Source: Planctomycetota bacterium
Lineage (GTDB): Bacteria; Planctomycetota; UBA1135; GCA-002686595
Length of the DNA: 64,000 nucleotides
Reading direction: 5' to 3'
Assembly (NCBI GenBank): GCA_016779225.1
Contig: JADHNZ010000001.1
Location: forward strand, 1-64,000
Both the position numbers and the translations under genes were made by a program. Position 1 is the first letter of the stretch, and each line of letters starts with the position of its first letter. Below, piece by piece: positions 1 to 64,000 of this stretch. The notes beneath the pieces were generated by a model. That model worked only from the letters and a program-made list of their open reading frames with translations, ran no database searches and was not told where the DNA came from.

Positions 1-402
1 CCGGACGACATCCGCGTGGTCAACGACGCCGGCCTGATCATGACCTACTACCTGCGCGACGACCCCGAGGCGGCGCGCGGCTACCTCGAGCAGGCGCGCG
101 CCCTGGGTGACGCCAGCCTCGGCGAGCTCACCGCCGAGGAGCGCGCGGAGCGCGAGTGGGTGGACCCGATCGAGGCCTGGGGCGACGCGTACCAGAACCT
201 CGGCATCCTCCACCTCACCCTCCTGGACGACCCTGCTGGCGCGCGCCCGTTCCTGGAGCGCGCGCGCGAGATCGGACCTCCGCGGCGGGCCCAGCTGATC
301 GACGCGCTCCTCCCAAGGGTCGACCGGCTCGCTGCCGGCGAGGCCGTGCCCAAGGAGGAGTGGACCTTCATGGTCTGGAGCCACCAGCCCTCCGCCGACT
401 GA
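1..402 (+). CDS. TPR-repeat protein, 3' fragment
   Basis: The frame is open from the first base of the window, so the start codon and most of the protein lie upstream; an internal GTG near base 19 is not a convincing start. The visible 133 residues are alpha-helical, with Ala/Leu/Arg-rich repeats such as DDPEAARGYLEQARALGD and DDPAGARPFLERAREIGP spaced like tetratricopeptide repeats. This points to a protein-interaction scaffold. The gene ends about 100 bp before another TPR gene on the same strand, so the two may be cotranscribed. No catalytic motif is visible. Confidence 0.6.
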   Translation, partial: PDDIRVVNDAGLIMTYYLRDDPEAARGYLEQARALGDASLGELTAEERAEREWVDPIEAWGDAYQNLGILHLTLLDDPAGARPFLERAREIGPPRRAQLIDALLPRVDRLAAGEAVPKEEWTFMVWSHQPSAD

Positions 403-505
403 GCCTCAGCGCTCCCCCCCTCCCCATGGGCCACCCAAGGCCCCCCACTCACGCCGCGCCAGCGCCCCCGTAGAACACCCTCACCGCTCTCCGAGCACCT
501 CACCC

Positions 506-2233
506 ATGATCGAGCTCCTCCTCGTCTCCGCGGCCCTCGCCGCTCCCGTCCCCGCTGGCCTCGCCCTGCCGACCGCGGCGAACTCCGCCCCCGTCCTCGA
601 CGAGGTCGACCGCCTCATCGCCGCCGGCCGCGCGCTCCTGGATGAGGGCAAGCCCAAGGACGCCCAGGTGCTCTTCGAGGAGGCGGATGACAAGACCGGC
701 AGCAGCCTGCGCACGCGCGTCTGGGTCCTGCGGTCGTGGATCGACCAGGGCCGCTACAACGACGCGTTCAACGAGGCCGACCGCCGCCAGCGGCAGGGCG
801 ATGAGGGTCCGGCCATCGACTACATCTACGGCATGGGCTCCTACCGCCGCGCCCTGGACAACATGGCCTCGGGGGGGGGCTCCACCACCCAGCTCGCCCT
901 CGTGGATGCCGCAACCTATCTCGGCGACGCGGTCAAGGGGAACGCGGAGCTGTTCGACGACGCGTGGACCCCGCTCGCCCATGCGGCGTACCTCGGCCAG
1001 GAGGCCTCCCAGCGCGAGCTCGCGGCCGACGCCGCGGCCAAGGGTGCCAAGGCGCGGCCCAAGTCCGCCCACGCGCAGTATGTCCTCGGGCTGGCCTCCT
1101 TCTGGCAGGTGACCGACGCGGCCGCGCGGGAGGACGAGGCCGCCAAGCAGAAGGCGGTGACCGCGGGCCTCGCCGCCTTCAAGCGTGCGGCCTCGCTCCT
1201 GCCCAAGGGGAACGAGAGCGTCTCGGACCTCGCCGAGTACCACCTGCAGGCCGCCACGATCGCCCTGTGGAAGCCCGACAACGACCTCGCCGCAGTGGAG
1301 TACGCCAGCGCCATGGGCGCCGACCCCAGCAAGGTGGACTTCAGCCGCGTGTGGAGCGTCCTCGCCGCGGGTGAGGACGGGGCCAAGCCCTTCGTCGCCT
1401 GCCTCGAGGACGGGGCCAAGCAGTACATCGCGCGCTGGGGCGAGAAGACCGCTGCGGACGCGACGCTCCTGTGGTGGCTGGGCTACGCCCAGATCCAGAC
1501 CGGCGCCTACGACGACGCCGACCGCAACCTGGGCCTCGCCGTCGAGAAGTGGCCCGCCTACGAGAACGCGTACTGGTACCAGTTCGAGGCCCGCTATCAG
1601 AAGCAGGACTACAAGGCCGCGGCGGCCGCCCTCGGCGCGTGGTGGGAGCGCAACCCCAGCGGGGTGGTCGCCATGGTCCAAGGCAACGCCGAGCTGAATG
1701 TGGCCAAGGTGTTCTTCACCCAGGGCAAGTGCGCGGAGGAGGCCTGGGCCGGCGCAAGCGCCGCCGCCACCTGCGCCGAGGTGCTCGTCGGCGTGGAGCC
1801 CGCCAACTGGGAGCGCTGGGACAACCTGGGCCTGTTCGCCCGAGACTCGGGCGACGCGATCAAGCGCAGCCTGCGCCGGGAGAACGACGAGGCCAAGCTG
1901 GCCGAGGCCATGGAGCAAGCGAACGCGTACTACGAGCGCTCCTGGGAGGCCTACAACAAGGCCCTCGCCCTGGCGCCCGAGCAGCCGCACCTGCACAACG
2001 ACGCGGCCGTGATCCTGCACTACTGCCTGGACCGGGAGTTCGAGCAGGCCATCCGCATGTACGAGAAGTCCCAGGAGCTCGCTGTGGCGCGCCTGAAGCG
2101 AGACGACCTCGAGGACTTCGATCGCCAGCGCACCGAGATCGCCAAGCGCGACTCGGCCGACAACCTGCAGAAGATCAAGAAGCTCATCGAAGAGCGCCGC
2201 AAGGAGGCCCAGAAGGAGGGCGCAGGCGGCTGA
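506..2233 (+). CDS. Secreted TPR-repeat protein
   Basis: The 575-residue product starts with a short hydrophobic stretch followed by Ala-Ala-Pro (about residues 1-20) that looks like a Sec signal peptide, so it probably acts in the periplasm. The rest is helical repeat: Tyr/Ala/Gly-containing 34-residue-type units such as WLGYAQIQTGAYDDADRNLG near residues 330-350 and a typical TPR pair near 480-530. The C-terminus is a charged Lys/Glu helix. No enzyme motif is present. The next gene begins within a few bases of the stop codon, consistent with an operon. The partner is unknown. Confidence 0.75.
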   Translation: MIELLLVSAALAAPVPAGLALPTAANSAPVLDEVDRLIAAGRALLDEGKPKDAQVLFEEADDKTGSSLRTRVWVLRSWIDQGRYNDAFNEADRRQRQGDEGPAIDYIYGMGSYRRALDNMASGGGSTTQLALVDAATYLGDAVKGNAELFDDAWTPLAHAAYLGQEASQRELAADAAAKGAKARPKSAHAQYVLGLASFWQVTDAAAREDEAAKQKAVTAGLAAFKRAASLLPKGNESVSDLAEYHLQAATIALWKPDNDLAAVEYASAMGADPSKVDFSRVWSVLAAGEDGAKPFVACLEDGAKQYIARWGEKTAADATLLWWLGYAQIQTGAYDDADRNLGLAVEKWPAYENAYWYQFEARYQKQDYKAAAAALGAWWERNPSGVVAMVQGNAELNVAKVFFTQGKCAEEAWAGASAAATCAEVLVGVEPANWERWDNLGLFARDSGDAIKRSLRRENDEAKLAEAMEQANAYYERSWEAYNKALALAPEQPHLHNDAAVILHYCLDREFEQAIRMYEKSQELAVARLKRDDLEDFDRQRTEIAKRDSADNLQKIKKLIEERRKEAQKEGAGG

Positions 2234-2238
2234 TCTCC

Positions 2239-3318
2239 TTGGACCTTCCCTTTCGTATCCAGACCGAGGCCGGCGACGAGCCGGTGATCGCGGTCGACGG
2301 TGCCTTCGACGCGCCCGGGCTGCACCTCTCCCACTGGCCGGGGAACCGCACGCCCGCGGACCTGCGGCACGAGCTCTCCACGGGCTCGGCGCTGCTCTTC
2401 GCGGAGCTGCCCGCCGAGGAGCGCGTGCGGCTGGCCGCGGGCTGCGTGGCCGTCGCCAACAACCACTACGACACCGACGGGTGCCTCGCGGCCCTCGCCG
2501 TCTTCCGGCCTGAGTGGGCCCTCGCCCATCGGCAGCGCCTGCTCGACGCGGCCGCCGCGGGCGACTTCTTCCGCGCCCCGAGTCGTGAGGCCGTCGCCAT
2601 CGACGCGGCGATCGCCAACCTCTGCGACCCAGCCCGCTCGCCCCTGCAGCTGGGCGGGCTCGAGGACGGGGAGCGCTACCGGGCCGCCACCTTGGACGCC
2701 CTCGAGCGCGTGCCGCGCTGGCTGGCTGGCGAGCTCGAGCAGGACGCGGCCCTCTATGCCCCAGAGGTCGCGGCTTGGGAGGCGGACGCCGGCGACCTGG
2801 AGGGTGCCCTGTTCGACGACCTCGTCCACCTGGACTACGCGGTGTGGACCGCCGCCCACGGCCGCGCCAGCAGCCGCCCCGGCGCGCCCTGCTGGGACCC
2901 TGGCCGCCACGCCCTGTTCGGTGCGACCCTGGCCGACCGCGTGCTCTCCCTGGGCCCGGGTCCCGAGGGAACCCACGCGCGCTTCCTGCTCTCCACGGCC
3001 TCGTGGTTCGACCTGCCGGAGCGACGCCCCCACCCTCGGCCCGACCTCGCTGCCCTGGCGGCCCAGCTGAACGGCGAGGAGGGGACCGCGCCCGAGGACT
3101 CGGTGTGCTGGCGACACCAGCGCCAGGAGGGCGCCTCTCCGGAGCTCTGGTTCGGGACGGCCCAGGCCGGGCTCTTCGCGGAGCACGCGGCCGACGCCCT
3201 GCGGCCGAGCGGGCTAGGCGCGGAGCGCATCAAGCACCTCGTCACCGAGGCCGTGCGGGCCGCGTGGAGCTTCTCGGACGACCCCGAGGACGACGATGGC
3301 GACTGGTACGTCGTCTAG
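2239..3318 (+). CDS. Unrecognised 359-aa protein with HxDxDG motif
   Basis: I do not recognise the family. The open frame extends far upstream, but that part runs out of frame across the preceding TPR gene, so I chose the TTG five bases after that gene's stop, giving MDLPFRIQTE. A motif NNHYDTDG (His76, Asp78, Asp80, Gly81) resembles the first metal-binding motif of DHH-type phosphoesterases (HxDxDG), but no DHH triad follows, so this is only a hint. The C-terminus is acidic (DDPEDDDGDW) and overlaps the start of the next gene by 23 bp, suggesting translational coupling to the MBL-fold hydrolase. Confidence 0.65.
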   Translation: MDLPFRIQTEAGDEPVIAVDGAFDAPGLHLSHWPGNRTPADLRHELSTGSALLFAELPAEERVRLAAGCVAVANNHYDTDGCLAALAVFRPEWALAHRQRLLDAAAAGDFFRAPSREAVAIDAAIANLCDPARSPLQLGGLEDGERYRAATLDALERVPRWLAGELEQDAALYAPEVAAWEADAGDLEGALFDDLVHLDYAVWTAAHGRASSRPGAPCWDPGRHALFGATLADRVLSLGPGPEGTHARFLLSTASWFDLPERRPHPRPDLAALAAQLNGEEGTAPEDSVCWRHQRQEGASPELWFGTAQAGLFAEHAADALRPSGLGAERIKHLVTEAVRAAWSFSDDPEDDDGDWYVV

Positions 3319-4222
3319 GCCCGCCCGCCCCGGCCGCTGGCCGCACCTCCTGCGGCCGGGGACCGAGGACGACCCGCTGGTGGTCGTGCGCTCGAGCACC
3401 TGGAACTACAACTCCATCGGCCTGTGGAGCGGCGACGAGGTGCTGCTGGTGGACCCCGGGCTCTCCCCCGCCGAGCTCGAGCTCACGGCGACCCGGGCCT
3501 GCACCGCCCGCCAAGCGGGCGCGCCCCGGCAGGTCGCGCACCTGGTGCTGACCCATGCGCACCACGACCACCTCCGCGGAGCCACGGCCTTCCCCGGCGC
3601 GCGGGTGTGGATGCCCAGGATCGCCGCGCGCAAGCCCGCCGACGCCCGCGAGCGCATCCTCGCCGCCGGCGAGCGGCTGAGCCGGCGGGTGCGCGGCGAG
3701 CCCGGGCCCCTCGCCTGGCCCGCGGTCGACGAGGAGTTCGGGGAGCGGGCCCGCATCCGGTTCGGCGCCGACATGGAGGTGGAGCTCTGGTTCCTGCCCG
3801 GGCACTCCAACTGCACCAGCGTGGTGTGGCTGCCCGCCCAGCGCACCCTCCTCAGCGCCGACTACCTGGTGAGCCCGGGCGTGCCGTTCTGCAGGCACGA
3901 GGCGAGCCTCTTCGAGGCGGCCCTGGAGCGCCTGCTGGCGCTGGCGGCCGAGCTGCCCATCGAGAGGGTGGTGCCGGCCCACGGGGACCTGCTCGAGGGA
4001 GAGGAGGCCGTGCGCGAGGGCCTCCTGCTCGACCTCGGCGTGCTCGGCGCCATGCGTGCCTGTGCGGAGGGCCTTGAGCCCGCGACGCCCGCCGCCGAGG
4101 CTCAGGAGCGCGTCGTTGCCGCGGCGACGGCGTTCCGCGGTCGCGGCGCGGGGCTGCTCAGCGCCCAGGACGAGGACAACGCCGAGCGGGTCCTGCGCGA
4201 GGTGCGCGCGGGCCGCGACTAG
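3296..4222 (+). CDS. Metallo-beta-lactamase-fold hydrolase
   Basis: The 308-residue product carries the MBL-fold zinc signature THAHHDHL (about residues 85-92), a downstream GHSN histidine (about 168), an Asp in LLSADYL and a final His in VVPAHGD. All the metal ligands expected of a binuclear glyoxalase II/lactonase-like hydrolase are therefore present. The substrate cannot be read from sequence; members hydrolyse thioesters, lactones or phosphodiesters. No signal peptide is visible, so it is probably cytoplasmic. It is convergent with the MFS transporter gene, with only 24 bp between the stop codons. Confidence 0.85.
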   Translation: MATGTSSRPARPGRWPHLLRPGTEDDPLVVVRSSTWNYNSIGLWSGDEVLLVDPGLSPAELELTATRACTARQAGAPRQVAHLVLTHAHHDHLRGATAFPGARVWMPRIAARKPADARERILAAGERLSRRVRGEPGPLAWPAVDEEFGERARIRFGADMEVELWFLPGHSNCTSVVWLPAQRTLLSADYLVSPGVPFCRHEASLFEAALERLLALAAELPIERVVPAHGDLLEGEEAVREGLLLDLGVLGAMRACAEGLEPATPAAEAQERVVAAATAFRGRGAGLLSAQDEDNAERVLREVRAGRD

Positions 4223-4246
4223 GCGCAGCGAGCCCCGGCTTGCGGG

Positions 4247-5569
4247 TCAGACGCGTCGCGCGCCACCGCCCCTCAGGAAGCCCGCGAGGCCCAGGACCAC
4301 GCACAGGGCCCCCACGGCGATGGCCCAGCGCAGGCCGAGCCCCGCGGCCACGGCCCCCCCCACGCTCCCGCCCACGGCCACGGCCGCGGTGCGCGCGCTG
4401 AACACGACCCCGAACGCGCCCCCTCGCCGCCCGGCCTCGACCTCGCCCGCCGCCAGCCCGAACGCCAGAGGCCCGATGCCCGCGGTCGCCGCGCCGAAGA
4501 GCACGCGCGCGGCGAGGAGGTGCGCGAGGCCTGGCGCCACGGCCTGCCAGACCAGGGCCACCGCGCAGAGCACCGCCGAGAGCACCAGCGCCCGCCGGGC
4601 TCCCACGCGATCTCCGTAGCGCCCCCAGAAGGGCAGGGACACCAGGTTCGCGAGAGCCATGGCGCCGAAGGCCACGGAGGTGGCCAGGGTCACCGTCGAC
4701 CTCGCGCCATCCCCTGCGAGGGGCAGGCGCTCCAGGGCGCGGAGAATCGCGGACGGCTCGTCCGCGCCTCCGACGAGGGTGGCGACCAGGCGCTCGAGGA
4801 TCGGGTTCGCGGCGCCGAGCCCAAACTGCACCGCGAACACAAGGCCCGCGGTCGCGCGCAGGGCGGGCTCCCCCAGCACTGAGCGCACATCGCGGCGCAC
4901 GGAGCGCAGGGCTCCGGCGACGCCCGCGGCGGAGCCAGGGGCAGGGGCGGTGGCAGGATCACTGCCGGGGGCACTCCCAGGGGCACTGCCCAGGGTGCTC
5001 CGGTCCTCGCGCGCGAACAGGGCCACGAGGACCGCGGCGGTGAGGGCCGAGGCCCCCACGAACAGGAACACGGCCTGGTGCCCTCCGAGGGCCACGGACA
5101 GCCAGCCCCCCATGAGCGGCCCGATGAGGCTGCCCAGGGCCAGGGAGGTCGAGAGGGCGCTGGTCACGCGGGCCTGGCGATCCGCCGGGGCCTGGACGCT
5201 GACCAGGGTGATCCCGGGAGGGATGAAGCCGCTGAACAGGCCCTGGCCCAGGCGCAGGGCGAGCAGGGACCAGGGCCCGACCGCAAAGGCCATCCCCCCC
5301 ACGAAGACCGCGATCGCCAGCATGGCGCGGCAGATCATCACCTTGCGGCCGATCCGATCACCGAGCGCTCCCCAGACGGGCGACATGAGGGTCGCGCCCA
5401 GGGGGGCTGCCCCGAACAGCACGCCCGACCACAGGCGGACCGCTCGCTCGTCCTCCACGCCCAGCTCCTCGAGCAGACTCGGGAAGAAGGGCAGGAAGCT
5501 CATCATCCCGATGGAGGTGATCAGGTTCGCGAACCAGATCACCCGGAAGGTGCGCTGCCAGTCGGCCAA
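4247..5569 (-). CDS. MFS transporter
   Basis: This 440-residue polytopic membrane protein has about twelve hydrophobic segments in two halves. The loop between helices 2 and 3 reads VWGALGDRIGRKVMI, the major facilitator signature, and the second half repeats it as FWGRYGDRVGARRAL. A Pro/Ala/Gly-rich stretch (GSAPGSAPGSDPATAPAPGSA) forms the central cytoplasmic loop. Overall it looks like a drug/proton antiporter or sugar exporter of the TetA/NorA type, but the substrate is unknown. The start is TTG. It is a single-gene unit with a long non-coding region upstream. Confidence 0.85.
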   Translation of the reverse strand: MADWQRTFRVIWFANLITSIGMMSFLPFFPSLLEELGVEDERAVRLWSGVLFGAAPLGATLMSPVWGALGDRIGRKVMICRAMLAIAVFVGGMAFAVGPWSLLALRLGQGLFSGFIPPGITLVSVQAPADRQARVTSALSTSLALGSLIGPLMGGWLSVALGGHQAVFLFVGASALTAAVLVALFAREDRSTLGSAPGSAPGSDPATAPAPGSAAGVAGALRSVRRDVRSVLGEPALRATAGLVFAVQFGLGAANPILERLVATLVGGADEPSAILRALERLPLAGDGARSTVTLATSVAFGAMALANLVSLPFWGRYGDRVGARRALVLSAVLCAVALVWQAVAPGLAHLLAARVLFGAATAGIGPLAFGLAAGEVEAGRRGGAFGVVFSARTAAVAVGGSVGGAVAAGLGLRWAIAVGALCVVLGLAGFLRGGGARRV

Positions 5570-5681
5570 GCCCAGAGGGTGCCGCAGCCTGCGCCCCGTG
5601 CGCGCGGAGACCTCCGGGAAAGCTCTCCGCCAGAGGGCTCCGCGGGCGCAGCGAGTCAGGGCCCAGCCCGCGGTCTGCCTA

Positions 5682-5764
5682 GCGCCAGCGCGCAGGAACT
5701 CTGCGGCCAGCGCGCGGGGACTCTGGCGCCGGCGCGCGGGGACTCTGGCGCCGGCGCGCGGTGG
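5682..5764. repeat. 22-bp GC-rich tandem repeat
   Basis: About 3.7 copies of a 22-bp unit lie head to tail; the core is GGCGCCGGCGCGCGG followed by GGACTCT. The first copy is degenerate (21 bp) and the last is partial. The array lies about 115 bp upstream of the MFS start codon and is non-coding. No spacer structure is present, so it is a minisatellite rather than CRISPR. Confidence 0.85.
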
Positions 5765-5936
5765 GCGAGGCGCCGCAGCCCGGACGCTACGGGCGTCACG
5801 GCGCCGCGCGAGGCTACGAGAGGGGCCCCGCCGGCGACGCGAGGTCTCCGACGGGGCCCATGCTTGGAGTCACGACCCTCGAGGGCGCAGCCCTAGAGGG
5901 TGGGCTCGGTCCGCTCGAGCGGCGAGCACGGGAGGG

Positions 5937-6017
5937 TCACTCCTCCTCGTCCCAGCCCTCGTCGTCCCATTCGTTCTCGACGTCTTCGTCGTCGTCGTCC
6001 CACCATTCGCGGGTCAT
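5937..6017 (-). CDS. Acidic mini-protein, 26 aa
   Basis: An ATG preceded by a GGAG Shine-Dalgarno at 7-nt spacing opens a 26-codon frame ending in TGA. The product, MTREWWDDDDEDVENEWDD followed by EGWDEEE, is extremely acidic and has four tryptophans. That composition is unlike the Arg/Ala/Gly-rich chance frames of this genome. It stands alone between two hairpins and the MFS gene, on the same strand as the BMC operon. Its function is unknown and no homologue is recognised; a chance frame is possible because it is so short. Confidence 0.4.
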   Translation of the reverse strand: MTREWWDDDDEDVENEWDDEGWDEEE

Positions 6018-6193
6018 GGGTGATCTCCGTGGATCAGGAGTTCAAGGAACGCGGGGGCGTGCACACGCCCCTCGGCGAAGGCCTCCGGGGCATCCCGGCC
6101 GCCCTCACGAGATCCGAAGTACCAAGGGACTCCGAAGGCCGTCAAGACCCCTGGTTCTGATCTGCTGCGGGCGCCCTCGGGGGAGAGGGAGGT

Positions 6194-6221
6194 GTGCCCG
6201 CGGGGAAGGCCCCGCGGGCAC
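6194..6221 (-). terminator. Hairpin, perfect 12-bp stem
   Basis: GTGCCCGCGGGG and its exact reverse complement are separated by the tetraloop AAGG. It lies downstream of the BMC operon and upstream of the acidic mini-ORF on the same strand. There is no U-tract, so it may be a factor-assisted terminator or an mRNA-stabilising element. Confidence 0.5.
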
Positions 6222-6370
6222 GGCCCGCGCCGGCGTGATGGAGGGTCGCCAGGCGCAGGCGAGGGGGCGCCTCGACCCCGGGGGGTCGGGGTGGTGCGGC
6301 GCCCGCAACGAACCCTAGCCCGCTCGGCCGCAGGGGGCTGGGGCGGCGGTGCACTGCCCCAAAGGGAGAT

Positions 6371-6389
6371 CGGCCTCCGTCGGAGGCCG
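6371..6389 (-). terminator. Hairpin after the last BMC-operon gene
   Basis: CGGCCTCC and its exact reverse complement flank a 3-nt loop about 90 nt after the UPF0210 stop codon. It is the first strong structure downstream of the operon. It lacks a U-tract, as do the other hairpins of this window. Confidence 0.45.
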
Positions 6390-6478
6390 AGACGGGCCCC
6401 ACGGCGCCGTCAGCTCACCCGCCGGTCGCTCCGGGGTGCGCCGGAGGGCCTGGGTTCGTGGGCAGCAGCCGCGCGCGC

Positions 6479-7843
6479 TCAGTTCTTGTAGCTCTGCAGG
6501 GGAGCCGGAACGCGCCCGCCGCGGGCATGCAGCAGGCTGCAGGAGAAGCGCCCAGGGTCCTGGACGATGGCCGTCCCCAGCAGGCCCCCCCACTCGACCG
6601 TCTCGCCGGGGCCCTTGCCAGGCACCGGGATCATGCGCACGGCGGTGGTCTTGGTGTTCACCATGCCGATCGCCAGCTCGTCCGCGATGATCCCCGTGAT
6701 CGTGGCCGCGGGCGTGTCCCCGGGGACTGCGATCATGTCGAGGCCCACGGAGCAGACCGCGCTCATGGCCTCGAGCTTGGCCAGGGAGAGGGCCTCGTCC
6801 CGAACAGCCGCGATCATGCCCATGTCCTCGGAGACGGGGATGAACGCTCCGGAGAGCCCCCCCACGCTCGAGGAGGCCATGGCCCCACCCTTCTTGACCG
6901 CGTCCGTGAGCATGGCGAGGGCGACCGTCGTCCCGGGGGCTCCGGTGCGGTCCACCCCGATCAGCTCGAGGATGTCCGAGATCGAGTCCCCCTGGGCCGG
7001 GGTCGGCGCGAGGGACACATCCACGATCCCGAAGGTGGTCCCGAGGCGGCGGGCCGCCTCGCGCCCCACCAGCTCACCCACGCGGGTGATCTTGAAGGCG
7101 GTGCGCTTGATGACCTCGTACACCGCCAGCAGGTCCGCGTCAGGCCCCAGACGCTCGATGGCCGAGCGCACCACGCCGGGGCCGCTGACCCCCACATTGA
7201 TGACGGTCTCCGGCTCGCCGATGCCAATGTGCGCGCCGGCGACGAAGGGGTTGTCCTCCACCGGGTTCATGAAGCACACGAGCTTCGCGCAGCCCAGGCC
7301 GCCGTCGGCCTTCGTCCGCTCGGCCGTGTCGAGCACGATGTCGGTGAACTGCACGACCGCATCCATGTTGATGCCGGCCTTGGTCGTGCCCAGCGAGACC
7401 GACGAGCACACCCGCTTGGTGGCGGCCAGCGCCTCGGGGATCGAGCGGAACAGGGCCTCGTCCGCGCGCGTGAAGCCCTTGTGGACATAGGCCGTGAAGC
7501 CGCCGATGAAGTCCACCCCGACCTCCTCGGCCGCCGCATCCATGGCCTTCGCCAGCGGCACCAGGGAGTCCGCGCCACTCGGCCCGGCGATGAGGGAGAT
7601 CGGCGTGACCGCGATGCGCTTGTTCACGATCGGCACGCCGTAGTCCGAGGCGATCGACTCCGCCGTCCGTACCAGGTCCTTCCCGTGATGGAGGATCTTG
7701 GTGTAGACCTTCTCGCAGGCGCTCTCCAGGTCGGGGTCGGCGCAGTCGAGGAGGTTGATGCCAAGGGTCGTGGTGCGGACATCGAGCGTCTCGAGCTCGA
7801 CCATCCGCAGGGTCTCGAGGATCTCCTGGTCAGAGAAGGACAC
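6479..7843 (-). CDS. UPF0210 (DUF711) protein, last gene of BMC operon
   Basis: The 454-residue product matches the UPF0210/DUF711 family along its whole length. Seen here: the N-terminal [18 protein letters not shown], the glycine-rich middle ([14 protein letters not shown]), [11 protein letters not shown], and the C-terminal [20 protein letters not shown]. Family members are known to adopt a pyruvate-formate-lyase-like barrel but have no assigned reaction. This one has no C-terminal glycyl-radical loop, so radical chemistry is not supported. The ACT-domain gene directly upstream recreates the UPF0210/ACT pairing known from streptococci. Lying at the end of a shell-protein operon, it is a candidate cargo or regulator of the compartment; that is inference. 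Confidence 0.85.
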
Positions 7844-7852
7844 GGCAGGCTC

Positions 7853-8362
7853 CTAGACGCGGTGCATGTAGCGGAAGACGCGCTCGTGCATGACGCGCGC
7901 GACGAAGTCCTGCTCCCCGCCCATGCACTGGAGGGTGTCCTTGAGGGGATCGAACTGGCCGGCGTGCTCAAGCTCGACGGTCAGCACCAGGTGGAAGTAG
8001 TCCTCGACCGAGCGCTGGCTGATGTCGCGCACATTGCCGCCGCCCTTGGCGATCGCCGCGGTGATCTCCGCCAGGACGCCAGTGCGGTTGCGGCCCACTA
8101 CGACGACCATGACGCCCGTCCCGGCGGCGTGCTCCGCGGAGGGCTCGGGCATCAGGGGCAGGTGGTGCTGGGCGCGGGCCGCGTCGGGGCCACGATCAGG
8201 GGCGGGCTCGGTCCAGGCCGCGCCGGAGGTGTCGCGCAGGGTGACGCCCGCGGCGCGAGCGGCATCGAGAGCCTGGGGCGTGACCACGGTCTCCGGGTCC
8301 ACGACCAGCTCACGCCCTTCGGCGCGGCGGATGTCCTCGGCAGTGATGAAGCGACGGGGCAT
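7853..8362 (-). CDS. ACT-domain protein with EutQ-N-like N-terminus
   Basis: The 169-residue protein has two parts. Residues 4-45 (RRFITAEDIRRAE ... VVTPQALDAARAAGVTL) resemble the N-terminal segment of the ethanolamine-microcompartment protein EutQ and the first half of the neighbouring 98-aa protein. Residues about 80-165 form an ACT domain (VMVVVVGRNRTGVLAEITAA, then GGNVRDISQR), a small-molecule sensing fold usual beside UPF0210 genes. I chose the ATG giving MPRRFITAEDI because a more upstream start would overlap the previous gene. It is 9 bp from the UPF0210 gene, so it is probably cotranslated with it and may modulate it. Confidence 0.8.
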   Translation of the reverse strand: MPRRFITAEDIRRAEGRELVVDPETVVTPQALDAARAAGVTLRDTSGAAWTEPAPDRGPDAARAQHHLPLMPEPSAEHAAGTGVMVVVVGRNRTGVLAEITAAIAKGGGNVRDISQRSVEDYFHLVLTVELEHAGQFDPLKDTLQCMGGEQDFVARVMHERVFRYMHRV

Positions 8363-8390
8363 GGGAGTGCGTGGGACGAGGGTCTCGGGG

Positions 8391-8687
8391 TCAGTCGGCG
8401 GCGAAGGGCTCGGGCCCACCGGGGCCGATGCGGGAGATGGTCAGGCGTCCCTCGCGCACGACCACCACGAAGGTGCCGTCCTGGGAGCGGAGGCGCTGGA
8501 GGAGGTCGGCGTCGGTGACGCGGGGAGGGGCGCCCGCTCCGGCCTCCTGGCGGACCACCCGGATGCCGCGCAGGAACGCCGCGTCGAGGGCTGCGGGGGT
8601 GGCAATGCGGCCGGGACCGAGCACGAGCTGTGAGCCGGCCGGGAGGGCCAGCACATCACGCTCGGTCACCAGTTCACGGCCAGGCAC
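8391..8687 (-). CDS. Small BMC-operon protein, EutQ-N-like module
   Basis: This 98-residue protein begins RELVTERDVLALPAGSQLVL and continues into RIATPAALDAAFLRGIRVV. The pattern (I/V)T..D(I/V)...(I/V)(A/V)TP.A.DAA...G(I/V) is shared with the next gene product and, from memory, with the N-terminus of EutQ. The second half (QDGTFVVVVREGRLTISRI) is a short beta-rich piece I do not recognise. It lies between shell genes and the ACT gene. It could be an adaptor that tethers cargo to the shell; that is inference from context only. Confidence 0.65.
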   Translation of the reverse strand: MPGRELVTERDVLALPAGSQLVLGPGRIATPAALDAAFLRGIRVVRQEAGAGAPPRVTDADLLQRLRSQDGTFVVVVREGRLTISRIGPGGPEPFAAD

Positions 8688-8738
8688 GGGAGGGGCTCGG
8701 GGGGGCGGGGCGCGGGCGCGGAGGGCCCGCGGCCGGGA

Positions 8739-9335
8739 TCAGAGGTGACGGACGAGGTCGGGGTGCGGGCGCGGAACCACGACCTGGCGCAGGAGCATCC
8801 CCGCGCTCTCCGCGGACTTCGAGCCCGCGAGGACCGAGGAGCGCACATCGCTGACCTCGCCGGTCAGGCTCAGGTAGCTGCGCCCCCCGAGCCCGTTCGC
8901 AACCCGCAGCTCCAGCAGGTCGACGGTGGCCTGCTTGAGGGCGGAGTCGGCAGCAAGGATGGCCGAGGCCACGCTCGCGGTCTCCACCACCCCGAGGGCG
9001 TCGATGACCCCCTCGATCTTCTCGTTGCGGCGCCGCAGGCCGGCCTCCACCTGGGGATGCACGGAGGGGATCAGGAGCTGATCCACCAGGTCTCCCTGGG
9101 CCAGCTCGGCCCCGCGACGGAGCGCCGAGCGCAGGTCCTCGACGGAGCCCGTGAAGAGGATCACATACTTCCCCGGCTGGACCGGGGCCGCGGTGAGCAG
9201 CTCGATCTCGGACTCCCAGAGAATCGCGTCGGCGACCTCCACGCCGCGGGCCACCGAGCCGAGCTCGAGGAGGCCGATGGCCGGTCCCATGGGGACATCG
9301 CTGCGCAGGTCGGGGTTGAAGTCGTTTCGGTTCAT
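8739..9335 (-). CDS. BMC-T trimeric shell protein (tandem BMC domains)
   Basis: With the start at MNRNDFNPDL the product is 198 residues, the usual size of a tandem-BMC shell protein. Two BMC domains follow each other: residues about 17-95 (AIGLLELGSVARGVEVADAI ... PGKYVILFTGSVEDLRSAL) and about 110-190 (GVIDALGVVETASVASAILA ... LTGEVSDVRSSVLAG), ending in the typical VVVPRPHPDL tail. Such proteins form pseudohexameric trimers with a central pore, often gated. There is no cysteine, so the iron-sulfur site of PduT-type members is absent. The frame is open further upstream, but that part is a chance extension. Confidence 0.9.
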   Translation of the reverse strand: MNRNDFNPDLRSDVPMGPAIGLLELGSVARGVEVADAILWESEIELLTAAPVQPGKYVILFTGSVEDLRSALRRGAELAQGDLVDQLLIPSVHPQVEAGLRRRNEKIEGVIDALGVVETASVASAILAADSALKQATVDLLELRVANGLGGRSYLSLTGEVSDVRSSVLAGSKSAESAGMLLRQVVVPRPHPDLVRHL

Positions 9336-9420
9336 GGCTGGGCCCCGAATGGGGTTCTGGGGGCGCGGTCCGCGTGAGGGGGGCGGCCCGCGCTGGGCGT
9401 GTGGAGGGCGCGGAGGCTCC

Positions 9421-9729
9421 TCAGGAGGGGTCGTCCTCTTCGTTGAGGGCCAGGGTGCGCCCGGCGAGCTCGCAGCGGTCGACGATGCCGACGATGGCGG
9501 ACTGGAAGCCGATGTCGTGGCCGCGGCCGATGGCGTGGCGCGCGGCGCGTCCGTAGGCCACCAGCACGCGGTCGCCGATGCCGGCCCCAATCGGATCGAC
9601 GGCCACCACGGACTCGGCCGTGCCGCGTCCCTCGGCGTCCATGGGGCGCACCACCAGGAACCGCAGCCCCTCCAGGGTCGCGTCCTTCTGGGTGGACCAG
9701 AGGTTCCCGATCACGGTGCCGATCAGCAT
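9421..9729 (-). CDS. BMC-P pentameric vertex protein (EutN/CcmL family)
   Basis: The 102-residue product shows the EutN/CcmL fold: MLIGTVIGNLWSTQKDATLE at the N-terminus, LRFLVVRP, AVDPIGAGIGDRVLVAYGRAAR and a final VGIVDRCEL. These proteins form pentamers that cap the vertices of the icosahedral shell. A short acidic tail (LNEEDDPS) follows. It overlaps the other pentamer gene by 7 bp, and both are expected to be translated from one mRNA. Confidence 0.92.
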   Translation of the reverse strand: MLIGTVIGNLWSTQKDATLEGLRFLVVRPMDAEGRGTAESVVAVDPIGAGIGDRVLVAYGRAARHAIGRGHDIGFQSAIVGIVDRCELAGRTLALNEEDDPS

Positions 9730-10070
9730 GCCGCGTCCCCCTCGGCCTCGAGCCGGCCCTGGTGGGTGCTGGCGCGCCAGGACGCGGGCGCGGCGGGCGC
9801 GTGCAGGTCGTCCACGACGCCCACGATGGCGGCCTCGAAGGCGTAGTCACCGTCCCCGCCGCACGCGACGCGGGCGGCCTTGCCGAAGGCCACGAGCACG
9901 CCCTCCCCCACCTCAGCGCCAATGGGGTCCGCGCACACCACCGGCCCGACCTTCCCGTTGCCGGGGTCGTCGTGGTCGTCGAGGGGCTGCACCACGAGCA
10001 GGCGCTTGCCGTCGAGGTCGCTCAGCTTCCGCGAGGCCCACACCTGACCCACCACGCGCCCGAGGAACAT
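9723..10070 (-). CDS. BMC-P pentameric vertex protein (EutN/CcmL family)
   Basis: This is the second pentamer of the operon, 115 residues: MFLGRVVGQVWASRKLSDLD, KRLLVVQP, CADPIGAEVGEGVLVAFGKAAR, AAIVGVVDDL. It is clearly paralogous to its downstream neighbour. The variable loop after the QPLDD segment differs, as does a 25-residue C-terminal extension that the neighbour lacks. Two distinct pentamers suggest mixed vertices or specialised cargo contacts. It overlaps the preceding gene by one base. Confidence 0.92.
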   Translation of the reverse strand: MFLGRVVGQVWASRKLSDLDGKRLLVVQPLDDHDDPGNGKVGPVVCADPIGAEVGEGVLVAFGKAARVACGGDGDYAFEAAIVGVVDDLHAPAAPASWRASTHQGRLEAEGDAAC

Positions 10071-10714
10071 CAGCGCACCTCCGGGGCCTGGCGACCGGGA
10101 ATCTCGGCGAGCGCGCGACGCACGGCGGTCACCGCGGCGTCGATCTCCGCGTCGCCCCCCGCCAGGCGCAGGCGCCCCACGGCGCCGTCCGCCCCCAGGC
10201 CCACGAGCCGCACGGGCGCCGCCTTCTCGGCCTCGTTGGCCGCGAGGGTCACATGGACGGCCGGAGTCACCTCGAGGGTGTAGAGGGTGTCTCCCCCGAG
10301 CACGAGCATCCCGGCCCGCGTGCGGTTGATCAGCATCGCGTGGTGGTCGCTGATCTGGCGGATGACCTCGTCGGTGAGGATGCGCGGGGCGAGCTGGTCC
10401 TCGAGCCGACGCCCGATGGCCTGCAGCATCACCTCGCGCGCCCGGAGCACCTGGCCCTGGTCCTCGCCATGCACCTCAAGGGTCCCGTAGTGACGCTCGG
10501 TGATGAGCGTCCCGGGCGTCACCTGGCAGGCCTTCAGCGCGACATCCAGCAGCCGGTTGACCACGATCCCAGGCTCCACCTCGAGCCACAGCGCGCTCTC
10601 CCCGGCGACCGGGAAGTACCCGTCCGAGTTCGCCGCGCTGGTCGCGGCGAACTGCGGCTGCATCTGGTCCAGGTGGACCACGGCGCGCAGGGTGATGGGC
10701 GGGGAGGACGGCAT
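10070..10714 (-). CDS. Divergent tandem shell-like protein of BMC locus
   Basis: The 214-residue protein starts ITLRAVVHLDQMQPQFAATSA and contains WLEVEPGIVVNRLLDVALKA, HGEDQGQVLRA and DHHAMLINRTRAGMLVLGGDTLY. It ends in a stretch (LAANEAEKAAPVRLVGLGAD ... GRLRLAGGDAEIDAAVTAV) that reads like a BMC domain. I recall similar proteins in other BMC loci. Size and internal layout fit a divergent BMC-T trimer, but the pore-loop signature is unclear, so the shell role is inferred. It sits between the second hexamer and first pentamer genes, with a one-base overlap with the latter. Confidence 0.65.
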   Translation of the reverse strand: MPSSPPITLRAVVHLDQMQPQFAATSAANSDGYFPVAGESALWLEVEPGIVVNRLLDVALKACQVTPGTLITERHYGTLEVHGEDQGQVLRAREVMLQAIGRRLEDQLAPRILTDEVIRQISDHHAMLINRTRAGMLVLGGDTLYTLEVTPAVHVTLAANEAEKAAPVRLVGLGADGAVGRLRLAGGDAEIDAAVTAVRRALAEIPGRQAPEVR

Positions 10715-10772
10715 GGCGGAGGGCCGCCCCCTGGGGAGCGGCCTGCGGCGTCAGGGGCGAGGGCCCCCGAGC

Positions 10773-11060
10773 TCAGTCGGCGGAGGGCAGGTAGGCCTCG
10801 AGGTCGTCCGCGGGGCGCGGGATGACATGGGTGCTGACCAGCTCGCCGACCCGGCGCGCGCCCGCGGCGCCCGCCTCGACGGCGGCCTTCACCGCGCCGA
10901 CCTCGCCGCGCACCATCACGGTGACGAGGCCGCCGCCGGAGGTCTCCTTCTTGAGCAAGGTGACCTTCGCGGCCTTGCACATGGCATCCGCGGCCTCGAC
11001 CGCGCCCACGAGGCCCTTGGTCTCGATCAGTCCGAGGGCGATTTCCGTTTCGTTCGACAT
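10773..11060 (-). CDS. BMC-H hexameric shell protein (second)
   Basis: This 95-residue single BMC domain reads [20 protein letters not shown], then [20 protein letters not shown] and [20 protein letters not shown]. That is the canonical hexamer of carboxysome- and metabolosome-type shells. The pore-loop region is TSGGGLVTV, which differs from the VTAGLVTFF of the other hexamer in this operon, implying a different pore. It follows the aldehyde dehydrogenase gene by 32 bp. Confidence 0.96.
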
Positions 11061-11092
11061 GGAATGGGTTCTCCGTCAGGGAGTGGAGGGTG

Positions 11093-12916
11093 TCAGGCCG
11101 TGCACGCGCCCGTGCGAACGTCCTTGTGGGGGCACCCCTGGCAGGGGCCCAGGGGGCAGCCCGTCCCGGCGTGGGACAGGATGGTCTGGATCTCGTCGGC
11201 GCGCAGGGAGGACCCGGCGCTGACGCCTCCGCGCGCAGGCGACGCGGGTGCGCTGCCCTGGGAGGTGCTGCCCGCGGAGGCGCGGGAGACGGCCGCGGGC
11301 CTCGGGGCCGCGGGCGAGACAAAGGTCGGAGCCGGCGAGCGAGGGGCCTCGGGCGGGGCCGGGGCCGCGCTGAGGGGGCTCGAGGTCGGCTTGGGCGCGG
11401 GCTGAATGGGCGTGTTGCCACCCCACGCCGGAACCGCGGGGCGCGGCGCCGCCGCGGCGCGGGCGTCGCGCAGGCCGGGGTCCCCGGGCATCCCGCTGCC
11501 GCGCGGCGCGGGATCGCCCGTGAGGGCGCCCGCACGCTCGTGGAAGGACCGCTCCGCCTCGGGCCAGCCGGCCTTGGGGAAGGCCACGCGCTTGATGGAC
11601 ACCAGGTGCCGGGCGGTGATGTTGTCGCTGGTGATGTTGCCCGCGTGCGGGCCGCAACCCAGGGAGAACGACGGCATCAGGTTCGTGCTGAAGCCCACCG
11701 CCCCCATCGAGCTCGGCCCGTTCATCACGATCCGACTGGCGGGCTTGTCGAGGGCGAAGGCCTCGAGCACGGAGCGGTCCTGGGCGTGCACGCTGATCGT
11801 GTGCCCGAGGCCGCCGTAGTGCAGCAGCTCCTTCGACACGCGGCAGCCCTCCTCCCAGCCGTCGACCACATGGACGGACAGCAGCGGGCAGAGGATCTCG
11901 ATCGAGAGCGGGTGCTCGCGCCCGACGCCGGCCTGGTGCGCGAGTAGGACCGTGGTGCTGCGGGGGACCGTGAAGCCGGCGCCCTCGGCGACCTTCCAGG
12001 GGTCGAGGCCCACCACATCGGGATTCATGTGCCCGCCCCGGTTGCAGTACGCCTCGAGCTGGGCCGTCTGCGCGGTGTCGGCGATGTGAGCCCCGCGGGC
12101 GCGCAGCGCGGCCAGGACGCGATCGGCGATCGGTCGGTCGAGCACCAGCGCCTGCTCGGAGCAGCACAGGGTCCCGTTGTCGAAGCTCTGGCTCGTGACG
12201 ATGTGGCGCGCCACGGCCTCGGGGTCCGCGGAGCGATCCACATACGCGGGCACATTACCCGGCCCCACGCCGTAGGCCGGCTTGCCGCTCGAGTACGCGG
12301 CGCGCACGAGCCCAGCGCCGCCAGTGGAGAGAATCACCGCCACATCGCGGTGCTTCATCAGGGCGCCGGTGGACTCGATGGTCGGGCGGTGCAGCACCGT
12401 CACCAGGTCAGCGGGGCCGCCGGCGCGCTCGATCGCGCGGCGCAGGACCTCCACCGTCTCGGCGATGCAGCGCGCGGCCCGGGGGTGCGGACTGATGACC
12501 ACCGCGTTGCGCGCCTTCACCGAGATGAGGGCCTTGAACATGGTGGTCGAGGTGGGGTTCGTGGTGGGCACGATCCCCGCGACCACGCCCACGGGGGTTG
12601 CGACCTCCCACAGACCCGCGCGGTCGTCCTGCTTCAGGAACCCGCAGGTGCGCTCGTCCTTGATGGAGGCCCAGACGCCCTCGGAGCCGAACAGGTTCTT
12701 CAGAACCTTGTAGTGGACGCGACCGATGCCCGTCTCCTCGACGGCCATCCGCGCGAGGTCGTACGCCGCGCGCGCTCCCGCCTCCGCCATCGCCTGGCAG
12801 ACGCGGTCCGTCTTGGCCTGGTCCCATCCGGAGGCGACCTTCTGGGCCGCCTTCGCACGGGCAACCTGGTCGCGCACCTCCTGGAGGGCGGCGAGATCGG
12901 GATCGAGGCCCCGCAC
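11093..12916 (-). CDS. CoA-acylating aldehyde dehydrogenase with Cys-rich C-terminal tail
   Basis: Residues 1-455 form an NAD-dependent aldehyde dehydrogenase of the EutE/PduP/AdhE-N type, expected to convert an aldehyde to acyl-CoA inside the compartment. Visible are TPVGVVAGIVPTTNPTSTT, GPGNVPAYVDRSAD and the catalytic segment SFDNGTLCCSEQ (Cys251 or Cys252), the AdhE-like form. A Pro/Ala/Ser-rich linker of about 100 residues follows. The protein ends with a short helix (LRADEIQTILSHAG) and a CX4CX2CX9C motif (Cys587, 592, 595, 605). The helix resembles a cargo encapsulation peptide; the cysteines could hold a metal or Fe-S centre. The start is GTG, 14 bp after the first hexamer gene. Confidence 0.93.
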   Translation of the reverse strand: MRGLDPDLAALQEVRDQVARAKAAQKVASGWDQAKTDRVCQAMAEAGARAAYDLARMAVEETGIGRVHYKVLKNLFGSEGVWASIKDERTCGFLKQDDRAGLWEVATPVGVVAGIVPTTNPTSTTMFKALISVKARNAVVISPHPRAARCIAETVEVLRRAIERAGGPADLVTVLHRPTIESTGALMKHRDVAVILSTGGAGLVRAAYSSGKPAYGVGPGNVPAYVDRSADPEAVARHIVTSQSFDNGTLCCSEQALVLDRPIADRVLAALRARGAHIADTAQTAQLEAYCNRGGHMNPDVVGLDPWKVAEGAGFTVPRSTTVLLAHQAGVGREHPLSIEILCPLLSVHVVDGWEEGCRVSKELLHYGGLGHTISVHAQDRSVLEAFALDKPASRIVMNGPSSMGAVGFSTNLMPSFSLGCGPHAGNITSDNITARHLVSIKRVAFPKAGWPEAERSFHERAGALTGDPAPRGSGMPGDPGLRDARAAAAPRPAVPAWGGNTPIQPAPKPTSSPLSAAPAPPEAPRSPAPTFVSPAAPRPAAVSRASAGSTSQGSAPASPARGGVSAGSSLRADEIQTILSHAGTGCPLGPCQGCPHKDVRTGACTA

Positions 12917-12930
12917 GGCTCAGCCTCGAG

Positions 12931-13230
12931 TCACTTCTTCCCGCCAGCGACGGGCTTCATGTCCGGGAGGATCTTCTCCAGCTGCGCGTGCGGCCGGGGG
13001 ATCACATGGACGCTCACGAGCTCGCCCACGCGGCGCGCCGCGGCGGCACCCGCGTCGGTGGCGGCCTTCACAGCGCCGACCTCACCGCGCACGAAGAAGG
13101 TGACCAGACCGGCCGTGACCTTCTCCTTGCTGAACAGTTCGACCTTCGCGGCCTTGACCATCGCGTCCGCTGCTTCGACAGCGCCAACGAGACCGCGGGT
13201 CTCGACCATTCCAAGGGCCATGGACTTCAT
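12931..13230 (-). CDS. BMC-H hexameric shell protein (first gene of operon)
   Basis: The 99-residue single-domain shell hexamer reads [20 protein letters not shown], then [20 protein letters not shown] and [20 protein letters not shown]. The pore loop is [10 protein letters not shown], and the C-terminus is basic (KPVAGGKK). As the first gene behind the AT-rich leader it is probably the most abundantly made shell component. The two hexamers of the operon are close paralogues. Confidence 0.96.
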
Positions 13231-13384
13231 GGGGGCAGTCCTCTGCCGGCTGCGGCCGGCGGGGGTTGGGGGAGCGGGGGGAGCTCAGCGGGCGGAGGTG
13301 CCCGCGAGCCGGTCGCGGAGTCTAGCCCGCGGGGCCGCTTGGACTCTCCCCCATCACGAATCTCTTTCGGGCAGGCCAATTGAT

Positions 13385-13400
13385 GGCAATTTGATCGCCA
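13385..13400 (-). promoter_or_regulatory. Sigma-54-like promoter of the BMC operon
   Basis: On the minus strand the sequence TGGCGATCAAATTGCC matches TGGC-N7-TTGC, with GG and GC exactly 10 bp apart. The predicted start lies about 140 nt before the first hexamer gene. Dyads upstream (ATATGCATAT and TTAGAG-CC-CTCTAA) are placed where an enhancer-binding activator could sit. The segment is strikingly AT-rich for this genome. No sigma-54 activator gene lies in the window, so this rests on the motif alone. Confidence 0.5.
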
Positions 13401-13435
13401 GATAGATGCCTGCCGCGGGCCACATTCTGCATTTA

Positions 13436-13468
13436 ATATGCATATCAACCCCATTTAGAGCCCTCTAA
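13436..13468. promoter_or_regulatory. Two dyads upstream of the BMC operon
   Basis: ATATGCATAT (10-bp perfect palindrome) and TTAGAG-CC-CTCTAA (6-2-6 dyad) lie 36-83 bp upstream of the sigma-54-like element. The second overlaps the stop codon of the amidohydrolase gene. They are candidate operators or activator sites; no regulator gene is adjacent to support either. Confidence 0.35.
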
Positions 13469-14703
13469 GCCCCTTGCCAGGCGACGGACTGCCACAGATC
13501 GTCCGTGAACCGAGCGCCGCTCCTGGGGTGGCGCACCTGGCGCTTGAGCGCGGCGTCGAAGAGGAGCGGGCTCTCGTCGAACAGCTCGCGCAGGGCCGGC
13601 ACGCGCTCCTCGTCGAGGAACCCGCTGCGCGCCAGGGGTCCCAGCAGGACCAGGGGTCCCACGGCGGGAAGGGGCCAGTCCGAACCGTTCAAGAGGTGTC
13701 GGTGCAGATCGGGCCGGTCCAGGAGGGGCTCCAGGGCCTGGCCGAAGTGGTTGATGTTGCAGACGGTGGAGATCTCGCCGGCCACGCGCCCGCTGCCGGC
13801 GAACTCCTCGAGCAGCCGCAGGAAGAGCTCCACCGCCGGGGTCCGGCGGCGGTCCGCACGGTCCGGATCGGGATAGGCCCCGCCGGCCGCGCAGTGACCG
13901 ACCAGGACCCGCGCCCCGGCCTCGAGAGGCACCCGGAGGCGCAGGGGATGGTTCCAGTCGGCCTCCGAGGCATCCCCCACCGCGCGCTCCTCCCCGGTGT
14001 GCACGAGGAGCCAGAGCCCGAGCTCGGCCAGGCGCTCGTAGAAGGGCAGGTACGCCTCGGAGGCCGGGTCGATGCCCATGGCGCTCGGCAGCCACTTGAC
14101 CACCCGGACGCCCTTGGCCGCGAGGGCGTCGAGCGCCTCCAGGGCCCCCGGGCGCTGCGGATGGACGCTGGCTCCGGCGGCCAGGCGGCTCGGCCAGCGC
14201 GCGGCGGCCTCCTGCGCCCAGGCGTCCGGCACATGGAACTCGCTGCGCTCCAGGTCGCGCTGGCCGTCCGGGGTGTGCCGGTAGTCGAAGGCCAGGACAT
14301 GGTGGCGGGAGGGGAAGGGCAAGGCCGCCGCCAGGGCGCCGAGGTGGTCGATCCACGCCTCGTCCGGCGCGTCGGGATCCGGCATCCCCGCGGCGCGGAA
14401 GGCGCGCCCTCGCACCATGTCCACCGGCGAGGAGGGATCGTCGAGGCGAGGGTTGGTCCAGCAGCCCGAGCCCGCGCCGCGGCCGGCCAGGTGCGCGTGG
14501 ACATCCAGCAGCGGCGCGCCGTCGAGGGAGGCCATCAGCTCCTCCACGAGCGCCTGGGCCCCCGCCGAGCGTCCCGCGCCGGACTCCCCGAGCGCCCCCA
14601 GGGCCGACGGGGCCATGAGCCGCTCGAAGCGCAACCAGGCGTAGAGCCCCGCGCCCGCCCCGAGCAGGGCCGTCCCCTGCAGCAGCCTCCTCCGGCCGAT
14701 CAC
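13465..14703 (-). CDS. Exported amidohydrolase-2 family metal-dependent hydrolase
   Basis: With a GTG start the 412-residue product begins IGRRRLLQGTALLGAGAGLY, a twin-arginine-like signal, so it is probably periplasmic or membrane-anchored. The TIM-barrel metal ligands are in order: DVHAHL (HxH), a His in WLLVHTGEE, a His in VLVGHCAAGG and Asp in NGSDWPLP. The Amidohydro_2 family includes decarboxylases and hydrolases of lactones and amides; the substrate is unknown. A longer open frame exists upstream but would run into the divergent permease promoter. It lies directly upstream of, and on the same strand as, the BMC operon, but export makes it an unlikely lumen enzyme. Confidence 0.8.
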   Translation of the reverse strand: MIGRRRLLQGTALLGAGAGLYAWLRFERLMAPSALGALGESGAGRSAGAQALVEELMASLDGAPLLDVHAHLAGRGAGSGCWTNPRLDDPSSPVDMVRGRAFRAAGMPDPDAPDEAWIDHLGALAAALPFPSRHHVLAFDYRHTPDGQRDLERSEFHVPDAWAQEAAARWPSRLAAGASVHPQRPGALEALDALAAKGVRVVKWLPSAMGIDPASEAYLPFYERLAELGLWLLVHTGEERAVGDASEADWNHPLRLRVPLEAGARVLVGHCAAGGAYPDPDRADRRRTPAVELFLRLLEEFAGSGRVAGEISTVCNINHFGQALEPLLDRPDLHRHLLNGSDWPLPAVGPLVLLGPLARSGFLDEERVPALRELFDESPLLFDAALKRQVRHPRSGARFTDDLWQSVAWQGA

Positions 14704-14848
14704 GGCCTCAGGGTACGCCAAGGAGGCCCGGAGGCCTCGAGCGGGCCTGCCCCCGCGGCTCGCGCCCCGCTGAGGGCAGCGCCAGGAGACCATCGGCGGC
14801 CTCCGCGCGACGCATTGGTACGGTGAGGTCGCCGCACCAGCGGCTCCC

Positions 14849-16213
14849 ATGAGCGCCTCGCCCCACTCCTCCGGAAAGAGCACCGCGGCCCTCCCGAGCG
14901 GCCCGCGCCCGCTCTCCACGCTCGACGCCACCTTCCTCGTGATGGGCGGCATCATCGGCGTGGGGATCTTCTACAAGCCCGGTGAGGTCGCGCGCCTCCT
15001 CCCCGAGACCGCTCCGTACTTCACCGCCTGGGGCGTCGGCGCCCTCGCGGCCGTGGCGGGTGCCATGACCTTCGCAGAGCTCGCCGCCCTGCTCCCGCGC
15101 GAGGGCGGCTGGTTCGAGTACCTGCGCGAGGGCGTGGGCCGCCTGCCCGCGTTCCTGTTCGCGTGGATCGTGCTGCTGGTGATCTCGACCGGGGCCTCGG
15201 CGGGCGTCGCGGAGTTCTGCGCGTTCCAGGTCTCCCGCGTCATGGGGTGGGAGGCGAGCCCCGGCGAGCTGCGCGCTCTCGCGGCCATGATCGTCCTCGG
15301 CGTAACGGGGATGGGGTGCCTGGGACTCAAGACCGGCGCGGTCCTGCAGAACGCATGCATGGCGGCCAAGCTGCTGGCCATCGCAGTCTTCGTGGTGGCC
15401 GGCCTCGCTCTGGTTGCCCCGGCAGCCCCGGCTCCTGCTCCAGCCGGCGCTCCGTCGGTGCCGGTGGGCCTGATCCGCGCCACCCTGCCCGTGCTCTTCA
15501 CCTTCGGAGGCTGGCAGCTGGTGACCTACATCGCACCGAGCGTGAAGGACCCGGTGCGCACCCTGCCCCGCGCCATCCTGGGCGGCGTCGCGGGAGTGGC
15601 CGCGGTCTATGGCCTGCTGAATCTCGCCTATGTGCGGGTGCTCGGCCTGCCCGCCCTGGCCACCGAGCCGGATGTGGCGAGTGCCCTGGCCATCGCGACG
15701 CTCGGCGCCTCGGGCGCCCGCTTCCTCTCGGCAGCCATGGCGATCAGCGCCCTCGGCTTCCTCGTCGCCACCCTGATCTCGACCCCGGGGATCTATGTGG
15801 CCATGGCTCGGCAGGGCCTGTTCTTCGAGAGCGCCGGCCGCGTGCACCCGCGCACCGGCGCCCCCGTGCGGGCCCTGCTCGTGCAGGCCGCCGTGTGCTG
15901 CGCCTACCTCGCATGGACGAGCGATGTGAAGGGCCAGCTCGGGGACTCGGTCGTCTTCGCCGAGTGGATCTTCCATGGCCTCTGCGCCCTGGCCCTGCTG
16001 CGGCTCGCGCCCGCGGCCCCTGAGCGGCCGTTCCGGAGTCCGCTCTTCCCGCTGTTCCCGGTGCTGTATGCCCTGATCGCGACCGGCGTCGTGGTGGGCA
16101 ACCTGACGAGCAGCGACGCCAGCGTGACCTCCCTGGGGGTCGGCGTCCTCGCCCTGGGCGCGGTGGCCTATGGGGCGTGGATGGGCCTGCGCCGAACCGC
16201 GTCGCGCGGCTGA
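14849..16213 (+). CDS. APC-superfamily amino acid/amine permease
   Basis: The 454-residue membrane protein has about twelve helices and the APC helix-1 signature FLVMGGIIGVGIFYKPGEVA, followed by AMTFAELAALLPREGGWFEY. It belongs to the amino acid/polyamine/organocation transporters; the substrate cannot be predicted. It is divergent from the amidohydrolase gene with about 145 bp between the starts, so the two may share regulation and handle one substrate. It ends 21 bp from the convergent rodA gene. Confidence 0.88.
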   Translation: MSASPHSSGKSTAALPSGPRPLSTLDATFLVMGGIIGVGIFYKPGEVARLLPETAPYFTAWGVGALAAVAGAMTFAELAALLPREGGWFEYLREGVGRLPAFLFAWIVLLVISTGASAGVAEFCAFQVSRVMGWEASPGELRALAAMIVLGVTGMGCLGLKTGAVLQNACMAAKLLAIAVFVVAGLALVAPAAPAPAPAGAPSVPVGLIRATLPVLFTFGGWQLVTYIAPSVKDPVRTLPRAILGGVAGVAAVYGLLNLAYVRVLGLPALATEPDVASALAIATLGASGARFLSAAMAISALGFLVATLISTPGIYVAMARQGLFFESAGRVHPRTGAPVRALLVQAAVCCAYLAWTSDVKGQLGDSVVFAEWIFHGLCALALLRLAPAAPERPFRSPLFPLFPVLYALIATGVVVGNLTSSDASVTSLGVGVLALGAVAYGAWMGLRRTASRG

Positions 16214-16233
16214 GGCCGGTGTCCCGCGCGCGC

Positions 16234-17412
16234 TCAGTACGCGCGGAAGCTGTCGCGGTCGAGGCTCTGGGTGCGGTGGGCGGCCTGGCCGAGGGCGAGG
16301 CCCAGGGCGAGGAGGGTCGCAAGCAGGCTCGACCCGCCGGCGCTCACGAGCGGGAGGGGCAGTCCGGTCATCGGCACCAGCCCCACATTGACCGCCACAT
16401 GAATCACGAGGTGCGAGGCGAAGAGCAGCGCCACGCCCCCCACCACGAGGCGCGCGAAGCGGTCGCGCTGGCGCGAGGCCGAGAGCATCAGCAGCACAGG
16501 AAGGAGCGCGTAGAGCAGCAGGAAGCCCACGCCGCCGATGAAGCCGAGCTCCTCGCCCACCACCGCGAAGACGCTGTCGCTGTCGCGCTCAGGCAGGGTG
16601 CGGGCACCGTTCGCGACGCCCTCCCCGAGGCCTGTCCCGATCCAGCCTCCGTTCCCGAGCACCGTGCGCGCCTGGTAGGCGTGGAAGGCGGGCCCGTAGC
16701 GTCCGTCGATCAGCTCCTCCGCGTCCCACGACGCCGCCCAGGTCTCGACCCGCTCGAGCTGGTAGTCCTGGATCAGCCCCGCTCGCCAGCCGAGCAGCCC
16801 GGTCGCAGCCGCGGCCAGGGCGAGGGCTCCGAGGGCGCTCGCCCGCGCCCCGGCGAGGTGCAGCATCCCAAGGGTCACCGGCAGTAGGGTCAGCGCCGTC
16901 CCCAGGTCCGGCTGGGATGCCACGAGCCCCAGGGGCACGAGCAGGGCCAGGAGCGGCAGCACCCACTCGCCGGCGGACTCGAGGCGGCGGCGGGTGAGGA
17001 GCGTCGCCAGCACCAGGACGAGGCCGAGCTTGGCCAGCTCCGAGGGCTGGAGGTCGAAGTGCGGGAGCGGGATCCAGCGGCGCGCGTTGTTGCGCTCGAC
17101 CCCGACGAACCGCACGGCCACCAGGAGCACCAGGCAGCCGGCGAACAGCCACGGAGCGGCGCTGCGCAGCCAGGCCGGGCGCACGACCAAGGCGAGCAGC
17201 AGGAGGGGCGCCGTGACGAGCAGCTTCTCGCGGTGGCCCGCGTAGTCCACGCCCCCGCTCACGCCCGACGGCTCGGCGGCGGCCATCGCGCTCTGGAACA
17301 CGAGCCCGGCCGCGACGAGGACGAGCGCCACGAGCAGGACATGCCAGTCCACCTCGCGCCAGCGCACGCCGCGCGGATCGAAGATGCGCCGAGGATCAAG
17401 CAGGCCGAACAT
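16234..17412 (-). CDS. rodA: RodA, SEDS peptidoglycan glycosyltransferase
   Basis: The 392-residue polytopic protein carries SEDS landmarks: NNARRWIPLPHFDLQPSELAKL, ASQPDLGTAL, the large loop after LGNGGWIGTGLGEG, FAVVGEELGFIG, and GLPLPLVSAGGSS near the C-terminus. RodA polymerises glycan strands during elongation, partnered with PBP2. The ATG I chose is 11 bp after the mrdA stop; the open frame reaches further upstream only as an out-of-frame shadow of mrdA. It is the last gene of the mre operon. Confidence 0.95.
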   Translation of the reverse strand: MFGLLDPRRIFDPRGVRWREVDWHVLLVALVLVAAGLVFQSAMAAAEPSGVSGGVDYAGHREKLLVTAPLLLLALVVRPAWLRSAAPWLFAGCLVLLVAVRFVGVERNNARRWIPLPHFDLQPSELAKLGLVLVLATLLTRRRLESAGEWVLPLLALLVPLGLVASQPDLGTALTLLPVTLGMLHLAGARASALGALALAAAATGLLGWRAGLIQDYQLERVETWAASWDAEELIDGRYGPAFHAYQARTVLGNGGWIGTGLGEGVANGARTLPERDSDSVFAVVGEELGFIGGVGFLLLYALLPVLLMLSASRQRDRFARLVVGGVALLFASHLVIHVAVNVGLVPMTGLPLPLVSAGGSSLLATLLALGLALGQAAHRTQSLDRDSFRAY

Positions 17413-17423
17413 GAGCAGGGCGC

Positions 17424-20400
17424 TCAGCGAGCGAGCGCGCGCACCTCCTCGCGCCGCAGGAACTGGCTCATGACATGCACGGCTCCACTGCCGCTGGTGG
17501 CCGAGGTGTCGTGCACGAGGAGGACGACGACGAACTCCGGCGCCTCCGCGGGGAACCACCCGGCGACCCAGGTGTGCTTGCGCACGCCCCGCTTCCAGCC
17601 GCCCTCGCCGTCCGGGACCCAGCCGCCCTCCGCCCCCGTGATGTCGGCGCTCCCGGTCTTGCACGCGAAGCGGAAGCCGAGGTCCTGCTCTCCGAGGCGC
17701 GCACCGCTGGCCGAGCCCTCGGTCACGACGCGACGCAGGAGGCTGCGCACGGTGGCCAGGTGCTCCGCGGCGAAGGGCAGGGGCATGGCCCGCGGCGGGA
17801 GCTCCTCGCCCCCCGCCTCGAGGACGAGGCGCATCTCCGGCAGGCTGCCGGTGGCGAGGCCGGCGTAGGCCCGGGCCAGCTGCATGGGTGTGACCTGCAG
17901 GACCCCAAGGCCGTTGCCCGCGAGCTGGCGGCCGTGCTCCCCGAGCTCCACGAGGAAGCCGCGGTTGCGCGCGTCCTCGACGAGCCCCGCACCGGAGGGG
18001 CGCTCCTCCTCGCGGGGCCGTCGCCGCGCGCCCGTGGGCTGGCCGAGGCCGAAGGTGGCCGCCAGGGCGCGGTGGTCGTCGGGGGACAGGTGCGCCCCGA
18101 GCCAGGCGAAGTAGGCGTTGCAGGAGTGGGGCAGCGCCTCCTGCAGGGTGATGTCCGGGACCCGCGGGCCTCCGGCGGCTTGCCCATGCAGCCTGGAGGA
18201 GTGCCCCCAGTAGGAGTTGCACGCGACCTGACCCCAGCCCGAGGGGTGCGCGTGGTCCTTGAGGCAGGCGACCACCGGCGTGCGCGCGGTCAGCGCCTGG
18301 CGGCGCCCGCCGTCGTCGAGCCAGCCGCGGTCGAGTCCCCAGAGAGCCACCAGGGGCTTCAGGGTCGAGCCCGGGGGCTGGAAGCCGCGCATGCGCAGGG
18401 TGCGGTCCAGGCCGCCCAGCAGGCGCTCCCCGTCGCGGCGGTCCGCGCCCGCGAAGGAGCCCTCCTCGACCTCGCGCGTGGGCACCGAGGCCGCGGCCAG
18501 GACCTCGCCATCGACCCGGGCGAGGACGAGGGCCCCCACCGGGTCGCGCCACCAGTCGGGATCGGCTTTGGGATCCAGGGCGCCGCTGGGGAGCCGCGGG
18601 GGCTCGGGCCGCTCGAGCACCTCGAGGGCCGCGCGCTGGAGGTCCAGGTCCAGGGTCAGGCGCAGGTCCGGACCGTCCAGGGGCGGCACCTCCCCGCTGA
18701 AACCGGCCTCGCCGCGCTCGGTCAGGCCGATGGACTCGCGGAAGCCGTGGCGTCCGCGCAGTTCGATGTCGAAGTGGGCCTCGAGGCCGGAGCCCCCCAC
18801 CTTCTCCTGGGCGTGCACCGCGCTGCCGTGGATGCGCGCGAGCTCCTCGAAGCCCTCGAGGTTGCGGTCGAGGCCGGCCTCGATGGCGCGCGCGCGCTCG
18901 AGGTCGTCACGCTCGCGCAGGACGCGCAGCAGGGACGGCGAGCGCAGGGCGCCTACCAGGCCCGCGAGCAGCGGCCGGGGCTCGTCCACGAGGTCGACGC
19001 CCTGGCTGCGCACCAGACCGCGGTCGAAGGCGCGCCAGCGGCGCGTGTGGCGCGGGCGCACCACGAAGCCCGCGTGCTCCGCGGGGTAGCGTGTGATGGC
19101 CTCGATCAGCGGATAGGCGGGGCGATCCAGCAGGCGGCGCGGCCGCAGGGACTGGTCCTTGAGCAGGTGATCCCGCGGCTCGAGGGCCTGCGTCAGCCGC
19201 TGCGCAGAGAACGAGGCCGCCCCGCCAGTAGGCCGCTCGTCGAGGCGCCGGGCGACCTCCGCCTGGATGCGGCGGTCGAGGCGCCCCAGGACCAGCTCGA
19301 TGGGCGCGAGCTCCCCGTCGTCCCACTCCTCGCGGGAGCGCGTGGCGAGCGCCAGCAGCTCCCCCACCGCCCCCGGCTCCCGCGGCCCGCACCCCAGCGC
19401 GAGCACGCGCTCGAGGTGGGCATGGTCCGCGGTCCAGCCGCGAGCCCCGGAATCACCGCCCGCGGTCCAGCCGCGAGCCCCGGAATCACCGCCCGCGGTC
19501 CAGCCGCGAGCCCCGGAATCACCGCCCGCAGCCGCCCGTGAGCCGAGCGCCGCCGGCCGCTGCGTCGGCAGCAGCAGGGGGTCCGCCTCGCCCCCCAGGC
19601 CCTCCTCCAGCGCCGCCGCCAGGGACGCCAGCGGGGCGGGGGACTCCAACGAGCGCCAGTCGGTGAGCCCGTCGCCAGGGGCGAAGGGGCGGAGGAGCTC
19701 CAGCACCACCCGGTCGGACGGGGCCAGCCCCGTCGCACCGGCCTCCTCGCGCGCCAGCTGAAGGCGTGCGTACACCCGAGCCGCCACCCAGGAGCTGCCC
19801 GGCCCCCCGAGCCCCTCGGGACCCTGCTCCCGCGCGCCGCGGCGCTCGCGCCAGGCCTCGAGCCGCGCGGGGTCCCACACCAGCGCCACCCGCAGCCACT
19901 CTAGGTCGAGCCGCTCTAGGTTGGCGGAGGAGAGCCGCGGGGCGGCGAACCCGGAGGCCGAGAGGAAGAGGCTGTCAGCCACCGCGTCCTCCACATCCAC
20001 GCGGATCCCCTCGAGCCGGTCGAGGAGGGCTGCGTACGGGGCGGGGCCCTGGCTCAGGGCCTCGGCGAAGCCGGCCAGGTGCTCGCGCGCGGCCAGGAGT
20101 CCGTCCGACCACTCGTGCAGCAGGGCCACCTCGGCCTCGTCCCGCGCGAGGGTGGCCAGCGACTCCCGCACCGCGGCCGTGCGCTCGAGGAAGCTGCGGC
20201 CGTCCCACAGATCCGAGTCGCGCTGGCGCAGGTCGTAGGTCTCACGGCTGGTGGTCCCCAGCAGGCTCTCGATGTAGAAGCGCGCGTCCCCCGCACGGGT
20301 CCTGCGCCAGGAGGCGCGCGCCAGCTCGCGCGCCTCCTCGGGATCCGACGCCAGAGCCGGGATCTCCTCGGGCAGGCCGAGGGCAGGCAGCGCCTCACCG

Positions 20401-20792
20401 CGCGCGAAGGCCTCCAGGTCGTCCGGCGAGAGGCTCACGAGGGCAAGCGCCCACTCGAGCAGGTGCGCATCTGCCTCGTGGAGCGGGACCGGGCGACCAA
20501 GGAGCTGCGAACAGGCCTGGGCCACCGCCCCCAGCGGCTGCTCACGACGGAAGTCTCGCCACACGAAGTCGAGGACATAGTCCTCCTCGTCCTCGACCAG
20601 GACCCGTCCTCGGCGGTCGACGATCGCGCCGCGGCGGGCAGGGATCACTGCGCTCTCGCGCACCAGGCCAAGGGCCTCCCGCGCCCACACCTCGTGCTCG
20701 CCCACCTGCACCTCGTAGAGGCGCACGATCAGGGCAGCCAGGGCGACGCCGAGCACCGCCAGCAGGGCGCCGAAGCGGCGCAGGCCGCTCAC
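17424..20792 (-). CDS. mrdA: PBP2 transpeptidase, oversized
   Basis: At 1122 residues this is nearly twice the usual PBP2 (about 630). After an N-terminal membrane anchor (GALLAVLGVALAALIVRLYE) and the RRGAIVDRRGRVL segment of the PBP dimerisation domain there is a roughly 450-residue Arg/Glu/Leu-rich expansion. The transpeptidase domain follows with intact motifs: Ser809 in PGSTLKPL, SCN at 890-892, and KTG at 1045-1047. It should therefore be an active crosslinking enzyme of elongation. Three exact 11-residue repeats (GGDSGARGWTA), coded by a 33-bp tandem repeat, lie near residues 422-455. It overlaps mreD by 4 bp. Confidence 0.93.
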   Translation of the reverse strand: MSGLRRFGALLAVLGVALAALIVRLYEVQVGEHEVWAREALGLVRESAVIPARRGAIVDRRGRVLVEDEEDYVLDFVWRDFRREQPLGAVAQACSQLLGRPVPLHEADAHLLEWALALVSLSPDDLEAFARGEALPALGLPEEIPALASDPEEARELARASWRRTRAGDARFYIESLLGTTSRETYDLRQRDSDLWDGRSFLERTAAVRESLATLARDEAEVALLHEWSDGLLAAREHLAGFAEALSQGPAPYAALLDRLEGIRVDVEDAVADSLFLSASGFAAPRLSSANLERLDLEWLRVALVWDPARLEAWRERRGAREQGPEGLGGPGSSWVAARVYARLQLAREEAGATGLAPSDRVVLELLRPFAPGDGLTDWRSLESPAPLASLAAALEEGLGGEADPLLLPTQRPAALGSRAAAGGDSGARGWTAGGDSGARGWTAGGDSGARGWTADHAHLERVLALGCGPREPGAVGELLALATRSREEWDDGELAPIELVLGRLDRRIQAEVARRLDERPTGGAASFSAQRLTQALEPRDHLLKDQSLRPRRLLDRPAYPLIEAITRYPAEHAGFVVRPRHTRRWRAFDRGLVRSQGVDLVDEPRPLLAGLVGALRSPSLLRVLRERDDLERARAIEAGLDRNLEGFEELARIHGSAVHAQEKVGGSGLEAHFDIELRGRHGFRESIGLTERGEAGFSGEVPPLDGPDLRLTLDLDLQRAALEVLERPEPPRLPSGALDPKADPDWWRDPVGALVLARVDGEVLAAASVPTREVEEGSFAGADRRDGERLLGGLDRTLRMRGFQPPGSTLKPLVALWGLDRGWLDDGGRRQALTARTPVVACLKDHAHPSGWGQVACNSYWGHSSRLHGQAAGGPRVPDITLQEALPHSCNAYFAWLGAHLSPDDHRALAATFGLGQPTGARRRPREEERPSGAGLVEDARNRGFLVELGEHGRQLAGNGLGVLQVTPMQLARAYAGLATGSLPEMRLVLEAGGEELPPRAMPLPFAAEHLATVRSLLRRVVTEGSASGARLGEQDLGFRFACKTGSADITGAEGGWVPDGEGGWKRGVRKHTWVAGWFPAEAPEFVVVLLVHDTSATSGSGAVHVMSQFLRREEVRALAR
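19429..19527 (-). repeat. 33-bp tandem repeat inside mrdA, 3 exact copies
   Basis: Three identical 33-bp units keep the reading frame of mrdA and encode GGDSGARGWTA three times. Read on the minus strand the unit contains ATTCCGGGG, CTCG and ACCGCGGGCG, resembling the intergenic 35-bp repeat after the RND operon. Identity of all three copies indicates recent expansion. Confidence 0.95.
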
Positions 20793-21286
20793 GCACGCCT
20801 CCCCGTGAAGGGGCGCAGGCCCGGGAGGCGCAGCAGGAGCGGCAGCAGGACCGGGGCCAGGAGCGTGGTCACGAGGACCGGGCCCGCGAAGCCCTCCAGC
20901 GCGGCGGGCTCTCCACGGCTGGCGCAGGCCAGCGCGCGCCAGCCATGGAAGGTCAGCGCGGCGGCTCCCGCGATGGCGACGCGCCCAAGGAGCCCCTCAC
21001 GGTCCAGCACGGACGCGACGCCGCGCGCCGCCAGGAAGGCGAGCGCCGTGGCGCAGAGGAGCACGAGGGGTGAGGTCAGGCTGAGCGCACTGCGCGCGCA
21101 GGCCGCGCACGCCGCCAGGCCCAGGTGGGCGCGTCGCCCGCGGGCCACGACGACGGCGGCCAGGAGCAGCAGGACCAGGTCCGGCGCCCAGCTGCCTGCC
21201 TCGAGCTGGAGGAGAGCCCCGGCGAAGGCGGCCCAGGCACACCATGCGAAGGCCAGCACCCACGCGCCGAAGGAGGGACGCCTCAT
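20789..21286 (-). CDS. mreD: MreD-like membrane protein
   Basis: The 165-residue protein is almost entirely hydrophobic, with about five membrane segments. It sits between mreC and mrdA with 4-bp overlaps on both sides, the conserved place of mreD. MreD is an inner-membrane part of the elongasome. Sequence conservation in this family is low, so the name rests mainly on topology, size and position. Confidence 0.8.
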   Translation of the reverse strand: MRRPSFGAWVLAFAWCAWAAFAGALLQLEAGSWAPDLVLLLLAAVVVARGRRAHLGLAACAACARSALSLTSPLVLLCATALAFLAARGVASVLDREGLLGRVAIAGAAALTFHGWRALACASRGEPAALEGFAGPVLVTTLLAPVLLPLLLRLPGLRPFTGRRA

Positions 21287-22611
21287 CGGGAGCCCTCCCC
21301 GTCCACGCGCACGCGCAGGGCAGCCGGAGGGGCCGCGCTCGAGGGGCGCTCCGTCATGAGCGTGTGCGGCCCGGGGCCGACCGGGAGCAGGCAGCTCCCG
21401 ATGAGCAGTCCACCAGGGACGCCAGCCTCCCCCGCGAGGGTCCAGAGCGTGACGGGGACGACCCCGCGCACGACCGCCGCGTCGCCCGCCCAGCGGAGCT
21501 GGAGCCGCCCGTCAGGTGCGACGCCGAGGGACCGCAGTCGGCCGAGCACTACGGGCAGGTCTCCACCCTCCACGAGGGCCGTGGCGTGGACCGTGGCGCC
21601 TGGCTGCTCGAGTCGTTCGACCACCGAGGCCAGGGGACCGGCTCGACGAACGCGCCCGACGAAGCGCAGGCCGTCCGCCACCGCCGCCCCGGCCTGCACT
21701 CCGTGCCGCGTCCCCGAGCGCAGCGGGAACGCGCTGCGCCCGCGCTCCTCGAGGAGCGGGCCGCGGGTGGCAGGGATCCACGCCCCGGCCGCCGGCGCCT
21801 CCAAGGGCTCGGCCGGTTCGGTCGAGCGGACCAGCACGAGCACGCGGGCGAGGCCCGCCTCCAGGTCGACCTCAGGCTCGAGCCCGACGAGGCGCGGCTC
21901 ATCACGCAGGGGATCCTGCCCATAGGCCGCGCGGCCAAGGCGCCATCCGTTGGCGGCCGCCAGCTCGGTGCCGGCGTCCTCATCGAGGACCACGGGCTGC
22001 TCGGGGAGGGGCGCGTCCTCTGGACTGTGCACGGCGAGGGCGAACGAGGCGCCTCGCTCCACGATGCCCCCCACCACCATGCGCGGCTCCCGGCCCTCCT
22101 CGCGCACGGCGCGAGCCTTGACCCGCGCATCGCGGGCCGTCACCAGCCGCACGCGCGCGAGGTGCGCCTGCCGGCCCGTGGCCCGCGCGCTGGGCAGGCG
22201 CTCCACCACGCCGAGGAACGCATCGCCCCACACCACCGGGGCGCCGCGCGGCACGCCGCGGGGGTCCTCGAGCAGCACCTCGAGCTCGTCGAGGCGCCCG
22301 TCCGGTCGCAAGAGCACTTCGGCCGCGACGGAGCGCACGCCGACCGGCAGACGCAGTTCCTGGGGCCGGGCCGCGCGGCCCGCGCGCGCCTCGAGCTCGC
22401 CGTGCAGCCGCTGCTCCTCCCTCCGGGCAGCGAGCGGTGCGGCAGCCTGCGCAGGGAGCAGGACCGCCGGGGCCGCGAGCTCGAGCGCCGCTCGCGCCGG
22501 GGCGAACAGGAGCTCCACGCCCGCATCGAGCGCCGCGATCGGCCGCAGGGAGGCGAAGGCCGCAACGGCCACCAGCACGCCCTGGACCGTCCTCAGCCTG
22601 CGTCCCCTCAC
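21283..22611 (-). CDS. mreC: MreC-like elongasome scaffold
   Basis: The 442-residue product has an N-terminal membrane anchor (VQGVLVAVAAFASLRPIAAL), a helical Glu/Arg-rich stretch (about residues 55-90) and a long beta-rich periplasmic part. Segments such as RGAPVVWGDAFLGVVERL and GTRHGVQAGAAVADGLRFVGRV resemble the repeated barrel of MreC. It is longer than the usual 280-350 residues. MreC links MreB to PBP2 across the inner membrane. Its place between mreB and mreD supports the call; the sequence itself is divergent. Confidence 0.82.
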   Translation of the reverse strand: MRGRRLRTVQGVLVAVAAFASLRPIAALDAGVELLFAPARAALELAAPAVLLPAQAAAPLAARREEQRLHGELEARAGRAARPQELRLPVGVRSVAAEVLLRPDGRLDELEVLLEDPRGVPRGAPVVWGDAFLGVVERLPSARATGRQAHLARVRLVTARDARVKARAVREEGREPRMVVGGIVERGASFALAVHSPEDAPLPEQPVVLDEDAGTELAAANGWRLGRAAYGQDPLRDEPRLVGLEPEVDLEAGLARVLVLVRSTEPAEPLEAPAAGAWIPATRGPLLEERGRSAFPLRSGTRHGVQAGAAVADGLRFVGRVRRAGPLASVVERLEQPGATVHATALVEGGDLPVVLGRLRSLGVAPDGRLQLRWAGDAAVVRGVVPVTLWTLAGEAGVPGGLLIGSCLLPVGPGPHTLMTERPSSAAPPAALRVRVDGEGSR

Positions 22612-22633
22612 GCGTGCATCGTCCGTTCCAGAC

Positions 22634-22659
22634 CGCGGGGCCGCATGAGCGGCCCCGCG
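22634..22659 (-). terminator. Hairpin between mreB and mreC
   Basis: CGCGGGGCCGC and its exact reverse complement flank the tetraloop ATGA, in the 54-bp gap between mreB and mreC. With no U-tract it is more likely a partial terminator or a 3'-end stabiliser. Either would raise MreB levels over the downstream membrane proteins. Confidence 0.5.
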
Positions 22660-22665
22660 TCTCGA

Positions 22666-23730
22666 TCAGTCCACCTCTTCGGTGGCGAGGACCTTGCTGA
22701 ACACATCCAGCTTGTCGAGGAAGATCCCCGTCCCGCGCGCGACCGCCGAGAGGGGCTCCGAGCCCACGCGAGCCGGCAGGCCTAGGTGATCCGACACGGC
22801 GTCCGGCAGGCCAAGCAGCAGGGAGCCGCCGCCCACCATCGTCACGCCGCTGTCGTAGAGGTCCGCTGCGATCTCGGGCGGCGCCTCCTCGAGGATGCCG
22901 CGGATGGCCTCACAGATCAGCCGCACCGGGTGGCTCAGCGCCTCGCGAATCTCGATCGAGGTGATCGTCGCCTGGCGGGGAAGGCCCGAGACGGAGTCGC
23001 GGCCCTTCACCTCCATGGACAGCTCCTGCTTCATCGGCCAGGCCGAGCCGAGCGTGAGCTTGATGCGCTCCGCGGACTGCTCGCCGATGAGCAGGTTGTG
23101 GTGGCGGCGGAGGTGCGAGATGATCGCCTCGTCCATGTCGTCGCCGGCAACGCGCAGGGAGGTCGAGACCACGGCGCCCGCGAGGGACAGGACCGCGATC
23201 TCGGTGGTGCCGCCGCCGATGTCGACCACGAGAGAGCCGCGCGCCTCGGTCACCGGCATGTCACAGCCGATGCCGGCCGCCATGGGCTCATCGATGAGGA
23301 AGACGCGACGCGCGCCCGCGCGCTCGGCGGAGTGGATGACCGCGCGACGCTCCACCGGCGTGATGCCCACAGGGACCGCGATGACCACCTGCGGCTTCAC
23401 CCAGTGGCGCCCCTCGTGCACCTTGGTGATGAAGTAGCGCAGCATCTTCTCGGTGACATCGAAGTCCGCGATGACGCCGTGCTTGAGGGGCCGGATCGCC
23501 TCGATGGTGCCCGGGGTCTTGCCGAGCATCGCCTTGGCCGTGTTGCCCACGGCCATGCCGTCGAGCAGCACCTCGTTGGTCCCCTTCTTCACCGCCACCA
23601 CGGACGGTTCGTTGAGGATGATTCCGCGTCCCTTGACGCAGACGAGCGTGTTGGCCGTGCCGAGGTCGATGCCCATGTCGACGGACAGGTGCCCGAAGGC
23701 CCACTCCATCGGCTTCAAGAAGTTCAGCAT
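22666..23730 (-). CDS. mreB: MreB actin-like cell-shape protein
   Basis: The 354-residue product is a clear MreB: VDMGIDLGTANTLVCVKGRG (phosphate 1), VAVPVGITPVERRAV, IDEPMAAGIG, LVVDIGGGTTEIAV (phosphate 2), and VTMVGGGSLLLGLPD. An N-terminal LKPMEWAFG may help membrane binding. MreB forms membrane-associated filaments that position the elongation machinery. The ATG giving MLNFLKPMEW was chosen; the further open frame upstream lacks conservation. First gene of the mre operon. Confidence 0.98.
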   Translation of the reverse strand: MLNFLKPMEWAFGHLSVDMGIDLGTANTLVCVKGRGIILNEPSVVAVKKGTNEVLLDGMAVGNTAKAMLGKTPGTIEAIRPLKHGVIADFDVTEKMLRYFITKVHEGRHWVKPQVVIAVPVGITPVERRAVIHSAERAGARRVFLIDEPMAAGIGCDMPVTEARGSLVVDIGGGTTEIAVLSLAGAVVSTSLRVAGDDMDEAIISHLRRHHNLLIGEQSAERIKLTLGSAWPMKQELSMEVKGRDSVSGLPRQATITSIEIREALSHPVRLICEAIRGILEEAPPEIAADLYDSGVTMVGGGSLLLGLPDAVSDHLGLPARVGSEPLSAVARGTGIFLDKLDVFSKVLATEEVD

Positions 23731-23810
23731 TGCGCCAGGGTCCCCCCCGATCGGTTGTTGGTGTGCGGTGCGGCGCGTGCTTCGTGTGCGGTGATGCACG
23801 CTCCGAACGC

Positions 23811-23839
23811 GAGCATAGGAACGCGAACAGGGCGATCCA
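23811..23839 (-). promoter_or_regulatory. mreB: Sigma-70-like promoter of mre operon
   Basis: On the minus strand TTGGAT, a 17-bp spacer and TATGCT lie about 80 bp before the mreB start codon. The -35 matches three of six consensus bases, the -10 four of six. The CCTATGCTCGCG context matches the -10 region seen upstream of the coiled-coil gene. Confidence 0.45.
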
Positions 23840-24020
23840 AGCACGGCGTGGGCGCCGGAACGAGGTTCTCCCATGGCGCGGACGGCTCCCGCCGCCGTGG
23901 GGCCCTTCGAGGGCGAGACGGCTCCTACGAGCACCTGGAGCCTGATGCGCGCCCGCCGCAGGCGTGTGAGGAGCCACGGCACGCGCCAGCGTCACTCGCG
24001 CCTGCCCGCGTGCATGGCCG

Positions 24021-24077
24021 CGGCGCCTGTGAAGTGCCGCGGCGCCTGTGAAGTGCCGCGGCGCCTGGGAAGTGCAG
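24021..24077. repeat. 19-bp tandem repeat
   Basis: Three head-to-tail copies of the unit CGGCGCCTGTGAAGTGCCG; the third carries substitutions. It is non-coding, in the mreB upstream region. Each unit holds the short inverted repeat CGGCGC/GTGCCG, imperfectly. Confidence 0.85.
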
Positions 24078-24179
24078 CCGCCTCGGCTCGCCGCCGCGTG
24101 GCGCGTCCCCAGCTCGGCCCCAAGGGCCGAAATCGGGAGGCCAGGGCCGCCCCGGGACCCTGTCGGCTTCAGCAATGCG

Positions 24180-24214
24180 AGCGGGGGCGGACCGCTTTGC
24201 GATCCGCCCCCGCT
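24180..24214 (-). terminator. Strong hairpin after the small membrane-protein gene
   Basis: AGCGGGGGCGGA and its exact reverse complement are separated by 11 nt that can themselves pair as CGC-TTT-GCG, giving a stem of about 15 bp with one mismatch. It lies about 50 nt past the stop codon of the 78-aa gene. No U-tract follows. Confidence 0.55.
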
Positions 24215-24262
24215 GGCTGGTGTGGGACGAGGGCAGGCGTGCTCAAGCCGCCGGCCTTGCCG

Positions 24263-24499
24263 TCACTGAACGCTCTGGCTCGCCTGGTTCTTGAAGAACA
24301 TCCCCTGCCCGTAGCCGCCACGGGCCTTGTCGAGCATGAGGAAGGCGGCGAGGAGCACCACCGAGGTGGCGAGGATGACACCCTCGGCGATGCCGAGGCC
24401 GGCCTCCTCCTCGACCACCTCAACCGAGGCGCGCGAGGGCTTCTTGGAGGCGGTGCGGCCGCTGGCGCGACCGCCGCTGGTCTTGCGGGGGCGGGGCAT
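24263..24499 (-). CDS. Small single-pass membrane protein
   Basis: The 78-residue protein has a basic N-terminus rich in Arg, Lys and Ser, a short acidic patch (VEVVEEEAG), one membrane segment (EGVILATSVVLLAAFLMLDK, about residues 38-58) and a polar tail (GGYGQGMFFKNQ). I do not recognise the family. It follows the coiled-coil gene by 18 bp and shares its promoter, so the two probably work together at the inner membrane. Basic-in orientation suggests a cytoplasmic N-terminus. Confidence 0.7.
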   Translation of the reverse strand: MPRPRKTSGGRASGRTASKKPSRASVEVVEEEAGLGIAEGVILATSVVLLAAFLMLDKARGGYGQGMFFKNQASQSVQ

Positions 24500-24517
24500 G
24501 GTCAGGAGCCTCCAGGA

Positions 24518-25375
24518 TCAGATACGGGTGGAGGCGCTGTCGCCCTGGCTGATGGAGCGGCCGTCGACGGTCTTGACGACCTCGGCGACGCACATGTTGC
24601 CCTGGACCTCGACCACGCGGACGCGGCCCTTGTAGGTGCCGCCCTGGTAGACCTCGAAGGTGAAGCCGCGCTTCACTCCGTCCGCAGTGCCCTTGTTGAT
24701 GGAGACCAGGCCCGGAGCAACGCTGGTGTTGATCGCGAGGACGGCGCCGTCGATGAGGGGCATGTTGGCGATCTCGGCCACCGAGACGCCCGTGTACTCG
24801 ATCAGGGCCTGGAGGTCGATCTCCAGCTGGCCCTTGGCGTCGGTGAGGGAGGTCACCTCGCGCTCGAGGTTGGCGATGGTGTTCTCGGCGTCGGCACGGG
24901 CGCTGTCCGCGTCGCGCTGGCCCTGCTCGGCCGCGGCCTGGGCCTGCTCGGCGTCACGACGGGCCTCGATCTGCTGGCGCAGATTGGCCTCGGACTGCTC
25001 CCAGCGGCCCTGGAGGTTGTCGTTGGTCGACGCGTAGTCGGCGAGGGAGGCGGTCATGGTCGCCAGCTCGGACTGCATCTGGTTGGCGCGGTCCTGCTCG
25101 CGGGTGAGCTCGCTCTGGAGGCGGTCGCGGTCTGCGGTGACGGCGGCCAGCTCCTGGGAGTCCTGACCGCGGGCGGTCTTGACCGTGTTGAGCTCGTTGG
25201 TGAGGTCACCGATCGTCGTGTCCTTGTCGGCGAGGGCGGCCGCGTGAGCGGTGTTGGCTGCCTCGAGGTCCTTCTTGAAGTTGTCCGCCGTCTCGAGGTG
25301 GTTGACGGCCCAGCCGAGGGCGAGGGCCGAGAGGGCGAGGTTGACGACGATGAAGATCTTGCCGATCGAGCTCAT
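24518..25375 (-). CDS. Membrane-anchored coiled-coil protein with small C-terminal beta domain
   Basis: The 285-residue protein starts with one membrane helix (IFIVVNLALSALALGWAVNH). About residues 28-185 form a long Glu/Gln/Ala-rich coiled coil. The C-terminal 90 residues are beta-rich (SVAPGLVSINKGTADGVKRG, FTFEVYQGG, YKGRVRVVEVQGNMCVAEVV), similar in style to the small barrel ends of MreC- or FlgT-type periplasmic proteins. Codon use is less GC-extreme than its neighbours, as in highly expressed genes, and it has the best promoter in the window. The function is unknown; an abundant envelope structural protein is plausible. Confidence 0.8.
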   Translation of the reverse strand: MSSIGKIFIVVNLALSALALGWAVNHLETADNFKKDLEAANTAHAAALADKDTTIGDLTNELNTVKTARGQDSQELAAVTADRDRLQSELTREQDRANQMQSELATMTASLADYASTNDNLQGRWEQSEANLRQQIEARRDAEQAQAAAEQGQRDADSARADAENTIANLEREVTSLTDAKGQLEIDLQALIEYTGVSVAEIANMPLIDGAVLAINTSVAPGLVSINKGTADGVKRGFTFEVYQGGTYKGRVRVVEVQGNMCVAEVVKTVDGRSISQGDSASTRI

Positions 25376-25553
25376 GTCCGTTGAGGGGTCGGGGGGGGGA
25401 GGGCTCGGTCGAGCCCGGAGTCGGTTGGGGCGGCCTCGGGAGGCCCTGGAGGGGGGATGGCGGTGGCCGGAGACCGGCCGCGCGGCCGCCGCCGCTGGGG
25501 ATTGGGACCTCGCCGAGGACCTCGCGGAGGAGGCCTACCGGGGAGGGCGCGCG

Positions 25554-25582
25554 AGTATAGGCAGGCCCCGGAGGCCGGTCAA
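25554..25582 (-). promoter_or_regulatory. Strong sigma-70-type promoter of coiled-coil gene
   Basis: On the minus strand TTGACC, exactly 17 bp, then TATACT: five of six matches in each hexamer. The predicted start is about 170 nt upstream of the coiled-coil gene. It is the closest consensus promoter I found and fits high expression of the downstream pair. Confidence 0.65.
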
Positions 25583-25663
25583 CCAACCCCGGGAGCCGCT
25601 TTTGCTCGGCTGGGTCGGGTACCCCGGTCGCCGCCACCGGTCACCCGGCGACGGGCCGGATCC

Positions 25664-27406
25664 TCAGGCCCCCTGCCGCCGCGAGCGGCGGCGCAGGACG
25701 GCTGCTCCCAGAAGGCCCGGCAGCATCCAGAGCCAAGGCTGCAGCCGGGCGCTGAGCACCCAGGGCGTGAGCGCCCGCGGGGCCTCGGGAATCGGGACCC
25801 TGCAGGCGAGGGTGCCCCGCGCCATCCGCCGCCTGCCCCCGGGCGCGAGCTCGGCCAGGAGCCGGCCGTCAGGCCCCAGGACCACGGAGGCCCCGGAGTT
25901 GGTCGCGCGGGCGACCGCACGCCCCGAGGAGAGGGCGGCCAGCCGGGAGAAGGCCACCATGTGGTCCATCTCGACGCTGTCCTCGTACCAGGCCTCGTTC
26001 GAGAGGACGGTGAAGAAGTCCACCTCCTCACGCGCCAGGGGGCTCGCGAAAGGGCCGTCGAAGACATTGTCGTAGCAGATGACGACGGCGGTCCGAGCGG
26101 GCTCCCCGCCGCGCATGGGAAAGGTCACGACCCCCTGGGCCTCCCCCGGGACGAAGTCCGGGACATAGCCCCCCACCGCCAGCAGGGCGTCCAGGAGAAA
26201 GGGAAGCTCCGTGAAGCCCGCAGGATCCTCCGCGGCGGGAACCAGGCAGGTCTTGGCCACCACCGCGGCGCGCTCGCCGCCCGGGGTCCAGAGGGCCGCG
26301 GCGTTGCGACGGCGGAGCTGGCCGTCGTGGAGCACGACCTCCTCCACGCCCGTGAGGAGGGAGGTTCCGCCTGCCAAGACGGCCCGCCCGGCCTCCACAT
26401 CCGCGGCGAAGGGCGCCCTGCGCGCGGCCAGAGCAAGGCCCAGGGAGGTCGGCACGCGCGTGGGCCGCCCGAAGAGGACCCCCTCGACCAGGGCCGAGGT
26501 GAAGGCCTCCGCTCCCTCGAGATCCTGCGGCGACCAGGGAGCCCCGGCCCAGGCCGGCCGCTGGGCCCCCTGCCGCGAGGCCTCCAGCGCGTCCGGGGCC
26601 ACGACCCGCGCCGGGAGCATCGTCTCCCCCCAGCAGACCAGGTCGGGAAGGTCGTCCCCGGCCCCGGCCAGCCCCTCCTGGGTGAGGGCCACGGGATCCA
26701 CGAAGTGCGTCTGCAGGCGATCCGTGGAGAAGGCCTTCAGGCTCTGCTCCAGACCGGGGGTCACCAGCAGCACCTTGGGTCCGGGGCGCGTGGCGGGAGG
26801 CGCGGTCACGAGCCCCAGGACGAGCCCCGCCGCGAGAGGTCCGAGGCCCCACAGCCAGGCGGCCCTCGAGGCCCGCCCGCCGCCGCGGATCAGGTCTGCG
26901 CACCACCCGCCGCTCGCGGCCAGGACCCAGGAGAGCCCCCAGGTCCCCCACACCCGCGCACTCCCGTTGAGGGGTTCGAGGTCATGCAGCAGGACGCCCA
27001 GGCGCCACCACCCAAAGCTGAGCGGCTCGGGGAGGCAGAACCGCAGCACCTCGCCCAGCAGCCATCCCGCGGGGCAGGCCAGGGCCAGGGGCCAGCCGCC
27101 CGTGGCCAGCGCGCGGGTCACGCGCGCCCCCAGCAGGATCCAGAGCGCAGGGACCGCCCCCATCACCGGCAAGAGCCAGGGCAGCAGGTAGCGCATCCAG
27201 GCGAACCACCCCACCAGGCCGAGGGCCGAGACCGCCCAGAGCACGCGCAGAGGGCGCGGGCCCGGGGCCGCCACGGCCAGGGCCCAGGGCGCAAGGGCCA
27301 CGAAGCCGAGCCACCCGGCCCCGTCGGGGCTGAGCAGGCCGGGCTGGGCCAGCAGCGTCAGGCCCCAGGCCGCGGCCGCCAGCAGGGCTCGGGTGCGGGC
27401 GGACAT
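25664..27406 (-). CDS. lnt: Apolipoprotein N-acyltransferase
   Basis: The 580-residue product has an N-terminal bundle of about six to seven membrane helices, a periplasmic nitrilase-like domain and a final helix before a basic tail (RRRSRRQGA). The catalytic triad is visible: Glu261 (CWGETMLP), Lys385 (VVAKTCLVP) and Cys444 (VVICYDNVF), with VLSNEAWYEDS following as in Lnt. Lnt N-acylates the lipid-modified cysteine of lipoproteins, the last maturation step at the inner membrane. The ATG giving MSARTRALLAAA is preferred because the open frame upstream lacks membrane character. Confidence 0.93.
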   Translation of the reverse strand: MSARTRALLAAAAWGLTLLAQPGLLSPDGAGWLGFVALAPWALAVAAPGPRPLRVLWAVSALGLVGWFAWMRYLLPWLLPVMGAVPALWILLGARVTRALATGGWPLALACPAGWLLGEVLRFCLPEPLSFGWWRLGVLLHDLEPLNGSARVWGTWGLSWVLAASGGWCADLIRGGGRASRAAWLWGLGPLAAGLVLGLVTAPPATRPGPKVLLVTPGLEQSLKAFSTDRLQTHFVDPVALTQEGLAGAGDDLPDLVCWGETMLPARVVAPDALEASRQGAQRPAWAGAPWSPQDLEGAEAFTSALVEGVLFGRPTRVPTSLGLALAARRAPFAADVEAGRAVLAGGTSLLTGVEEVVLHDGQLRRRNAAALWTPGGERAAVVAKTCLVPAAEDPAGFTELPFLLDALLAVGGYVPDFVPGEAQGVVTFPMRGGEPARTAVVICYDNVFDGPFASPLAREEVDFFTVLSNEAWYEDSVEMDHMVAFSRLAALSSGRAVARATNSGASVVLGPDGRLLAELAPGGRRRMARGTLACRVPIPEAPRALTPWVLSARLQPWLWMLPGLLGAAVLRRRSRRQGA

Positions 27407-27698
27407 GGTCGAACCCGCAGAGGCGGGCGCGCATCCGGCGGTGCCCGCCGGTTCGAACAACGCGCTCAAGGGAGGCCCTCCCCGCGGTCCGGCTTGCACG
27501 GCGCCGCGTGACAGATCCTTTGCGCGCGACGGCGCCCTGACGAGCATCCGGGCGCCCGACGGGCCGACCGATGGGTCACAATCCACGACGACAAGCTGGG
27601 GCGGAGGACCGCGCGCATGGGCAGGAGTCTAGCCCCCAGCGCTCGGGGAACTCGCGCCCCGTGGGTCCCCGCCCGCTGCGCCCCCCCCGCACGCTGCC

Positions 27699-28964
27699 AT
27701 GAACCGCCCCCTCGCCCTGCTGCTCCTCCCCCTCGCCCTGGCCCCGGCGGCCTGTAAACCCGGCTCCGCGGAGGCCGGCGGCTCCGGCCCTGAGGGCAGC
27801 GCCCCGCAGAAGCGCGAGGTGCCGCGGGTCCGCGTCCAGGCGGCCGAGGTGAAGGAGATGCGCGAGATCCTCACCACCACCTGCGCCATCGAGAGCGCCC
27901 GCCAGGTGGAGGTCGCCCCCAAGGTGGGCGGCCGCGTGGTGGAGGTGCTCGTCGAGGAGGGCATGACCGTCGAGGAGGGCGCCGTCCTCGTGCGCCTCGA
28001 CCCGCGCGAGGCCGCGGCTGCGGTCGAGGAGGCGCGGGTCGCCCTGCGGGAGGCGGAAGAGGCCCTGCCTGGCCTGCAGCTCACCGTGCGCGAGCGCGAG
28101 GAGGCCGTGGCGCGCGCCGAGCTGGGTCAGGACCAGGCCCAGCGCGAGTTCGCCCGCCACGAGAACGCGGGGCTCATCTCGCAGAACGAGCTCGAGAAGC
28201 TTCGCCTCGCCCGCGACCAGGCCCTGCGCGACCTCGAGAGCGCGCGCCTCGCCGTCCAGAGCGCCGAGCAGGCGCGCGCGACCAGCAACACGGCCGTCGA
28301 GAAGGCGCGGCTGGTCCTGGAGCGGCGGGAGCTGGAGCTGTCCTACACGGATGTGGTCGCTCCCTTCCGCGGCGTCGTCGCCGCGCGCGCCGTGCGCGTC
28401 GGTCAGAACGCCGCGGCTGGCGCCGGGCTCGTCACGCTCACCGATCCCGAGGACCTGCGAGCGGTGATCTACCGACCCCAGCGCGAGCTGGGGCTCTTCC
28501 AGGGCCGCGGTGAGGAGCTCGCCATTGAGGCGGTGCCCGACGCGTTCCCGGGACGCAGCTTCGCGGGCACCCTTGAGATCGTCTCCCCCACGATCGACGC
28601 CGCGTCCGGCTCGGTGCGCCTCACCATCGGCCTCGAGCAGCCGTCCGCTGAGAGCGACGCTCCGCGCCTGCTGCCGGGGATGCTGGTGCGCCTGAACATG
28701 GTCGTCGACCGCCACCCCGAGGCCCTGGTCGTGCGCAAGCGCGCCCTGCAGCGCGAGGGCGATCGGCGCTTCCTGTTCGTCATTGAGTCCGAGCGCGCGC
28801 GGCGCGTGGAGGTGCGCGAGGGCTTCGCCGACGACCTCTCCGTCGAGGTGTTCCCCCTCGCGGGCACCCTGGCCCCCGGCGACGCGGTGGTCACCGTCGG
28901 CAACCGAGACCTCGAGGACGGCGCCGAGGTGCGCTCAGAGCCCGAAGCGACGCAGGAGGGCTGA
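27699..28964 (+). CDS. RND efflux periplasmic adaptor (membrane fusion protein)
   Basis: The 421-residue product begins with a signal ending in LAPAACKPG, a probable lipoprotein site. It then follows the HlyD/AcrA plan: a lipoyl half (RQVEVAPKVGGRVVEVLVEEGMTV), a coiled-coil hairpin of about 130 residues, the second lipoyl half (TDVVAPFRGVVAARAVRVGQ), a beta barrel and a membrane-proximal domain. It would bridge the inner-membrane pump and an outer-membrane channel, but no channel gene is in this operon. The stop codon abuts the GTG start of the first pump gene. Confidence 0.92.
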   Translation: MNRPLALLLLPLALAPAACKPGSAEAGGSGPEGSAPQKREVPRVRVQAAEVKEMREILTTTCAIESARQVEVAPKVGGRVVEVLVEEGMTVEEGAVLVRLDPREAAAAVEEARVALREAEEALPGLQLTVREREEAVARAELGQDQAQREFARHENAGLISQNELEKLRLARDQALRDLESARLAVQSAEQARATSNTAVEKARLVLERRELELSYTDVVAPFRGVVAARAVRVGQNAAAGAGLVTLTDPEDLRAVIYRPQRELGLFQGRGEELAIEAVPDAFPGRSFAGTLEIVSPTIDAASGSVRLTIGLEQPSAESDAPRLLPGMLVRLNMVVDRHPEALVVRKRALQREGDRRFLFVIESERARRVEVREGFADDLSVEVFPLAGTLAPGDAVVTVGNRDLEDGAEVRSEPEATQEG

Positions 28965-31900
28965 GTGCAGCCCAGCTCTCCCCCGCGGCGCGGCAGCGCG
29001 CTGGCGTTCGTCGCGACCCGGCCGGTTGCCATCACCATGGCCATGGTGGCGATCGGCGTGTTCGGCCTGGTCTCCCTGGCCAAGCTGCCGATGGACCTGC
29101 TGCCCGCCATCAGCTATCCGACGCTGACCGTGCGGATCGCGTTCCCCGGGGCAGCCCCGGAGGATGTGGAGGACCGCGTGTCGACGCGGGTGGGCGAGGC
29201 GCTCTCGACCCTGCCTGGACTCGTGCGCTCGTCCTCGATCAGTCGCGCGGGCTTCAGCGATGTGCTGCTCGAGCTCGACTGGGGCACGGACATGCTGCTC
29301 GCCGTGCAGGAGGTGCGCGACCGCCTGGACAATGTCCAGCTCCCGCGAGAGGCGGAGCGGCCGCTGATCCTGCGCTACGACCCCAACCTCGACCCGATCC
29401 TGCGCATCGCGGTCAGCCCGCCTCCCGGCGCGCGCCCCGAGGGGCCTGGCGAGGCCCTGACCCGCCTGCGCTGGATTGCCGAGAACCGCATCCAGCGCGA
29501 GCTCGAGGGACTCCCGGGCGTGGCGGCCATCCAGGTCCGCGGCGGCCTGGAGGAGGAGATCGAGGTGGCCGTGGATCCGGGCGCCTTGGCCTCCCAGGGC
29601 CTCGATCCGGCCACGGTGGGACGGCGCCTGGCCGCCGAGAACCTGAACGCCTCGAGCGGCGAGGTGCAGGAGGGCTCCACGCGCTTCCTGGTCCGCACCC
29701 TGAACGAGTTCCGCGATGTGGAGGAGATCGCTGCTCTGGCCCTCGTGCGTCGCGGCGACGCGACGGTCCGGGTCGGGGATGTGGCCCGTGTCACGCGCAC
29801 GCACGCCGAGCGCGAGGTGGTCATGCGCGTGGACGGCGAGGAGGCCGTGGAGCTCGCGGTCTTCCGCGAGGCCGGAGCCAACATCGTCGAGGTGGCCCGC
29901 GCCGTGCGCGAGGCCATCGTCGGCAACGCCGAGCAGCAGCAGGTCGCCGCGAAGTACGCGGACGGCGGCGAGCCCCGCTGGGACGAGCGCCAGAAGCTCG
30001 CCTTCCTGGGCTGGTCCCTGCGCGACCAGGCGCGCTTCGCGGTCCTGTCCGATCAGTCGGTGTTCATCGCCGCGGCGGTCAACGATGTGCGCGACGCGGC
30101 CCTCATCGGGGCCCTGCTCGCGATCGCGGTGATCTGGGTGTTCCTGCGCCGGCTGGTGCCGACCCTGGTGATCGCCCTGGCGATCCCGATCTCGGTCGTG
30201 GCGACCTTCGCCCCCATGTTCATCATGGAGGTGTCCCTCAACATCATGTCCCTCGGCGGCTTGGCCCTGGGCGTCGGCATGCTGGTGGACAACGCGATCG
30301 TGGTGCTCGAGAGCATCTCGCGCTGCCGGGAGGAGGGCGACAGCCGCACAGCCGCGGCGGTGCGCGGCGTGAGCGAGGTCGCCGGGGCCATCACCGCCTC
30401 GACCCTGACGACGGTGGCGGTCTTCGCCCCCATCGTGTTCGTGGAGGGCCTCGCCGGACAGATCTTCGGCGACCAGGCCGTGACCGTCGTGAGCGCCCTC
30501 CTGGTGTCGCTCCTGGTGGCCGTCCTGTTCATCCCGATGCTCTCGGCCCTGCCCATGCTGGACACCGAGGCCCAGGGCGATGGAGCGTCCCGCTGGCTGC
30601 GGGACGCCGGGCGCGTCCTGCGGCGTGAGCCGGGACGGGCCCCCACGGCGGCCCTGGCCAGCGCCAGCCGGGTCGTGCGCGAGTTCCTCCTCGCGGACCT
30701 CGCGCCGGGCTGGGGCGAGCTGGTGCCGAACCTGCTGCGCATCGTGACCGGCCTGGTCCGGATGGCGGCGTTCCTGGCCCTGCGGATCGTGGCGCTCGTG
30801 ATGGGCGCGGCCTACGGCGTGTTCCTCGTGCTCACCTGGCCGGCGCGGCGCCTCTTCGATCTGGCCTGGGGCCTGCTCGACGCCGCCTATCCGCGCCTCC
30901 TGGGCGCCTGCCTGCGCGTGCCCATCCTCGTTCTGGTCGCCGCCGGGGCGCTGGGCTGGCACGCCTACGGGGTCGCGCAGGGCCTCGGCCTGGAGCTGCT
31001 GCCCGAGATCCACCAGGGCGAGTTCACCGCGCGGGTGGCGCTCGGCGTGGGCTCGCCCCTCGAGACCACTGACGGGGTCCTCGGAGAGCTGGAGCACGAG
31101 GTGCGGGCCCTGCCCGGCGTCACGCGCTGTGCCCTGGTCAGCGGGGTCGAGGAGGACACCCTCACGCGCGAGATCGAGGGCGACCACACGGGGCGGCTCT
31201 CCATCCGCCTGACGCGAGAGGCGAGCGACCCCCAAAGCGAGGAGCGCGTCGTGGCCCAGGTCCGGGCGCTGCTCGAGGGCCACCCCGAGGTGCGCCGGGT
31301 CGAGATCACGCGCCCCACGCCCTTCGCCCTGGACGCCCCCATCGCGGTGGAGGTCACGGGCTACGACCTGGACCTGCTGGCGGAGGTCGCCGCGGAGGTC
31401 CAGCGCCGCCTGCTGGCCGTCCCCGGGCTCACCGATGTGCGCACCTCCGTGCGCCCCGGCCAGCCCGAGGCGCGCCTCGTCTTCGACCGGGATCGCGCGC
31501 TCGAGTTCGGGCTCGACCTCGGCACCGTCAGCGACTTCGTGCGCGACCAGGTGCAGGGAACGGTCTCGACGCGCCTCGTGGAGGGCGACGACCGCATCGA
31601 CATCCGGGTGCGCGGCGACCGCGCCGTCCTGGACGGAGTCGAGGCCGTGGAGGCCCTGATCGTGAACCCCACGGCCGAGCAGCCCGTGCCCCTCACGGCC
31701 GTGGCGCGGGTGGACATCGTCCGCGGCCCCGCCGAGATCCGGCGCATCGGCAGCTCGCGCGCGGCCCTGGTCACCGCGGCCAGCACGGGTCTGGACCTGG
31801 GAGGCCTCAACACGCGCATCGAGGCGGCCCTGGCGGACATGCCCGTGCCCGACGATGTGATCGTGGAGCTCGGCGGCCAGAAGCGCGAGATGGAGGCGGG

Positions 31901-32525
31901 GACGCGCAGCCTCCAGCAGGCCCTGCTCCTGGCGATCTTCCTCGTCTATGTGGTCATGGCCACGCAGTTCGAGTCGCTGGTGCAGCCCTTCGTGATCCTG
32001 TTCAGCGTGCCTCTGGCGGCCGTCGGGGTGGTGCTCGCCCTGGACTGGCTCTCCATCCCCGTGTCGGTGGTCGTGTTCATCGGCGCGATCCTCCTGGCGG
32101 GGATCGTGGTCAACAACGCGATCGTGCTGGTGGACCGCATCAACCAGGAGCGCGAGCGTGGAGCCGACCTCGCCACGGCGGCGCGCGAGGCGGGGCGGGC
32201 GCGCCTGCGCCCCATCCTGATGACCACGGCCACGACCGTCCTGGGCCTGCTGCCCCTCACCGGCTGGCTGGAGGGCGTGCCCCTCCTGGGCCAGTTCGGC
32301 GCGGGGGAGGGCTCCGAGCTGCGTGCCCCCATGGCCGTGGCGGTGGTGGCGGGACTCACCATGTCCACCCTGCTCACTCTGATCGTCGTCCCCGTGGTCT
32401 ATACGCTGCTCTCGCGTCGCCCCCCGCGCACGCTGGAGCCCGACCTGGGCACGGCGCCCGCGCCGGACGACGCGACGGTTGGCGCCGCCGAGACCAGCGC
32501 CCTCGAGCTCCCGCCCACCGCCTGA
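28965..32525 (+). CDS. RND efflux pump subunit, first
   Basis: The 1186-residue AcrB-type pump has the usual two repeats of membrane helices and large periplasmic domains. Markers: LPMDLLPAISYPTLTVRIAFPGA, ALGVGMLVDNAIVVLESISR (helix 4, with Asp-Asn instead of the common Asp-Asp pair), TTVAVFAPIVFVEG, and AGIVVNNAIVLVDRIN. It is about 140 residues longer than typical pumps because of an insertion at about 530-660, between helices 6 and 7, with extra hydrophobic segments. It expels substrates by proton exchange; the substrate is unknown. The GTG start touches the adaptor stop codon. Confidence 0.93.
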   Translation: MQPSSPPRRGSALAFVATRPVAITMAMVAIGVFGLVSLAKLPMDLLPAISYPTLTVRIAFPGAAPEDVEDRVSTRVGEALSTLPGLVRSSSISRAGFSDVLLELDWGTDMLLAVQEVRDRLDNVQLPREAERPLILRYDPNLDPILRIAVSPPPGARPEGPGEALTRLRWIAENRIQRELEGLPGVAAIQVRGGLEEEIEVAVDPGALASQGLDPATVGRRLAAENLNASSGEVQEGSTRFLVRTLNEFRDVEEIAALALVRRGDATVRVGDVARVTRTHAEREVVMRVDGEEAVELAVFREAGANIVEVARAVREAIVGNAEQQQVAAKYADGGEPRWDERQKLAFLGWSLRDQARFAVLSDQSVFIAAAVNDVRDAALIGALLAIAVIWVFLRRLVPTLVIALAIPISVVATFAPMFIMEVSLNIMSLGGLALGVGMLVDNAIVVLESISRCREEGDSRTAAAVRGVSEVAGAITASTLTTVAVFAPIVFVEGLAGQIFGDQAVTVVSALLVSLLVAVLFIPMLSALPMLDTEAQGDGASRWLRDAGRVLRREPGRAPTAALASASRVVREFLLADLAPGWGELVPNLLRIVTGLVRMAAFLALRIVALVMGAAYGVFLVLTWPARRLFDLAWGLLDAAYPRLLGACLRVPILVLVAAGALGWHAYGVAQGLGLELLPEIHQGEFTARVALGVGSPLETTDGVLGELEHEVRALPGVTRCALVSGVEEDTLTREIEGDHTGRLSIRLTREASDPQSEERVVAQVRALLEGHPEVRRVEITRPTPFALDAPIAVEVTGYDLDLLAEVAAEVQRRLLAVPGLTDVRTSVRPGQPEARLVFDRDRALEFGLDLGTVSDFVRDQVQGTVSTRLVEGDDRIDIRVRGDRAVLDGVEAVEALIVNPTAEQPVPLTAVARVDIVRGPAEIRRIGSSRAALVTAASTGLDLGGLNTRIEAALADMPVPDDVIVELGGQKREMEAGTRSLQQALLLAIFLVYVVMATQFESLVQPFVILFSVPLAAVGVVLALDWLSIPVSVVVFIGAILLAGIVVNNAIVLVDRINQERERGADLATAAREAGRARLRPILMTTATTVLGLLPLTGWLEGVPLLGQFGAGEGSELRAPMAVAVVAGLTMSTLLTLIVVPVVYTLLSRRPPRTLEPDLGTAPAPDDATVGAAETSALELPPTA

Positions 32526-32572
32526 GCCGCCCCGCGATCCAGCCCCTCGGCCACCTTCCATCCACCCAGCCC

Positions 32573-35500
32573 ATGCCCGAAGCCCGCCGCTCGAGCCTGT
32601 TCGCGCTGCCGGTCGCCCGCCCGGTCGGCACGCTGGTGATCCTGATCACGCTCGTCGTGGTCGGGCTGATCAGCTACTCGCGGCTCCCGCTCCAGATGCT
32701 CCCCAGCGGGGTGCAGGGCTCACGCTTCACGGTCTTCATCTCGCACCCTGGCTCGAGCGCGGCCGAGAATGTCGACAAGGTGGCGCGGCCGCTCGAGGAG
32801 CAGCTGCGCACCCTTGCGGATGTGGACGATGTCTACACGACCTGCCGCCAGGGCAGCGTGCGCCTGCGCGTGCAGTTCAACGGGGCCGGCGACCTGCAGC
32901 TGGCCAAGGCCGAGCTGCGCGACCGGATCGAGCGGGCCCGGCCCGAGATGCCCGAGTCGGTGGACCGCATCCGCATCTGGTCCAGCGACGACGGGGACAT
33001 GCCCATCATGTGGCTGGCGGTCACCGCGGAGGAGGGCACCCCCGAGGAGGACATCGACCGCCTGATCGAGCAGCGCATCCAGCGCCCGCTGGAGGCCACC
33101 GACGGGGTGAGCCGCGTGCAGATCTGGGGGATGCTCGAGGACTCGGTCCGCATCCTCCTTGACGAGGAGCGCGTGAAGGCCGCGCGGCTCGACACGGGGG
33201 AGGTCATCCGACGGCTCTCGGCGGACAACTTCGCCAAGCCCCTGGGCGAGGTCACCGACGGCGAGCGGCGCTTCCTGCTGCGCTCCGACATGCGCTTCCG
33301 GGAGCTCGAGGAGATCGAGGCCTACCCCATCGGCAACGGCTTGCGCCTGGCTGATGTGGCCGAGGTGGCGCGCATCAAGGCGGTCGGCGAGCGGCTCACG
33401 CGCATCGACGGCCGCTATGCCTACTACGGGATGATCCAGAAGGAGGGCACGGCCAATGTGGTCGAGACCTCCGAGCGCATCCACGAGGTGCTCGCCTCGA
33501 TCGAGCGGGACCCGGCCCTGGGCGGCAACTTCGGGGTGACGCTCTTCTTCGACCAGGCCGAGTTCATCCGCGCGAGCCTGGCCCAGCTCGAGAGCACCGC
33601 CATCTGGGGCGGGGGGCTCGCGATCCTGGTGCTGTTCGCGTTCCTGCGGCGCCTGCGCACGACCCTGGTCGTGGCGCTCTCGATCCCGATCTCGATCCTC
33701 CTGGCCCTGACCTGGGAGCACTTCTCCGGCGGCACCTTCAATGTGCTCACCATGACCGGGCTGACGCTGGCCCTGGGCATGCTGGTCGACAACTCGGTCG
33801 TGGTGATCGAGAACATTGCGCGCCTGCGCGCGCGCGGCATGGGCGCCCTCCAGGCGGCCGTTGCGGGCGTGAGCGATGTGGGCCTCGCCGTGGCCCTGGC
33901 CACCCTGACCAGCGTCGTGGTCTTCATGCCGCTGATCTTCATGATCGGGAACAACCAGATGCGGGTGTTCCTGTCGGCCATGGGGATCCCCCTGTGCTCG
34001 GCCCTCATCGCCAGCCTGCTCGTGGCGCTGGTCTTCATGCCGGTCCTCGCGGGCCGGGCCCAGGGAGAGCGGCCGCGCCTGGTGCGCGCGCTGGAGCGCC
34101 CGCTCGCCGCGGTGATCGCGGTCCCCGTGCGCATGCTTGCGCACGGAATCGGCGCCCTGCGCCTCATGACCTGGGGCCTGGTGGCCCTCCTGCACCGGGT
34201 CGAGCGCGCGGCCCTCGCCCTCACCACCCCCACTCGCCTGCTGCTGCTCGTGGGCCTGGTCGCGCTGGGTGTCCTGGGCACCGAGCGCGCCGCCGAGACC
34301 GTGCGCTACGGCACGCTCGCGGAGGAGTTCGGCGCCCGCGCGCCGCAGCTGGCTGCTCCTCTCGGGGCCCGGATTGGCGCCCTCGTCCTGGGCGCGGGCC
34401 TGCTGCTGTTCGGCCTCCCGCGCTGGCGCCGGCGCGCGAACAGCGGCCCCGCGCGCCCCTCGCCCGCGGCGCCCGAGGGAGCAAGCGTCCTGGCCTGGAT
34501 CCAGGCCGCCAACCAGCGCCTGGTGTCCTGGACCCTGGAGCACCGGCTCCTGGCCAGCCTGCTGGCGGTGCTCGCCCTGGCGAGCGTCGTCGTCCCCATG
34601 GGCAACATGGCCGCCACCGCCTTCGGGCAGGAGGAGGACCTCACGGAGCTCGAGGTGGATGTGGAGCTCGAGTCCAACTTCACCCTGGCCCAGGCCTCGG
34701 AGGAGATGCGCCGCTACGAGCGGACCCTGGAGGGCCTGCGCGACGAGATGGGCTTCGCCCACCTGGTGGTCCGCTTCTGGGCTGGCGGAGGCGAGGTCGG
34801 GCTGCGCTGGAAGGACCGCCTAGACAAGAAGGAGCTCGAGCAGCATCGCGACCGGCTGCGCGCCGAGCTCCCGCGCTATCCGGGCCACCGCCTGCGCTTC
34901 GGGCGCGAGCAGGAGGTCGGCAGCGCGGACAAGCAGGTCGTCGAGTTCCAGCTCATTGGTCCCGACGCCGATCGCCTGGCGGAGCTGGGCGCGGAGGCGC
35001 TGAAGGTGCTCCAGCGCGTCGAGGGCCTGCGGGATGTGCGCTCACCCCTGGAGGAAGCGCCCGAGGAGGTCCGGCTCATGTTCGACCGCGAGGCGGCCTT
35101 CTCCATGGGCATCGCCGCGGACGGCGCGACCCGCAGCGTGTCCTGGGCCCTGCGCGGCGCCATGCTGCCCCGCTTCCAGGAGGAGGGCCGCGAGGTCCCG
35201 CTGCTGATCGAGTACGACGAGGAGCAGATGGCGGGGCTCGACACGCTGCAGGACCTGAGCGTCTGGTCGGACGCGGGCCCCGTCGCCCTGTCGTCCTTCG
35301 CCACCCTGGGCTTCGAGCCGGGGCCGCGCACGATCTGGCGCTGGAACGGGCTGACGACCTTCACCCTGCAGGCCCGCATCGACGACCCCAGCCGCCTGGG
35401 CGAGCGCGTGAAGGCGGGCTACGACGCCCTCGAGTCCGAGCTGGACCTGCCGCGCGGCTTCCGCCTGGGGCGCGAGCGCTCGGCCTTCGCCGACGCCATG

Positions 35501-36103
35501 CAGCAGGTGCGCGAGATGCAGCTCGCGCTGCTCTTCGCCGCGGCGCTGGTCTACATCGTGATGGCGATCCTGTTCGAGTCCATCACCCTCCCCCTCGCGG
35601 TGATGGTCACGGTGCCCTTCGCCGTGCTGGGCGCCATGTGGACCCTGTTCCTGACCGGGACGGTCATGGACTCGGTCGGCTGGATCGGGATCATCATCCT
35701 GGTGGGCGTGGTGGTGAACAACGGCATCGTGCTCATCGACAAGATCCACCGCTCGACCACCGAGGACGGCCTCGCCCGCCACGACGCGATCCTCGAGGGC
35801 GCAACGGCACGCGTGCGGCCGATCCTAATGACGGCCCTCACGACGGTGTTCGGCCTGCTGCCCATGGCCACGGCGCGGACCTCCGGGGAGGGCATCGACT
35901 ACCGCGCGCTGGCCACCTGCGTCGCAGGCGGGCTGGCCCTGTCGACCTTCTTCACCCTTTGGATGGTGCCCCTGGCCTACTCCCTGGCCGACGACCTGTG
36001 GCAGGGGATGCAGGCCCTGGGTGGTCGCGTGTTCGGGAGCCGCACCCGCCCCGCGGGCGGAGGCCCCCCGGTGCTCGGCGTCCAGAACCGGGTCGAGGAC
36101 TGA
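32573..36103 (+). CDS. RND efflux pump subunit, second
   Basis: This 1176-residue AcrB-type protein is paralogous to the upstream pump: LPLQMLPSGVQGSRFTVFIS, ALGMLVDNSVVVIENIAR (Asp-Asn on helix 4), VVVFMPLIFMIG, GVVVNNGIVLIDKI, and PILMTALTTVFGLLP near the end. It too has an insertion between helices 6 and 7 (about residues 490-640) containing extra hydrophobic stretches and a Pro/Ala-rich linker. Two adjacent pump genes with one adaptor suggest a heteromeric pump of the MdtBC kind or two pumps sharing an adaptor. Confidence 0.93.
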   Translation: MPEARRSSLFALPVARPVGTLVILITLVVVGLISYSRLPLQMLPSGVQGSRFTVFISHPGSSAAENVDKVARPLEEQLRTLADVDDVYTTCRQGSVRLRVQFNGAGDLQLAKAELRDRIERARPEMPESVDRIRIWSSDDGDMPIMWLAVTAEEGTPEEDIDRLIEQRIQRPLEATDGVSRVQIWGMLEDSVRILLDEERVKAARLDTGEVIRRLSADNFAKPLGEVTDGERRFLLRSDMRFRELEEIEAYPIGNGLRLADVAEVARIKAVGERLTRIDGRYAYYGMIQKEGTANVVETSERIHEVLASIERDPALGGNFGVTLFFDQAEFIRASLAQLESTAIWGGGLAILVLFAFLRRLRTTLVVALSIPISILLALTWEHFSGGTFNVLTMTGLTLALGMLVDNSVVVIENIARLRARGMGALQAAVAGVSDVGLAVALATLTSVVVFMPLIFMIGNNQMRVFLSAMGIPLCSALIASLLVALVFMPVLAGRAQGERPRLVRALERPLAAVIAVPVRMLAHGIGALRLMTWGLVALLHRVERAALALTTPTRLLLLVGLVALGVLGTERAAETVRYGTLAEEFGARAPQLAAPLGARIGALVLGAGLLLFGLPRWRRRANSGPARPSPAAPEGASVLAWIQAANQRLVSWTLEHRLLASLLAVLALASVVVPMGNMAATAFGQEEDLTELEVDVELESNFTLAQASEEMRRYERTLEGLRDEMGFAHLVVRFWAGGGEVGLRWKDRLDKKELEQHRDRLRAELPRYPGHRLRFGREQEVGSADKQVVEFQLIGPDADRLAELGAEALKVLQRVEGLRDVRSPLEEAPEEVRLMFDREAAFSMGIAADGATRSVSWALRGAMLPRFQEEGREVPLLIEYDEEQMAGLDTLQDLSVWSDAGPVALSSFATLGFEPGPRTIWRWNGLTTFTLQARIDDPSRLGERVKAGYDALESELDLPRGFRLGRERSAFADAMQQVREMQLALLFAAALVYIVMAILFESITLPLAVMVTVPFAVLGAMWTLFLTGTVMDSVGWIGIIILVGVVVNNGIVLIDKIHRSTTEDGLARHDAILEGATARVRPILMTALTTVFGLLPMATARTSGEGIDYRALATCVAGGLALSTFFTLWMVPLAYSLADDLWQGMQALGGRVFGSRTRPAGGGPPVLGVQNRVED

Positions 36104-36145
36104 GGCTGGCCGGGCCCTGCAACGGGCCCCGGTTCGGGCCCGGCT

Positions 36146-36250
36146 GCGGGCGATGGTTCGGGCCCCCTCGAGGCCCGGCCGCGGGCGATGGTTCGGGCCC
36201 CCTCGAGGCCCGGCCGCGGGCGATGGTTCGGGCCCCCTCGGGGCCCGGCC
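36146..36250. repeat. 35-bp GC-rich tandem repeat, 3 copies
   Basis: Three nearly identical 35-bp units, plus a degenerate partial copy just before them, fill the gap between the second pump gene and the convergent 76-aa gene. Each contains CGATGGTTCGGGCC, CCCTCGA and GGCCCGGCCGCG; CGGGCC and GGCCCG can pair as a 6-bp stem. Read with the mrdA repeat the units look related. The array could act as a bidirectional terminator or mRNA barrier. Confidence 0.9.
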
Positions 36251-36277
36251 GCGGGCCCAGCTCCAGCCGAGGCGCGG

Positions 36278-36508
36278 TCAGGCCGGGTGGCGCTCGTTGT
36301 GCACGCGCGCCTCGCCCAAGGCCGCGTCGCGCGCGCCGAAGACGCCCACCACGCGCCCGCGCTTGCCCTTCTCGTAGGCGGCCTCGACCCCGTCCTGGCC
36401 GGTGCCGGGCACCAGGCGGTCGACGACCACCCAGCCGTAGCCGTTGTCGTAGGCGAGGAAGCGCGGGAGGGGCGCGGACCGACGGGTGTTGGAGGCGAGG
36501 TCGCTCAT
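36278..36508 (-). CDS. Small protein of unknown function
   Basis: The 76-residue product, after MSDLASNTRRSAPLPRF, reads LAYDNGYGWVVVDRLVPGTG and ends in GRVVGVFGARDAALGEARVH. It is compact and beta-rich, with no membrane segment or signal. I do not recognise the family. The ATG chosen gives a self-contained gene; a much longer open frame runs upstream but is antisense to ribH. The region before it holds a TATGCT -10-like box. It stands alone between the RND operon and ribH. Confidence 0.65.
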   Translation of the reverse strand: MSDLASNTRRSAPLPRFLAYDNGYGWVVVDRLVPGTGQDGVEAAYEKGKRGRVVGVFGARDAALGEARVHNERHPA

Positions 36509-36704
36509 GGTGGGAGTGCGGGGCCCGCTGCGGCGGGGCTCCTGTCGGGTCGGGCGCAGAGCATAGGTCGAGGCCGCCGGGGCCTGACCCGCGCCGGCCC
36601 GGATTTCGGGGGCGCCCAGGCCCCCCCGGGATCGCAGGAAGGCCGGGGAGGAGGCTACGCTGTGCGTTCTCGGCTCGTGCGGCCGACCTTCAAAACGCCC
36701 CACC

Positions 36705-37223
36705 GTGTCCCGACAAGGCTCCCCCATCGAGCGCCCGCTCGCGCCCCTGCCGGGTGCACGCGTGGCGATGGTCGTCAGCGAGTTCCACGCCGAGCTCACC
36801 GGCGCGATGCAGCGCTCCGCCGCGGCCGAGCTGTCCCGCCTGGGCGGTGAGGTGGACGAGTCCCTGGTGGCCTGGGTCCCTGGCTCGTTCGAGCTGCCGC
36901 TCGTGGCGCGCGCCTTCGCACGCCGCGACGATGTGCACGCGGTCCTGTGCTTCGGCCTGGTGATCAAGGGGGAGACGACCCACGACCACTGGGTCGCGGC
37001 CGGGGCCCAGCAGGGCATGACGCAGGCCTCGCTCGAGACCGACAAGCCGATCCTGTTCGGAGTGCTGACCTGCAACACGCTCGAGCAGGCGCGCGCCCGC
37101 GCCCTCTCCCCCGCCGAGGGGGGTGAGCAGGACAAGGGCCGCGAGCTCGCGCGAGGCGTCATCGCCACCCTGCACGCCCTCGCAGTCGCGCGGGCCGGCG
37201 CCCCGTCCACCGAGGCCTCCTGA
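36705..37223 (+). CDS. ribH: 6,7-dimethyl-8-ribityllumazine synthase
   Basis: The 172-residue enzyme makes 6,7-dimethyl-8-ribityllumazine, the penultimate riboflavin intermediate. Motifs: VVSEFHAELTGAM, VPGSFELPLVARA, the phosphate/catalytic segment CFGLVIKGETTHDHWV, and FGVLTCNTLEQAR. Family members assemble into pentamers or icosahedral 60-mers. The start is GTG. The nusB gene follows 13 bp later, a ribH-nusB order common in bacteria. No FMN riboswitch structure was recognised upstream. Confidence 0.96.
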   Translation: MSRQGSPIERPLAPLPGARVAMVVSEFHAELTGAMQRSAAAELSRLGGEVDESLVAWVPGSFELPLVARAFARRDDVHAVLCFGLVIKGETTHDHWVAAGAQQGMTQASLETDKPILFGVLTCNTLEQARARALSPAEGGEQDKGRELARGVIATLHALAVARAGAPSTEAS

Positions 37224-37236
37224 ACCGAGCCCTGCC

Positions 37237-37677
37237 ATGTCCTCCGTCAAGAAGCGCACGCGGGCGCGCGAGCTCGCCCTCCAGTTCCTCTACCAGGTCG
37301 ACCTGCTGGGAGCCTCTGTGCTGCCGGACCTGCGCGCCTTCCTGCGCGAGATGGAGACGGATGCAGAGTCCGTGCAGTACGCCCAGCGCATCGTCGAGGG
37401 CGTGCACGCCCAGCGGGCAGAGGTCGACCGCGTGATCGCCGAGGTCGCGCAGAACTGGAAGATCCACCGCATGGCGGTGATCGACCGCAACATCCTGCGC
37501 ATCGGGGCCTGGGAGCTGCTGTTCGTCCCCGAGGTGCCGCCCAAGGTCAGCATCAACGAGGGCATCGAGCTCGGCAAGCGCTTCTCGACGGCCAACACGG
37601 GAGCCTTCGTCAACGGCATCCTGGACAAGGTGAGGCAGATCGCCCACGACCGCGAGGGGGCTGCCGAGGGCGAGTGA
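37237..37677 (+). CDS. nusB: Transcription antitermination factor NusB
   Basis: The 146-residue all-helical protein has the NusB plan: KKRTRARELALQFLYQVDL at the N-terminus, WKIHRMAVIDRNILRIGAWE in the middle and PPKVSINEGIELGKRFSTAN with FVNGILDKV at the end. NusB binds boxA RNA with NusE and promotes rRNA antitermination. The ATG that follows the ribH stop was preferred over the open frame inside ribH. Its stop overlaps the ftsY start. Confidence 0.97.
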   Translation: MSSVKKRTRARELALQFLYQVDLLGASVLPDLRAFLREMETDAESVQYAQRIVEGVHAQRAEVDRVIAEVAQNWKIHRMAVIDRNILRIGAWELLFVPEVPPKVSINEGIELGKRFSTANTGAFVNGILDKVRQIAHDREGAAEGE

Positions 37678-38609
37678 TGGGGCTGCTCGATCGGCTCAAG
37701 TCGCGGCTGACGCGCACGCGCGAGGCCCTGTCGGACTCGATCTCCGGCCTCTTCCGCGGCGGCCGGCCCATCGACGCCGCCCTGCTCGCCGAGCTTGAGG
37801 AGGTCCTGTACACGGCCGACCTGGGGCCCCTGGCCACGGAGCTCGTCGAGGAGATCGAGCGGCGCCACCGCCGCGGCGAGCTCAAGGGTGAGGAGGATGT
37901 GCGGGCGGCCCTGCGCGCGCGCCTGCGGCCGCGCCTCGACGCCGGCGGCGAGCTGGAGCTGCGCCCCGAGGGCCCGACGGTGATCCTGGTCGTGGGCGTC
38001 AACGGCTCCGGCAAGACGACCTCGATCGCCAAGATCGCCCACCGCTTCCGGCAGCAGGGCAAGCGCGTGCTCCTGGGGGCGGGGGACACCTTCCGCGCGG
38101 CGGCCGCGGACCAGCTCGAGATCTGGGCCCAGCGCAACGGCGCCGAGATCGTGCGCCAGCACCAGGACGGCGCGGACCCCGCGGCCGTGGCCTTCGACGC
38201 GGTCAGCGCGGCCGTGGCGCGCGGCTCGCAGGTGGTGATCATCGACACCGCCGGGCGCCTGCACACCCAGAAGAACCTGATGGAGGAGCTCGCCAAGGTC
38301 CGGCGCGTGATCACGAAGGTCCTGCCCGACGCCCCTCACCACACCCTGCTGGTGCTCGACGGCACCAACGGCCAGAACGCGATCCTGCAGGCCCGGCACT
38401 TCACGGAGGCGGTTGAGGTCACCGGCCTCGTCGTCGCCAAGCTCGACGGGACCGCCCGCGGTGGCGCGGTCTTCGCCATTCAGGAGGCCCTGAGCCTGCC
38501 CATCCGCTATGTGGGCCTGGGCGAGGGCCTCGGCGACCTCGAGCCCTTCGAGCCCGACGCGTTCGTGGACAGCATCGTCGGTGCGGCCTCCACCACCCCG
38601 TCCGCCTGA
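37677..38609 (+). CDS. ftsY: Signal recognition particle receptor FtsY
   Basis: The 310-residue SRP GTPase has the N domain (residues 1-85) and the NG domain: GVNGSGKTTSIAKIA (G1), DTFRAAAADQLEIW, VVIIDTAGRLHTQKNLMEEL (G3), VAKLDGTARGG (G4) and YVGLGEGLGDLEPF (G5). The acidic A domain is missing, giving a short FtsY. It docks SRP-ribosome complexes at the membrane. Translation probably begins at the ATG overlapping the nusB stop; a GTG one codon earlier is possible. Confidence 0.97.
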   Translation: MGLLDRLKSRLTRTREALSDSISGLFRGGRPIDAALLAELEEVLYTADLGPLATELVEEIERRHRRGELKGEEDVRAALRARLRPRLDAGGELELRPEGPTVILVVGVNGSGKTTSIAKIAHRFRQQGKRVLLGAGDTFRAAAADQLEIWAQRNGAEIVRQHQDGADPAAVAFDAVSAAVARGSQVVIIDTAGRLHTQKNLMEELAKVRRVITKVLPDAPHHTLLVLDGTNGQNAILQARHFTEAVEVTGLVVAKLDGTARGGAVFAIQEALSLPIRYVGLGEGLGDLEPFEPDAFVDSIVGAASTTPSA

Positions 38610-38612
38610 GGC

Positions 38613-40874
38613 ATGGCCGCCCACGCCGAGGCTCACCCCAGCGTCGGCCCGCGCGAACGCCGCGGGGAGGACGCCCTGCGCGGGGCCCTGCTGGCGCTCC
38701 CCGCCCTGGCCCTCGCCCTCCCGGTCCCGGGCCTCCTGGAGGGTGTCCCCACGACCGACTCGGCCGCGCCCGGGTGGATCCTGCTGCTGCTGCTCCCCGC
38801 TCTCGGACTGACGGCGCTCACGCAGCGAGCGAGCTGGGGACGCGCCGGCCTCGCCGCGAGCGTGCTGGGGCTCGCGGCGGTGGCGAGCCAGCTGCGCACC
38901 CTGCTGGAGGCCGGCGACCCCTTCGAGGCCGAGCGCGCGACGGTGGGCCTGTGGGCCGCGGCGGGCCTGGTGATGGTGGGCAGTCGACTCGGCAGCGCCG
39001 GACAGCAGGTGCTCTTCACCGCCCTCGCAAGCCTCCCGCTGCTCCTCGCCCTGGGGAGCCTGTGGATCGGACACCCCGCCGGCCTCGCGGGCAACGCCGG
39101 GGACGCGGCGGAGGCGGCTCTCCCCGCGGCCGTCCTCGCCCTGGCGGTGTTCGCCCAGAGGGAGGGGGCGGTGCGCGTGACGGCCCTCGCCAGCGTCCTC
39201 GCCTACGCCGGCTGGACCGCATGGAGCGAGGTGCGGGTCGCGAGCCTGGGCTTCTTGGCCGTGGCAGGGCTCGTGACCCTGATCTCGGTGGCCCGCCCGG
39301 CGCACCGCGCACTGGCCCGCATCGCGCTCGTCGCCTCCTTGCTCGTGGCAGCGGGCCTCGGGGGCCGCGCCCTGCTCGGGACCGCGCAGGAGGCCGCACC
39401 GACGGCGTCCGCGGCCGAGGACGCCCCGGAGGGAGGCCTGCTCTTCCGCCGCCTGGTCTGGGCCACCGCGCCCGCCCTCCTCGCCGACCACCCCCTCGGC
39501 GTGGGGCCGGGTCAGCTGGCGCGCGCCTATCCCCCCTACCGCGACCCGGTGGAGCTCGAGAGCAGTGAGCACGGCCGCACCGAGCCCACTCCGGTGGATG
39601 TGGAGCACCTGCACATGGACGCCCTCAACTGGCTGGCGGAGCAGGGGCTGGCCGTGGGCGGCGCGCTGGTCCTGCTGCTCCTGCTGGCGGGAGTGCGTGC
39701 CCTGCGCGTCCTCCTGGCGAGCGACGCGGGCCGCACGCCTGCGGCTCTGGGGGTCCTGGCCGCCCTCGCCACCGGGCTCGTGAACGCGCCCTGGAGCCAG
39801 GGGGTCCTGGCCCCGGCGGTGGGTCTGCCCCTGCTCGGCGTGCTGTTTGCCCCTGATCGCCTGCCCTCCCGGCGCGGGTTCCGCCTCGGTCCCGAGGGTG
39901 CCGTGCTAGCCTTCGCCCTCGCCCACGCGACCTCAGCCCTGGCATTCGTGCGCCAAGGGGCCTCGCTGGCCGGGCTCGCGGGCGCCACGGTCCAGGCGGT
40001 GGGACCTGGGGGCGTGATGGAGACGCGCCTCGACCCGATCCCCGCCCGGACGGCCGTGCGCGCCGCGCTCGAGGCCACGCCCACCTCGGTCGAGGCCCTC
40101 ACGCGGAGTGCGCGCCTGGGCGACCTGTCCCCCGCGGAGCAGCGCGGAGTGCTGGAGCGGATCCTCGAGCTGCGCCCGCACCGTCGCGCCGCCCTGATCG
40201 ACCTCGCCAACCTCGAGGCGCGGGACGGCCGCTTGGAACGCGCTGCAGCCCTCCAGGCGCGCGCGCGGGACCTGGACCCGGACTCCCCGCTCCTGGCACG
40301 CAACGCGCTCGTCCTGGCCCTGGACCGGGGGGACGCGGGAGCGGTCGAGGAGGCCGTGGCCGAGGTCCAGAGGCTTGGAGCGGGCACGACCGCGGACCTC
40401 GGGAGCCTGCTCACGCGGCGCCTCCTCGCGGGGGAGGCCGCCTGGTGCGGAGCCCTCGCGGAGGGCAGCGGCGAGCCGCTCGATCTCCAGACCCCGGTGG
40501 CCTGTCTGGACGCCGCGCGCCGGGCCCGCGAGGCCGGGCGGGAGGCACGCGAGCAGGCCCTGCTCGTCGCCGCACACGCGGGGTTCGCGGCGGACTCCGC
40601 GGAGCGGGGCGACACGGGCGGAGCCGTGCGGAGCCAGCGCCAGGCGGCAAGGGCCTCCGCCCGCGGCCTCGAGCTGCTCGGCGCCCCCACCCCGAGCGGA
40701 GCCGAGCTCGTGCGGCTTGGCCTGGCCGGGGCCCTGGCCCTCGACGGCCAGCTCGAGGAGGCCCGCGCCGAGCTCGAGGGGCTCACGGTCACAGCGACCG
40801 GCGTCTCGCGCCTCCCCGCTCCGCTGGCGGAGGGGCTGCTGGCCCTGGGCGTCCTGCGGTCGGCGTCCCAATAG
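38613..40874 (+). CDS. O-antigen ligase/polymerase-like membrane protein with TPR-like C-terminus
   Basis: The 753-residue protein has about eleven to twelve hydrophobic segments in residues 20-455. The Wzy_C-type loop is visible: LLADHPLGVGPGQLARAYPPY, then HLHMDALNWLAEQGLAVGG. The last 280 residues are helical and TPR-like (LELRPHRRAALIDLANLEAR, RDLDPDSPLLARNALVLALD). This bipartite plan is seen in polysaccharide polymerases and ligases. The glycan it acts on is unknown, and no other polysaccharide genes are in the window. It starts 3 bp after ftsY. Confidence 0.82.
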   Translation: MAAHAEAHPSVGPRERRGEDALRGALLALPALALALPVPGLLEGVPTTDSAAPGWILLLLLPALGLTALTQRASWGRAGLAASVLGLAAVASQLRTLLEAGDPFEAERATVGLWAAAGLVMVGSRLGSAGQQVLFTALASLPLLLALGSLWIGHPAGLAGNAGDAAEAALPAAVLALAVFAQREGAVRVTALASVLAYAGWTAWSEVRVASLGFLAVAGLVTLISVARPAHRALARIALVASLLVAAGLGGRALLGTAQEAAPTASAAEDAPEGGLLFRRLVWATAPALLADHPLGVGPGQLARAYPPYRDPVELESSEHGRTEPTPVDVEHLHMDALNWLAEQGLAVGGALVLLLLLAGVRALRVLLASDAGRTPAALGVLAALATGLVNAPWSQGVLAPAVGLPLLGVLFAPDRLPSRRGFRLGPEGAVLAFALAHATSALAFVRQGASLAGLAGATVQAVGPGGVMETRLDPIPARTAVRAALEATPTSVEALTRSARLGDLSPAEQRGVLERILELRPHRRAALIDLANLEARDGRLERAAALQARARDLDPDSPLLARNALVLALDRGDAGAVEEAVAEVQRLGAGTTADLGSLLTRRLLAGEAAWCGALAEGSGEPLDLQTPVACLDAARRAREAGREAREQALLVAAHAGFAADSAERGDTGGAVRSQRQAARASARGLELLGAPTPSGAELVRLGLAGALALDGQLEEARAELEGLTVTATGVSRLPAPLAEGLLALGVLRSASQ

Positions 40875-40933
40875 GCCCGTGCCCCGCGCGGCGCCCAGCG
40901 GCGGCGTGAACACAAACGCGACGCACCACGACC

Positions 40934-40963
40934 CCGCTCCGGGCCACAATGGCGCCGGAGCGG
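40934..40963 (+). promoter_or_regulatory. Hairpin covering the ribosome binding site of the response regulator
   Basis: CCGCTCCGG pairs exactly with CCGGAGCGG, and the loop adds GCC/GGC pairs around ACAAT with one bulge. The 3' arm contains GGAG, the Shine-Dalgarno placed 7 nt before the response regulator ATG. The structure could limit translation, or terminate read-through from the upstream gene. Confidence 0.5.
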
Positions 40964-40967
40964 ATCC

Positions 40968-41675
40968 ATGAGCGAGCACGCGCAACGAAAGGTCCTCGTG
41001 GTCGAGGACGAGGAAGCCCTGGCCGTCGCCCTGCGCGATGCGCTGGTCCACGGCGGCTGTACGGTCGAGGTGGTCGCTGACGGGGCCCTGGCCCTCGACG
41101 CCATCCGCGCCCAGCAGCCGGACCTCATCGTCCTGGACCTGATGCTGCCCGGCATGAGCGGCCTCGAGATCCTGGCCGCCCTGCGGGCGGAGGGCATCCG
41201 CGCGCGGGTGCTCATCGTGACCGCCCTGGCGGACGAGGAGGACCTGCTGCGCGGGTTCCAGGCCGGAGCCGACGACTACCTCACCAAGCCCTTCTCCCCG
41301 CGGGAGCTGCTGGCCCGCGTGGAGGCCCAGTTCCGCCGCGTGGAGATGGACGCGGCACCGCCCGAGATGCTCGACCTGCCTGGAGGCATCCAGGTGGACC
41401 TCGCTCGGCTGGAGGTGCACCGCGACGGCAAGGTGATTGCCCTCACGCCGCGCGAGGGCGACATCCTCAAGTACCTCATCCGGCACCGCGACCACGTGGT
41501 CACCCGGGACGACCTCCTCCTCGATGTCTGGCACTACCAGAGCGCCAATGTGGAGACGCGCACGGTGGACATCCACATCGTCGGGCTGCGCCGCAAGGTC
41601 GAGCCGGATCCCGCCCAGCCCAGCCTGATCCAGACGGTCCGCGGCAAGGGCTACCGTTGGCACGAGTCCGCCTGA
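40968..41675 (+). CDS. OmpR-family response regulator
   Basis: The 235-residue protein has a receiver domain (acid pair Glu13/Asp14, phospho-acceptor Asp57 in LIVLDLMLPGMSG, TKPF lysine near residue 106) and a winged-helix DNA-binding domain (LTPREGDILKYLIRH, then RTVDIHIVGLRRKVEPDP and VRGKGYRW). It is activated by the kinase encoded directly downstream, whose start overlaps this gene by 19 bp. Target genes are unknown. Its ribosome binding site lies inside a hairpin. Confidence 0.96.
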   Translation: MSEHAQRKVLVVEDEEALAVALRDALVHGGCTVEVVADGALALDAIRAQQPDLIVLDLMLPGMSGLEILAALRAEGIRARVLIVTALADEEDLLRGFQAGADDYLTKPFSPRELLARVEAQFRRVEMDAAPPEMLDLPGGIQVDLARLEVHRDGKVIALTPREGDILKYLIRHRDHVVTRDDLLLDVWHYQSANVETRTVDIHIVGLRRKVEPDPAQPSLIQTVRGKGYRWHESA

Positions 41676-43558
41676 GCCGCGGCACCCCGCGCACGGCGCT
41701 GCTCCTGTATGCGCTGCTGGTCGTCCTGCCCGGAGCCGTCTTCGGCGGGCTGCTGTGGCGTCAGCTCGACCAGGACCACGCGCGCCAGCGTGACCAGGCG
41801 CCCGACGAGGTGCGCGACACGAGCAGCCGCGTGGCGACCTTCGTAGCCGGGCGCCTCCAGGACATCCTCGCCACCGAGCGGCAGCGCTCTCCCCTCGACT
41901 ACCGGCCCGACCGCGCCGAGCTCGACGGCGCGGGGCGGCTGCTCGTGGGGCCCTCGCCCCTCTCGAGCGTGCGCCGCCCCACGGGCGTGCTGGGCTGGTT
42001 CGCCCACGACCCGGACCTCGCGGAGCGCGATCGGCTGACGATCTTCCAGGGCGCGGGCCCCCGCGACGGGGCGCGCTCGCGAGAGCTCCGCGCGCTGCTC
42101 GAGGACGAGCTGCGCCGCTCCATCGAGGAGCAGTCCCTGCGCGAGCTGCTGCGCGCGCCCCTGGGCGGTCCGGGTCTGGCGCTCCCCCGCCCCTCCGCCC
42201 GCGAGCCCATCTCGCGCCTCGAGGAGCGGGACCAGCGGCTGGTGCAGGTGCCCCTCGATGTCGCCGTGGCGGCGTTCCATCCGCGCGAGACCGAGGACGG
42301 CCGGCGCAGGTGCGCCTTCGACGACCTGCGCGCGGCGGCCTCGGCCCTGGGCGTGGACCAGCTCACGCTGCGCGTGAGTCCCTTCGAGCTGCGCTTCGTC
42401 CGCACGGCAGACGGCCGCTCCTGCCTGCTGGCGAGCCGCGTGACCGTGGTCGAGCCGATCGAGGTCGGACCCGGCGCGCGCAACGAGGCCTTCTGGCGCT
42501 GCCTCGAGCCCCTGCGGCGCGAGCAGGCCTGGCTGCAGGGGTTCGTGCTCGACGCCGAGTGGATCCGCGCCGACCTCATCGAGGAGGCGCGCCGCAGCGT
42601 GCTCAATGCCGACGAGGTGCTCGTCGCGCGCCTGCAGTCGAACGAGCTGCAGGGGGACCGCTGGGTGCGCGAGGAGTGCGTGCCCCTGGCCGACCTCGGG
42701 GTGTGGTTCCCCGAACCCGAGGACGAGCTGTACTACCGCTTCGTGGTGGCGCGCGACCAGGGTGAGCTCGAGGCGCGCCAGCGTGACCAGCTGCTGTGGT
42801 TGGGCGCCCTGGCCCTCGTGATGATCGTGTCGGTCTCCGTGGGGCTGCGGCTCCTCCTGGGCAGCCTGCGCGCCAGCGTGGAGCAGGCCCGGCGCACTGA
42901 GAACTTCGTGGCCGCCGTCACCCACGAGCTGCGCACCCCCATCGCCGCCGTGCGCATGTACGGCGAGATGCTGCGCGACGGCTGGGTGGCAGAGCCCGCG
43001 CGGCAGCAGGACTACCTGGGGCGCATCCTGGCCGAGACCGGACGCCTCTCGAACCTGGTCGAGCGGGTGATCGACAAGCGCCGCCTGTCCGAGGCCCCGC
43101 CGGAGCCCGAGGTCGCGGACCTCGCGGAGGAGACCCGCCAGGTGCTCGAGGAGAGCGGGCTGCTCGCGGCGGAGGATGTGCGCCTGCAGGTCGAGGCGGA
43201 GCCCCTGCCGGCCCTCCTGATCCCGGTCGGCGTCCGCGCCCTGGTGCTGAACCTCGTGGAGAACGCCCGCAAGTACGCGGGCGCGGCCGACGAGCCGATC
43301 CTGGTGCGGGTCGCTCGCGTGGACGGCCAGCCCGTCCTCGAGGTCGCCGACCGCGGCCCGGGGATCCCCGCGTCCGAGCGGCGACGGGTCCTCGAGCCCT
43401 TCGTCCGCCTCGGCGACGAGGCCACGCGCAAGGCCCAGGGCACGGGTCTGGGCCTGCACCTGGTGTCCCAGTACTGCCGCGCTATGCGCGCCAGGCTGGC
43501 CCTGGAGGACCGGCCCGGAGGCGGGCTGCTCGTCCGCGTGCGCTTCCGGGTGAGCTGA
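41657..43558 (+). CDS. Sensor histidine kinase
   Basis: The 633-residue kinase has an N-terminal membrane segment (residues about 13-35), a long periplasmic sensor region (about 36-375) with no fold I recognise, a second membrane segment (about 377-398), and no obvious HAMP. The HisKA box is FVAAVTHELRTPIAAVRMYG (His423). The ATPase domain shows NLVENARKYA, EVADRGPGIP and GTGLGLHLVSQY. It forms a two-component system with the overlapping response regulator. I took the TTG start inside the regulator gene; no ATG lies near it. Confidence 0.93.
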   Translation: MARVRLSRGTPRTALLLYALLVVLPGAVFGGLLWRQLDQDHARQRDQAPDEVRDTSSRVATFVAGRLQDILATERQRSPLDYRPDRAELDGAGRLLVGPSPLSSVRRPTGVLGWFAHDPDLAERDRLTIFQGAGPRDGARSRELRALLEDELRRSIEEQSLRELLRAPLGGPGLALPRPSAREPISRLEERDQRLVQVPLDVAVAAFHPRETEDGRRRCAFDDLRAAASALGVDQLTLRVSPFELRFVRTADGRSCLLASRVTVVEPIEVGPGARNEAFWRCLEPLRREQAWLQGFVLDAEWIRADLIEEARRSVLNADEVLVARLQSNELQGDRWVREECVPLADLGVWFPEPEDELYYRFVVARDQGELEARQRDQLLWLGALALVMIVSVSVGLRLLLGSLRASVEQARRTENFVAAVTHELRTPIAAVRMYGEMLRDGWVAEPARQQDYLGRILAETGRLSNLVERVIDKRRLSEAPPEPEVADLAEETRQVLEESGLLAAEDVRLQVEAEPLPALLIPVGVRALVLNLVENARKYAGAADEPILVRVARVDGQPVLEVADRGPGIPASERRRVLEPFVRLGDEATRKAQGTGLGLHLVSQYCRAMRARLALEDRPGGGLLVRVRFRVS

Positions 43559-43626
43559 GCGCACCCGCCGCGACCCGCGACGCGGCCCCTCGCTCCGGAC
43601 GGGCGCGGCAGCCCCCGCCTGAACGA

Positions 43627-43664
43627 GCGCGGCCCGCCCCGGCTGGTGCCGGGGCGGGCCGCGC
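43627..43664. terminator. Bidirectional terminator-like hairpin, perfect 17-bp stem
   Basis: GCGCGGCCCGCCCCGGC and its exact reverse complement surround the tetraloop TGGT. It lies between the histidine kinase gene and the convergent peptidyl-prolyl-isomerase-like gene, the expected place for a terminator serving both strands. Neither side has a U-tract. Confidence 0.7.
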
Positions 43665-43685
43665 GGGGCGAAGGGCCCGAGTCGG

Positions 43686-45812
43686 TCACTCGGAGTCCGC
43701 CGCGGGGGCGGTCTCCTCTGCCGGGGCCTCGTCCTCCTGACGACCGACCCACTCGACCTTGAAGGTGCGCTTAAACCAGTCACTGCCCGGGTACAGGGCG
43801 CGACGAAGGTCCTGGGCGGCCTCGGCGCGTAGGGTGTCCCGAAGGGTCAGGACGGCCTGGGCCTTGAGCTTGGTCTTCGGGTCGGCCTCACGCTTGTCCT
43901 TGAGGCGCACGAGGTAGGCGTTGTCGCCGCTCATATCCTTGCGGGGGTAGCCCACGGCACCCACCTCGAGCTCGAAGAGATCGGGCTGGCCGCGCAGGAA
44001 GCGGTCGATGGCGAGGGCCTGGGCCGGATCGTCGTTCGGCCACTCGTTCTGGCCGCGGAAGGGACGCTCGACCACCATGAAGCTCGCGAGGTCAGCCTGC
44101 TCGCGCAGCTTGCCCGCCTCCACGATCGGGGTCCACTGCTCGAAGGGCACCAGCTCCCCGTCCTCACCGGCCTCACGCTCAGCGCACAGCTCGAGGATGC
44201 CGCGCAGGCTGTCGACCGCGATGTCCACGGCCTGCTGGGTGGCCCACTCCTCGAGGACCTCCTCGCGGATCTCCTCCCAAGGCTTGCGCACCGGGTCGAT
44301 CTTCTCGACCAGTCGCGCGAGGACGATGCCGCCCTCCTCGATCTGGGCGCGGGGCAGGAAGCTGCCGGCGGTCTGGAAGGTGAGCTGGTTGGCGAGGCTG
44401 CGGCCACCCCAGCCCTCGACCTCGTAGAGAGCGGAGCGCTCCTGCGCGGCCTCCATGGCCTCGGTCGAGAGCCCCAGGGCGGCGGCCTCGGCCAGCCAGT
44501 CGATCTCCTCGCCCTCGGCAGCAGCCTGGGCGCGCTCGCGGACATCCGTGAGCAGGGCGGTCATGGCGTCCCAGAGAGCCGCCTCCGAAGTGGCCTGGTC
44601 CTGGACCTCCGCAAGGTCGTAGTAGAACTTCGTGGGCTGGACGGGCTTCTCCTCGGGAGTGTCGTCGGCGGCCTCGTCGGTGGCCCCCTGCGCATCCTCG
44701 GTGGAGTCCTCGGACGCAGCCGGCGCCTCGCCGTCGGGGGAGGCGTCTCCAGCGTCTGCGTCGCCGGCGGCCTCGCCAGCGTCCTGGCTCTCAGCGTCCT
44801 GGCTCTCAGCGTCCTGGGCGTCAGCATCCTGGGCGTCAGCATCCTGGGCCGGGGCGTCCTCGTCCTGCACGCCCTGGTCCTCGGTCTCCTCCTGGGGGAA
44901 ACGGAAGCGGGTCATGCGGGCGGCGTTGTAGTAGAGCTCGGCGCGCGCGGCGGGATCAGTGCCCTCGGCCACGGGGTACTTGGCCAGCAGCGTGCTGCCA
45001 TCGAACTCGGCGCCCAGGGGCAGCCACGCCACCTCGGCGCGCACCTGCACCTCGGTCTGGTAGCGCTGCTGCGCGAAGGGCGGCTGCTCGTCCAGCCAGG
45101 CCTGCAGCTCCTCGTCCGCGGGCGCGTTGGCCTTGGCCTGCTCGACATAGTCGGCGCGCTTGAGCTCGATGTACTGGAAGGCGTACTCGGGGTTGTCCTC
45201 CTTCCAGGTGTCCACGACGGCCTCGGGGTCCGCGTAGGCCGCGCCGCTGCCAAGGATGCGTCCGAGCATCTTGGTCGGGCGCAGGCCGCTGCGCAGGATG
45301 GCAGCGACCTCGCGGGCGTCCTTGCCGTTCTGGCGAGCCAGGGCCGTCACCAGCTCGTCGGTGAACCCGAAGGCGCGCAGGGTGCCCAAGTACTCCTCGT
45401 CGGAGGTGGCCATCCCGCTGTCCGCGGCGAGGGCGTCCATGACCTGGAAGAGCACCACATCCTCGTCCTCCACCCGAGGACGGGTGGCATCGGGGTCGGC
45501 GGGGCTCCAGAGTCTCGTGCTGGCGAGCAGCGCGAGGTTCTGCTTCTGGCGCTGGAACTCGATCAGGCTCGTCTCGTGGCGCTCGCCCGTGAGGGGGTCC
45601 TGCCAGACCACGAAGGTCTCGGTCCCGCCCATGCGGCCGCCGCCTCCGCCAAGGACCTGCTGGACCTGGTCGCCCACGGTGAAGATCACCAGGACGAACA
45701 GCATGAGGCCGAGCACGAGCAGGTAGCTGGTCCGGCTCCGCTCCTTGGGGACGATGATGAGGTCGTCTTCGGCGACCTTGGAGGCGGGCGGTTGGTTCGG
45801 GTCCTGGGTCAT
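43686..45812 (-). CDS. Membrane-anchored PpiD/SurA-like periplasmic protein
   Basis: An AAAGGAG ribosome binding site 6 nt upstream fixes the start at MTQDPNQPP, giving 708 residues. The protein has a cytoplasmic N-terminus, one membrane helix (TSYLLVLGLMLFVLVIFTVG, about residues 28-48) and a large soluble part resembling the helical SurA/PpiD N-domain. I see no clear parvulin active site. An acidic low-complexity insert (about 320-390) includes DADAQ and DAESQ repeats. Topology matches PpiD, a chaperone for proteins leaving the Sec translocon. A terminator follows. Confidence 0.65.
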   Translation of the reverse strand: MTQDPNQPPASKVAEDDLIIVPKERSRTSYLLVLGLMLFVLVIFTVGDQVQQVLGGGGGRMGGTETFVVWQDPLTGERHETSLIEFQRQKQNLALLASTRLWSPADPDATRPRVEDEDVVLFQVMDALAADSGMATSDEEYLGTLRAFGFTDELVTALARQNGKDAREVAAILRSGLRPTKMLGRILGSGAAYADPEAVVDTWKEDNPEYAFQYIELKRADYVEQAKANAPADEELQAWLDEQPPFAQQRYQTEVQVRAEVAWLPLGAEFDGSTLLAKYPVAEGTDPAARAELYYNAARMTRFRFPQEETEDQGVQDEDAPAQDADAQDADAQDAESQDAESQDAGEAAGDADAGDASPDGEAPAASEDSTEDAQGATDEAADDTPEEKPVQPTKFYYDLAEVQDQATSEAALWDAMTALLTDVRERAQAAAEGEEIDWLAEAAALGLSTEAMEAAQERSALYEVEGWGGRSLANQLTFQTAGSFLPRAQIEEGGIVLARLVEKIDPVRKPWEEIREEVLEEWATQQAVDIAVDSLRGILELCAEREAGEDGELVPFEQWTPIVEAGKLREQADLASFMVVERPFRGQNEWPNDDPAQALAIDRFLRGQPDLFELEVGAVGYPRKDMSGDNAYLVRLKDKREADPKTKLKAQAVLTLRDTLRAEAAQDLRRALYPGSDWFKRTFKVEWVGRQEDEAPAEETAPAADSE
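44781..44855 (-). repeat. 15-bp tandem repeat coding acidic pentapeptides
   Basis: Five 15-bp units in frame, variants of GTCCTGGCTCTCAGC and ATCCTGGGCGTCAGC on the plus strand, encode DAESQ/DADAQ pentapeptides in the acidic insert of the PpiD-like protein. Unit number could vary without a frameshift. Confidence 0.9.
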
Positions 45813-45953
45813 CCTAGGCTCCTTTGGGCGCGGAACCCCCTGGAACATGGGGGTTTGGGGCGCTCCGGAAGAGGGCGGGGAAGTCTACGGGCAGCTCTGG
45901 AGGGGGCGCAAGGCGCCCACGGGGGCCCTGGCACCGCCCAGGGCGGGGAGGGG

Positions 45954-46661
45954 TCAGTCCCTCGTCAGTTCGGCATCCCGCGGCAATTCCTCAAGGCTGC
46001 CCAGCCCGAATCGGTCCAGGAAGTCCTTGGTCGTGCCGTATTCCAGGGGCGCGCCGGGCACCTCGGCCCGGCCCGTGATCTTCACCAGGCCGCGATCCAC
46101 GAGGGTCCGCAGGATCGGCCCCGCCTGCACGCCGCGGACGGCCTCGACCTCCGCCTTCGTGACGGGCTGCCGGTAGGCAACGATGGCCAGCGTCTCCAGG
46201 GCAGCGCCGCTGATGCGCTCAGGCCCCGCCTGGCCGCTGAGGCGCGCGACGACATCACCGCACTCAGGAGTGGTCAAGAGGGTCCATCCGCCTCGAAGCT
46301 GCCGGACCTGCAAGGGAAGTCCCACCTGCTCGATCCGCTGGCCCAGGGCCTCGACCGCGGCGCGTACGCGCGCGGGGCGAGGGCGCTCGAGCAGGGCGCG
46401 CAGGCGCCCCTCCGAGAGGGGCTCGGGGGAGGCGAAGAGCAGGGCCGCAGTCTCGCGGATGAGCTGGTCGTCGGACTTGTCCTCGCCCGGACCGGGGCCC
46501 CGGCTCTCAGGAGACTGCGGATCGTCCTCGCTGGACGGAGCCTCCTCCGCGGAGCCCTCCTCGGGCTCCTCATCCCCCACGCCCGCCGCGAAGGGGGCGG
46601 CCGTGGCCTCGTCGGGCTGCGCCGCGTCCTGCTCGGCCGGGGTGAGGGGCTCCTCGCTCAT
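45954..46661 (-). CDS. scpB: Segregation and condensation protein B
   Basis: The 235-residue product has an acidic, disordered N-terminus of about 65 residues, then the two winged-helix domains of ScpB: LIRETAALLFASPEPLSEGR, WTLLTTPECGDVV, ALETLAIVAYRQPVTKAEVE, RGVQAGPILRTLVDRGLVKI and YGTTKDFLDRFGL. ScpB joins SMC and ScpA in the condensin complex. No scpA is next to it. The N-terminal acidic extension is unusual for the family (typically about 180-200 residues in all). Confidence 0.95.
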   Translation of the reverse strand: MSEEPLTPAEQDAAQPDEATAAPFAAGVGDEEPEEGSAEEAPSSEDDPQSPESRGPGPGEDKSDDQLIRETAALLFASPEPLSEGRLRALLERPRPARVRAAVEALGQRIEQVGLPLQVRQLRGGWTLLTTPECGDVVARLSGQAGPERISGAALETLAIVAYRQPVTKAEVEAVRGVQAGPILRTLVDRGLVKITGRAEVPGAPLEYGTTKDFLDRFGLGSLEELPRDAELTRD

Positions 46662-46731
46662 GGGTGCAGGATCCTCAGCCGGCGCCCCAGGATCAAGCCC
46701 CGGAGCGGTCCGGCCCCGCGATCCGCGGGGC

Positions 46732-47784
46732 TCAGCGGCCCGTCGCCTCGGCCTCGCCGCCGGCCGGCTCGCCGATGAGCTCGAGCAGGGGCCCGGTGTC
46801 GACCTCGTAGCGGTCGACCATGGCGTCCTTCCACTGCCAGTACTCGGGGTCGCTGATCGGCTCCGCCGCCAGGCTCTCCAGGACGAGGCGCCCCACCGCG
46901 GGCCAGGGCCCGGCCTGCGGCAGAGGAGCTCCCTCGACCCTCACGAACACCCACCGCTCCCCCTGCTCCAAGGGGCCGCCCGTCTCCCCCACCTCCGTGT
47001 GGAAGGCCAGGCGGCTGATTGCGGAGGTCGTGCGCAGGACGGCCGGGATCCGTCCGCCCTCGGCGCCCGAGGGGTCCGCGCTGTGGGCGCGCGCCAGGTC
47101 GGCGAAGTCCTCTCCCCGCGCGAGGCCGGCCTGGACCAGGTCCGCGACCTCACGGTCGGCGCAGAGGATCACGGCCACCTCGCGCCGCTCCTGGGCGAGG
47201 GTGAACGCGCGCACGCAGCGCTCCGCCAGGAGCTGCACCACGGCGCTGCGCTCGGCCGCCTCCAGGTAGCGGTCGGGATCCAGGCCCAGCTCCTGGCGCA
47301 GGAAGGTGCGCAGGTCCGTGCTGCCGGCCCGCCGCACCTGCTCCTCGATCCGTGCCCGCACCTCGCGAGCCGCCGCCTCCGCCTCGGCCGCCTCCAGGGT
47401 GAGGTCCAGACGCGTGGCCTCGGCAACCACCAGCCGCTCGAGCACCAGCTCGTCCAGATAGCGCCGCACGACGGCCGACTCGCGGCGGGTCCAGGCCTCG
47501 ACCAGGTCATCCACGCCGATCTCGATCCCGCCCACGCGGGCCACGGCGGGCACGCGGATCAGGGCGGGGACGGCCTCGGACGCCGCGGCCGTCTCCGGAC
47601 TCGCCTCGGCGGGCGCTGCCGTTCGAGCGACCTGCGCCTGGGCGGCGGCAGGCGCGGAGTCCGGCGCAGCGCGAGTCGGCCCCGGTGCCACCTGCGGCGG
47701 GGCCTCCACCGGACGCGGCCGGTTGCCCGCGCCGGCGCACGCCAGCAGCGGCGCCAGCAGGAGGGCCGAGCTCCGACGCCTCAT
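46732..47784 (-). CDS. Exported parvulin-type peptidyl-prolyl isomerase/chaperone
   Basis: The ATG giving MRRRSSALLLAPLLACAGAG yields 350 residues with a signal peptide, possibly a lipoprotein (LLACAG). A Pro/Ala-rich linker (about 25-95) leads to a SurA-like helical domain and then a parvulin-like domain, with VAVILCADREVADLVQAGLA, GEDFADLARAHSADPSGAEGG and a closing ERWVFVRVEG. Such proteins fold outer-membrane or secreted proteins in the periplasm. It overlaps the preceding gene by 4 bp in a translationally coupled chain behind the pseudopilin genes. Confidence 0.82.
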   Translation of the reverse strand: MRRRSSALLLAPLLACAGAGNRPRPVEAPPQVAPGPTRAAPDSAPAAAQAQVARTAAPAEASPETAAASEAVPALIRVPAVARVGGIEIGVDDLVEAWTRRESAVVRRYLDELVLERLVVAEATRLDLTLEAAEAEAAAREVRARIEEQVRRAGSTDLRTFLRQELGLDPDRYLEAAERSAVVQLLAERCVRAFTLAQERREVAVILCADREVADLVQAGLARGEDFADLARAHSADPSGAEGGRIPAVLRTTSAISRLAFHTEVGETGGPLEQGERWVFVRVEGAPLPQAGPWPAVGRLVLESLAAEPISDPEYWQWKDAMVDRYEVDTGPLLELIGEPAGGEAEATGR

Positions 47785-49340
47785 CGGAAGTAGACGCGCC
47801 GCACCGAGCCGATGCCCCGGCAAATGGCGCAAGGCTGGAGCTGGGTGCCGCCGTCCTGGCCGGTGCGTCCCCCGACGGTGACGCTCTCACTGACCCCGCG
47901 GCCGCCGCAGGAGCTGCAGCCCCGCAGGTAGGGTCGGTCGCGCAGCTCGTAGTCGCCACCGAACTCCACGTAGTACGCGTGCAGCCACTGGGCCTTGCCG
48001 TCGGTGCTGAGGGCCTCCCATCCGGCCTGGATCGAGTCGGCCTTCTCCGCGCTGGACTGGGCACGCCGTGCGCGCTGCTGGTTCTCGAGGAAGCGCTTGA
48101 TCTTCTGCTCGAGGGCCGCGCGCTCGGCGTCCTTCTCGCCTCCGCCCCCCTGGGCCTGGGCGCTGGCCTGGGTCGGGATCCCCGCCAGAGCACGGTCCTC
48201 GCCGAGGAGCCAGGTCCCCGTGCCGTAGCTGGCCTGGGCGAAGCGGCCGCGCTCCCGCAGCACCCAGAGGGCGTCGAGCTGCTCGAGCTCGAGGTCCTGG
48301 GCAACGGCCTGGGCGTCTGCCAGGACGCGCTCGCGAATCTCCTTGCCGAGCTCCTCCACCGCATAGGCCGCCGCGGCCTCGAAGCTGCGGTCCCCCACGC
48401 CCGAGCGCGTGAGCCGCCGGGCCCAGTAGCTCCACTTGCGCTCGATGAGCTCGACCAGCGCACGCTCCCGCGCGCTGAGCAGGTTGGCCTTGGCACGCTG
48501 AGCCTCCTCGAGAAGCGGGCTCGCGGGGAAGGTCGTGGCGAAGGCATCCAGGCGCGCGAGGGCGTCGTCGAAGAGGCCGCGGCGCTGGAGCAGCTGGGTG
48601 TCGTGCAGGTAGTCCACCTGCTCCTGTCGCTCGGCCTTGGCCTGGGCGCGCTCGAGCTGCTGGGTCACCTCTTCAGCGCCCTCGACCTCGAGGGCGAGGG
48701 CGGCCTCGTAGTGCCGCACGGCGGAGACGTAGTCGAGGATGCGCTCGCAGTAGGTTGCCAGCGCGAGCTGCGCGGCGGCGTCCTCGGAGGAGGTGCGCGC
48801 GGCCTCCTGGGCGTAGAGCTGGTCGCGCGAGTACACATCCAGGGCAGGCACCTGGGTGCCGCCGGAGATCGAGGCCACGGTGCGCTTGGGGACGATCTGC
48901 ACATTGCCCTCGCGCCGGACCACGAAGGAGTCGCCCTCGCGGCTCTCGATCACGCCGAGGATCTCGGAGCCGTTGGACAGCACGAGGCGCTCCACCGCGA
49001 TCAGCAGCTCCTCCGCCTCGACCGCGATGTAGCCCCACTCTCGGCGCAGAGCCTCCGCCTGCAGGGGCTCCATCAGGGACCACGGCATGCGGACCAGACC
49101 GCCGTGCTCGATGCGCCTCAGCAGGAGGCCGTCATCGTCGTGCTCAACGACCTCGGCCCAGTGCAGGGCGCCGCTCCGCAGCTGGATGGGCATGACCTCG
49201 GTGGGCAGCATGGGCCGGAAGGCGGCCGGCGCGTCCTCCCCGACGGGCGCGCCGCTCGCGTCCGGTCCGAGGGGGTCCTGGGCGTGCAGCGGGGCCACGA
49301 GCGCGGCGAGCAGGCAGAGGGGCTGGAGGAGTCGGGTCAT
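47781..49340 (-). CDS. Secreted protein with C-terminal DnaJ-like zinc motifs
   Basis: The 519-residue product starts with a Sec signal (LLQPLCLLAALVAPLHAQ). The N-terminal part has small beta repeats (LRSGALHWAEVVEHDDDGLL, LSNGSEILGVIESREGDSFV). The middle is helical and TPR-like, rich in Ala/Glu/Gln. The end carries CSSCGGRG and CAICRGIG, two CxxCxGxG motifs as in DnaJ zinc centres, unusual for an exported protein. The family is not recognised. It overlaps its neighbours by 4 bp on each side and so belongs to the pseudopilin operon. Confidence 0.75.
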   Translation of the reverse strand: MTRLLQPLCLLAALVAPLHAQDPLGPDASGAPVGEDAPAAFRPMLPTEVMPIQLRSGALHWAEVVEHDDDGLLLRRIEHGGLVRMPWSLMEPLQAEALRREWGYIAVEAEELLIAVERLVLSNGSEILGVIESREGDSFVVRREGNVQIVPKRTVASISGGTQVPALDVYSRDQLYAQEAARTSSEDAAAQLALATYCERILDYVSAVRHYEAALALEVEGAEEVTQQLERAQAKAERQEQVDYLHDTQLLQRRGLFDDALARLDAFATTFPASPLLEEAQRAKANLLSARERALVELIERKWSYWARRLTRSGVGDRSFEAAAAYAVEELGKEIRERVLADAQAVAQDLELEQLDALWVLRERGRFAQASYGTGTWLLGEDRALAGIPTQASAQAQGGGGEKDAERAALEQKIKRFLENQQRARRAQSSAEKADSIQAGWEALSTDGKAQWLHAYYVEFGGDYELRDRPYLRGCSSCGGRGVSESVTVGGRTGQDGGTQLQPCAICRGIGSVRRVYFR

Positions 49341-49846
49341 GGGGTGTCTCCCAGGGCTTCGGAGCCCAGGAATCGGCGGCGCATGCGCTCGCCGAAGGGG
49401 ACCTCCCTCAGCACGAGGGAGGTGTAGGTTCGGGCGCGCTGGACGCCCCCGGCGGACCAGCGCACGGTGACCTCGAGGCGATACTCGAGGGGGTCTCCGC
49501 TCGAGGTCCGAGGCCCCTCGAGGAGCGGCTCCGCGCGGGCACTGTAGACCACGCCGGGCGCGCCGGGGACGGCGCGGTCGTCCACCTCCACCGGATCGCC
49601 CACGGAGCCGTCCTCGCGCAGGGGGAACAGGCCGACCTCGAGGTCCGCCATGACCGACTCGAGCGCCGCGGCCGAGGCCGCGCGCAGGGCCGCGGTGCGC
49701 GTGAGCGCGGCGCCGAAGGTCAGCATCCCCAGCAGGGCGCCCATGCCGAGGGTCAGCACCCCCACGGCGAGAACCACCTCGAGGAGGGTGAAGCCCCCGC
49801 GGGGCGCCCCCGATCGCCGCGGGCCGACGGGCTGGCGAACCTTCAA
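49337..49846 (-). CDS. GspI/PilV-like minor pseudopilin
   Basis: The 169-residue protein carries a type IV prepilin leader: basic residues, then GGFTLLEVVLAVGVLTLGMG with cleavage expected after the second Gly and Glu at +5. The remainder is a small beta-rich domain. It would join the tip of a type II secretion-like pseudopilus. The TTG start, which overlaps the previous stop codon, gives a short leader; the longer open frame upstream lacks a prepilin leader. Position after a GspJ-like gene supports the GspI assignment. Confidence 0.85.
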   Translation of the reverse strand: MKVRQPVGPRRSGAPRGGFTLLEVVLAVGVLTLGMGALLGMLTFGAALTRTAALRAASAAALESVMADLEVGLFPLREDGSVGDPVEVDDRAVPGAPGVVYSARAEPLLEGPRTSSGDPLEYRLEVTVRWSAGGVQRARTYTSLVLREVPFGERMRRRFLGSEALGDTP

Positions 49847-50985
49847 CCGCCCAGCCTCCAGTCGTCCTCGTGCAGCAGGATCGGGACCTCGGTGGTGACC
49901 GAGGCGCCGTAGTGGATCAGCGCGCCGGCCGGCAGCTCGTGGGCCGCGGTCTCGCGCACGCCGCGGCGCACGCGCACGCGGCCGGGGTCGATGCCGAGCA
50001 CCTCCATCCACTCGCCGTCGATGAGGATGAAGCCCCCGGGCTGGGGCAGGCGACGCTCGTCGTCCACCTGCAGCTGAGTCTGCACCGCCGTCGCCGCGTC
50101 GAGCAGGCGCGTGCGTCGCTTGATGTCCTTCTCGCGCTCGAGCTCGAGGACGAGCCGCACGCGCCGCGGGAGCAGCGGGCGCCCGCCATAGGCAGGCATC
50201 CCCTTGCCCAGCTCGTTGCGGGCGTGCACCTCGGGATCCACACGCTCAGCGGCGCGCGCGTCCCAGGCGGTGCAGGCGTCCGCGAGGCGCGGCCCCACCT
50301 CCCAGCCGTTGGCAAGGACCGTGGTCTGGGTGGCGAGCTCGATCCCGAGCCAGAGGACGCCGCGGGCCACCTCGTCCAGGGCCCCGGGCTCCGGAGCGCC
50401 CCCCGCGAGCAGCGCGGGATCCAGCAGGCTGTCACGCGAGCTGTCGCCGAAGAGGCGCTCGCCGCGCAGCAGCACGCCCCGGTAGCGGTCCGGCGCCGCG
50501 GAGTCGTCCGGGACGAGGACCCAGGCCACCTCCACGAGGCCGGTGGCCTCGGGCAAGGGGCCGGTCGGCGGCCGGCCGTCCGGGGCCTGCGCCTCCGGGA
50601 CCTCTCCCTCCGCTGCGCGCCCGAGGAGCGCCTCCTGGGCTGCGCGGGACTCGAGGTGCTGGACGGCGGCGGCACCCACCTGGCGGACCAGGCGCAGCCG
50701 CGGCCAGACTCGATCGGCAAGGCCGTCGGCGTCGTGATCGAAGGGCTGCCAGTCCACCACCAGGTCGCCGCTCGCTCCCCCGTGCAGGTTGCGCAGGTCG
50801 TCGGCCAGCAGACCCAGGAGCGTATTCGTCCGCTCGATGCCATCCCGGCGCACCTCGCCCTTCGACCACATGTCGAGGGTGAGGTCCAGGAGGCGCACGA
50901 GCCCCGTCATGATGAACGCCGCCAGCAAGGTGGCGGTCAGCAGCTCGACGAGGGTCAGGCCTCGGCGCTCGGAGTGCGTGCTCAT
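49843..50985 (-). CDS. GspJ/PilW-like minor pseudopilin
   Basis: The 380-residue product begins HSERRGLTLVELLTATLLAA, a class III prepilin leader with Glu+5, followed by an 18-residue hydrophobic helix. The large periplasmic part includes LVDLL-type helices and beta segments (FILIDGEWMEVLGIDPGRVR). It is longer than usual GspJ (about 200-230). Four-base overlaps with the GspK-like and GspI-like genes fit a tip complex of I, J and K pseudopilins. Confidence 0.85.
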   Translation of the reverse strand: MSTHSERRGLTLVELLTATLLAAFIMTGLVRLLDLTLDMWSKGEVRRDGIERTNTLLGLLADDLRNLHGGASGDLVVDWQPFDHDADGLADRVWPRLRLVRQVGAAAVQHLESRAAQEALLGRAAEGEVPEAQAPDGRPPTGPLPEATGLVEVAWVLVPDDSAAPDRYRGVLLRGERLFGDSSRDSLLDPALLAGGAPEPGALDEVARGVLWLGIELATQTTVLANGWEVGPRLADACTAWDARAAERVDPEVHARNELGKGMPAYGGRPLLPRRVRLVLELEREKDIKRRTRLLDAATAVQTQLQVDDERRLPQPGGFILIDGEWMEVLGIDPGRVRVRRGVRETAAHELPAGALIHYGASVTTEVPILLHEDDWRLGG

Positions 50986-53900
50986 CGGTCCACGCTCCCC
51001 AGGACCCGGGACGGGGCCTCGTAGGACACGCCCAGCCAGTTGAACCGCGGCGTGGCGCGCCAGCCGTGGGCGCTGCCCATGATCGGATCGAAGCTCCCGG
51101 CGGGATACTCCACGAAGAAGCGCCACTCGAGCCGGTCAGAGATGACCTCGAGAGGCAGCTCACGGCCTCCGTCGTCGTCGAACCACTCCCACAGGCCGGC
51201 CGTCTCCCGCGGCTCCGCGTCCCAGGGCGCCCCGGCGTCCGAGCGAACCAGCACGCCGATGCGCGCGCCGCCCGCCGGAGGCGGCTCGCTCTCGAAGGCG
51301 AATGAGCCCCAGAAGCCTCCGGGTCGCGTGCGCTCGAGCCCGAGATAGGCGAGCTCCGGGGCGTCGGCGCGCGGCGTCCAGCGGTCCCAGTAGCGGAAGG
51401 GGAAGAGGATCACGGGAGCGCCGGCGGCGTGGCTGGCCGGGGCCGTGCCGAAGCGTCCGCGGAAGAGGCCGTTGCCGTTGGCGTCCTGCTGCCCGGGCTC
51501 CGCGGAGGTGCGCGGCATGGACAGGGTGCCTCCGTTGAGGCGCGTGTAGTGGATCAGCTCGTCCTCGATCAGGACGGTGCCGCTCTGCGGGAAGCCGTCG
51601 GCGTCAGCGAGGGGCAGCTCTGCGTCACCGGCGCTGATGCCTCCCGCCAGGGTGGTCACCGGCATCCAGTCCATGAACTGGACGGGCTCCGTCAGGCCGT
51701 GGGGCTGCACATCGGTCCCGAGCAGGCCGCGACCGAGGGGGCCGACCGTGATCAGGCCCTGGCCCGGATCAAGGGCCTCGTAGCACACGATCTCCTCGCC
51801 GATGCGCAGGAGTCCGGCGTCCTGGGGTAGGCGGCTCAGGACATCAGCAGGCTCTCCCAGGTTGCCCTGGGGCAGGCGCAGCTGCCGCTGCAGCACGGGG
51901 AAGATGGCCCCGTCGGGCGCGACCTCTCCGGCGAGGATGAGGGAGCCGCCCTGGGCCGCGTAGGCCGGCTGACTGCCCCCGAACCCGATGCCGAAGAGGC
52001 GCTCGGGGAAGAGGACCTCATCCACCACGGCGTCCACGGTGCTGCCCCGGTTCTGGAACTCGCCGCCGATCACGACGCCGGCCACCGTGCGCGGGCGCTC
52101 ACCGCTCGGGTGCTTGGCGATGCGCGCGCGCAGGCGCGTGTCCGCCGGCAGGGGCCCCTGCACGCCGGGGTCCACCGCCGCGATGGGCTCGACGAGCGGC
52201 GCGTTGAAGGCGACCAGCGTCTGGAAGCGCTCCTGCGGCTCGGTCGGCACGAACTGGGCCTCGGCCGTCGCCACGACGCCGCCGCCGCCCGCGGGGTCCA
52301 CCTCCCAGCCGTAGAGGGGCCGCTCGGCCGCCGCCCGGTGCGCGCGATGCACGGTCATGGGCCAGCCCGGGTGAGTCGGGTCCGCGGCCGAGACGAAGAC
52401 GCGATCCTGGGCGCCGGGACGCCCGCGGTTGGTGTCGCCGGGCGTGAGGTGCCACACGGGGAGGACCTGGGTCCCGGTGGGGTGGTCGTGGCTCGAGGTC
52501 CCCAGCACTCCTCGGAAGCGGAACCATGAGCCCACCGAGCGCGTCAGGGGGAAGTCCCCGTCCTCGGCCGCGCCCAGCCGCGGCTCCCAGATGACGCCCG
52601 CGCGGCCGCTGGCGACGGGGCTCGGCGCGGGCGCGGCGGCGGCGGATCCGGTGGGCGCCGGCGGCACGGTGTCCGCCATGCCCGAGCCCAGGGCCGGAGC
52701 GCCGAGGGTGATGCTGCCGGTGCCGCCTCCCGGGGGCGGACTCCCGGAGCTCGGCGGCAGGCCGCCGGCTCCTCCGCCGCCGCCTCCGCCCCCTCCGCCG
52801 CCGGGCACATCCGGGCGCACGGGAGCGCTGGTGAAGTCGGGGCGCACGCAGGCGGTGTAGAGGACATTCAGCGCGCCAGGGTCACAGCGCACCAGCTGCC
52901 CGAAGCCCACCTGGATCTCGTCGTAGCGGATCCACTCCGTGAACTCGGCCTGGTCGACGCGCGTCAGCTGGGCGTACTCGCTGACCACGCCCTGGCCGGC
53001 CCCTGCCCCGGCCCCCTGGCCAGCCCCGGAGCTCCCCTGCCCGGCACCCTGCTGTCCCCCGGCTGGCTCGGGCGGGAGGAACGAGATGTCCGACGCGCCA
53101 GGAGCAGGCACGGAGATCGGGATCACGAACACCCCGTAGCTCGGCACCTCGTCCACCGGCAGCTCGAGCTGCTCGTCCACGATGAAGTCGCGCCAGTCCA
53201 GAACGAAGACCCGCGTACCCCCGATCAGGTCGCTCGCCTCGCCGGGGATCTGGAGCTCGCTCAGGACCTGGTCCCCCCGCGCCGCGATCGAGAGGGTGTC
53301 CCCCGACCAGCCGGAGTAGCGCACCAGCTCGACCCCGCCCAGCGGCTTGTTGGTCGTGCTCGAGCTGCCCGGGGGCACAGCGTCGCCCTGACCCGAGCCG
53401 TTGCCCGCGTTCCAGCGCAGCTGGAGGAGCGCGGCGTAGCCGCCCGTGGGGCTGAACGCGCGCATCACATCGCCGCCGATGGGCGCGTTGGGGTCGTCTG
53501 CCGAGCGCAGCCGCAGCTGCGGGTTCGGCCGGTCCGCCTCGATGCCCTTGCCCCAGTCCGTCATGAACGGGCCCGCGAAGATCGGGTCCATGTCCGCCTC
53601 CGACTGGGGCGCCACGACCCGCGCCACGCGCCAGGGCCCCAGGTCCGAGGGGAGGACCGCGCCGCCCGCCGGGATGTTCGAGCTGGCGGGGATCGAGTAG
53701 CCGTAGGCCTGGACCGTCGTCCCCGAGGGATACGAGGTGGTCAGCGTCCCGCGTGCCAGCGCGGCCGGGATGGTCACATCCGCAGGGTCGGTGGCCTCAC
53801 GGTCGTGCATCTCGCGGGCGAAGCGCCCGCCGAAGCCCGCGAGCGGGCCGGCCTCGTTGAAGGTGCAGTTCAGCCCTCCGCTGGTGAGGACATACTCGAC

Positions 53901-56303
53901 GAGCTCGGTGCCGATGCGCGCCACGCCCTGGACGGGGAAGCCCTCGGTGCGCTCGAGCGGGATGAAGCCGTCCGCGTCGGAGATGGGCCCGGTGGTGATC
54001 GACTGTCCCTGGCGCCGCACCCCCACGGCGAGGCCGTTGACGAGCAGGCCCAGCTGGTCCGGGCGCGTGCCGCTCACATCGAGGGCCAGGTGATGCCAGA
54101 CGCCCACGGGCAGGCCGGGTCCCTCGCCCGCGGCGATCGCGTAGCGCAGCTCGGACGCCTCGCGCTCGGGCGTGTCGGGGTGGTCGCCGAAGCCGTCGAG
54201 GACGCGCACCACCAGGTCCGGCCCCTCGAGCAGGATCTGCACCCGGTCGCTCTCGACGGCAGTCCCCGCCACATCCAGCAGGGTCGAGTCGCCCACCTGA
54301 CGCAGCTGGAACCAGGCCTGGAACGAGAGCGCGCGCAGCAGGTTCAGCTCCGCCTCCGAGGTCCAGCCCACGAGCTGGCTGGCGGGGTCGCGCACGATGC
54401 TGCCGGTCTCGGCGATCCAGCGCCCCTCGAGGCTCGAGGTCTCCTGGTCGAAGTGCAGGGCGTGGCCGTTCCAGAGGGGTGCGTCCGGCACACGCGCCGG
54501 CCAGAGCTGCGCGAAGCCATCGTCCTCGCGGGAGGCAAACACGCGCTGGGGCTGGACCTCCTCACCGGCGCGGTCGAACACCGGCTCGCTCAGGCCGGGC
54601 ACGAACGCGCTGCCGCCGACGGTCCCCATGTGAGCGGCGAAGCGGGAGGGCGGCACGACCACGCCATCGAAGCGCACGACTGGCTGGGGCCCGGTGGCCC
54701 ACCAGGCGGACTCGCGGTCGAGGCGCACGGCCTCCTCCAGGTCCACCTGCCGGCTGAGGAGCTCGAACAGCGGACCCGGCGGCGAGATCAGCTCCCAGCG
54801 ATCACGATCGGCGCGGGCGCGCTCGACGCCGCTGCGCGCGGCCACCGCCGAGCGCAGGTGCATCCCGTACACCTCCCGCGAGGTGAACGCGAAGGGCATG
54901 GTCGAGAAGGCCAGCCGGCTGTCGTTGGCGTTGAGGCCGTTGAGGTACAGCGCGGTCGCGTCGAGCGGGTCCAGGAACCCGGTGTCCCCCTCGAGGAGCT
55001 CGGGACGACTGGGCGCATCCTCGGGCAGGGTGTCCAGCCCGGCGGCCGGGAGCACGACCCGCTCGAGGAAGTCCTGCCAGCCGTCGATGGGTCGGGACTG
55101 CTGCACGACCGTGGCCAGGTCCCGCGCCTCCGAGGCCGTGATGCGCTCGTTGCGCCCGGCCACCTGCAGGCCCTCGAAGAGCACCTCGAGCACGGCCGCA
55201 GGGGCCGTGTTCAGGTTCACCGGCCGACGCGCCAGGGGGCGCACCGTCGAGCGCCACGGATCGAAGCCGTGCTCGAGGGCCTGGTCCAGGACCAGGGTGC
55301 CGCCGCGGGCACGCCGCATCACGATGCGGTACTCGTCCACCTGCCCATCGGAGATCCAAACGGTGGTGCCCTCGGCGAACCAGCGGTCCTCCTCGACACG
55401 AATGGTGTAGGTCTCGAAGGGCGTGACACCGCTGAGCAGGCGCGTCGGCCGCTGCCAGGTGCGCCCGGCGGCAATGTCCCCGTGGACGGTGCCCAGCTCG
55501 CGCATGCGCGCACGCAGCGCGGGGTCGATGCTGCCGGCCACCGCGTAGGCGTCGAGCTCCGCGAGCTGCTCGAACGCATCGAGCCCGCGCAGCCCGGTGC
55601 TCGCCGTCGCAATGCGCCACAGGGGCAGCGCGTAGGCGCGCTGGTCGATGGCATGGTCCCCCACGCCGTGCTGGACGGGCGGGAGCGGGCCGTCAGTGGA
55701 CCACTTGCCGTCGTCGTCCTCCACGGCGCCGAGGCCACGGGTCAGGCCGGTCAGCCCGCCGTCCGGGCCGCTCGACTTGCCGGACCACTGGATCCACTCC
55801 CCGCGCAGGATCAGGACCCCAGAGTCCGGGAAGGCCGCGAGGTTGTTGACCGGAATGACATCCTGGTCGGCGGGCTCGACCGGACGCGAGAGACGGCCGC
55901 GCAGCCCGGTCAGGTTGCCCAGCACGAACGGGCTCGCGCTGTCGAGGTCGATGCGCCCCGACTCGTCCCACACCTCCAGGTCCCACATGGCCCCGCGGGG
56001 ATCGTGAGGGTCCAGGAACTCCTTGGGCAGGCTGCGCGGAACGAGCAGCTCGTCAGGACCGTCGGACCAGGGCGTCTCATCGAAGGCCGGGTGCGACCCC
56101 GAGAGATGCGCGCGCGCGTGGCGCGCCGCGGAGCTGAGCCCCAGGCGCGCCTCGGCGCGGTCGGCCGCCTGGGCGCCCGCCGAGGAGGCGTTGCGCGCCG
56201 TCGCGAGGAACGGCGCGGTGAGGACCAGCAGCGCGAGCAGCACCACAAGGACCGCGATGAGCACGAAGCCGGCCTCGCCGCGGGGAGCGCGGGGGGTCCT
56301 CAT
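50982..56303 (-). CDS. Giant GspK-like pseudopilin with LamG/ConA-like domain
   Basis: At 1773 residues this is about five times the size of ordinary GspK. The leader is GEAGFVLIAVLVVLLALLVL without Glu+5, as in GspK. The family hallmark RRPVNLNTAPAAVLEVLFEG lies near residue 360. A LamG/concanavalin-like domain (about 655-775) shows VGVWHHLALDVSG and LGLLVNGLAVG. Gly/Gln-rich (about 1075-1105) and poly-Gly (about 1165-1185) linkers separate further beta-rich parts. It should sit at the pseudopilus tip and may bind glycans or cargo. The ATG giving MRTPRAPRGE overlaps the preceding stop. Confidence 0.85.
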   Translation of the reverse strand: MRTPRAPRGEAGFVLIAVLVVLLALLVLTAPFLATARNASSAGAQAADRAEARLGLSSAARHARAHLSGSHPAFDETPWSDGPDELLVPRSLPKEFLDPHDPRGAMWDLEVWDESGRIDLDSASPFVLGNLTGLRGRLSRPVEPADQDVIPVNNLAAFPDSGVLILRGEWIQWSGKSSGPDGGLTGLTRGLGAVEDDDGKWSTDGPLPPVQHGVGDHAIDQRAYALPLWRIATASTGLRGLDAFEQLAELDAYAVAGSIDPALRARMRELGTVHGDIAAGRTWQRPTRLLSGVTPFETYTIRVEEDRWFAEGTTVWISDGQVDEYRIVMRRARGGTLVLDQALEHGFDPWRSTVRPLARRPVNLNTAPAAVLEVLFEGLQVAGRNERITASEARDLATVVQQSRPIDGWQDFLERVVLPAAGLDTLPEDAPSRPELLEGDTGFLDPLDATALYLNGLNANDSRLAFSTMPFAFTSREVYGMHLRSAVAARSGVERARADRDRWELISPPGPLFELLSRQVDLEEAVRLDRESAWWATGPQPVVRFDGVVVPPSRFAAHMGTVGGSAFVPGLSEPVFDRAGEEVQPQRVFASREDDGFAQLWPARVPDAPLWNGHALHFDQETSSLEGRWIAETGSIVRDPASQLVGWTSEAELNLLRALSFQAWFQLRQVGDSTLLDVAGTAVESDRVQILLEGPDLVVRVLDGFGDHPDTPEREASELRYAIAAGEGPGLPVGVWHHLALDVSGTRPDQLGLLVNGLAVGVRRQGQSITTGPISDADGFIPLERTEGFPVQGVARIGTELVEYVLTSGGLNCTFNEAGPLAGFGGRFAREMHDREATDPADVTIPAALARGTLTTSYPSGTTVQAYGYSIPASSNIPAGGAVLPSDLGPWRVARVVAPQSEADMDPIFAGPFMTDWGKGIEADRPNPQLRLRSADDPNAPIGGDVMRAFSPTGGYAALLQLRWNAGNGSGQGDAVPPGSSSTTNKPLGGVELVRYSGWSGDTLSIAARGDQVLSELQIPGEASDLIGGTRVFVLDWRDFIVDEQLELPVDEVPSYGVFVIPISVPAPGASDISFLPPEPAGGQQGAGQGSSGAGQGAGAGAGQGVVSEYAQLTRVDQAEFTEWIRYDEIQVGFGQLVRCDPGALNVLYTACVRPDFTSAPVRPDVPGGGGGGGGGGGAGGLPPSSGSPPPGGGTGSITLGAPALGSGMADTVPPAPTGSAAAAPAPSPVASGRAGVIWEPRLGAAEDGDFPLTRSVGSWFRFRGVLGTSSHDHPTGTQVLPVWHLTPGDTNRGRPGAQDRVFVSAADPTHPGWPMTVHRAHRAAAERPLYGWEVDPAGGGGVVATAEAQFVPTEPQERFQTLVAFNAPLVEPIAAVDPGVQGPLPADTRLRARIAKHPSGERPRTVAGVVIGGEFQNRGSTVDAVVDEVLFPERLFGIGFGGSQPAYAAQGGSLILAGEVAPDGAIFPVLQRQLRLPQGNLGEPADVLSRLPQDAGLLRIGEEIVCYEALDPGQGLITVGPLGRGLLGTDVQPHGLTEPVQFMDWMPVTTLAGGISAGDAELPLADADGFPQSGTVLIEDELIHYTRLNGGTLSMPRTSAEPGQQDANGNGLFRGRFGTAPASHAAGAPVILFPFRYWDRWTPRADAPELAYLGLERTRPGGFWGSFAFESEPPPAGGARIGVLVRSDAGAPWDAEPRETAGLWEWFDDDGGRELPLEVISDRLEWRFFVEYPAGSFDPIMGSAHGWRATPRFNWLGVSYEAPSRVLGSVDR

Positions 56304-57349
56304 CCCTCCACCGTCCCGTACAGGCCCACGCGCACCAGGTCCTCTGTGCCGTCCTCGTACTCGAGGACCAGCTCGAGGGGCGCGGGGTGGCGCCGCGGAT
56401 CGAGGGCCCCCGTCGGAGTGAAGTGGATCTCGGTCGCGCTCTCCTTGGACAGCGTCACCCCCACCGGCAGGAGCGTCTCGTCCCCCGCGCGCACGACGGC
56501 GAGCACCAGGTCGTCCACCTGCGCCCGCAGGCCGCCCGTGCCCCCACCCACGAGGAGCGGTCCCTCGGGCTCCCACACGCGGCCTTCAGCGGCCACGGCT
56601 CCGACCTGAACATCGTCCACGAGGGCGCGCAGGACGCTGCGGTCGTACTCGAGGCGCACGCGACACCAGCGGCCCGTGGGCAGGACGCCGGGCACGGACT
56701 CGAGGCGGATGCGCCCGCCCTTCGCCGCGCGTCCCGTCGCGCCCTCGACCTCCTGCACGAACCACCCCGAGAGCGAGCCGTCGGAGCGCAGCTCCAAGCC
56801 GGCAACCGCGCCGAGGTCCGCCAGCCGGGTGCCCGTGGCCTGGGTCACGCGCACGGCGAGCTCGAGGGCAAAGCCCTCACGCGGATCGCAGGCCGGATCC
56901 TCGTCGAGGGCCACGGCCAGCCGCGCCGAGGGGGGCGCGGCGGCGAAGTCGAGGGCACGGCCGAGGTGCCCCGCGTCCGTGCGCGGGACCTCACCACCCA
57001 CGATCTCGGCCGGCGGGCCGAAGCCCTCCACCAGGCCCTCGTCCTCGAAGCGCCAGGTGCCGACGACCCGCAGGCCCTCCGCCTGGAGCAGGCCCGTCGC
57101 CCGATCGATGCGCACGCGCGCGGCCGCGCGGCGCGCCACGGCCTCGTTGCGCGCAAGGCGCAGGGTGCTCGTGACGGTCGAGAGGGCCGTCCTCCTGCCC
57201 GGGTCCAGGTTCGCCAGGGAGCCCGCGCCCACGCCCAGCACCAGCGCGAGCAGGCCCATCACGATGAGCAGCTCGAGCAGGGTGAGACCGGCGCGCGGCC
57301 CGTGCGGTCCACGGGTCCCGCCGCTCGTGGGGCGGGGGGCGGGAGTCAC
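56300..57349 (-). CDS. GspH-like pseudopilin with LamG-like insertion
   Basis: The 349-residue protein has a prepilin leader (RAGLTLLELLIVMGLLALVL, Glu+5) and the GspH-type start of the mature domain (STVTSTLRLARNEAVARRAA). Residues about 95-290 form a ConA/LamG-like domain: HLGRALDFAAAPPSARLAVA, FALELAVRVTQATGTRLADL, PTGRWCRVRLEYDRSVLRAL. The end (TEIHFTPTGALDPRRHPAPL) returns to the GspH pattern. GspH is normally about 170 residues, so the fold appears inserted into the pilin domain. It overlaps both neighbours by 4 bp. Confidence 0.85.
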   Translation of the reverse strand: MTPAPRPTSGGTRGPHGPRAGLTLLELLIVMGLLALVLGVGAGSLANLDPGRRTALSTVTSTLRLARNEAVARRAAARVRIDRATGLLQAEGLRVVGTWRFEDEGLVEGFGPPAEIVGGEVPRTDAGHLGRALDFAAAPPSARLAVALDEDPACDPREGFALELAVRVTQATGTRLADLGAVAGLELRSDGSLSGWFVQEVEGATGRAAKGGRIRLESVPGVLPTGRWCRVRLEYDRSVLRALVDDVQVGAVAAEGRVWEPEGPLLVGGGTGGLRAQVDDLVLAVVRAGDETLLPVGVTLSKESATEIHFTPTGALDPRRHPAPLELVLEYEDGTEDLVRVGLYGTVEG

Positions 57350-57996
57350 TGGGTGGGATCCTCCACCACGGTGAAGTTGCCGATGTCGTCGTCGGTGCCG
57401 AACACGCCGTCGGGGCCGGCCGAGAGCAGCTGGAAGGTGCCGCGGTTGTACGGGTCCCCGGTCACGGGATTCACAAGGGCCTGCACGCGCTCCTCGAGGG
57501 GCTCGCCGGTCTCGTCGAAGGTGACATACACGCAGGGCTCGTCGTAGTCGCGCCTGTGGAAGTAGGCGATCGGGTTGCCCCAGTCGTCCGCGAGCTCGAA
57601 GGCCGCGCCAGAGGTGAAGACCGTGTGGGACTGGCGCGTGTCATCGCCGTCCGTGTTGATCAGCCGTCCCTCATCGGGCTCCGAGCCGCGCGCGCCATCC
57701 TTGGGCCAGAGGGCAATGACCAGCATCTCGGCGCCCATGTTGGTGGCCGTCGGCTTGGGGTCGAGGGTGCGGGGAAAGGAGGACGGCGGGTGGTCGCCCG
57801 CATCCAGCTCGTGCTCCTTGATCTGCGCCTCGAGCGTCGCGATGAAGCTGCGCGTGGCGCCCACGCGCACGGTCTCGGAGGCCCCTGCTCCGGTCTGGAT
57901 CAGGAAGAAGGTGAGGATCCCGAGGATCACCATCACGGCCAGCAGCTCGATGAGGGTGAAGCCGGCGCGGAGCGCTGAGGAGGGAGGGGTCTTCAT
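57346..57996 (-). CDS. GspG-like major pseudopilin
   Basis: The 216-residue product has a canonical leader (RAGFTLIELLAVMVILGILT, Glu+5) and a C-terminal segment SAGPDGVFGTDDDIGNF, the acidic calcium-binding loop typical of GspG. GspG forms the shaft of the type II secretion pseudopilus. The length is above the usual 140-150 residues because of an insert (about 85-150). It heads the G-H-K-J-I order and is expected to be the most abundant subunit. Confidence 0.88.
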   Translation of the reverse strand: MKTPPSSALRAGFTLIELLAVMVILGILTFFLIQTGAGASETVRVGATRSFIATLEAQIKEHELDAGDHPPSSFPRTLDPKPTATNMGAEMLVIALWPKDGARGSEPDEGRLINTDGDDTRQSHTVFTSGAAFELADDWGNPIAYFHRRDYDEPCVYVTFDETGEPLEERVQALVNPVTGDPYNRGTFQLLSAGPDGVFGTDDDIGNFTVVEDPTQ

Positions 57997-58030
57997 GGAT
58001 CAGGAGGGGCGGAGCGCGCGCCCGGGGAGG

Positions 58031-60796
58031 TCACTGCTGCTTGCGGCGCACGACGCGGACCTCGTCGAAGGTCACCTCGCAGGTCCGGCCCTGGTCGCCC
58101 TCGACCATCAGCCCGAAGCGCATCCCGCTGGTCCCGGCGAAGAGCCGCGACATGGGGATGTTCCCCAGGACCTCCTGGCCGTCGACGAACAGGTCCACCA
58201 CGGTCTCGGAGCCCTCGCCGCGGCGGACGATGCCGAGGCGGAGCGGGACGCCGGGCTCCCACGCCGTGGTGAAGAGGTCCGTGGTGTCGTTGTCGAGCTC
58301 GCCCTGCTTGGCGAACTCGGCCTGGATGGGCTCCACGGCGGCCGCGCTGCCAAACGCGCGGGCGAGCCGCACGGCGGCAAGGGTCTGGCTCTCGGAGGTG
58401 CGGCTGACGCGCTCGCGCGAGAGGAAGACCCCCACGCGCGCGCGCGTCTCGGCCGAGACCGTGACGAGGGCCTCGAAGGAGAGGAACGCATCCACGGGCT
58501 CCTCGCGGAACACGCGCACGGCGCCGCGGGTCTCGAAGAGGCCGGCGAGCCGCACGGAGCCCTCCTCGAGCGTCACCTCGGGGCCGAAGCCGATGTCCGT
58601 GGTCCACCCGTTGCCGAGCAGCATCCCCGACGGGCGCGTGAACGAGTCGGACCAGACCTCCTTGGCCTCGTGGTCCACGATGCGGGCGGCCTGGGCCTCG
58701 GCGTACTGGCGCACGGGATCCGCCGGATCCCGGAGGAACTCGGCCAGCTCTCCGTAGCGCGAGAGGGCCTCGCGGCTGTCCCCCTCGGCATAGGCACACC
58801 ACGCGAGGCCACTGCGCGCAGCGGCCAGGCCGCGGTCCTCGGCGAGCGCGGCGTTGAACGACGCCTCCGCAGCCTCGACCTGCCCCTGGTCGAGCAGGTT
58901 GAAGCCCCTCCGGGCGTGGACGCCCGCGCGCGAGGGATCGAGGCCCAGGGCGCGCTCGAAGTAGAGCTCTGCGTCCGCGGTGCGCCCCTCGAGCTGAGCG
59001 ACGCGTCCCATGGCGATGAGGGCCTGGGCGAAGTCGAGCTCCTGATCGAGCGCCTGACGCAGCATCTGGGACGCCCCGGCCAGGTCGTCCTGGGCCATCA
59101 GCAGGCGCGCGCGCTGGAAGAGGGTCCAGGCGTCCGTGGGGTCCGCCTGCCAGGCCTGCTCGATGAAGGCGCTGGCCTCCTCGGGGTGCCCGGTGATCTC
59201 GGCCAGCCACGAGAGCGCGCGCCAGGCCTCACTCGCCCGGAAGGGATCGCTCTCGGCAGCGAGGCTCAGCTTGCGGCGCGCCTCCAGGGGGTTCCCCGCA
59301 CGCAGCGCGGCGACGCCCGAGGCCACGAGCAGGTCGAAGGAGGCGCCCGCCCCCTCCTCCACCAGGACCTCGGCGGCGGCCGTGGCCTCCGCCAGGGCGT
59401 CCTCGTCGCCGGCCAGCAGGGCGGCGGCCAGGAGGCCCGCGATGGCGTCGGGGTCCTGGTCGTCGGCGGCGATGGCCCGCCCGAAGGCGGCGGCCGCCGC
59501 AGCGGGATCGCCGGCGGCGAGCAGGGCCTGCCCGAGGCTCCGGCGGGTCGCCACGCGAAGGGCTCGGCCCTGGGAGTCCCGCGGCTCGCGCCGCTCGGCC
59601 TCCTGCAGGTGGGCGACGGCCTCGGCGCCGCGACCGCGCTCGAGCAGGAACTGGCCGTAGGCCAGGCGCGCGAAGTGGTTGGCACCGTTCAGGCCGATCG
59701 CCTGCTGGAGGTGCTCCTCGGCGAGCTCGAAGAGGCGGTAGCGCGCCTCGAGCCGTCCGAGACGCGCCCACACCACGGCGTTGGTGCGCTGCCCTCCCTC
59801 GAGCAGGCCCTGGTAGAGGCGGAACGCCTCCTCGCCGCGGAACCCGGCCTCGTAGACCTCGGCCAGCTTCAGGACTGCGACCGGATCAGCCTGGCCGTCC
59901 TCGCCGAACACCCGCGTGCCCAGCTGTGCCAGCTCCACGGCCATCTCGAGCAGCCCGGGTGAGGTGTGCCGCTCGGCGATGCAGAGGTCCACCATCTCCA
60001 TGGCCTCCACGAGGTCGCCGGGCCGCAGCTGGTCCCCGACCCGCGCGAGGAACAGCGAGACCCGGTTGGGCGGCGTGTCGGCGAGGGCCCAGCTCGCCAG
60101 CCGCTCGGGCTCGAAGAGCACGGGCGGGAAGTTGGGCGGGTGCACGCGCTCCCCAGTCTCGGGGCGCACCTCGACGAACTCGATGGGCTCGTCGGGGCGG
60201 CTCGAGAGGGTGTAGCGGTCTCCGTTCACGATCGAGCCGAAGCGCAGGGCGCCGCCATTGGCCGGCTCGATCCAGTCATAGAGGCGCTTCCAGGAGGCGA
60301 TACGCTCGACACGCTCCTCCGCGGAGAGCAGGTCCTCATCGTCGCTCATGCCCGCGCCGCCTCCGACGCCGAGGTCCTCGAGCGCGCCGGCGCCCAGGTC
60401 CTCGCCCCCGGCGACCTCCCCGTCGAAGAGCCCCGGGCTGGGCATGACCGTCACCGGTGTGCGCAGCAGGCTGGAGTAGGCCGAGATGGCGAGCGTGGGC
60501 GCGGGCGGCGGCCAGAGGGCGTCGAGCCCAACCTGCGGCGGGGCCTCGAGGCCCAGGGGCGGGAGGGGCGCCGTGTCCCGCGGCGGAGTGAACAGGTCGC
60601 GCGGCAGGCGCTCGAGGTCCTCCCGCGCGGCCAGGGCCAGGCTGGGGTCGGGGGCGGGGTGCGCCTCGAGCTCCGGGGCGCGGCCGCCGCCGCCCCCGCG
60701 TCCGCGCTGCGTCCCCTCAGAGAGATCCGAGGCGACCCACCAGCCGAGGAGGGCCGCCGTGCACACGAAGACGAGCTGTTCCTGCTTGATGCCCAT
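58031..60796 (-). CDS. Membrane-anchored TPR protein with C-terminal ConA-like domain
   Basis: The 921-residue product has one N-terminal membrane helix (LVFVCTAALLGWWVASDL) and a Pro/Ala-rich stretch. From about residue 290 to 690 it has ten or more TPR units (EAFRLYQGLLEGGQRTNAVV, FARLAYGQFLLERGRGAEAV, ARRGFNLLDQGQVEAAEASF). The last 200 residues are beta-rich with FLSFEALVTVSAETRARVGV and VDLFVDGQEVLGNIP, again a ConA/LamG-like pattern. Placed between the PilO-like and GspG genes, it is probably a periplasmic scaffold of the secretion machine. Confidence 0.75.
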   Translation of the reverse strand: MGIKQEQLVFVCTAALLGWWVASDLSEGTQRGRGGGGGRAPELEAHPAPDPSLALAAREDLERLPRDLFTPPRDTAPLPPLGLEAPPQVGLDALWPPPAPTLAISAYSSLLRTPVTVMPSPGLFDGEVAGGEDLGAGALEDLGVGGGAGMSDDEDLLSAEERVERIASWKRLYDWIEPANGGALRFGSIVNGDRYTLSSRPDEPIEFVEVRPETGERVHPPNFPPVLFEPERLASWALADTPPNRVSLFLARVGDQLRPGDLVEAMEMVDLCIAERHTSPGLLEMAVELAQLGTRVFGEDGQADPVAVLKLAEVYEAGFRGEEAFRLYQGLLEGGQRTNAVVWARLGRLEARYRLFELAEEHLQQAIGLNGANHFARLAYGQFLLERGRGAEAVAHLQEAERREPRDSQGRALRVATRRSLGQALLAAGDPAAAAAAFGRAIAADDQDPDAIAGLLAAALLAGDEDALAEATAAAEVLVEEGAGASFDLLVASGVAALRAGNPLEARRKLSLAAESDPFRASEAWRALSWLAEITGHPEEASAFIEQAWQADPTDAWTLFQRARLLMAQDDLAGASQMLRQALDQELDFAQALIAMGRVAQLEGRTADAELYFERALGLDPSRAGVHARRGFNLLDQGQVEAAEASFNAALAEDRGLAAARSGLAWCAYAEGDSREALSRYGELAEFLRDPADPVRQYAEAQAARIVDHEAKEVWSDSFTRPSGMLLGNGWTTDIGFGPEVTLEEGSVRLAGLFETRGAVRVFREEPVDAFLSFEALVTVSAETRARVGVFLSRERVSRTSESQTLAAVRLARAFGSAAAVEPIQAEFAKQGELDNDTTDLFTTAWEPGVPLRLGIVRRGEGSETVVDLFVDGQEVLGNIPMSRLFAGTSGMRFGLMVEGDQGRTCEVTFDEVRVVRRKQQ

Positions 60797-60798
60797 GA

Positions 60799-61569
60799 CT
60801 ACTCCTCGTCCTCCTCGGCCAGCTCGTGCAGGCGCACGGCGACCAGCGTGATGTCGAGCGCGACCTCATCCTCGCGGCCGGCGGCCGCGCGGGCGTCGTA
60901 GCTGTCCACCAAGAGCGCGCCATCCCCGCGCTGAGTCGCGTGCAGGAAGCGAGTGATCGCGGGCGGATCGGCGGTCATTCGCAGCTGCACTCGCGTGCGC
61001 TCCACGCGCCCGAGGCCGGCCCGGCCGCCGAGGCTCGGATCCAGCTGGACCTCCACCCGCGTGATCCGGTCGACCCCCGCCTCGATGGCGCGACGCAGGG
61101 CGCGATCCAGGAGGTCGAGCGCCTCCAGCTGCCGCGCGATCACCTCGACATCGTTGGTCTTGAGGGGCTCCAGCCCCAGGCCCTCGGGGAGCACGCAGCG
61201 CGCGCGCCCAGCCAGGAGCTCCAGCTCGCGCTGCACGCGATCCACGCGCCCGAAGTACTGGTTGCTGGGGGAGCCCCCACCGTCGCGCAGACGGAAGCCC
61301 TCGCGCGGCTGGAACACCGCCGCCGCGGCCAGGCGCTCGCGCGCCGCCACGAGGGCCTCGTGCTCCTCCTCCACGCGGCCGAGGTCCGCGTTGGTGTAGT
61401 AGGACTGGCGCAGCTTGGCCTGCTCGCGACCCAGTCGAGCGGCCGAGCCGCGCAGGTCGGCCCCGTAGCTCGAGTCGAGCACGAGGAAGGCGATGAGGAA
61501 GACCAGCGCGCCCCCGGCGACCGAGAGCACGAAGTTCTTGTTCTCCTGCCAGTAGTTCTCGAAGTCCAT
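60799..61569 (-). CDS. PilO/GspM-like assembly protein
   Basis: The 256-residue bitopic protein has one helix (FVLSVAGGALVFLIAFLVLD, about 13-32), a coiled-coil stretch (SAARLGREQAKLRQSYYTNA to about residue 95) and a ferredoxin-like C-terminal domain (RTRVQLRMTADPPAITRFLH ... VALDITLVAVRL). That is the plan of PilO and GspM, which form the inner-membrane platform with PilN/GspL. Identity rests on topology and its place 2 bp after the PilMN gene. Confidence 0.75.
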   Translation of the reverse strand: MDFENYWQENKNFVLSVAGGALVFLIAFLVLDSSYGADLRGSAARLGREQAKLRQSYYTNADLGRVEEEHEALVAARERLAAAAVFQPREGFRLRDGGGSPSNQYFGRVDRVQRELELLAGRARCVLPEGLGLEPLKTNDVEVIARQLEALDLLDRALRRAIEAGVDRITRVEVQLDPSLGGRAGLGRVERTRVQLRMTADPPAITRFLHATQRGDGALLVDSYDARAAAGREDEVALDITLVAVRLHELAEEDEE

Positions 61570-61571
61570 GG

Positions 61572-63215
61572 TCAGGACTCCTCCGAGTCGGGGGCCGCGG
61601 GAGCCTCGGCGGGGTCACCGAAGGTCGTGAGGTCGATGGAGAAGCGATCCCGGTCGAAGGCCGCGTTAGTGCGGGCGCCGGGCAGCTCGGCCTGGAGCGA
61701 CTCCACCAGGGTCTGGTACTGGCCGATGGGCGCCTGGGAACCCTGGCGCAGGGAGCCCTTGAGCAGGACCAGCGGACGCGGGGTGTTGTCCCCCACGCCG
61801 AGCTCGGCGTCCACGCCCCAGCGCCCCTCGAGGCGCGTGAGCCAGAAGTCCGAGGGCAGGTGCTGCCCCAGGGCCTCGACCGTGCGCGCCAGCTGCTCGC
61901 CGGTGCCCACGAGGCGCTGGAGCTCCTGAGCCTCCTCCACGAGGCGCTCGTTCTCCTCCAGCAGCTCGCGCGCCTTCTGGTCCACGCGCTGCTTGCCCGC
62001 GACCTGCGAGCGCACCACGCGCTCCTGCTTCTGCAGCTCCTCGGCGCGGGAGGACGAGGTCAGCGCGAAGAAGCCCAGGTAGGCCACCGCCACCACGGCC
62101 GCCGCCACTAGCCAGAGCTTGCGGCCATAGAGTTCCCGTCGCGCGGCCAGGGCCGGAGGCACGATCTCGAGGCCATAGGCCTCCGGATCGGTGGCCATGG
62201 TGGCCAGGCCGAGAGCGACGACGGCCTCGTCGCGGTGGGCCTCGAGGGCGTCCACCTCCTCGGGCGAGAGGGCCGAGGTGTCCACCACCGCCCAGGGGTC
62301 GAAGCGCTCCACCGGCACGCCGAGGCCTGCGCCCAGCACCTGGGTCAGGCCGGCCATGCGCGCGGTGCCGCCGGTCACGAGCACGCGGTCCAGCTTGAGC
62401 GAGGGCAGCTTGACCTGCGTCTTGCAGAAGAGCACGGCCGACTGCAGCAGGGAGACCAGCTGGCCCGCCGCCGCGGACGACGCGCGGGAGACGCGCTCGT
62501 GGTTCGGCGTCTCGTGGCTGGTGCCCGGGCGCAGGTCGGCGAAGTCGCGCACCAGGCGCGCGGCCTGGGCGGGTTGGACGCCGAGCTGGGAGGCGACGGC
62601 CTCCTGGAACAGGCGCCCGCCGCCCGACAGGTTGCGCGCGAACACCAGGTCTGGTCCACGCAGGATCACCACATCCACGCAGTCCTGACCGAGGTTCGCC
62701 AGCAGCACCGTGTCGTCCTGAACGACGCCGTGGCGCAGGTAGGCGTTGTAGAGGCCGATGGCGGCGGGGGTGAAGCACTCCAGGCCCAGCCCCAGTCCAC
62801 CCAGCCCCTCTTCGTGCGCCTCCAGCAGGGAGGTGCGCGCCATGGCGAGCAGAACGATGTCCTCGCCATCGGCCTCGGGCGGGGTGGGCAGCAGGTTGAA
62901 GTCACTGGCGACCTCCGTCCCCGAGGTGTCCCCCACCTCGGCCACCTCGAAGCGCATCAGCCTCCGCAGCTGCCAATCCGGAACCTGCGGCACGCGCGTG
63001 TAGCGCACATTCAGGTCCTTGCCGCTGATCGCGACCCGCGCGGTCGAGGCCTTGAAGGGCAGCTCGAGGGCCTCGTAGGCCTCTGCCAGCCCGCCTCCCG
63101 CGGGGCTCGCGGCCGCCGCGAAGCCAGCCATGCGGAACGAGCCCTTCTCGAGGCGTCCATGGACTGCGATGGCCGAGCCGGCCCCCACATCCACTGCGGT
63201 CATGTTGCGTGCCAT
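61572..63215 (-). CDS. PilM-PilN (GspL-like) fusion protein
   Basis: Residues 1-370 form an actin-like ATPase domain of the PilM type (MTAVDVGAGSAIAVHGRLEK, VLLANLGQDCVDVVILRGPD, LDRVLVTGGTARMAGLTQVL). A membrane helix (LWLVAAAVVAVAYLGFFALT, about 392-412), a coiled coil and a PilN-like periplasmic domain follow. PilM and PilN are separate in type IV pili; a single chain is the arrangement of GspL in type II secretion. It would link the cytoplasmic ATPase to the periplasmic pseudopilus platform. Confidence 0.85.
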   Translation of the reverse strand: MARNMTAVDVGAGSAIAVHGRLEKGSFRMAGFAAAASPAGGGLAEAYEALELPFKASTARVAISGKDLNVRYTRVPQVPDWQLRRLMRFEVAEVGDTSGTEVASDFNLLPTPPEADGEDIVLLAMARTSLLEAHEEGLGGLGLGLECFTPAAIGLYNAYLRHGVVQDDTVLLANLGQDCVDVVILRGPDLVFARNLSGGGRLFQEAVASQLGVQPAQAARLVRDFADLRPGTSHETPNHERVSRASSAAAGQLVSLLQSAVLFCKTQVKLPSLKLDRVLVTGGTARMAGLTQVLGAGLGVPVERFDPWAVVDTSALSPEEVDALEAHRDEAVVALGLATMATDPEAYGLEIVPPALAARRELYGRKLWLVAAAVVAVAYLGFFALTSSSRAEELQKQERVVRSQVAGKQRVDQKARELLEENERLVEEAQELQRLVGTGEQLARTVEALGQHLPSDFWLTRLEGRWGVDAELGVGDNTPRPLVLLKGSLRQGSQAPIGQYQTLVESLQAELPGARTNAAFDRDRFSIDLTTFGDPAEAPAAPDSEES

Positions 63216-63218
63216 GGT

Positions 63219-64000
63219 TCAGCGACCTCCGCCCTGCTTCTGGTTGAGGAGCTCCTGGACGGCATCCGCGAGGAGCACCTGTCCCTGGCCGAGCAGCGCG
63301 AGCCGAATGGCCTCGAGCCGCGCGAGCTCGTCCTCCTCGCGGCCCAGCTCGAGGGCGTCGAGCTCGGCCTCGGTCGGGGCGATCAGGCTGCGGGCCTGCT
63401 CCGCGATCTCGGTGCCGCCGTAGCGCTGGGCCAGGGCATCCGCCGACGCGATCGCGTCGCGGTACCCGTCCGTCAGGCGGAAGAAGCGAGCGCGCGCGAT
63501 GGTCTCCTCCAGAGCACCCAGCTCGACGCGGGCCTCCTGGGCCAGGGCGGCAAGGCCAGCCTCCGCCTCGGCGGTGACCTCCTGGTCGTAGGGAGCGGAG
63601 TCGAGCAGCGACTGCCACGCCTGCAGCGCCTCGCCCACGCGCCCCTCGCGGGTGGCCTTGCGCGCCGCGCTGGCGAGCTGGAGCGCCTCGGACAGCTCCT
63701 GCTGGAAGGTCACCTGCACCACGAGGGCTCCGCTGACGGGGAGGTCGAGCTCAAGGTCCCAGCCCCCTCCGGCGAGGGGTCGGCCAGCCACGGCCGCGCC
63801 GCCTTCACAGCGCAGGGCCACCAGCTCCCGCCCGCTGCCGATCAGGAGGGTGTGGACGGCGCTGCGCTCGAACGTCGCCGGGTGCGACGAGGAGCCGCCC
63901 TCACCAAGGGTGCGCACGCCGCTCTCGGCCCCGGTAGAGGCCGTCCGCACGGACCAGCGCCCGGCGCCGCTCGCCTTGAGGCGCGCGCCGCGCGGATCGG
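63219..64000 (-). CDS. Helical/beta protein of secretion cluster, 5' end outside window
   Basis: The frame is open to the window edge. The residues before the first internal GTG (LKASGAGRWSVRTASTGAES) read like ordinary protein, so the gene is taken as 5'-truncated. The visible 260 residues have a beta-rich start (HTLLIGSGRELVALRCEG, GGWDLELDLPVSGALVVQVT) and a helical second half (GRVGEALQAWQSLLDSAPYD), somewhat TPR-like. I do not recognise it. It ends 3 bp before the PilMN gene and belongs to the same unit. Confidence 0.65.
   Translation of the reverse strand, partial: DPRGARLKASGAGRWSVRTASTGAESGVRTLGEGGSSSHPATFERSAVHTLLIGSGRELVALRCEGGAAVAGRPLAGGGWDLELDLPVSGALVVQVTFQQELSEALQLASAARKATREGRVGEALQAWQSLLDSAPYDQEVTAEAEAGLAALAQEARVELGALEETIARARFFRLTDGYRDAIASADALAQRYGGTEIAEQARSLIAPTEAELDALELGREEDELARLEAIRLALLGQGQVLLADAVQELLNQKQGGGR

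Follow-up and report, generated by a model that had tools for sequence, protein, structure and literature searches.

The question raised by this locus is what purpose a GspK-type minor pilin of such unusual length could serve, and whether it is a single protein at all. The window, by which we mean the whole stretch of 64,000 nucleotides analysed (positions 1 to 64,000 of contig JADHNZ010000001.1, assembly GCA_016779225.1, a Planctomycetota bacterium), carries the gene (P0001, here giant K) on the minus strand, which a preliminary description had left unstated. It runs for 1773 codons without interruption from an ATG at 56303 to a stop ending at 50982, with an ATGA overlap at either end: the start codon is shared with the stop of the upstream pilin gene, and the stop with the ATG (50985) of the downstream one.

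The absence of a glutamate at mature position 5 is a hallmark of GspK. Giant K has a class III leader and a hydrophobic alpha-1 (a long helix at residues 8-70 in the predicted model), its leader cleavage site reads ...EAG^FVLIAVLVVLLALLVL (N-terminus, EAG^FVLIAVLVVLLALLVLTAPFL), and none of the 44 aligned homologues that cover residue 5 of the mature protein has Glu there; the sequences of the G, H, I and J pilins of the same operon, unlike K, do have Glu5. The preliminary description had recognised GspK by the leader and a VNLNTAP motif (residues 362-368, window 55200-55220) and had put the protein at about five times normal size. Both motifs, together with a structural match to XcpX/GspK (6utu_C; VIA-align Z 13.5, 216 residues, 3.4 A, model residues 49-511), bear out the identity, and the size estimate agrees with the 307 positions of the NCBIfam GspK model NF037980. 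Pfam T2SSK scores 17.7 bits against a cut-off of 24.2, which several long-frame orthologues exceed, and NF037980 scores 19.3 bits; as the latter falls short of the equivalog cut-off of 130, giant K is, by its sequence, a GspK homologue and not an ordinary GspK.

A frame of this length might be an artefact of frameshift, misassembly or fusion, and the preliminary description had itself raised a frameshift joining separate genes. The family was matched by protein search in 41 of 41 relatives, with a frame of ~1500-2130 codons wherever contigs are long enough, fragmented assemblies giving shorter pieces. Measured from the leader, 44 homologues are 1620-1791 aa long (the shortest truncated by a contig edge), and a single frame is also present in the complete genomes of the isolates Pla86 (CP036296) and Poly30 (CP036434). 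A contig search returned 56 loci, all from Planctomycetota where the record states a phylum. Profiles of the N-terminal and C-terminal halves, searched separately in 199 sampled Planctomycetota genomes, matched 131 and 127 of them, respectively, while about one third of the 199, some near complete, had no match to the half profiles. Both halves lay in the same frame in at least 87 genomes from 35 families (1356-2399 codons, median 1826). Split frames at the locus, as assembly errors would give, occur in the contigs of two relatives (L063 and L089) and not in the genome under study. Because the single frame is conserved we reject the artefact, to which we concede next to no probability. Giant K is spread across the phylum Planctomycetota.

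Its architecture was examined in AlphaFold models built from 45-row alignments (residues 1-880, mean pLDDT 81.5; residues 876-1773, mean pLDDT 76.6), in which giant K is a GspK core enlarged by insertions and by a ~1230-residue extension, mostly of beta domains (Table 1). It thus joins a pilin module to a non-T4P functional domain, the combination by which modular pilins are defined. Two extra small barrels interrupt the predicted core, at residues 130-224 and 282-359; the second matches phage tail tube and tailspike structures (9n71_A, Z 11.8; 4ru4, Z 11.3; VIA-align), as well as V-ATPase rows (Z 7.9), and on account of these last is regarded as a common barrel. The C-terminal sandwich reaches at best Z 5-7.0, to GOLD, CBM and jelly-roll rows, and has no clear relative. 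Searching PDB sequences with the profiles of the two halves yielded 0 matches, and Foldseek alone gave none against PDB at E <= 0.001 for the giant K models; fold assignments rest on VIA-align Z scores and sequence profiles.

Table 1. Features of the giant K gene and its operon in window coordinates, with the basis of each assignment.
Feature	Position	Strand	Basis
FHA-domain protein, first of conserved set	63219..64000, on to contig C9 65213	minus	FHA-family E 8.6e-16
PilM/PilN-like (Amuc_1101-like) protein P0007	61572..63215	minus	NF045709 E 6.8e-32; PilM_2 E 4.4e-12
GspM/PilO-like protein P0006	60799..61569	minus	NF040576 E 2.7e-4; PF10741 E 0.01
TPR protein P0004	58031..60796	minus	conserved position
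GspG-like major pilin P0003	57346..57996	minus	TIGR01710 E 1.7e-10, below equivalog cut-off
GspH-like minor pilin P0002, weak LamG-like C-terminus	56300..57349	minus	Laminin_G_3
Giant GspK-like minor pilin gene, 1773 aa (P0001)	50982..56303	minus	ORF; homologues
Prepilin leader (G12^F13, no Glu5) and long alpha-1 helix, residues 1-70	56094..56303	minus	sequence; model
GspK core with inserted helical domain, residues 49-511	54771..56159	minus	VIA-align to XcpX
Phage-tail-hub-like module A, in GspK core, residues 137-205	55689..55895	minus	repeat HMM; 8rk3_b
Second small beta barrel in GspK core, residues 283-358	55230..55457	minus	tail-tube/tailspike-like
LamG/ConA-like beta sandwich, residues 612-765	54009..54470	minus	VIA-align; Pfam in homologues
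Phage-tail-hub-like module B, residues 770-870	53694..53996	minus	repeat HMM
Beta-rich region, residues 876-1160	52824..53678	minus	predicted model, mostly high pLDDT
Disordered Gly/Pro/Ala linker, residues 1159-1240	52584..52829	minus	pLDDT < 50; translation
Phage-tail-hub-like module C, residues 1451-1547	51663..51953	minus	8rk3_b; PHROG 1101/7578
Phage-tail-hub-like module D, residues 1546-1636	51396..51668	minus	8vjh_A; phrog_1101; cyanophage tblastn
C-terminal beta sandwich, residues 1638-1773 (136)	50985..51392	minus	GOLD/CBM/jelly-roll rows
GspJ-like minor pilin, 380 aa, tail-hub-like module near C-terminus	49843..50985	minus	phrog_1101
GspI-like minor pilin, true start inside listed ORF	49337..50011	minus	TIGR02598 E 9.7e-8; XpsI-like E 5.4e-7
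P0010, last conserved gene, TPR-like	47781..49340	minus	conserved position; sequence

A LamG/ConA-like fold had been proposed for part of the protein, and structure prediction does place such a sandwich there, with agrin G2 (3pve) matched at Z 9.6 and many LNS/LamG rows near 8. Pfam Laminin_G_3 is sub-threshold in giant K itself (E 0.012, 16.2 bits against a cut-off of 27.6) and matches in 8 of 14 homologues, the best score seen being that of Pla86 (E 5.6e-6, 27.0 bits), and LamG sequence scores as a whole fall mostly short of Pfam cut-offs; for this reason we term the domain 'LamG-like'. The earlier picture of a GspK of great size with a LamG-like fold and glycine linkers (of which there is one, at about residues 1159-1240) therefore stands, but is incomplete: the LamG-like part accounts for only ~150 of 1773 residues, and the repeated modules described next, a second GspK-like protein of ordinary size and the phylum-wide spread had all been missed.

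A small beta module akin to the tail-hub/baseplate domains of phages occurs at least four times in giant K. In structure, the region of module A (130-224) matches the JBD30 baseplate protein 8rk3_b at Z 8.5 (VIA-align), as does module C (Z 9.6, 2.2 A, 80 residues, 21% identity), and module D matches the Chi tail tip 8vjh_A (Z 9.1, 1.5 A, 74 residues, 19% identity). As a fold, the small beta barrel is widespread, and a structural Z alone is no proof of phage ancestry. At the level of sequence, HMMs made from four segments of giant K (A, 140-205; B, 770-870; C, 1470-1545; D, 1548-1633) recognise one another, with D finding B in the same protein at 2e-7 and A finding D at 1e-10, while the ties of C are chiefly to A (8e-5 at best within the family), those to the others being weak; matches between copies go down to 1e-6 to 1e-12, against a best of 0.39-6.9 in shuffled sequences. 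With the tail protein family phrog_1101, 14 of the 14 homologues that were scanned give a match (the strongest at 3.8e-10), and most of them also match further PHROG baseplate/virion families. PHROGs comprise viral proteins only, so that these matches do not show which way the modules were transferred or that other cellular proteins lack them. In the homologue from Pla86, Pfam Rcc01698_C passes its cut-off (29.3 against 27 bits), tblastn with module D returns cyanophage structural/baseplate proteins at ~28-45% identity and weak E values (6e-4 to 8e-3), and a structure search of viral models gave 49 matches at E <= 0.001, the named ones mostly phage proteins and one superposing at 1.3 A with 32% identity over 88 columns. 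The module motif is roughly GFPxxGxxxIGxELIxY...RGxxGTxxxxHxxGxxV. No phage genes were recognised in the giant K operon; giant K shows tail-hub-type modules in use on a bacterial pilin.

That operon comprises ten genes in the order FHA-PilM/N-PilO/GspM-TPR-GspG-GspH(LamG-like)-giant GspK-GspJ(module)-GspI-P0010, which recurs in relatives when judged on loci that are long enough, the few shuffled labels belonging to the same genes, read in overlapping frames of antisense type. Pilins of G, H, I and J type are thus co-encoded with giant K, as are PilM/N/O-like platform proteins, and two of the pilins share its added domains. The GspH orthologue of Poly30 matches Laminin_G_3 above the cut-off (E 1.3e-6), and the GspJ-like pilin matches phrog_1101 at residues 290-357 (E 8.5e-4), with the module HMM matching 30 of its 45 orthologues. 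The domain content of K, J and H accordingly yields three putative tip pilins with LamG-like or tail-hub-like domains. The ~220 C-terminal residues of the TPR protein P0004 have no Pfam match, and P0010 ends in a CxxCxGxG-type motif resembling a DnaJ zinc finger. Beyond the window end, by ~6.4 kb, lies a gene on the minus strand for a protein with a bacterial nitric oxide synthase oxygenase domain (contig C9 70440-71693, L033:6440-7693; PF02898 E 9e-126).

A GspK-like protein of ordinary size is present in 39 of 41 relatives, mostly with 450-600 codons, a leader-like N-terminus and NVNTAP. Searching with a relative's protein located one in the genome under study (C51:71143-72483; L128:9143-10546, minus), called GspK-like from its NxNTAP motif and leader-like N-terminus; this copy has no Pfam T2SSK match, and in the genome as a whole T2SSK matched nothing but a Tex protein, at its HhH. 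The window gene as the only GspK of its genome is thereby refuted. The C51 gene is not located with other pilin genes: its unrelated neighbours encode hydantoinase B and a putative secreted protein, and two frames away is a secretin gene. Given its presence in nearly all relatives, the ordinary-size protein suggests, on sequence grounds, that giant K is an additional, specialised subunit beside it, and this coexistence likewise suggests that giant K may belong to a specialised filament of its own and not to general secretion.

The main rival to a receptor displayed at a pilus tip is a periplasmic, cargo-sorting pseudopilus, in which giant K would be the tip of a true type II secretion system, its extra domains would select or position exoproteins (e.g., carbohydrate-active enzymes) before export, and its LamG-like domain would bind a cargo protein and not a glycan. 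The GspK, GspM and XpsH/XpsI-like signals of the operon are in keeping with this, and the genome does encode a GspD-GspE-GspF-type cluster, on contig C72, away from the giant K operon. A head of 1773 residues would, however, be very large for a periplasmic piston, and nearly all relatives have the ordinary GspK-like protein too. A T4aP motor cluster, PilB-PilT-PilC, is also encoded on C93 (L115, 40001-47319), with two PilB-like ATPases, and makes a retractable pilus possible. We consider the periplasmic arrangement rather unlikely on balance. One of the C93 ATPases has an MshE-type c-di-GMP motif above cut-off. No PilY1 domain was detected in 41 genomes, by a search that had no working positive control.

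In type 4 filaments, K caps the H-I-J-K tip complex. We hypothesize, and hold to be fairly likely, that giant K is a modular tip pilin of a type 4 filament, presenting a large head that acts as adhesin or receptor. Its GspK homology and operon context would place it at the tip: the leader would be removed by prepilin peptidase, and giant K would then cap the H-I-J-K complex, occupying the top because, lacking Glu5 and being so bulky, it would leave nothing able to sit above. The tail-hub-like modules may serve as a rigid scaffold, with the ligand sites in the LamG-like domains of both K and H. The lectin-like domain and phage-tail modules on GspK are probably the large binding head of a pilus. 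Folds of the LamG-like and ConA-like kinds often have proteins, and not glycans, as their ligands. For the domains of K and H the likeliest ligand would be a glycan or a surface, and recognition of a substrate or surface by giant K, as the preliminary description had it, is plausible by analogy with Streptococcus sanguinis PilC. Alternatively, giant K might be a tip-located receptor for DNA uptake or the like, resembling ComZ, with modules that bind DNA and not glycans. DNA capture is indeed the role of bulky minor pilins like ComZ of Thermus (PMC6561018, PMC8179133), and phylum-wide retention would suit a basic function, but no competence-specific gene was seen in the operon, and a glycan or a protein is the likelier ligand given LamG-like domains in both K and H; we regard such a role as improbable.

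The route by which planctomycetes bind and take up macromolecules is unexplained, and a tip pilin that is giant, conserved and equipped with lectin-like domains is a concrete candidate for their capture head. In Planctopirus and Gemmata, dextran was observed on the pili-like fibres that crateriform structures bear (PMC5394234), to which giant K might hypothetically be linked. It is tempting to speculate, though we would put it forward as doubtful, that many Planctomycetota have a dedicated type 4 filament whose giant tip complex (K, J and H), with LamG-like and phage-tail-hub-derived modules, is the polymer-capturing end of these dextran-binding fibres.

The literature searched yielded no paper on a planctomycete GspK of giant size, and comparison is with systems known elsewhere. 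With GspK/XcpX, giant K shares the leader, the absent Glu5, the NLNTAP motif, the helical domain inserted in the pilin sheet and the minor-pilin operon; it differs in being 5x as long, in the two small beta barrels of its core and in its extra C-terminal residues. The tail-hub/baseplate modules of phages (8rk3_b, 8vjh, Rcc01698_C of GTA/phage, PHROG 1101/708/2885) are of the same size, ~75-90 residues, and resemble those of giant K at 18-21% identity in aligned structures and by sequence-profile matches, but in giant K, unlike in phage, they are repeated in a cellular pilin. The Akkermansia Amuc_1098-1102 type pilus locus has in common a PilM-like Amuc_1101-family protein (its match far below the equivalog cut-off), whereas the operon described here has a giant K and no secretin. 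Similar in design are S. sanguinis PilB and PilC, in which modules grafted on tip pilins are adhesins (PMC8179133, PMC9934059) and of which PilC, a pilin with a ConA-like lectin module, binds glycans (PMC9934059). These too join a pilin module to grafted non-pilin modules with presumed tip display, while giant K has a GspK-type carrier, is several-fold larger and adds tail-hub-like repeats; of the multi-domain cases, the extreme that PMC8179133 names has 860 residues. Modular lectin pilins are thus already known, and giant K is unusual among them in its size, its composition and its spread across a phylum.
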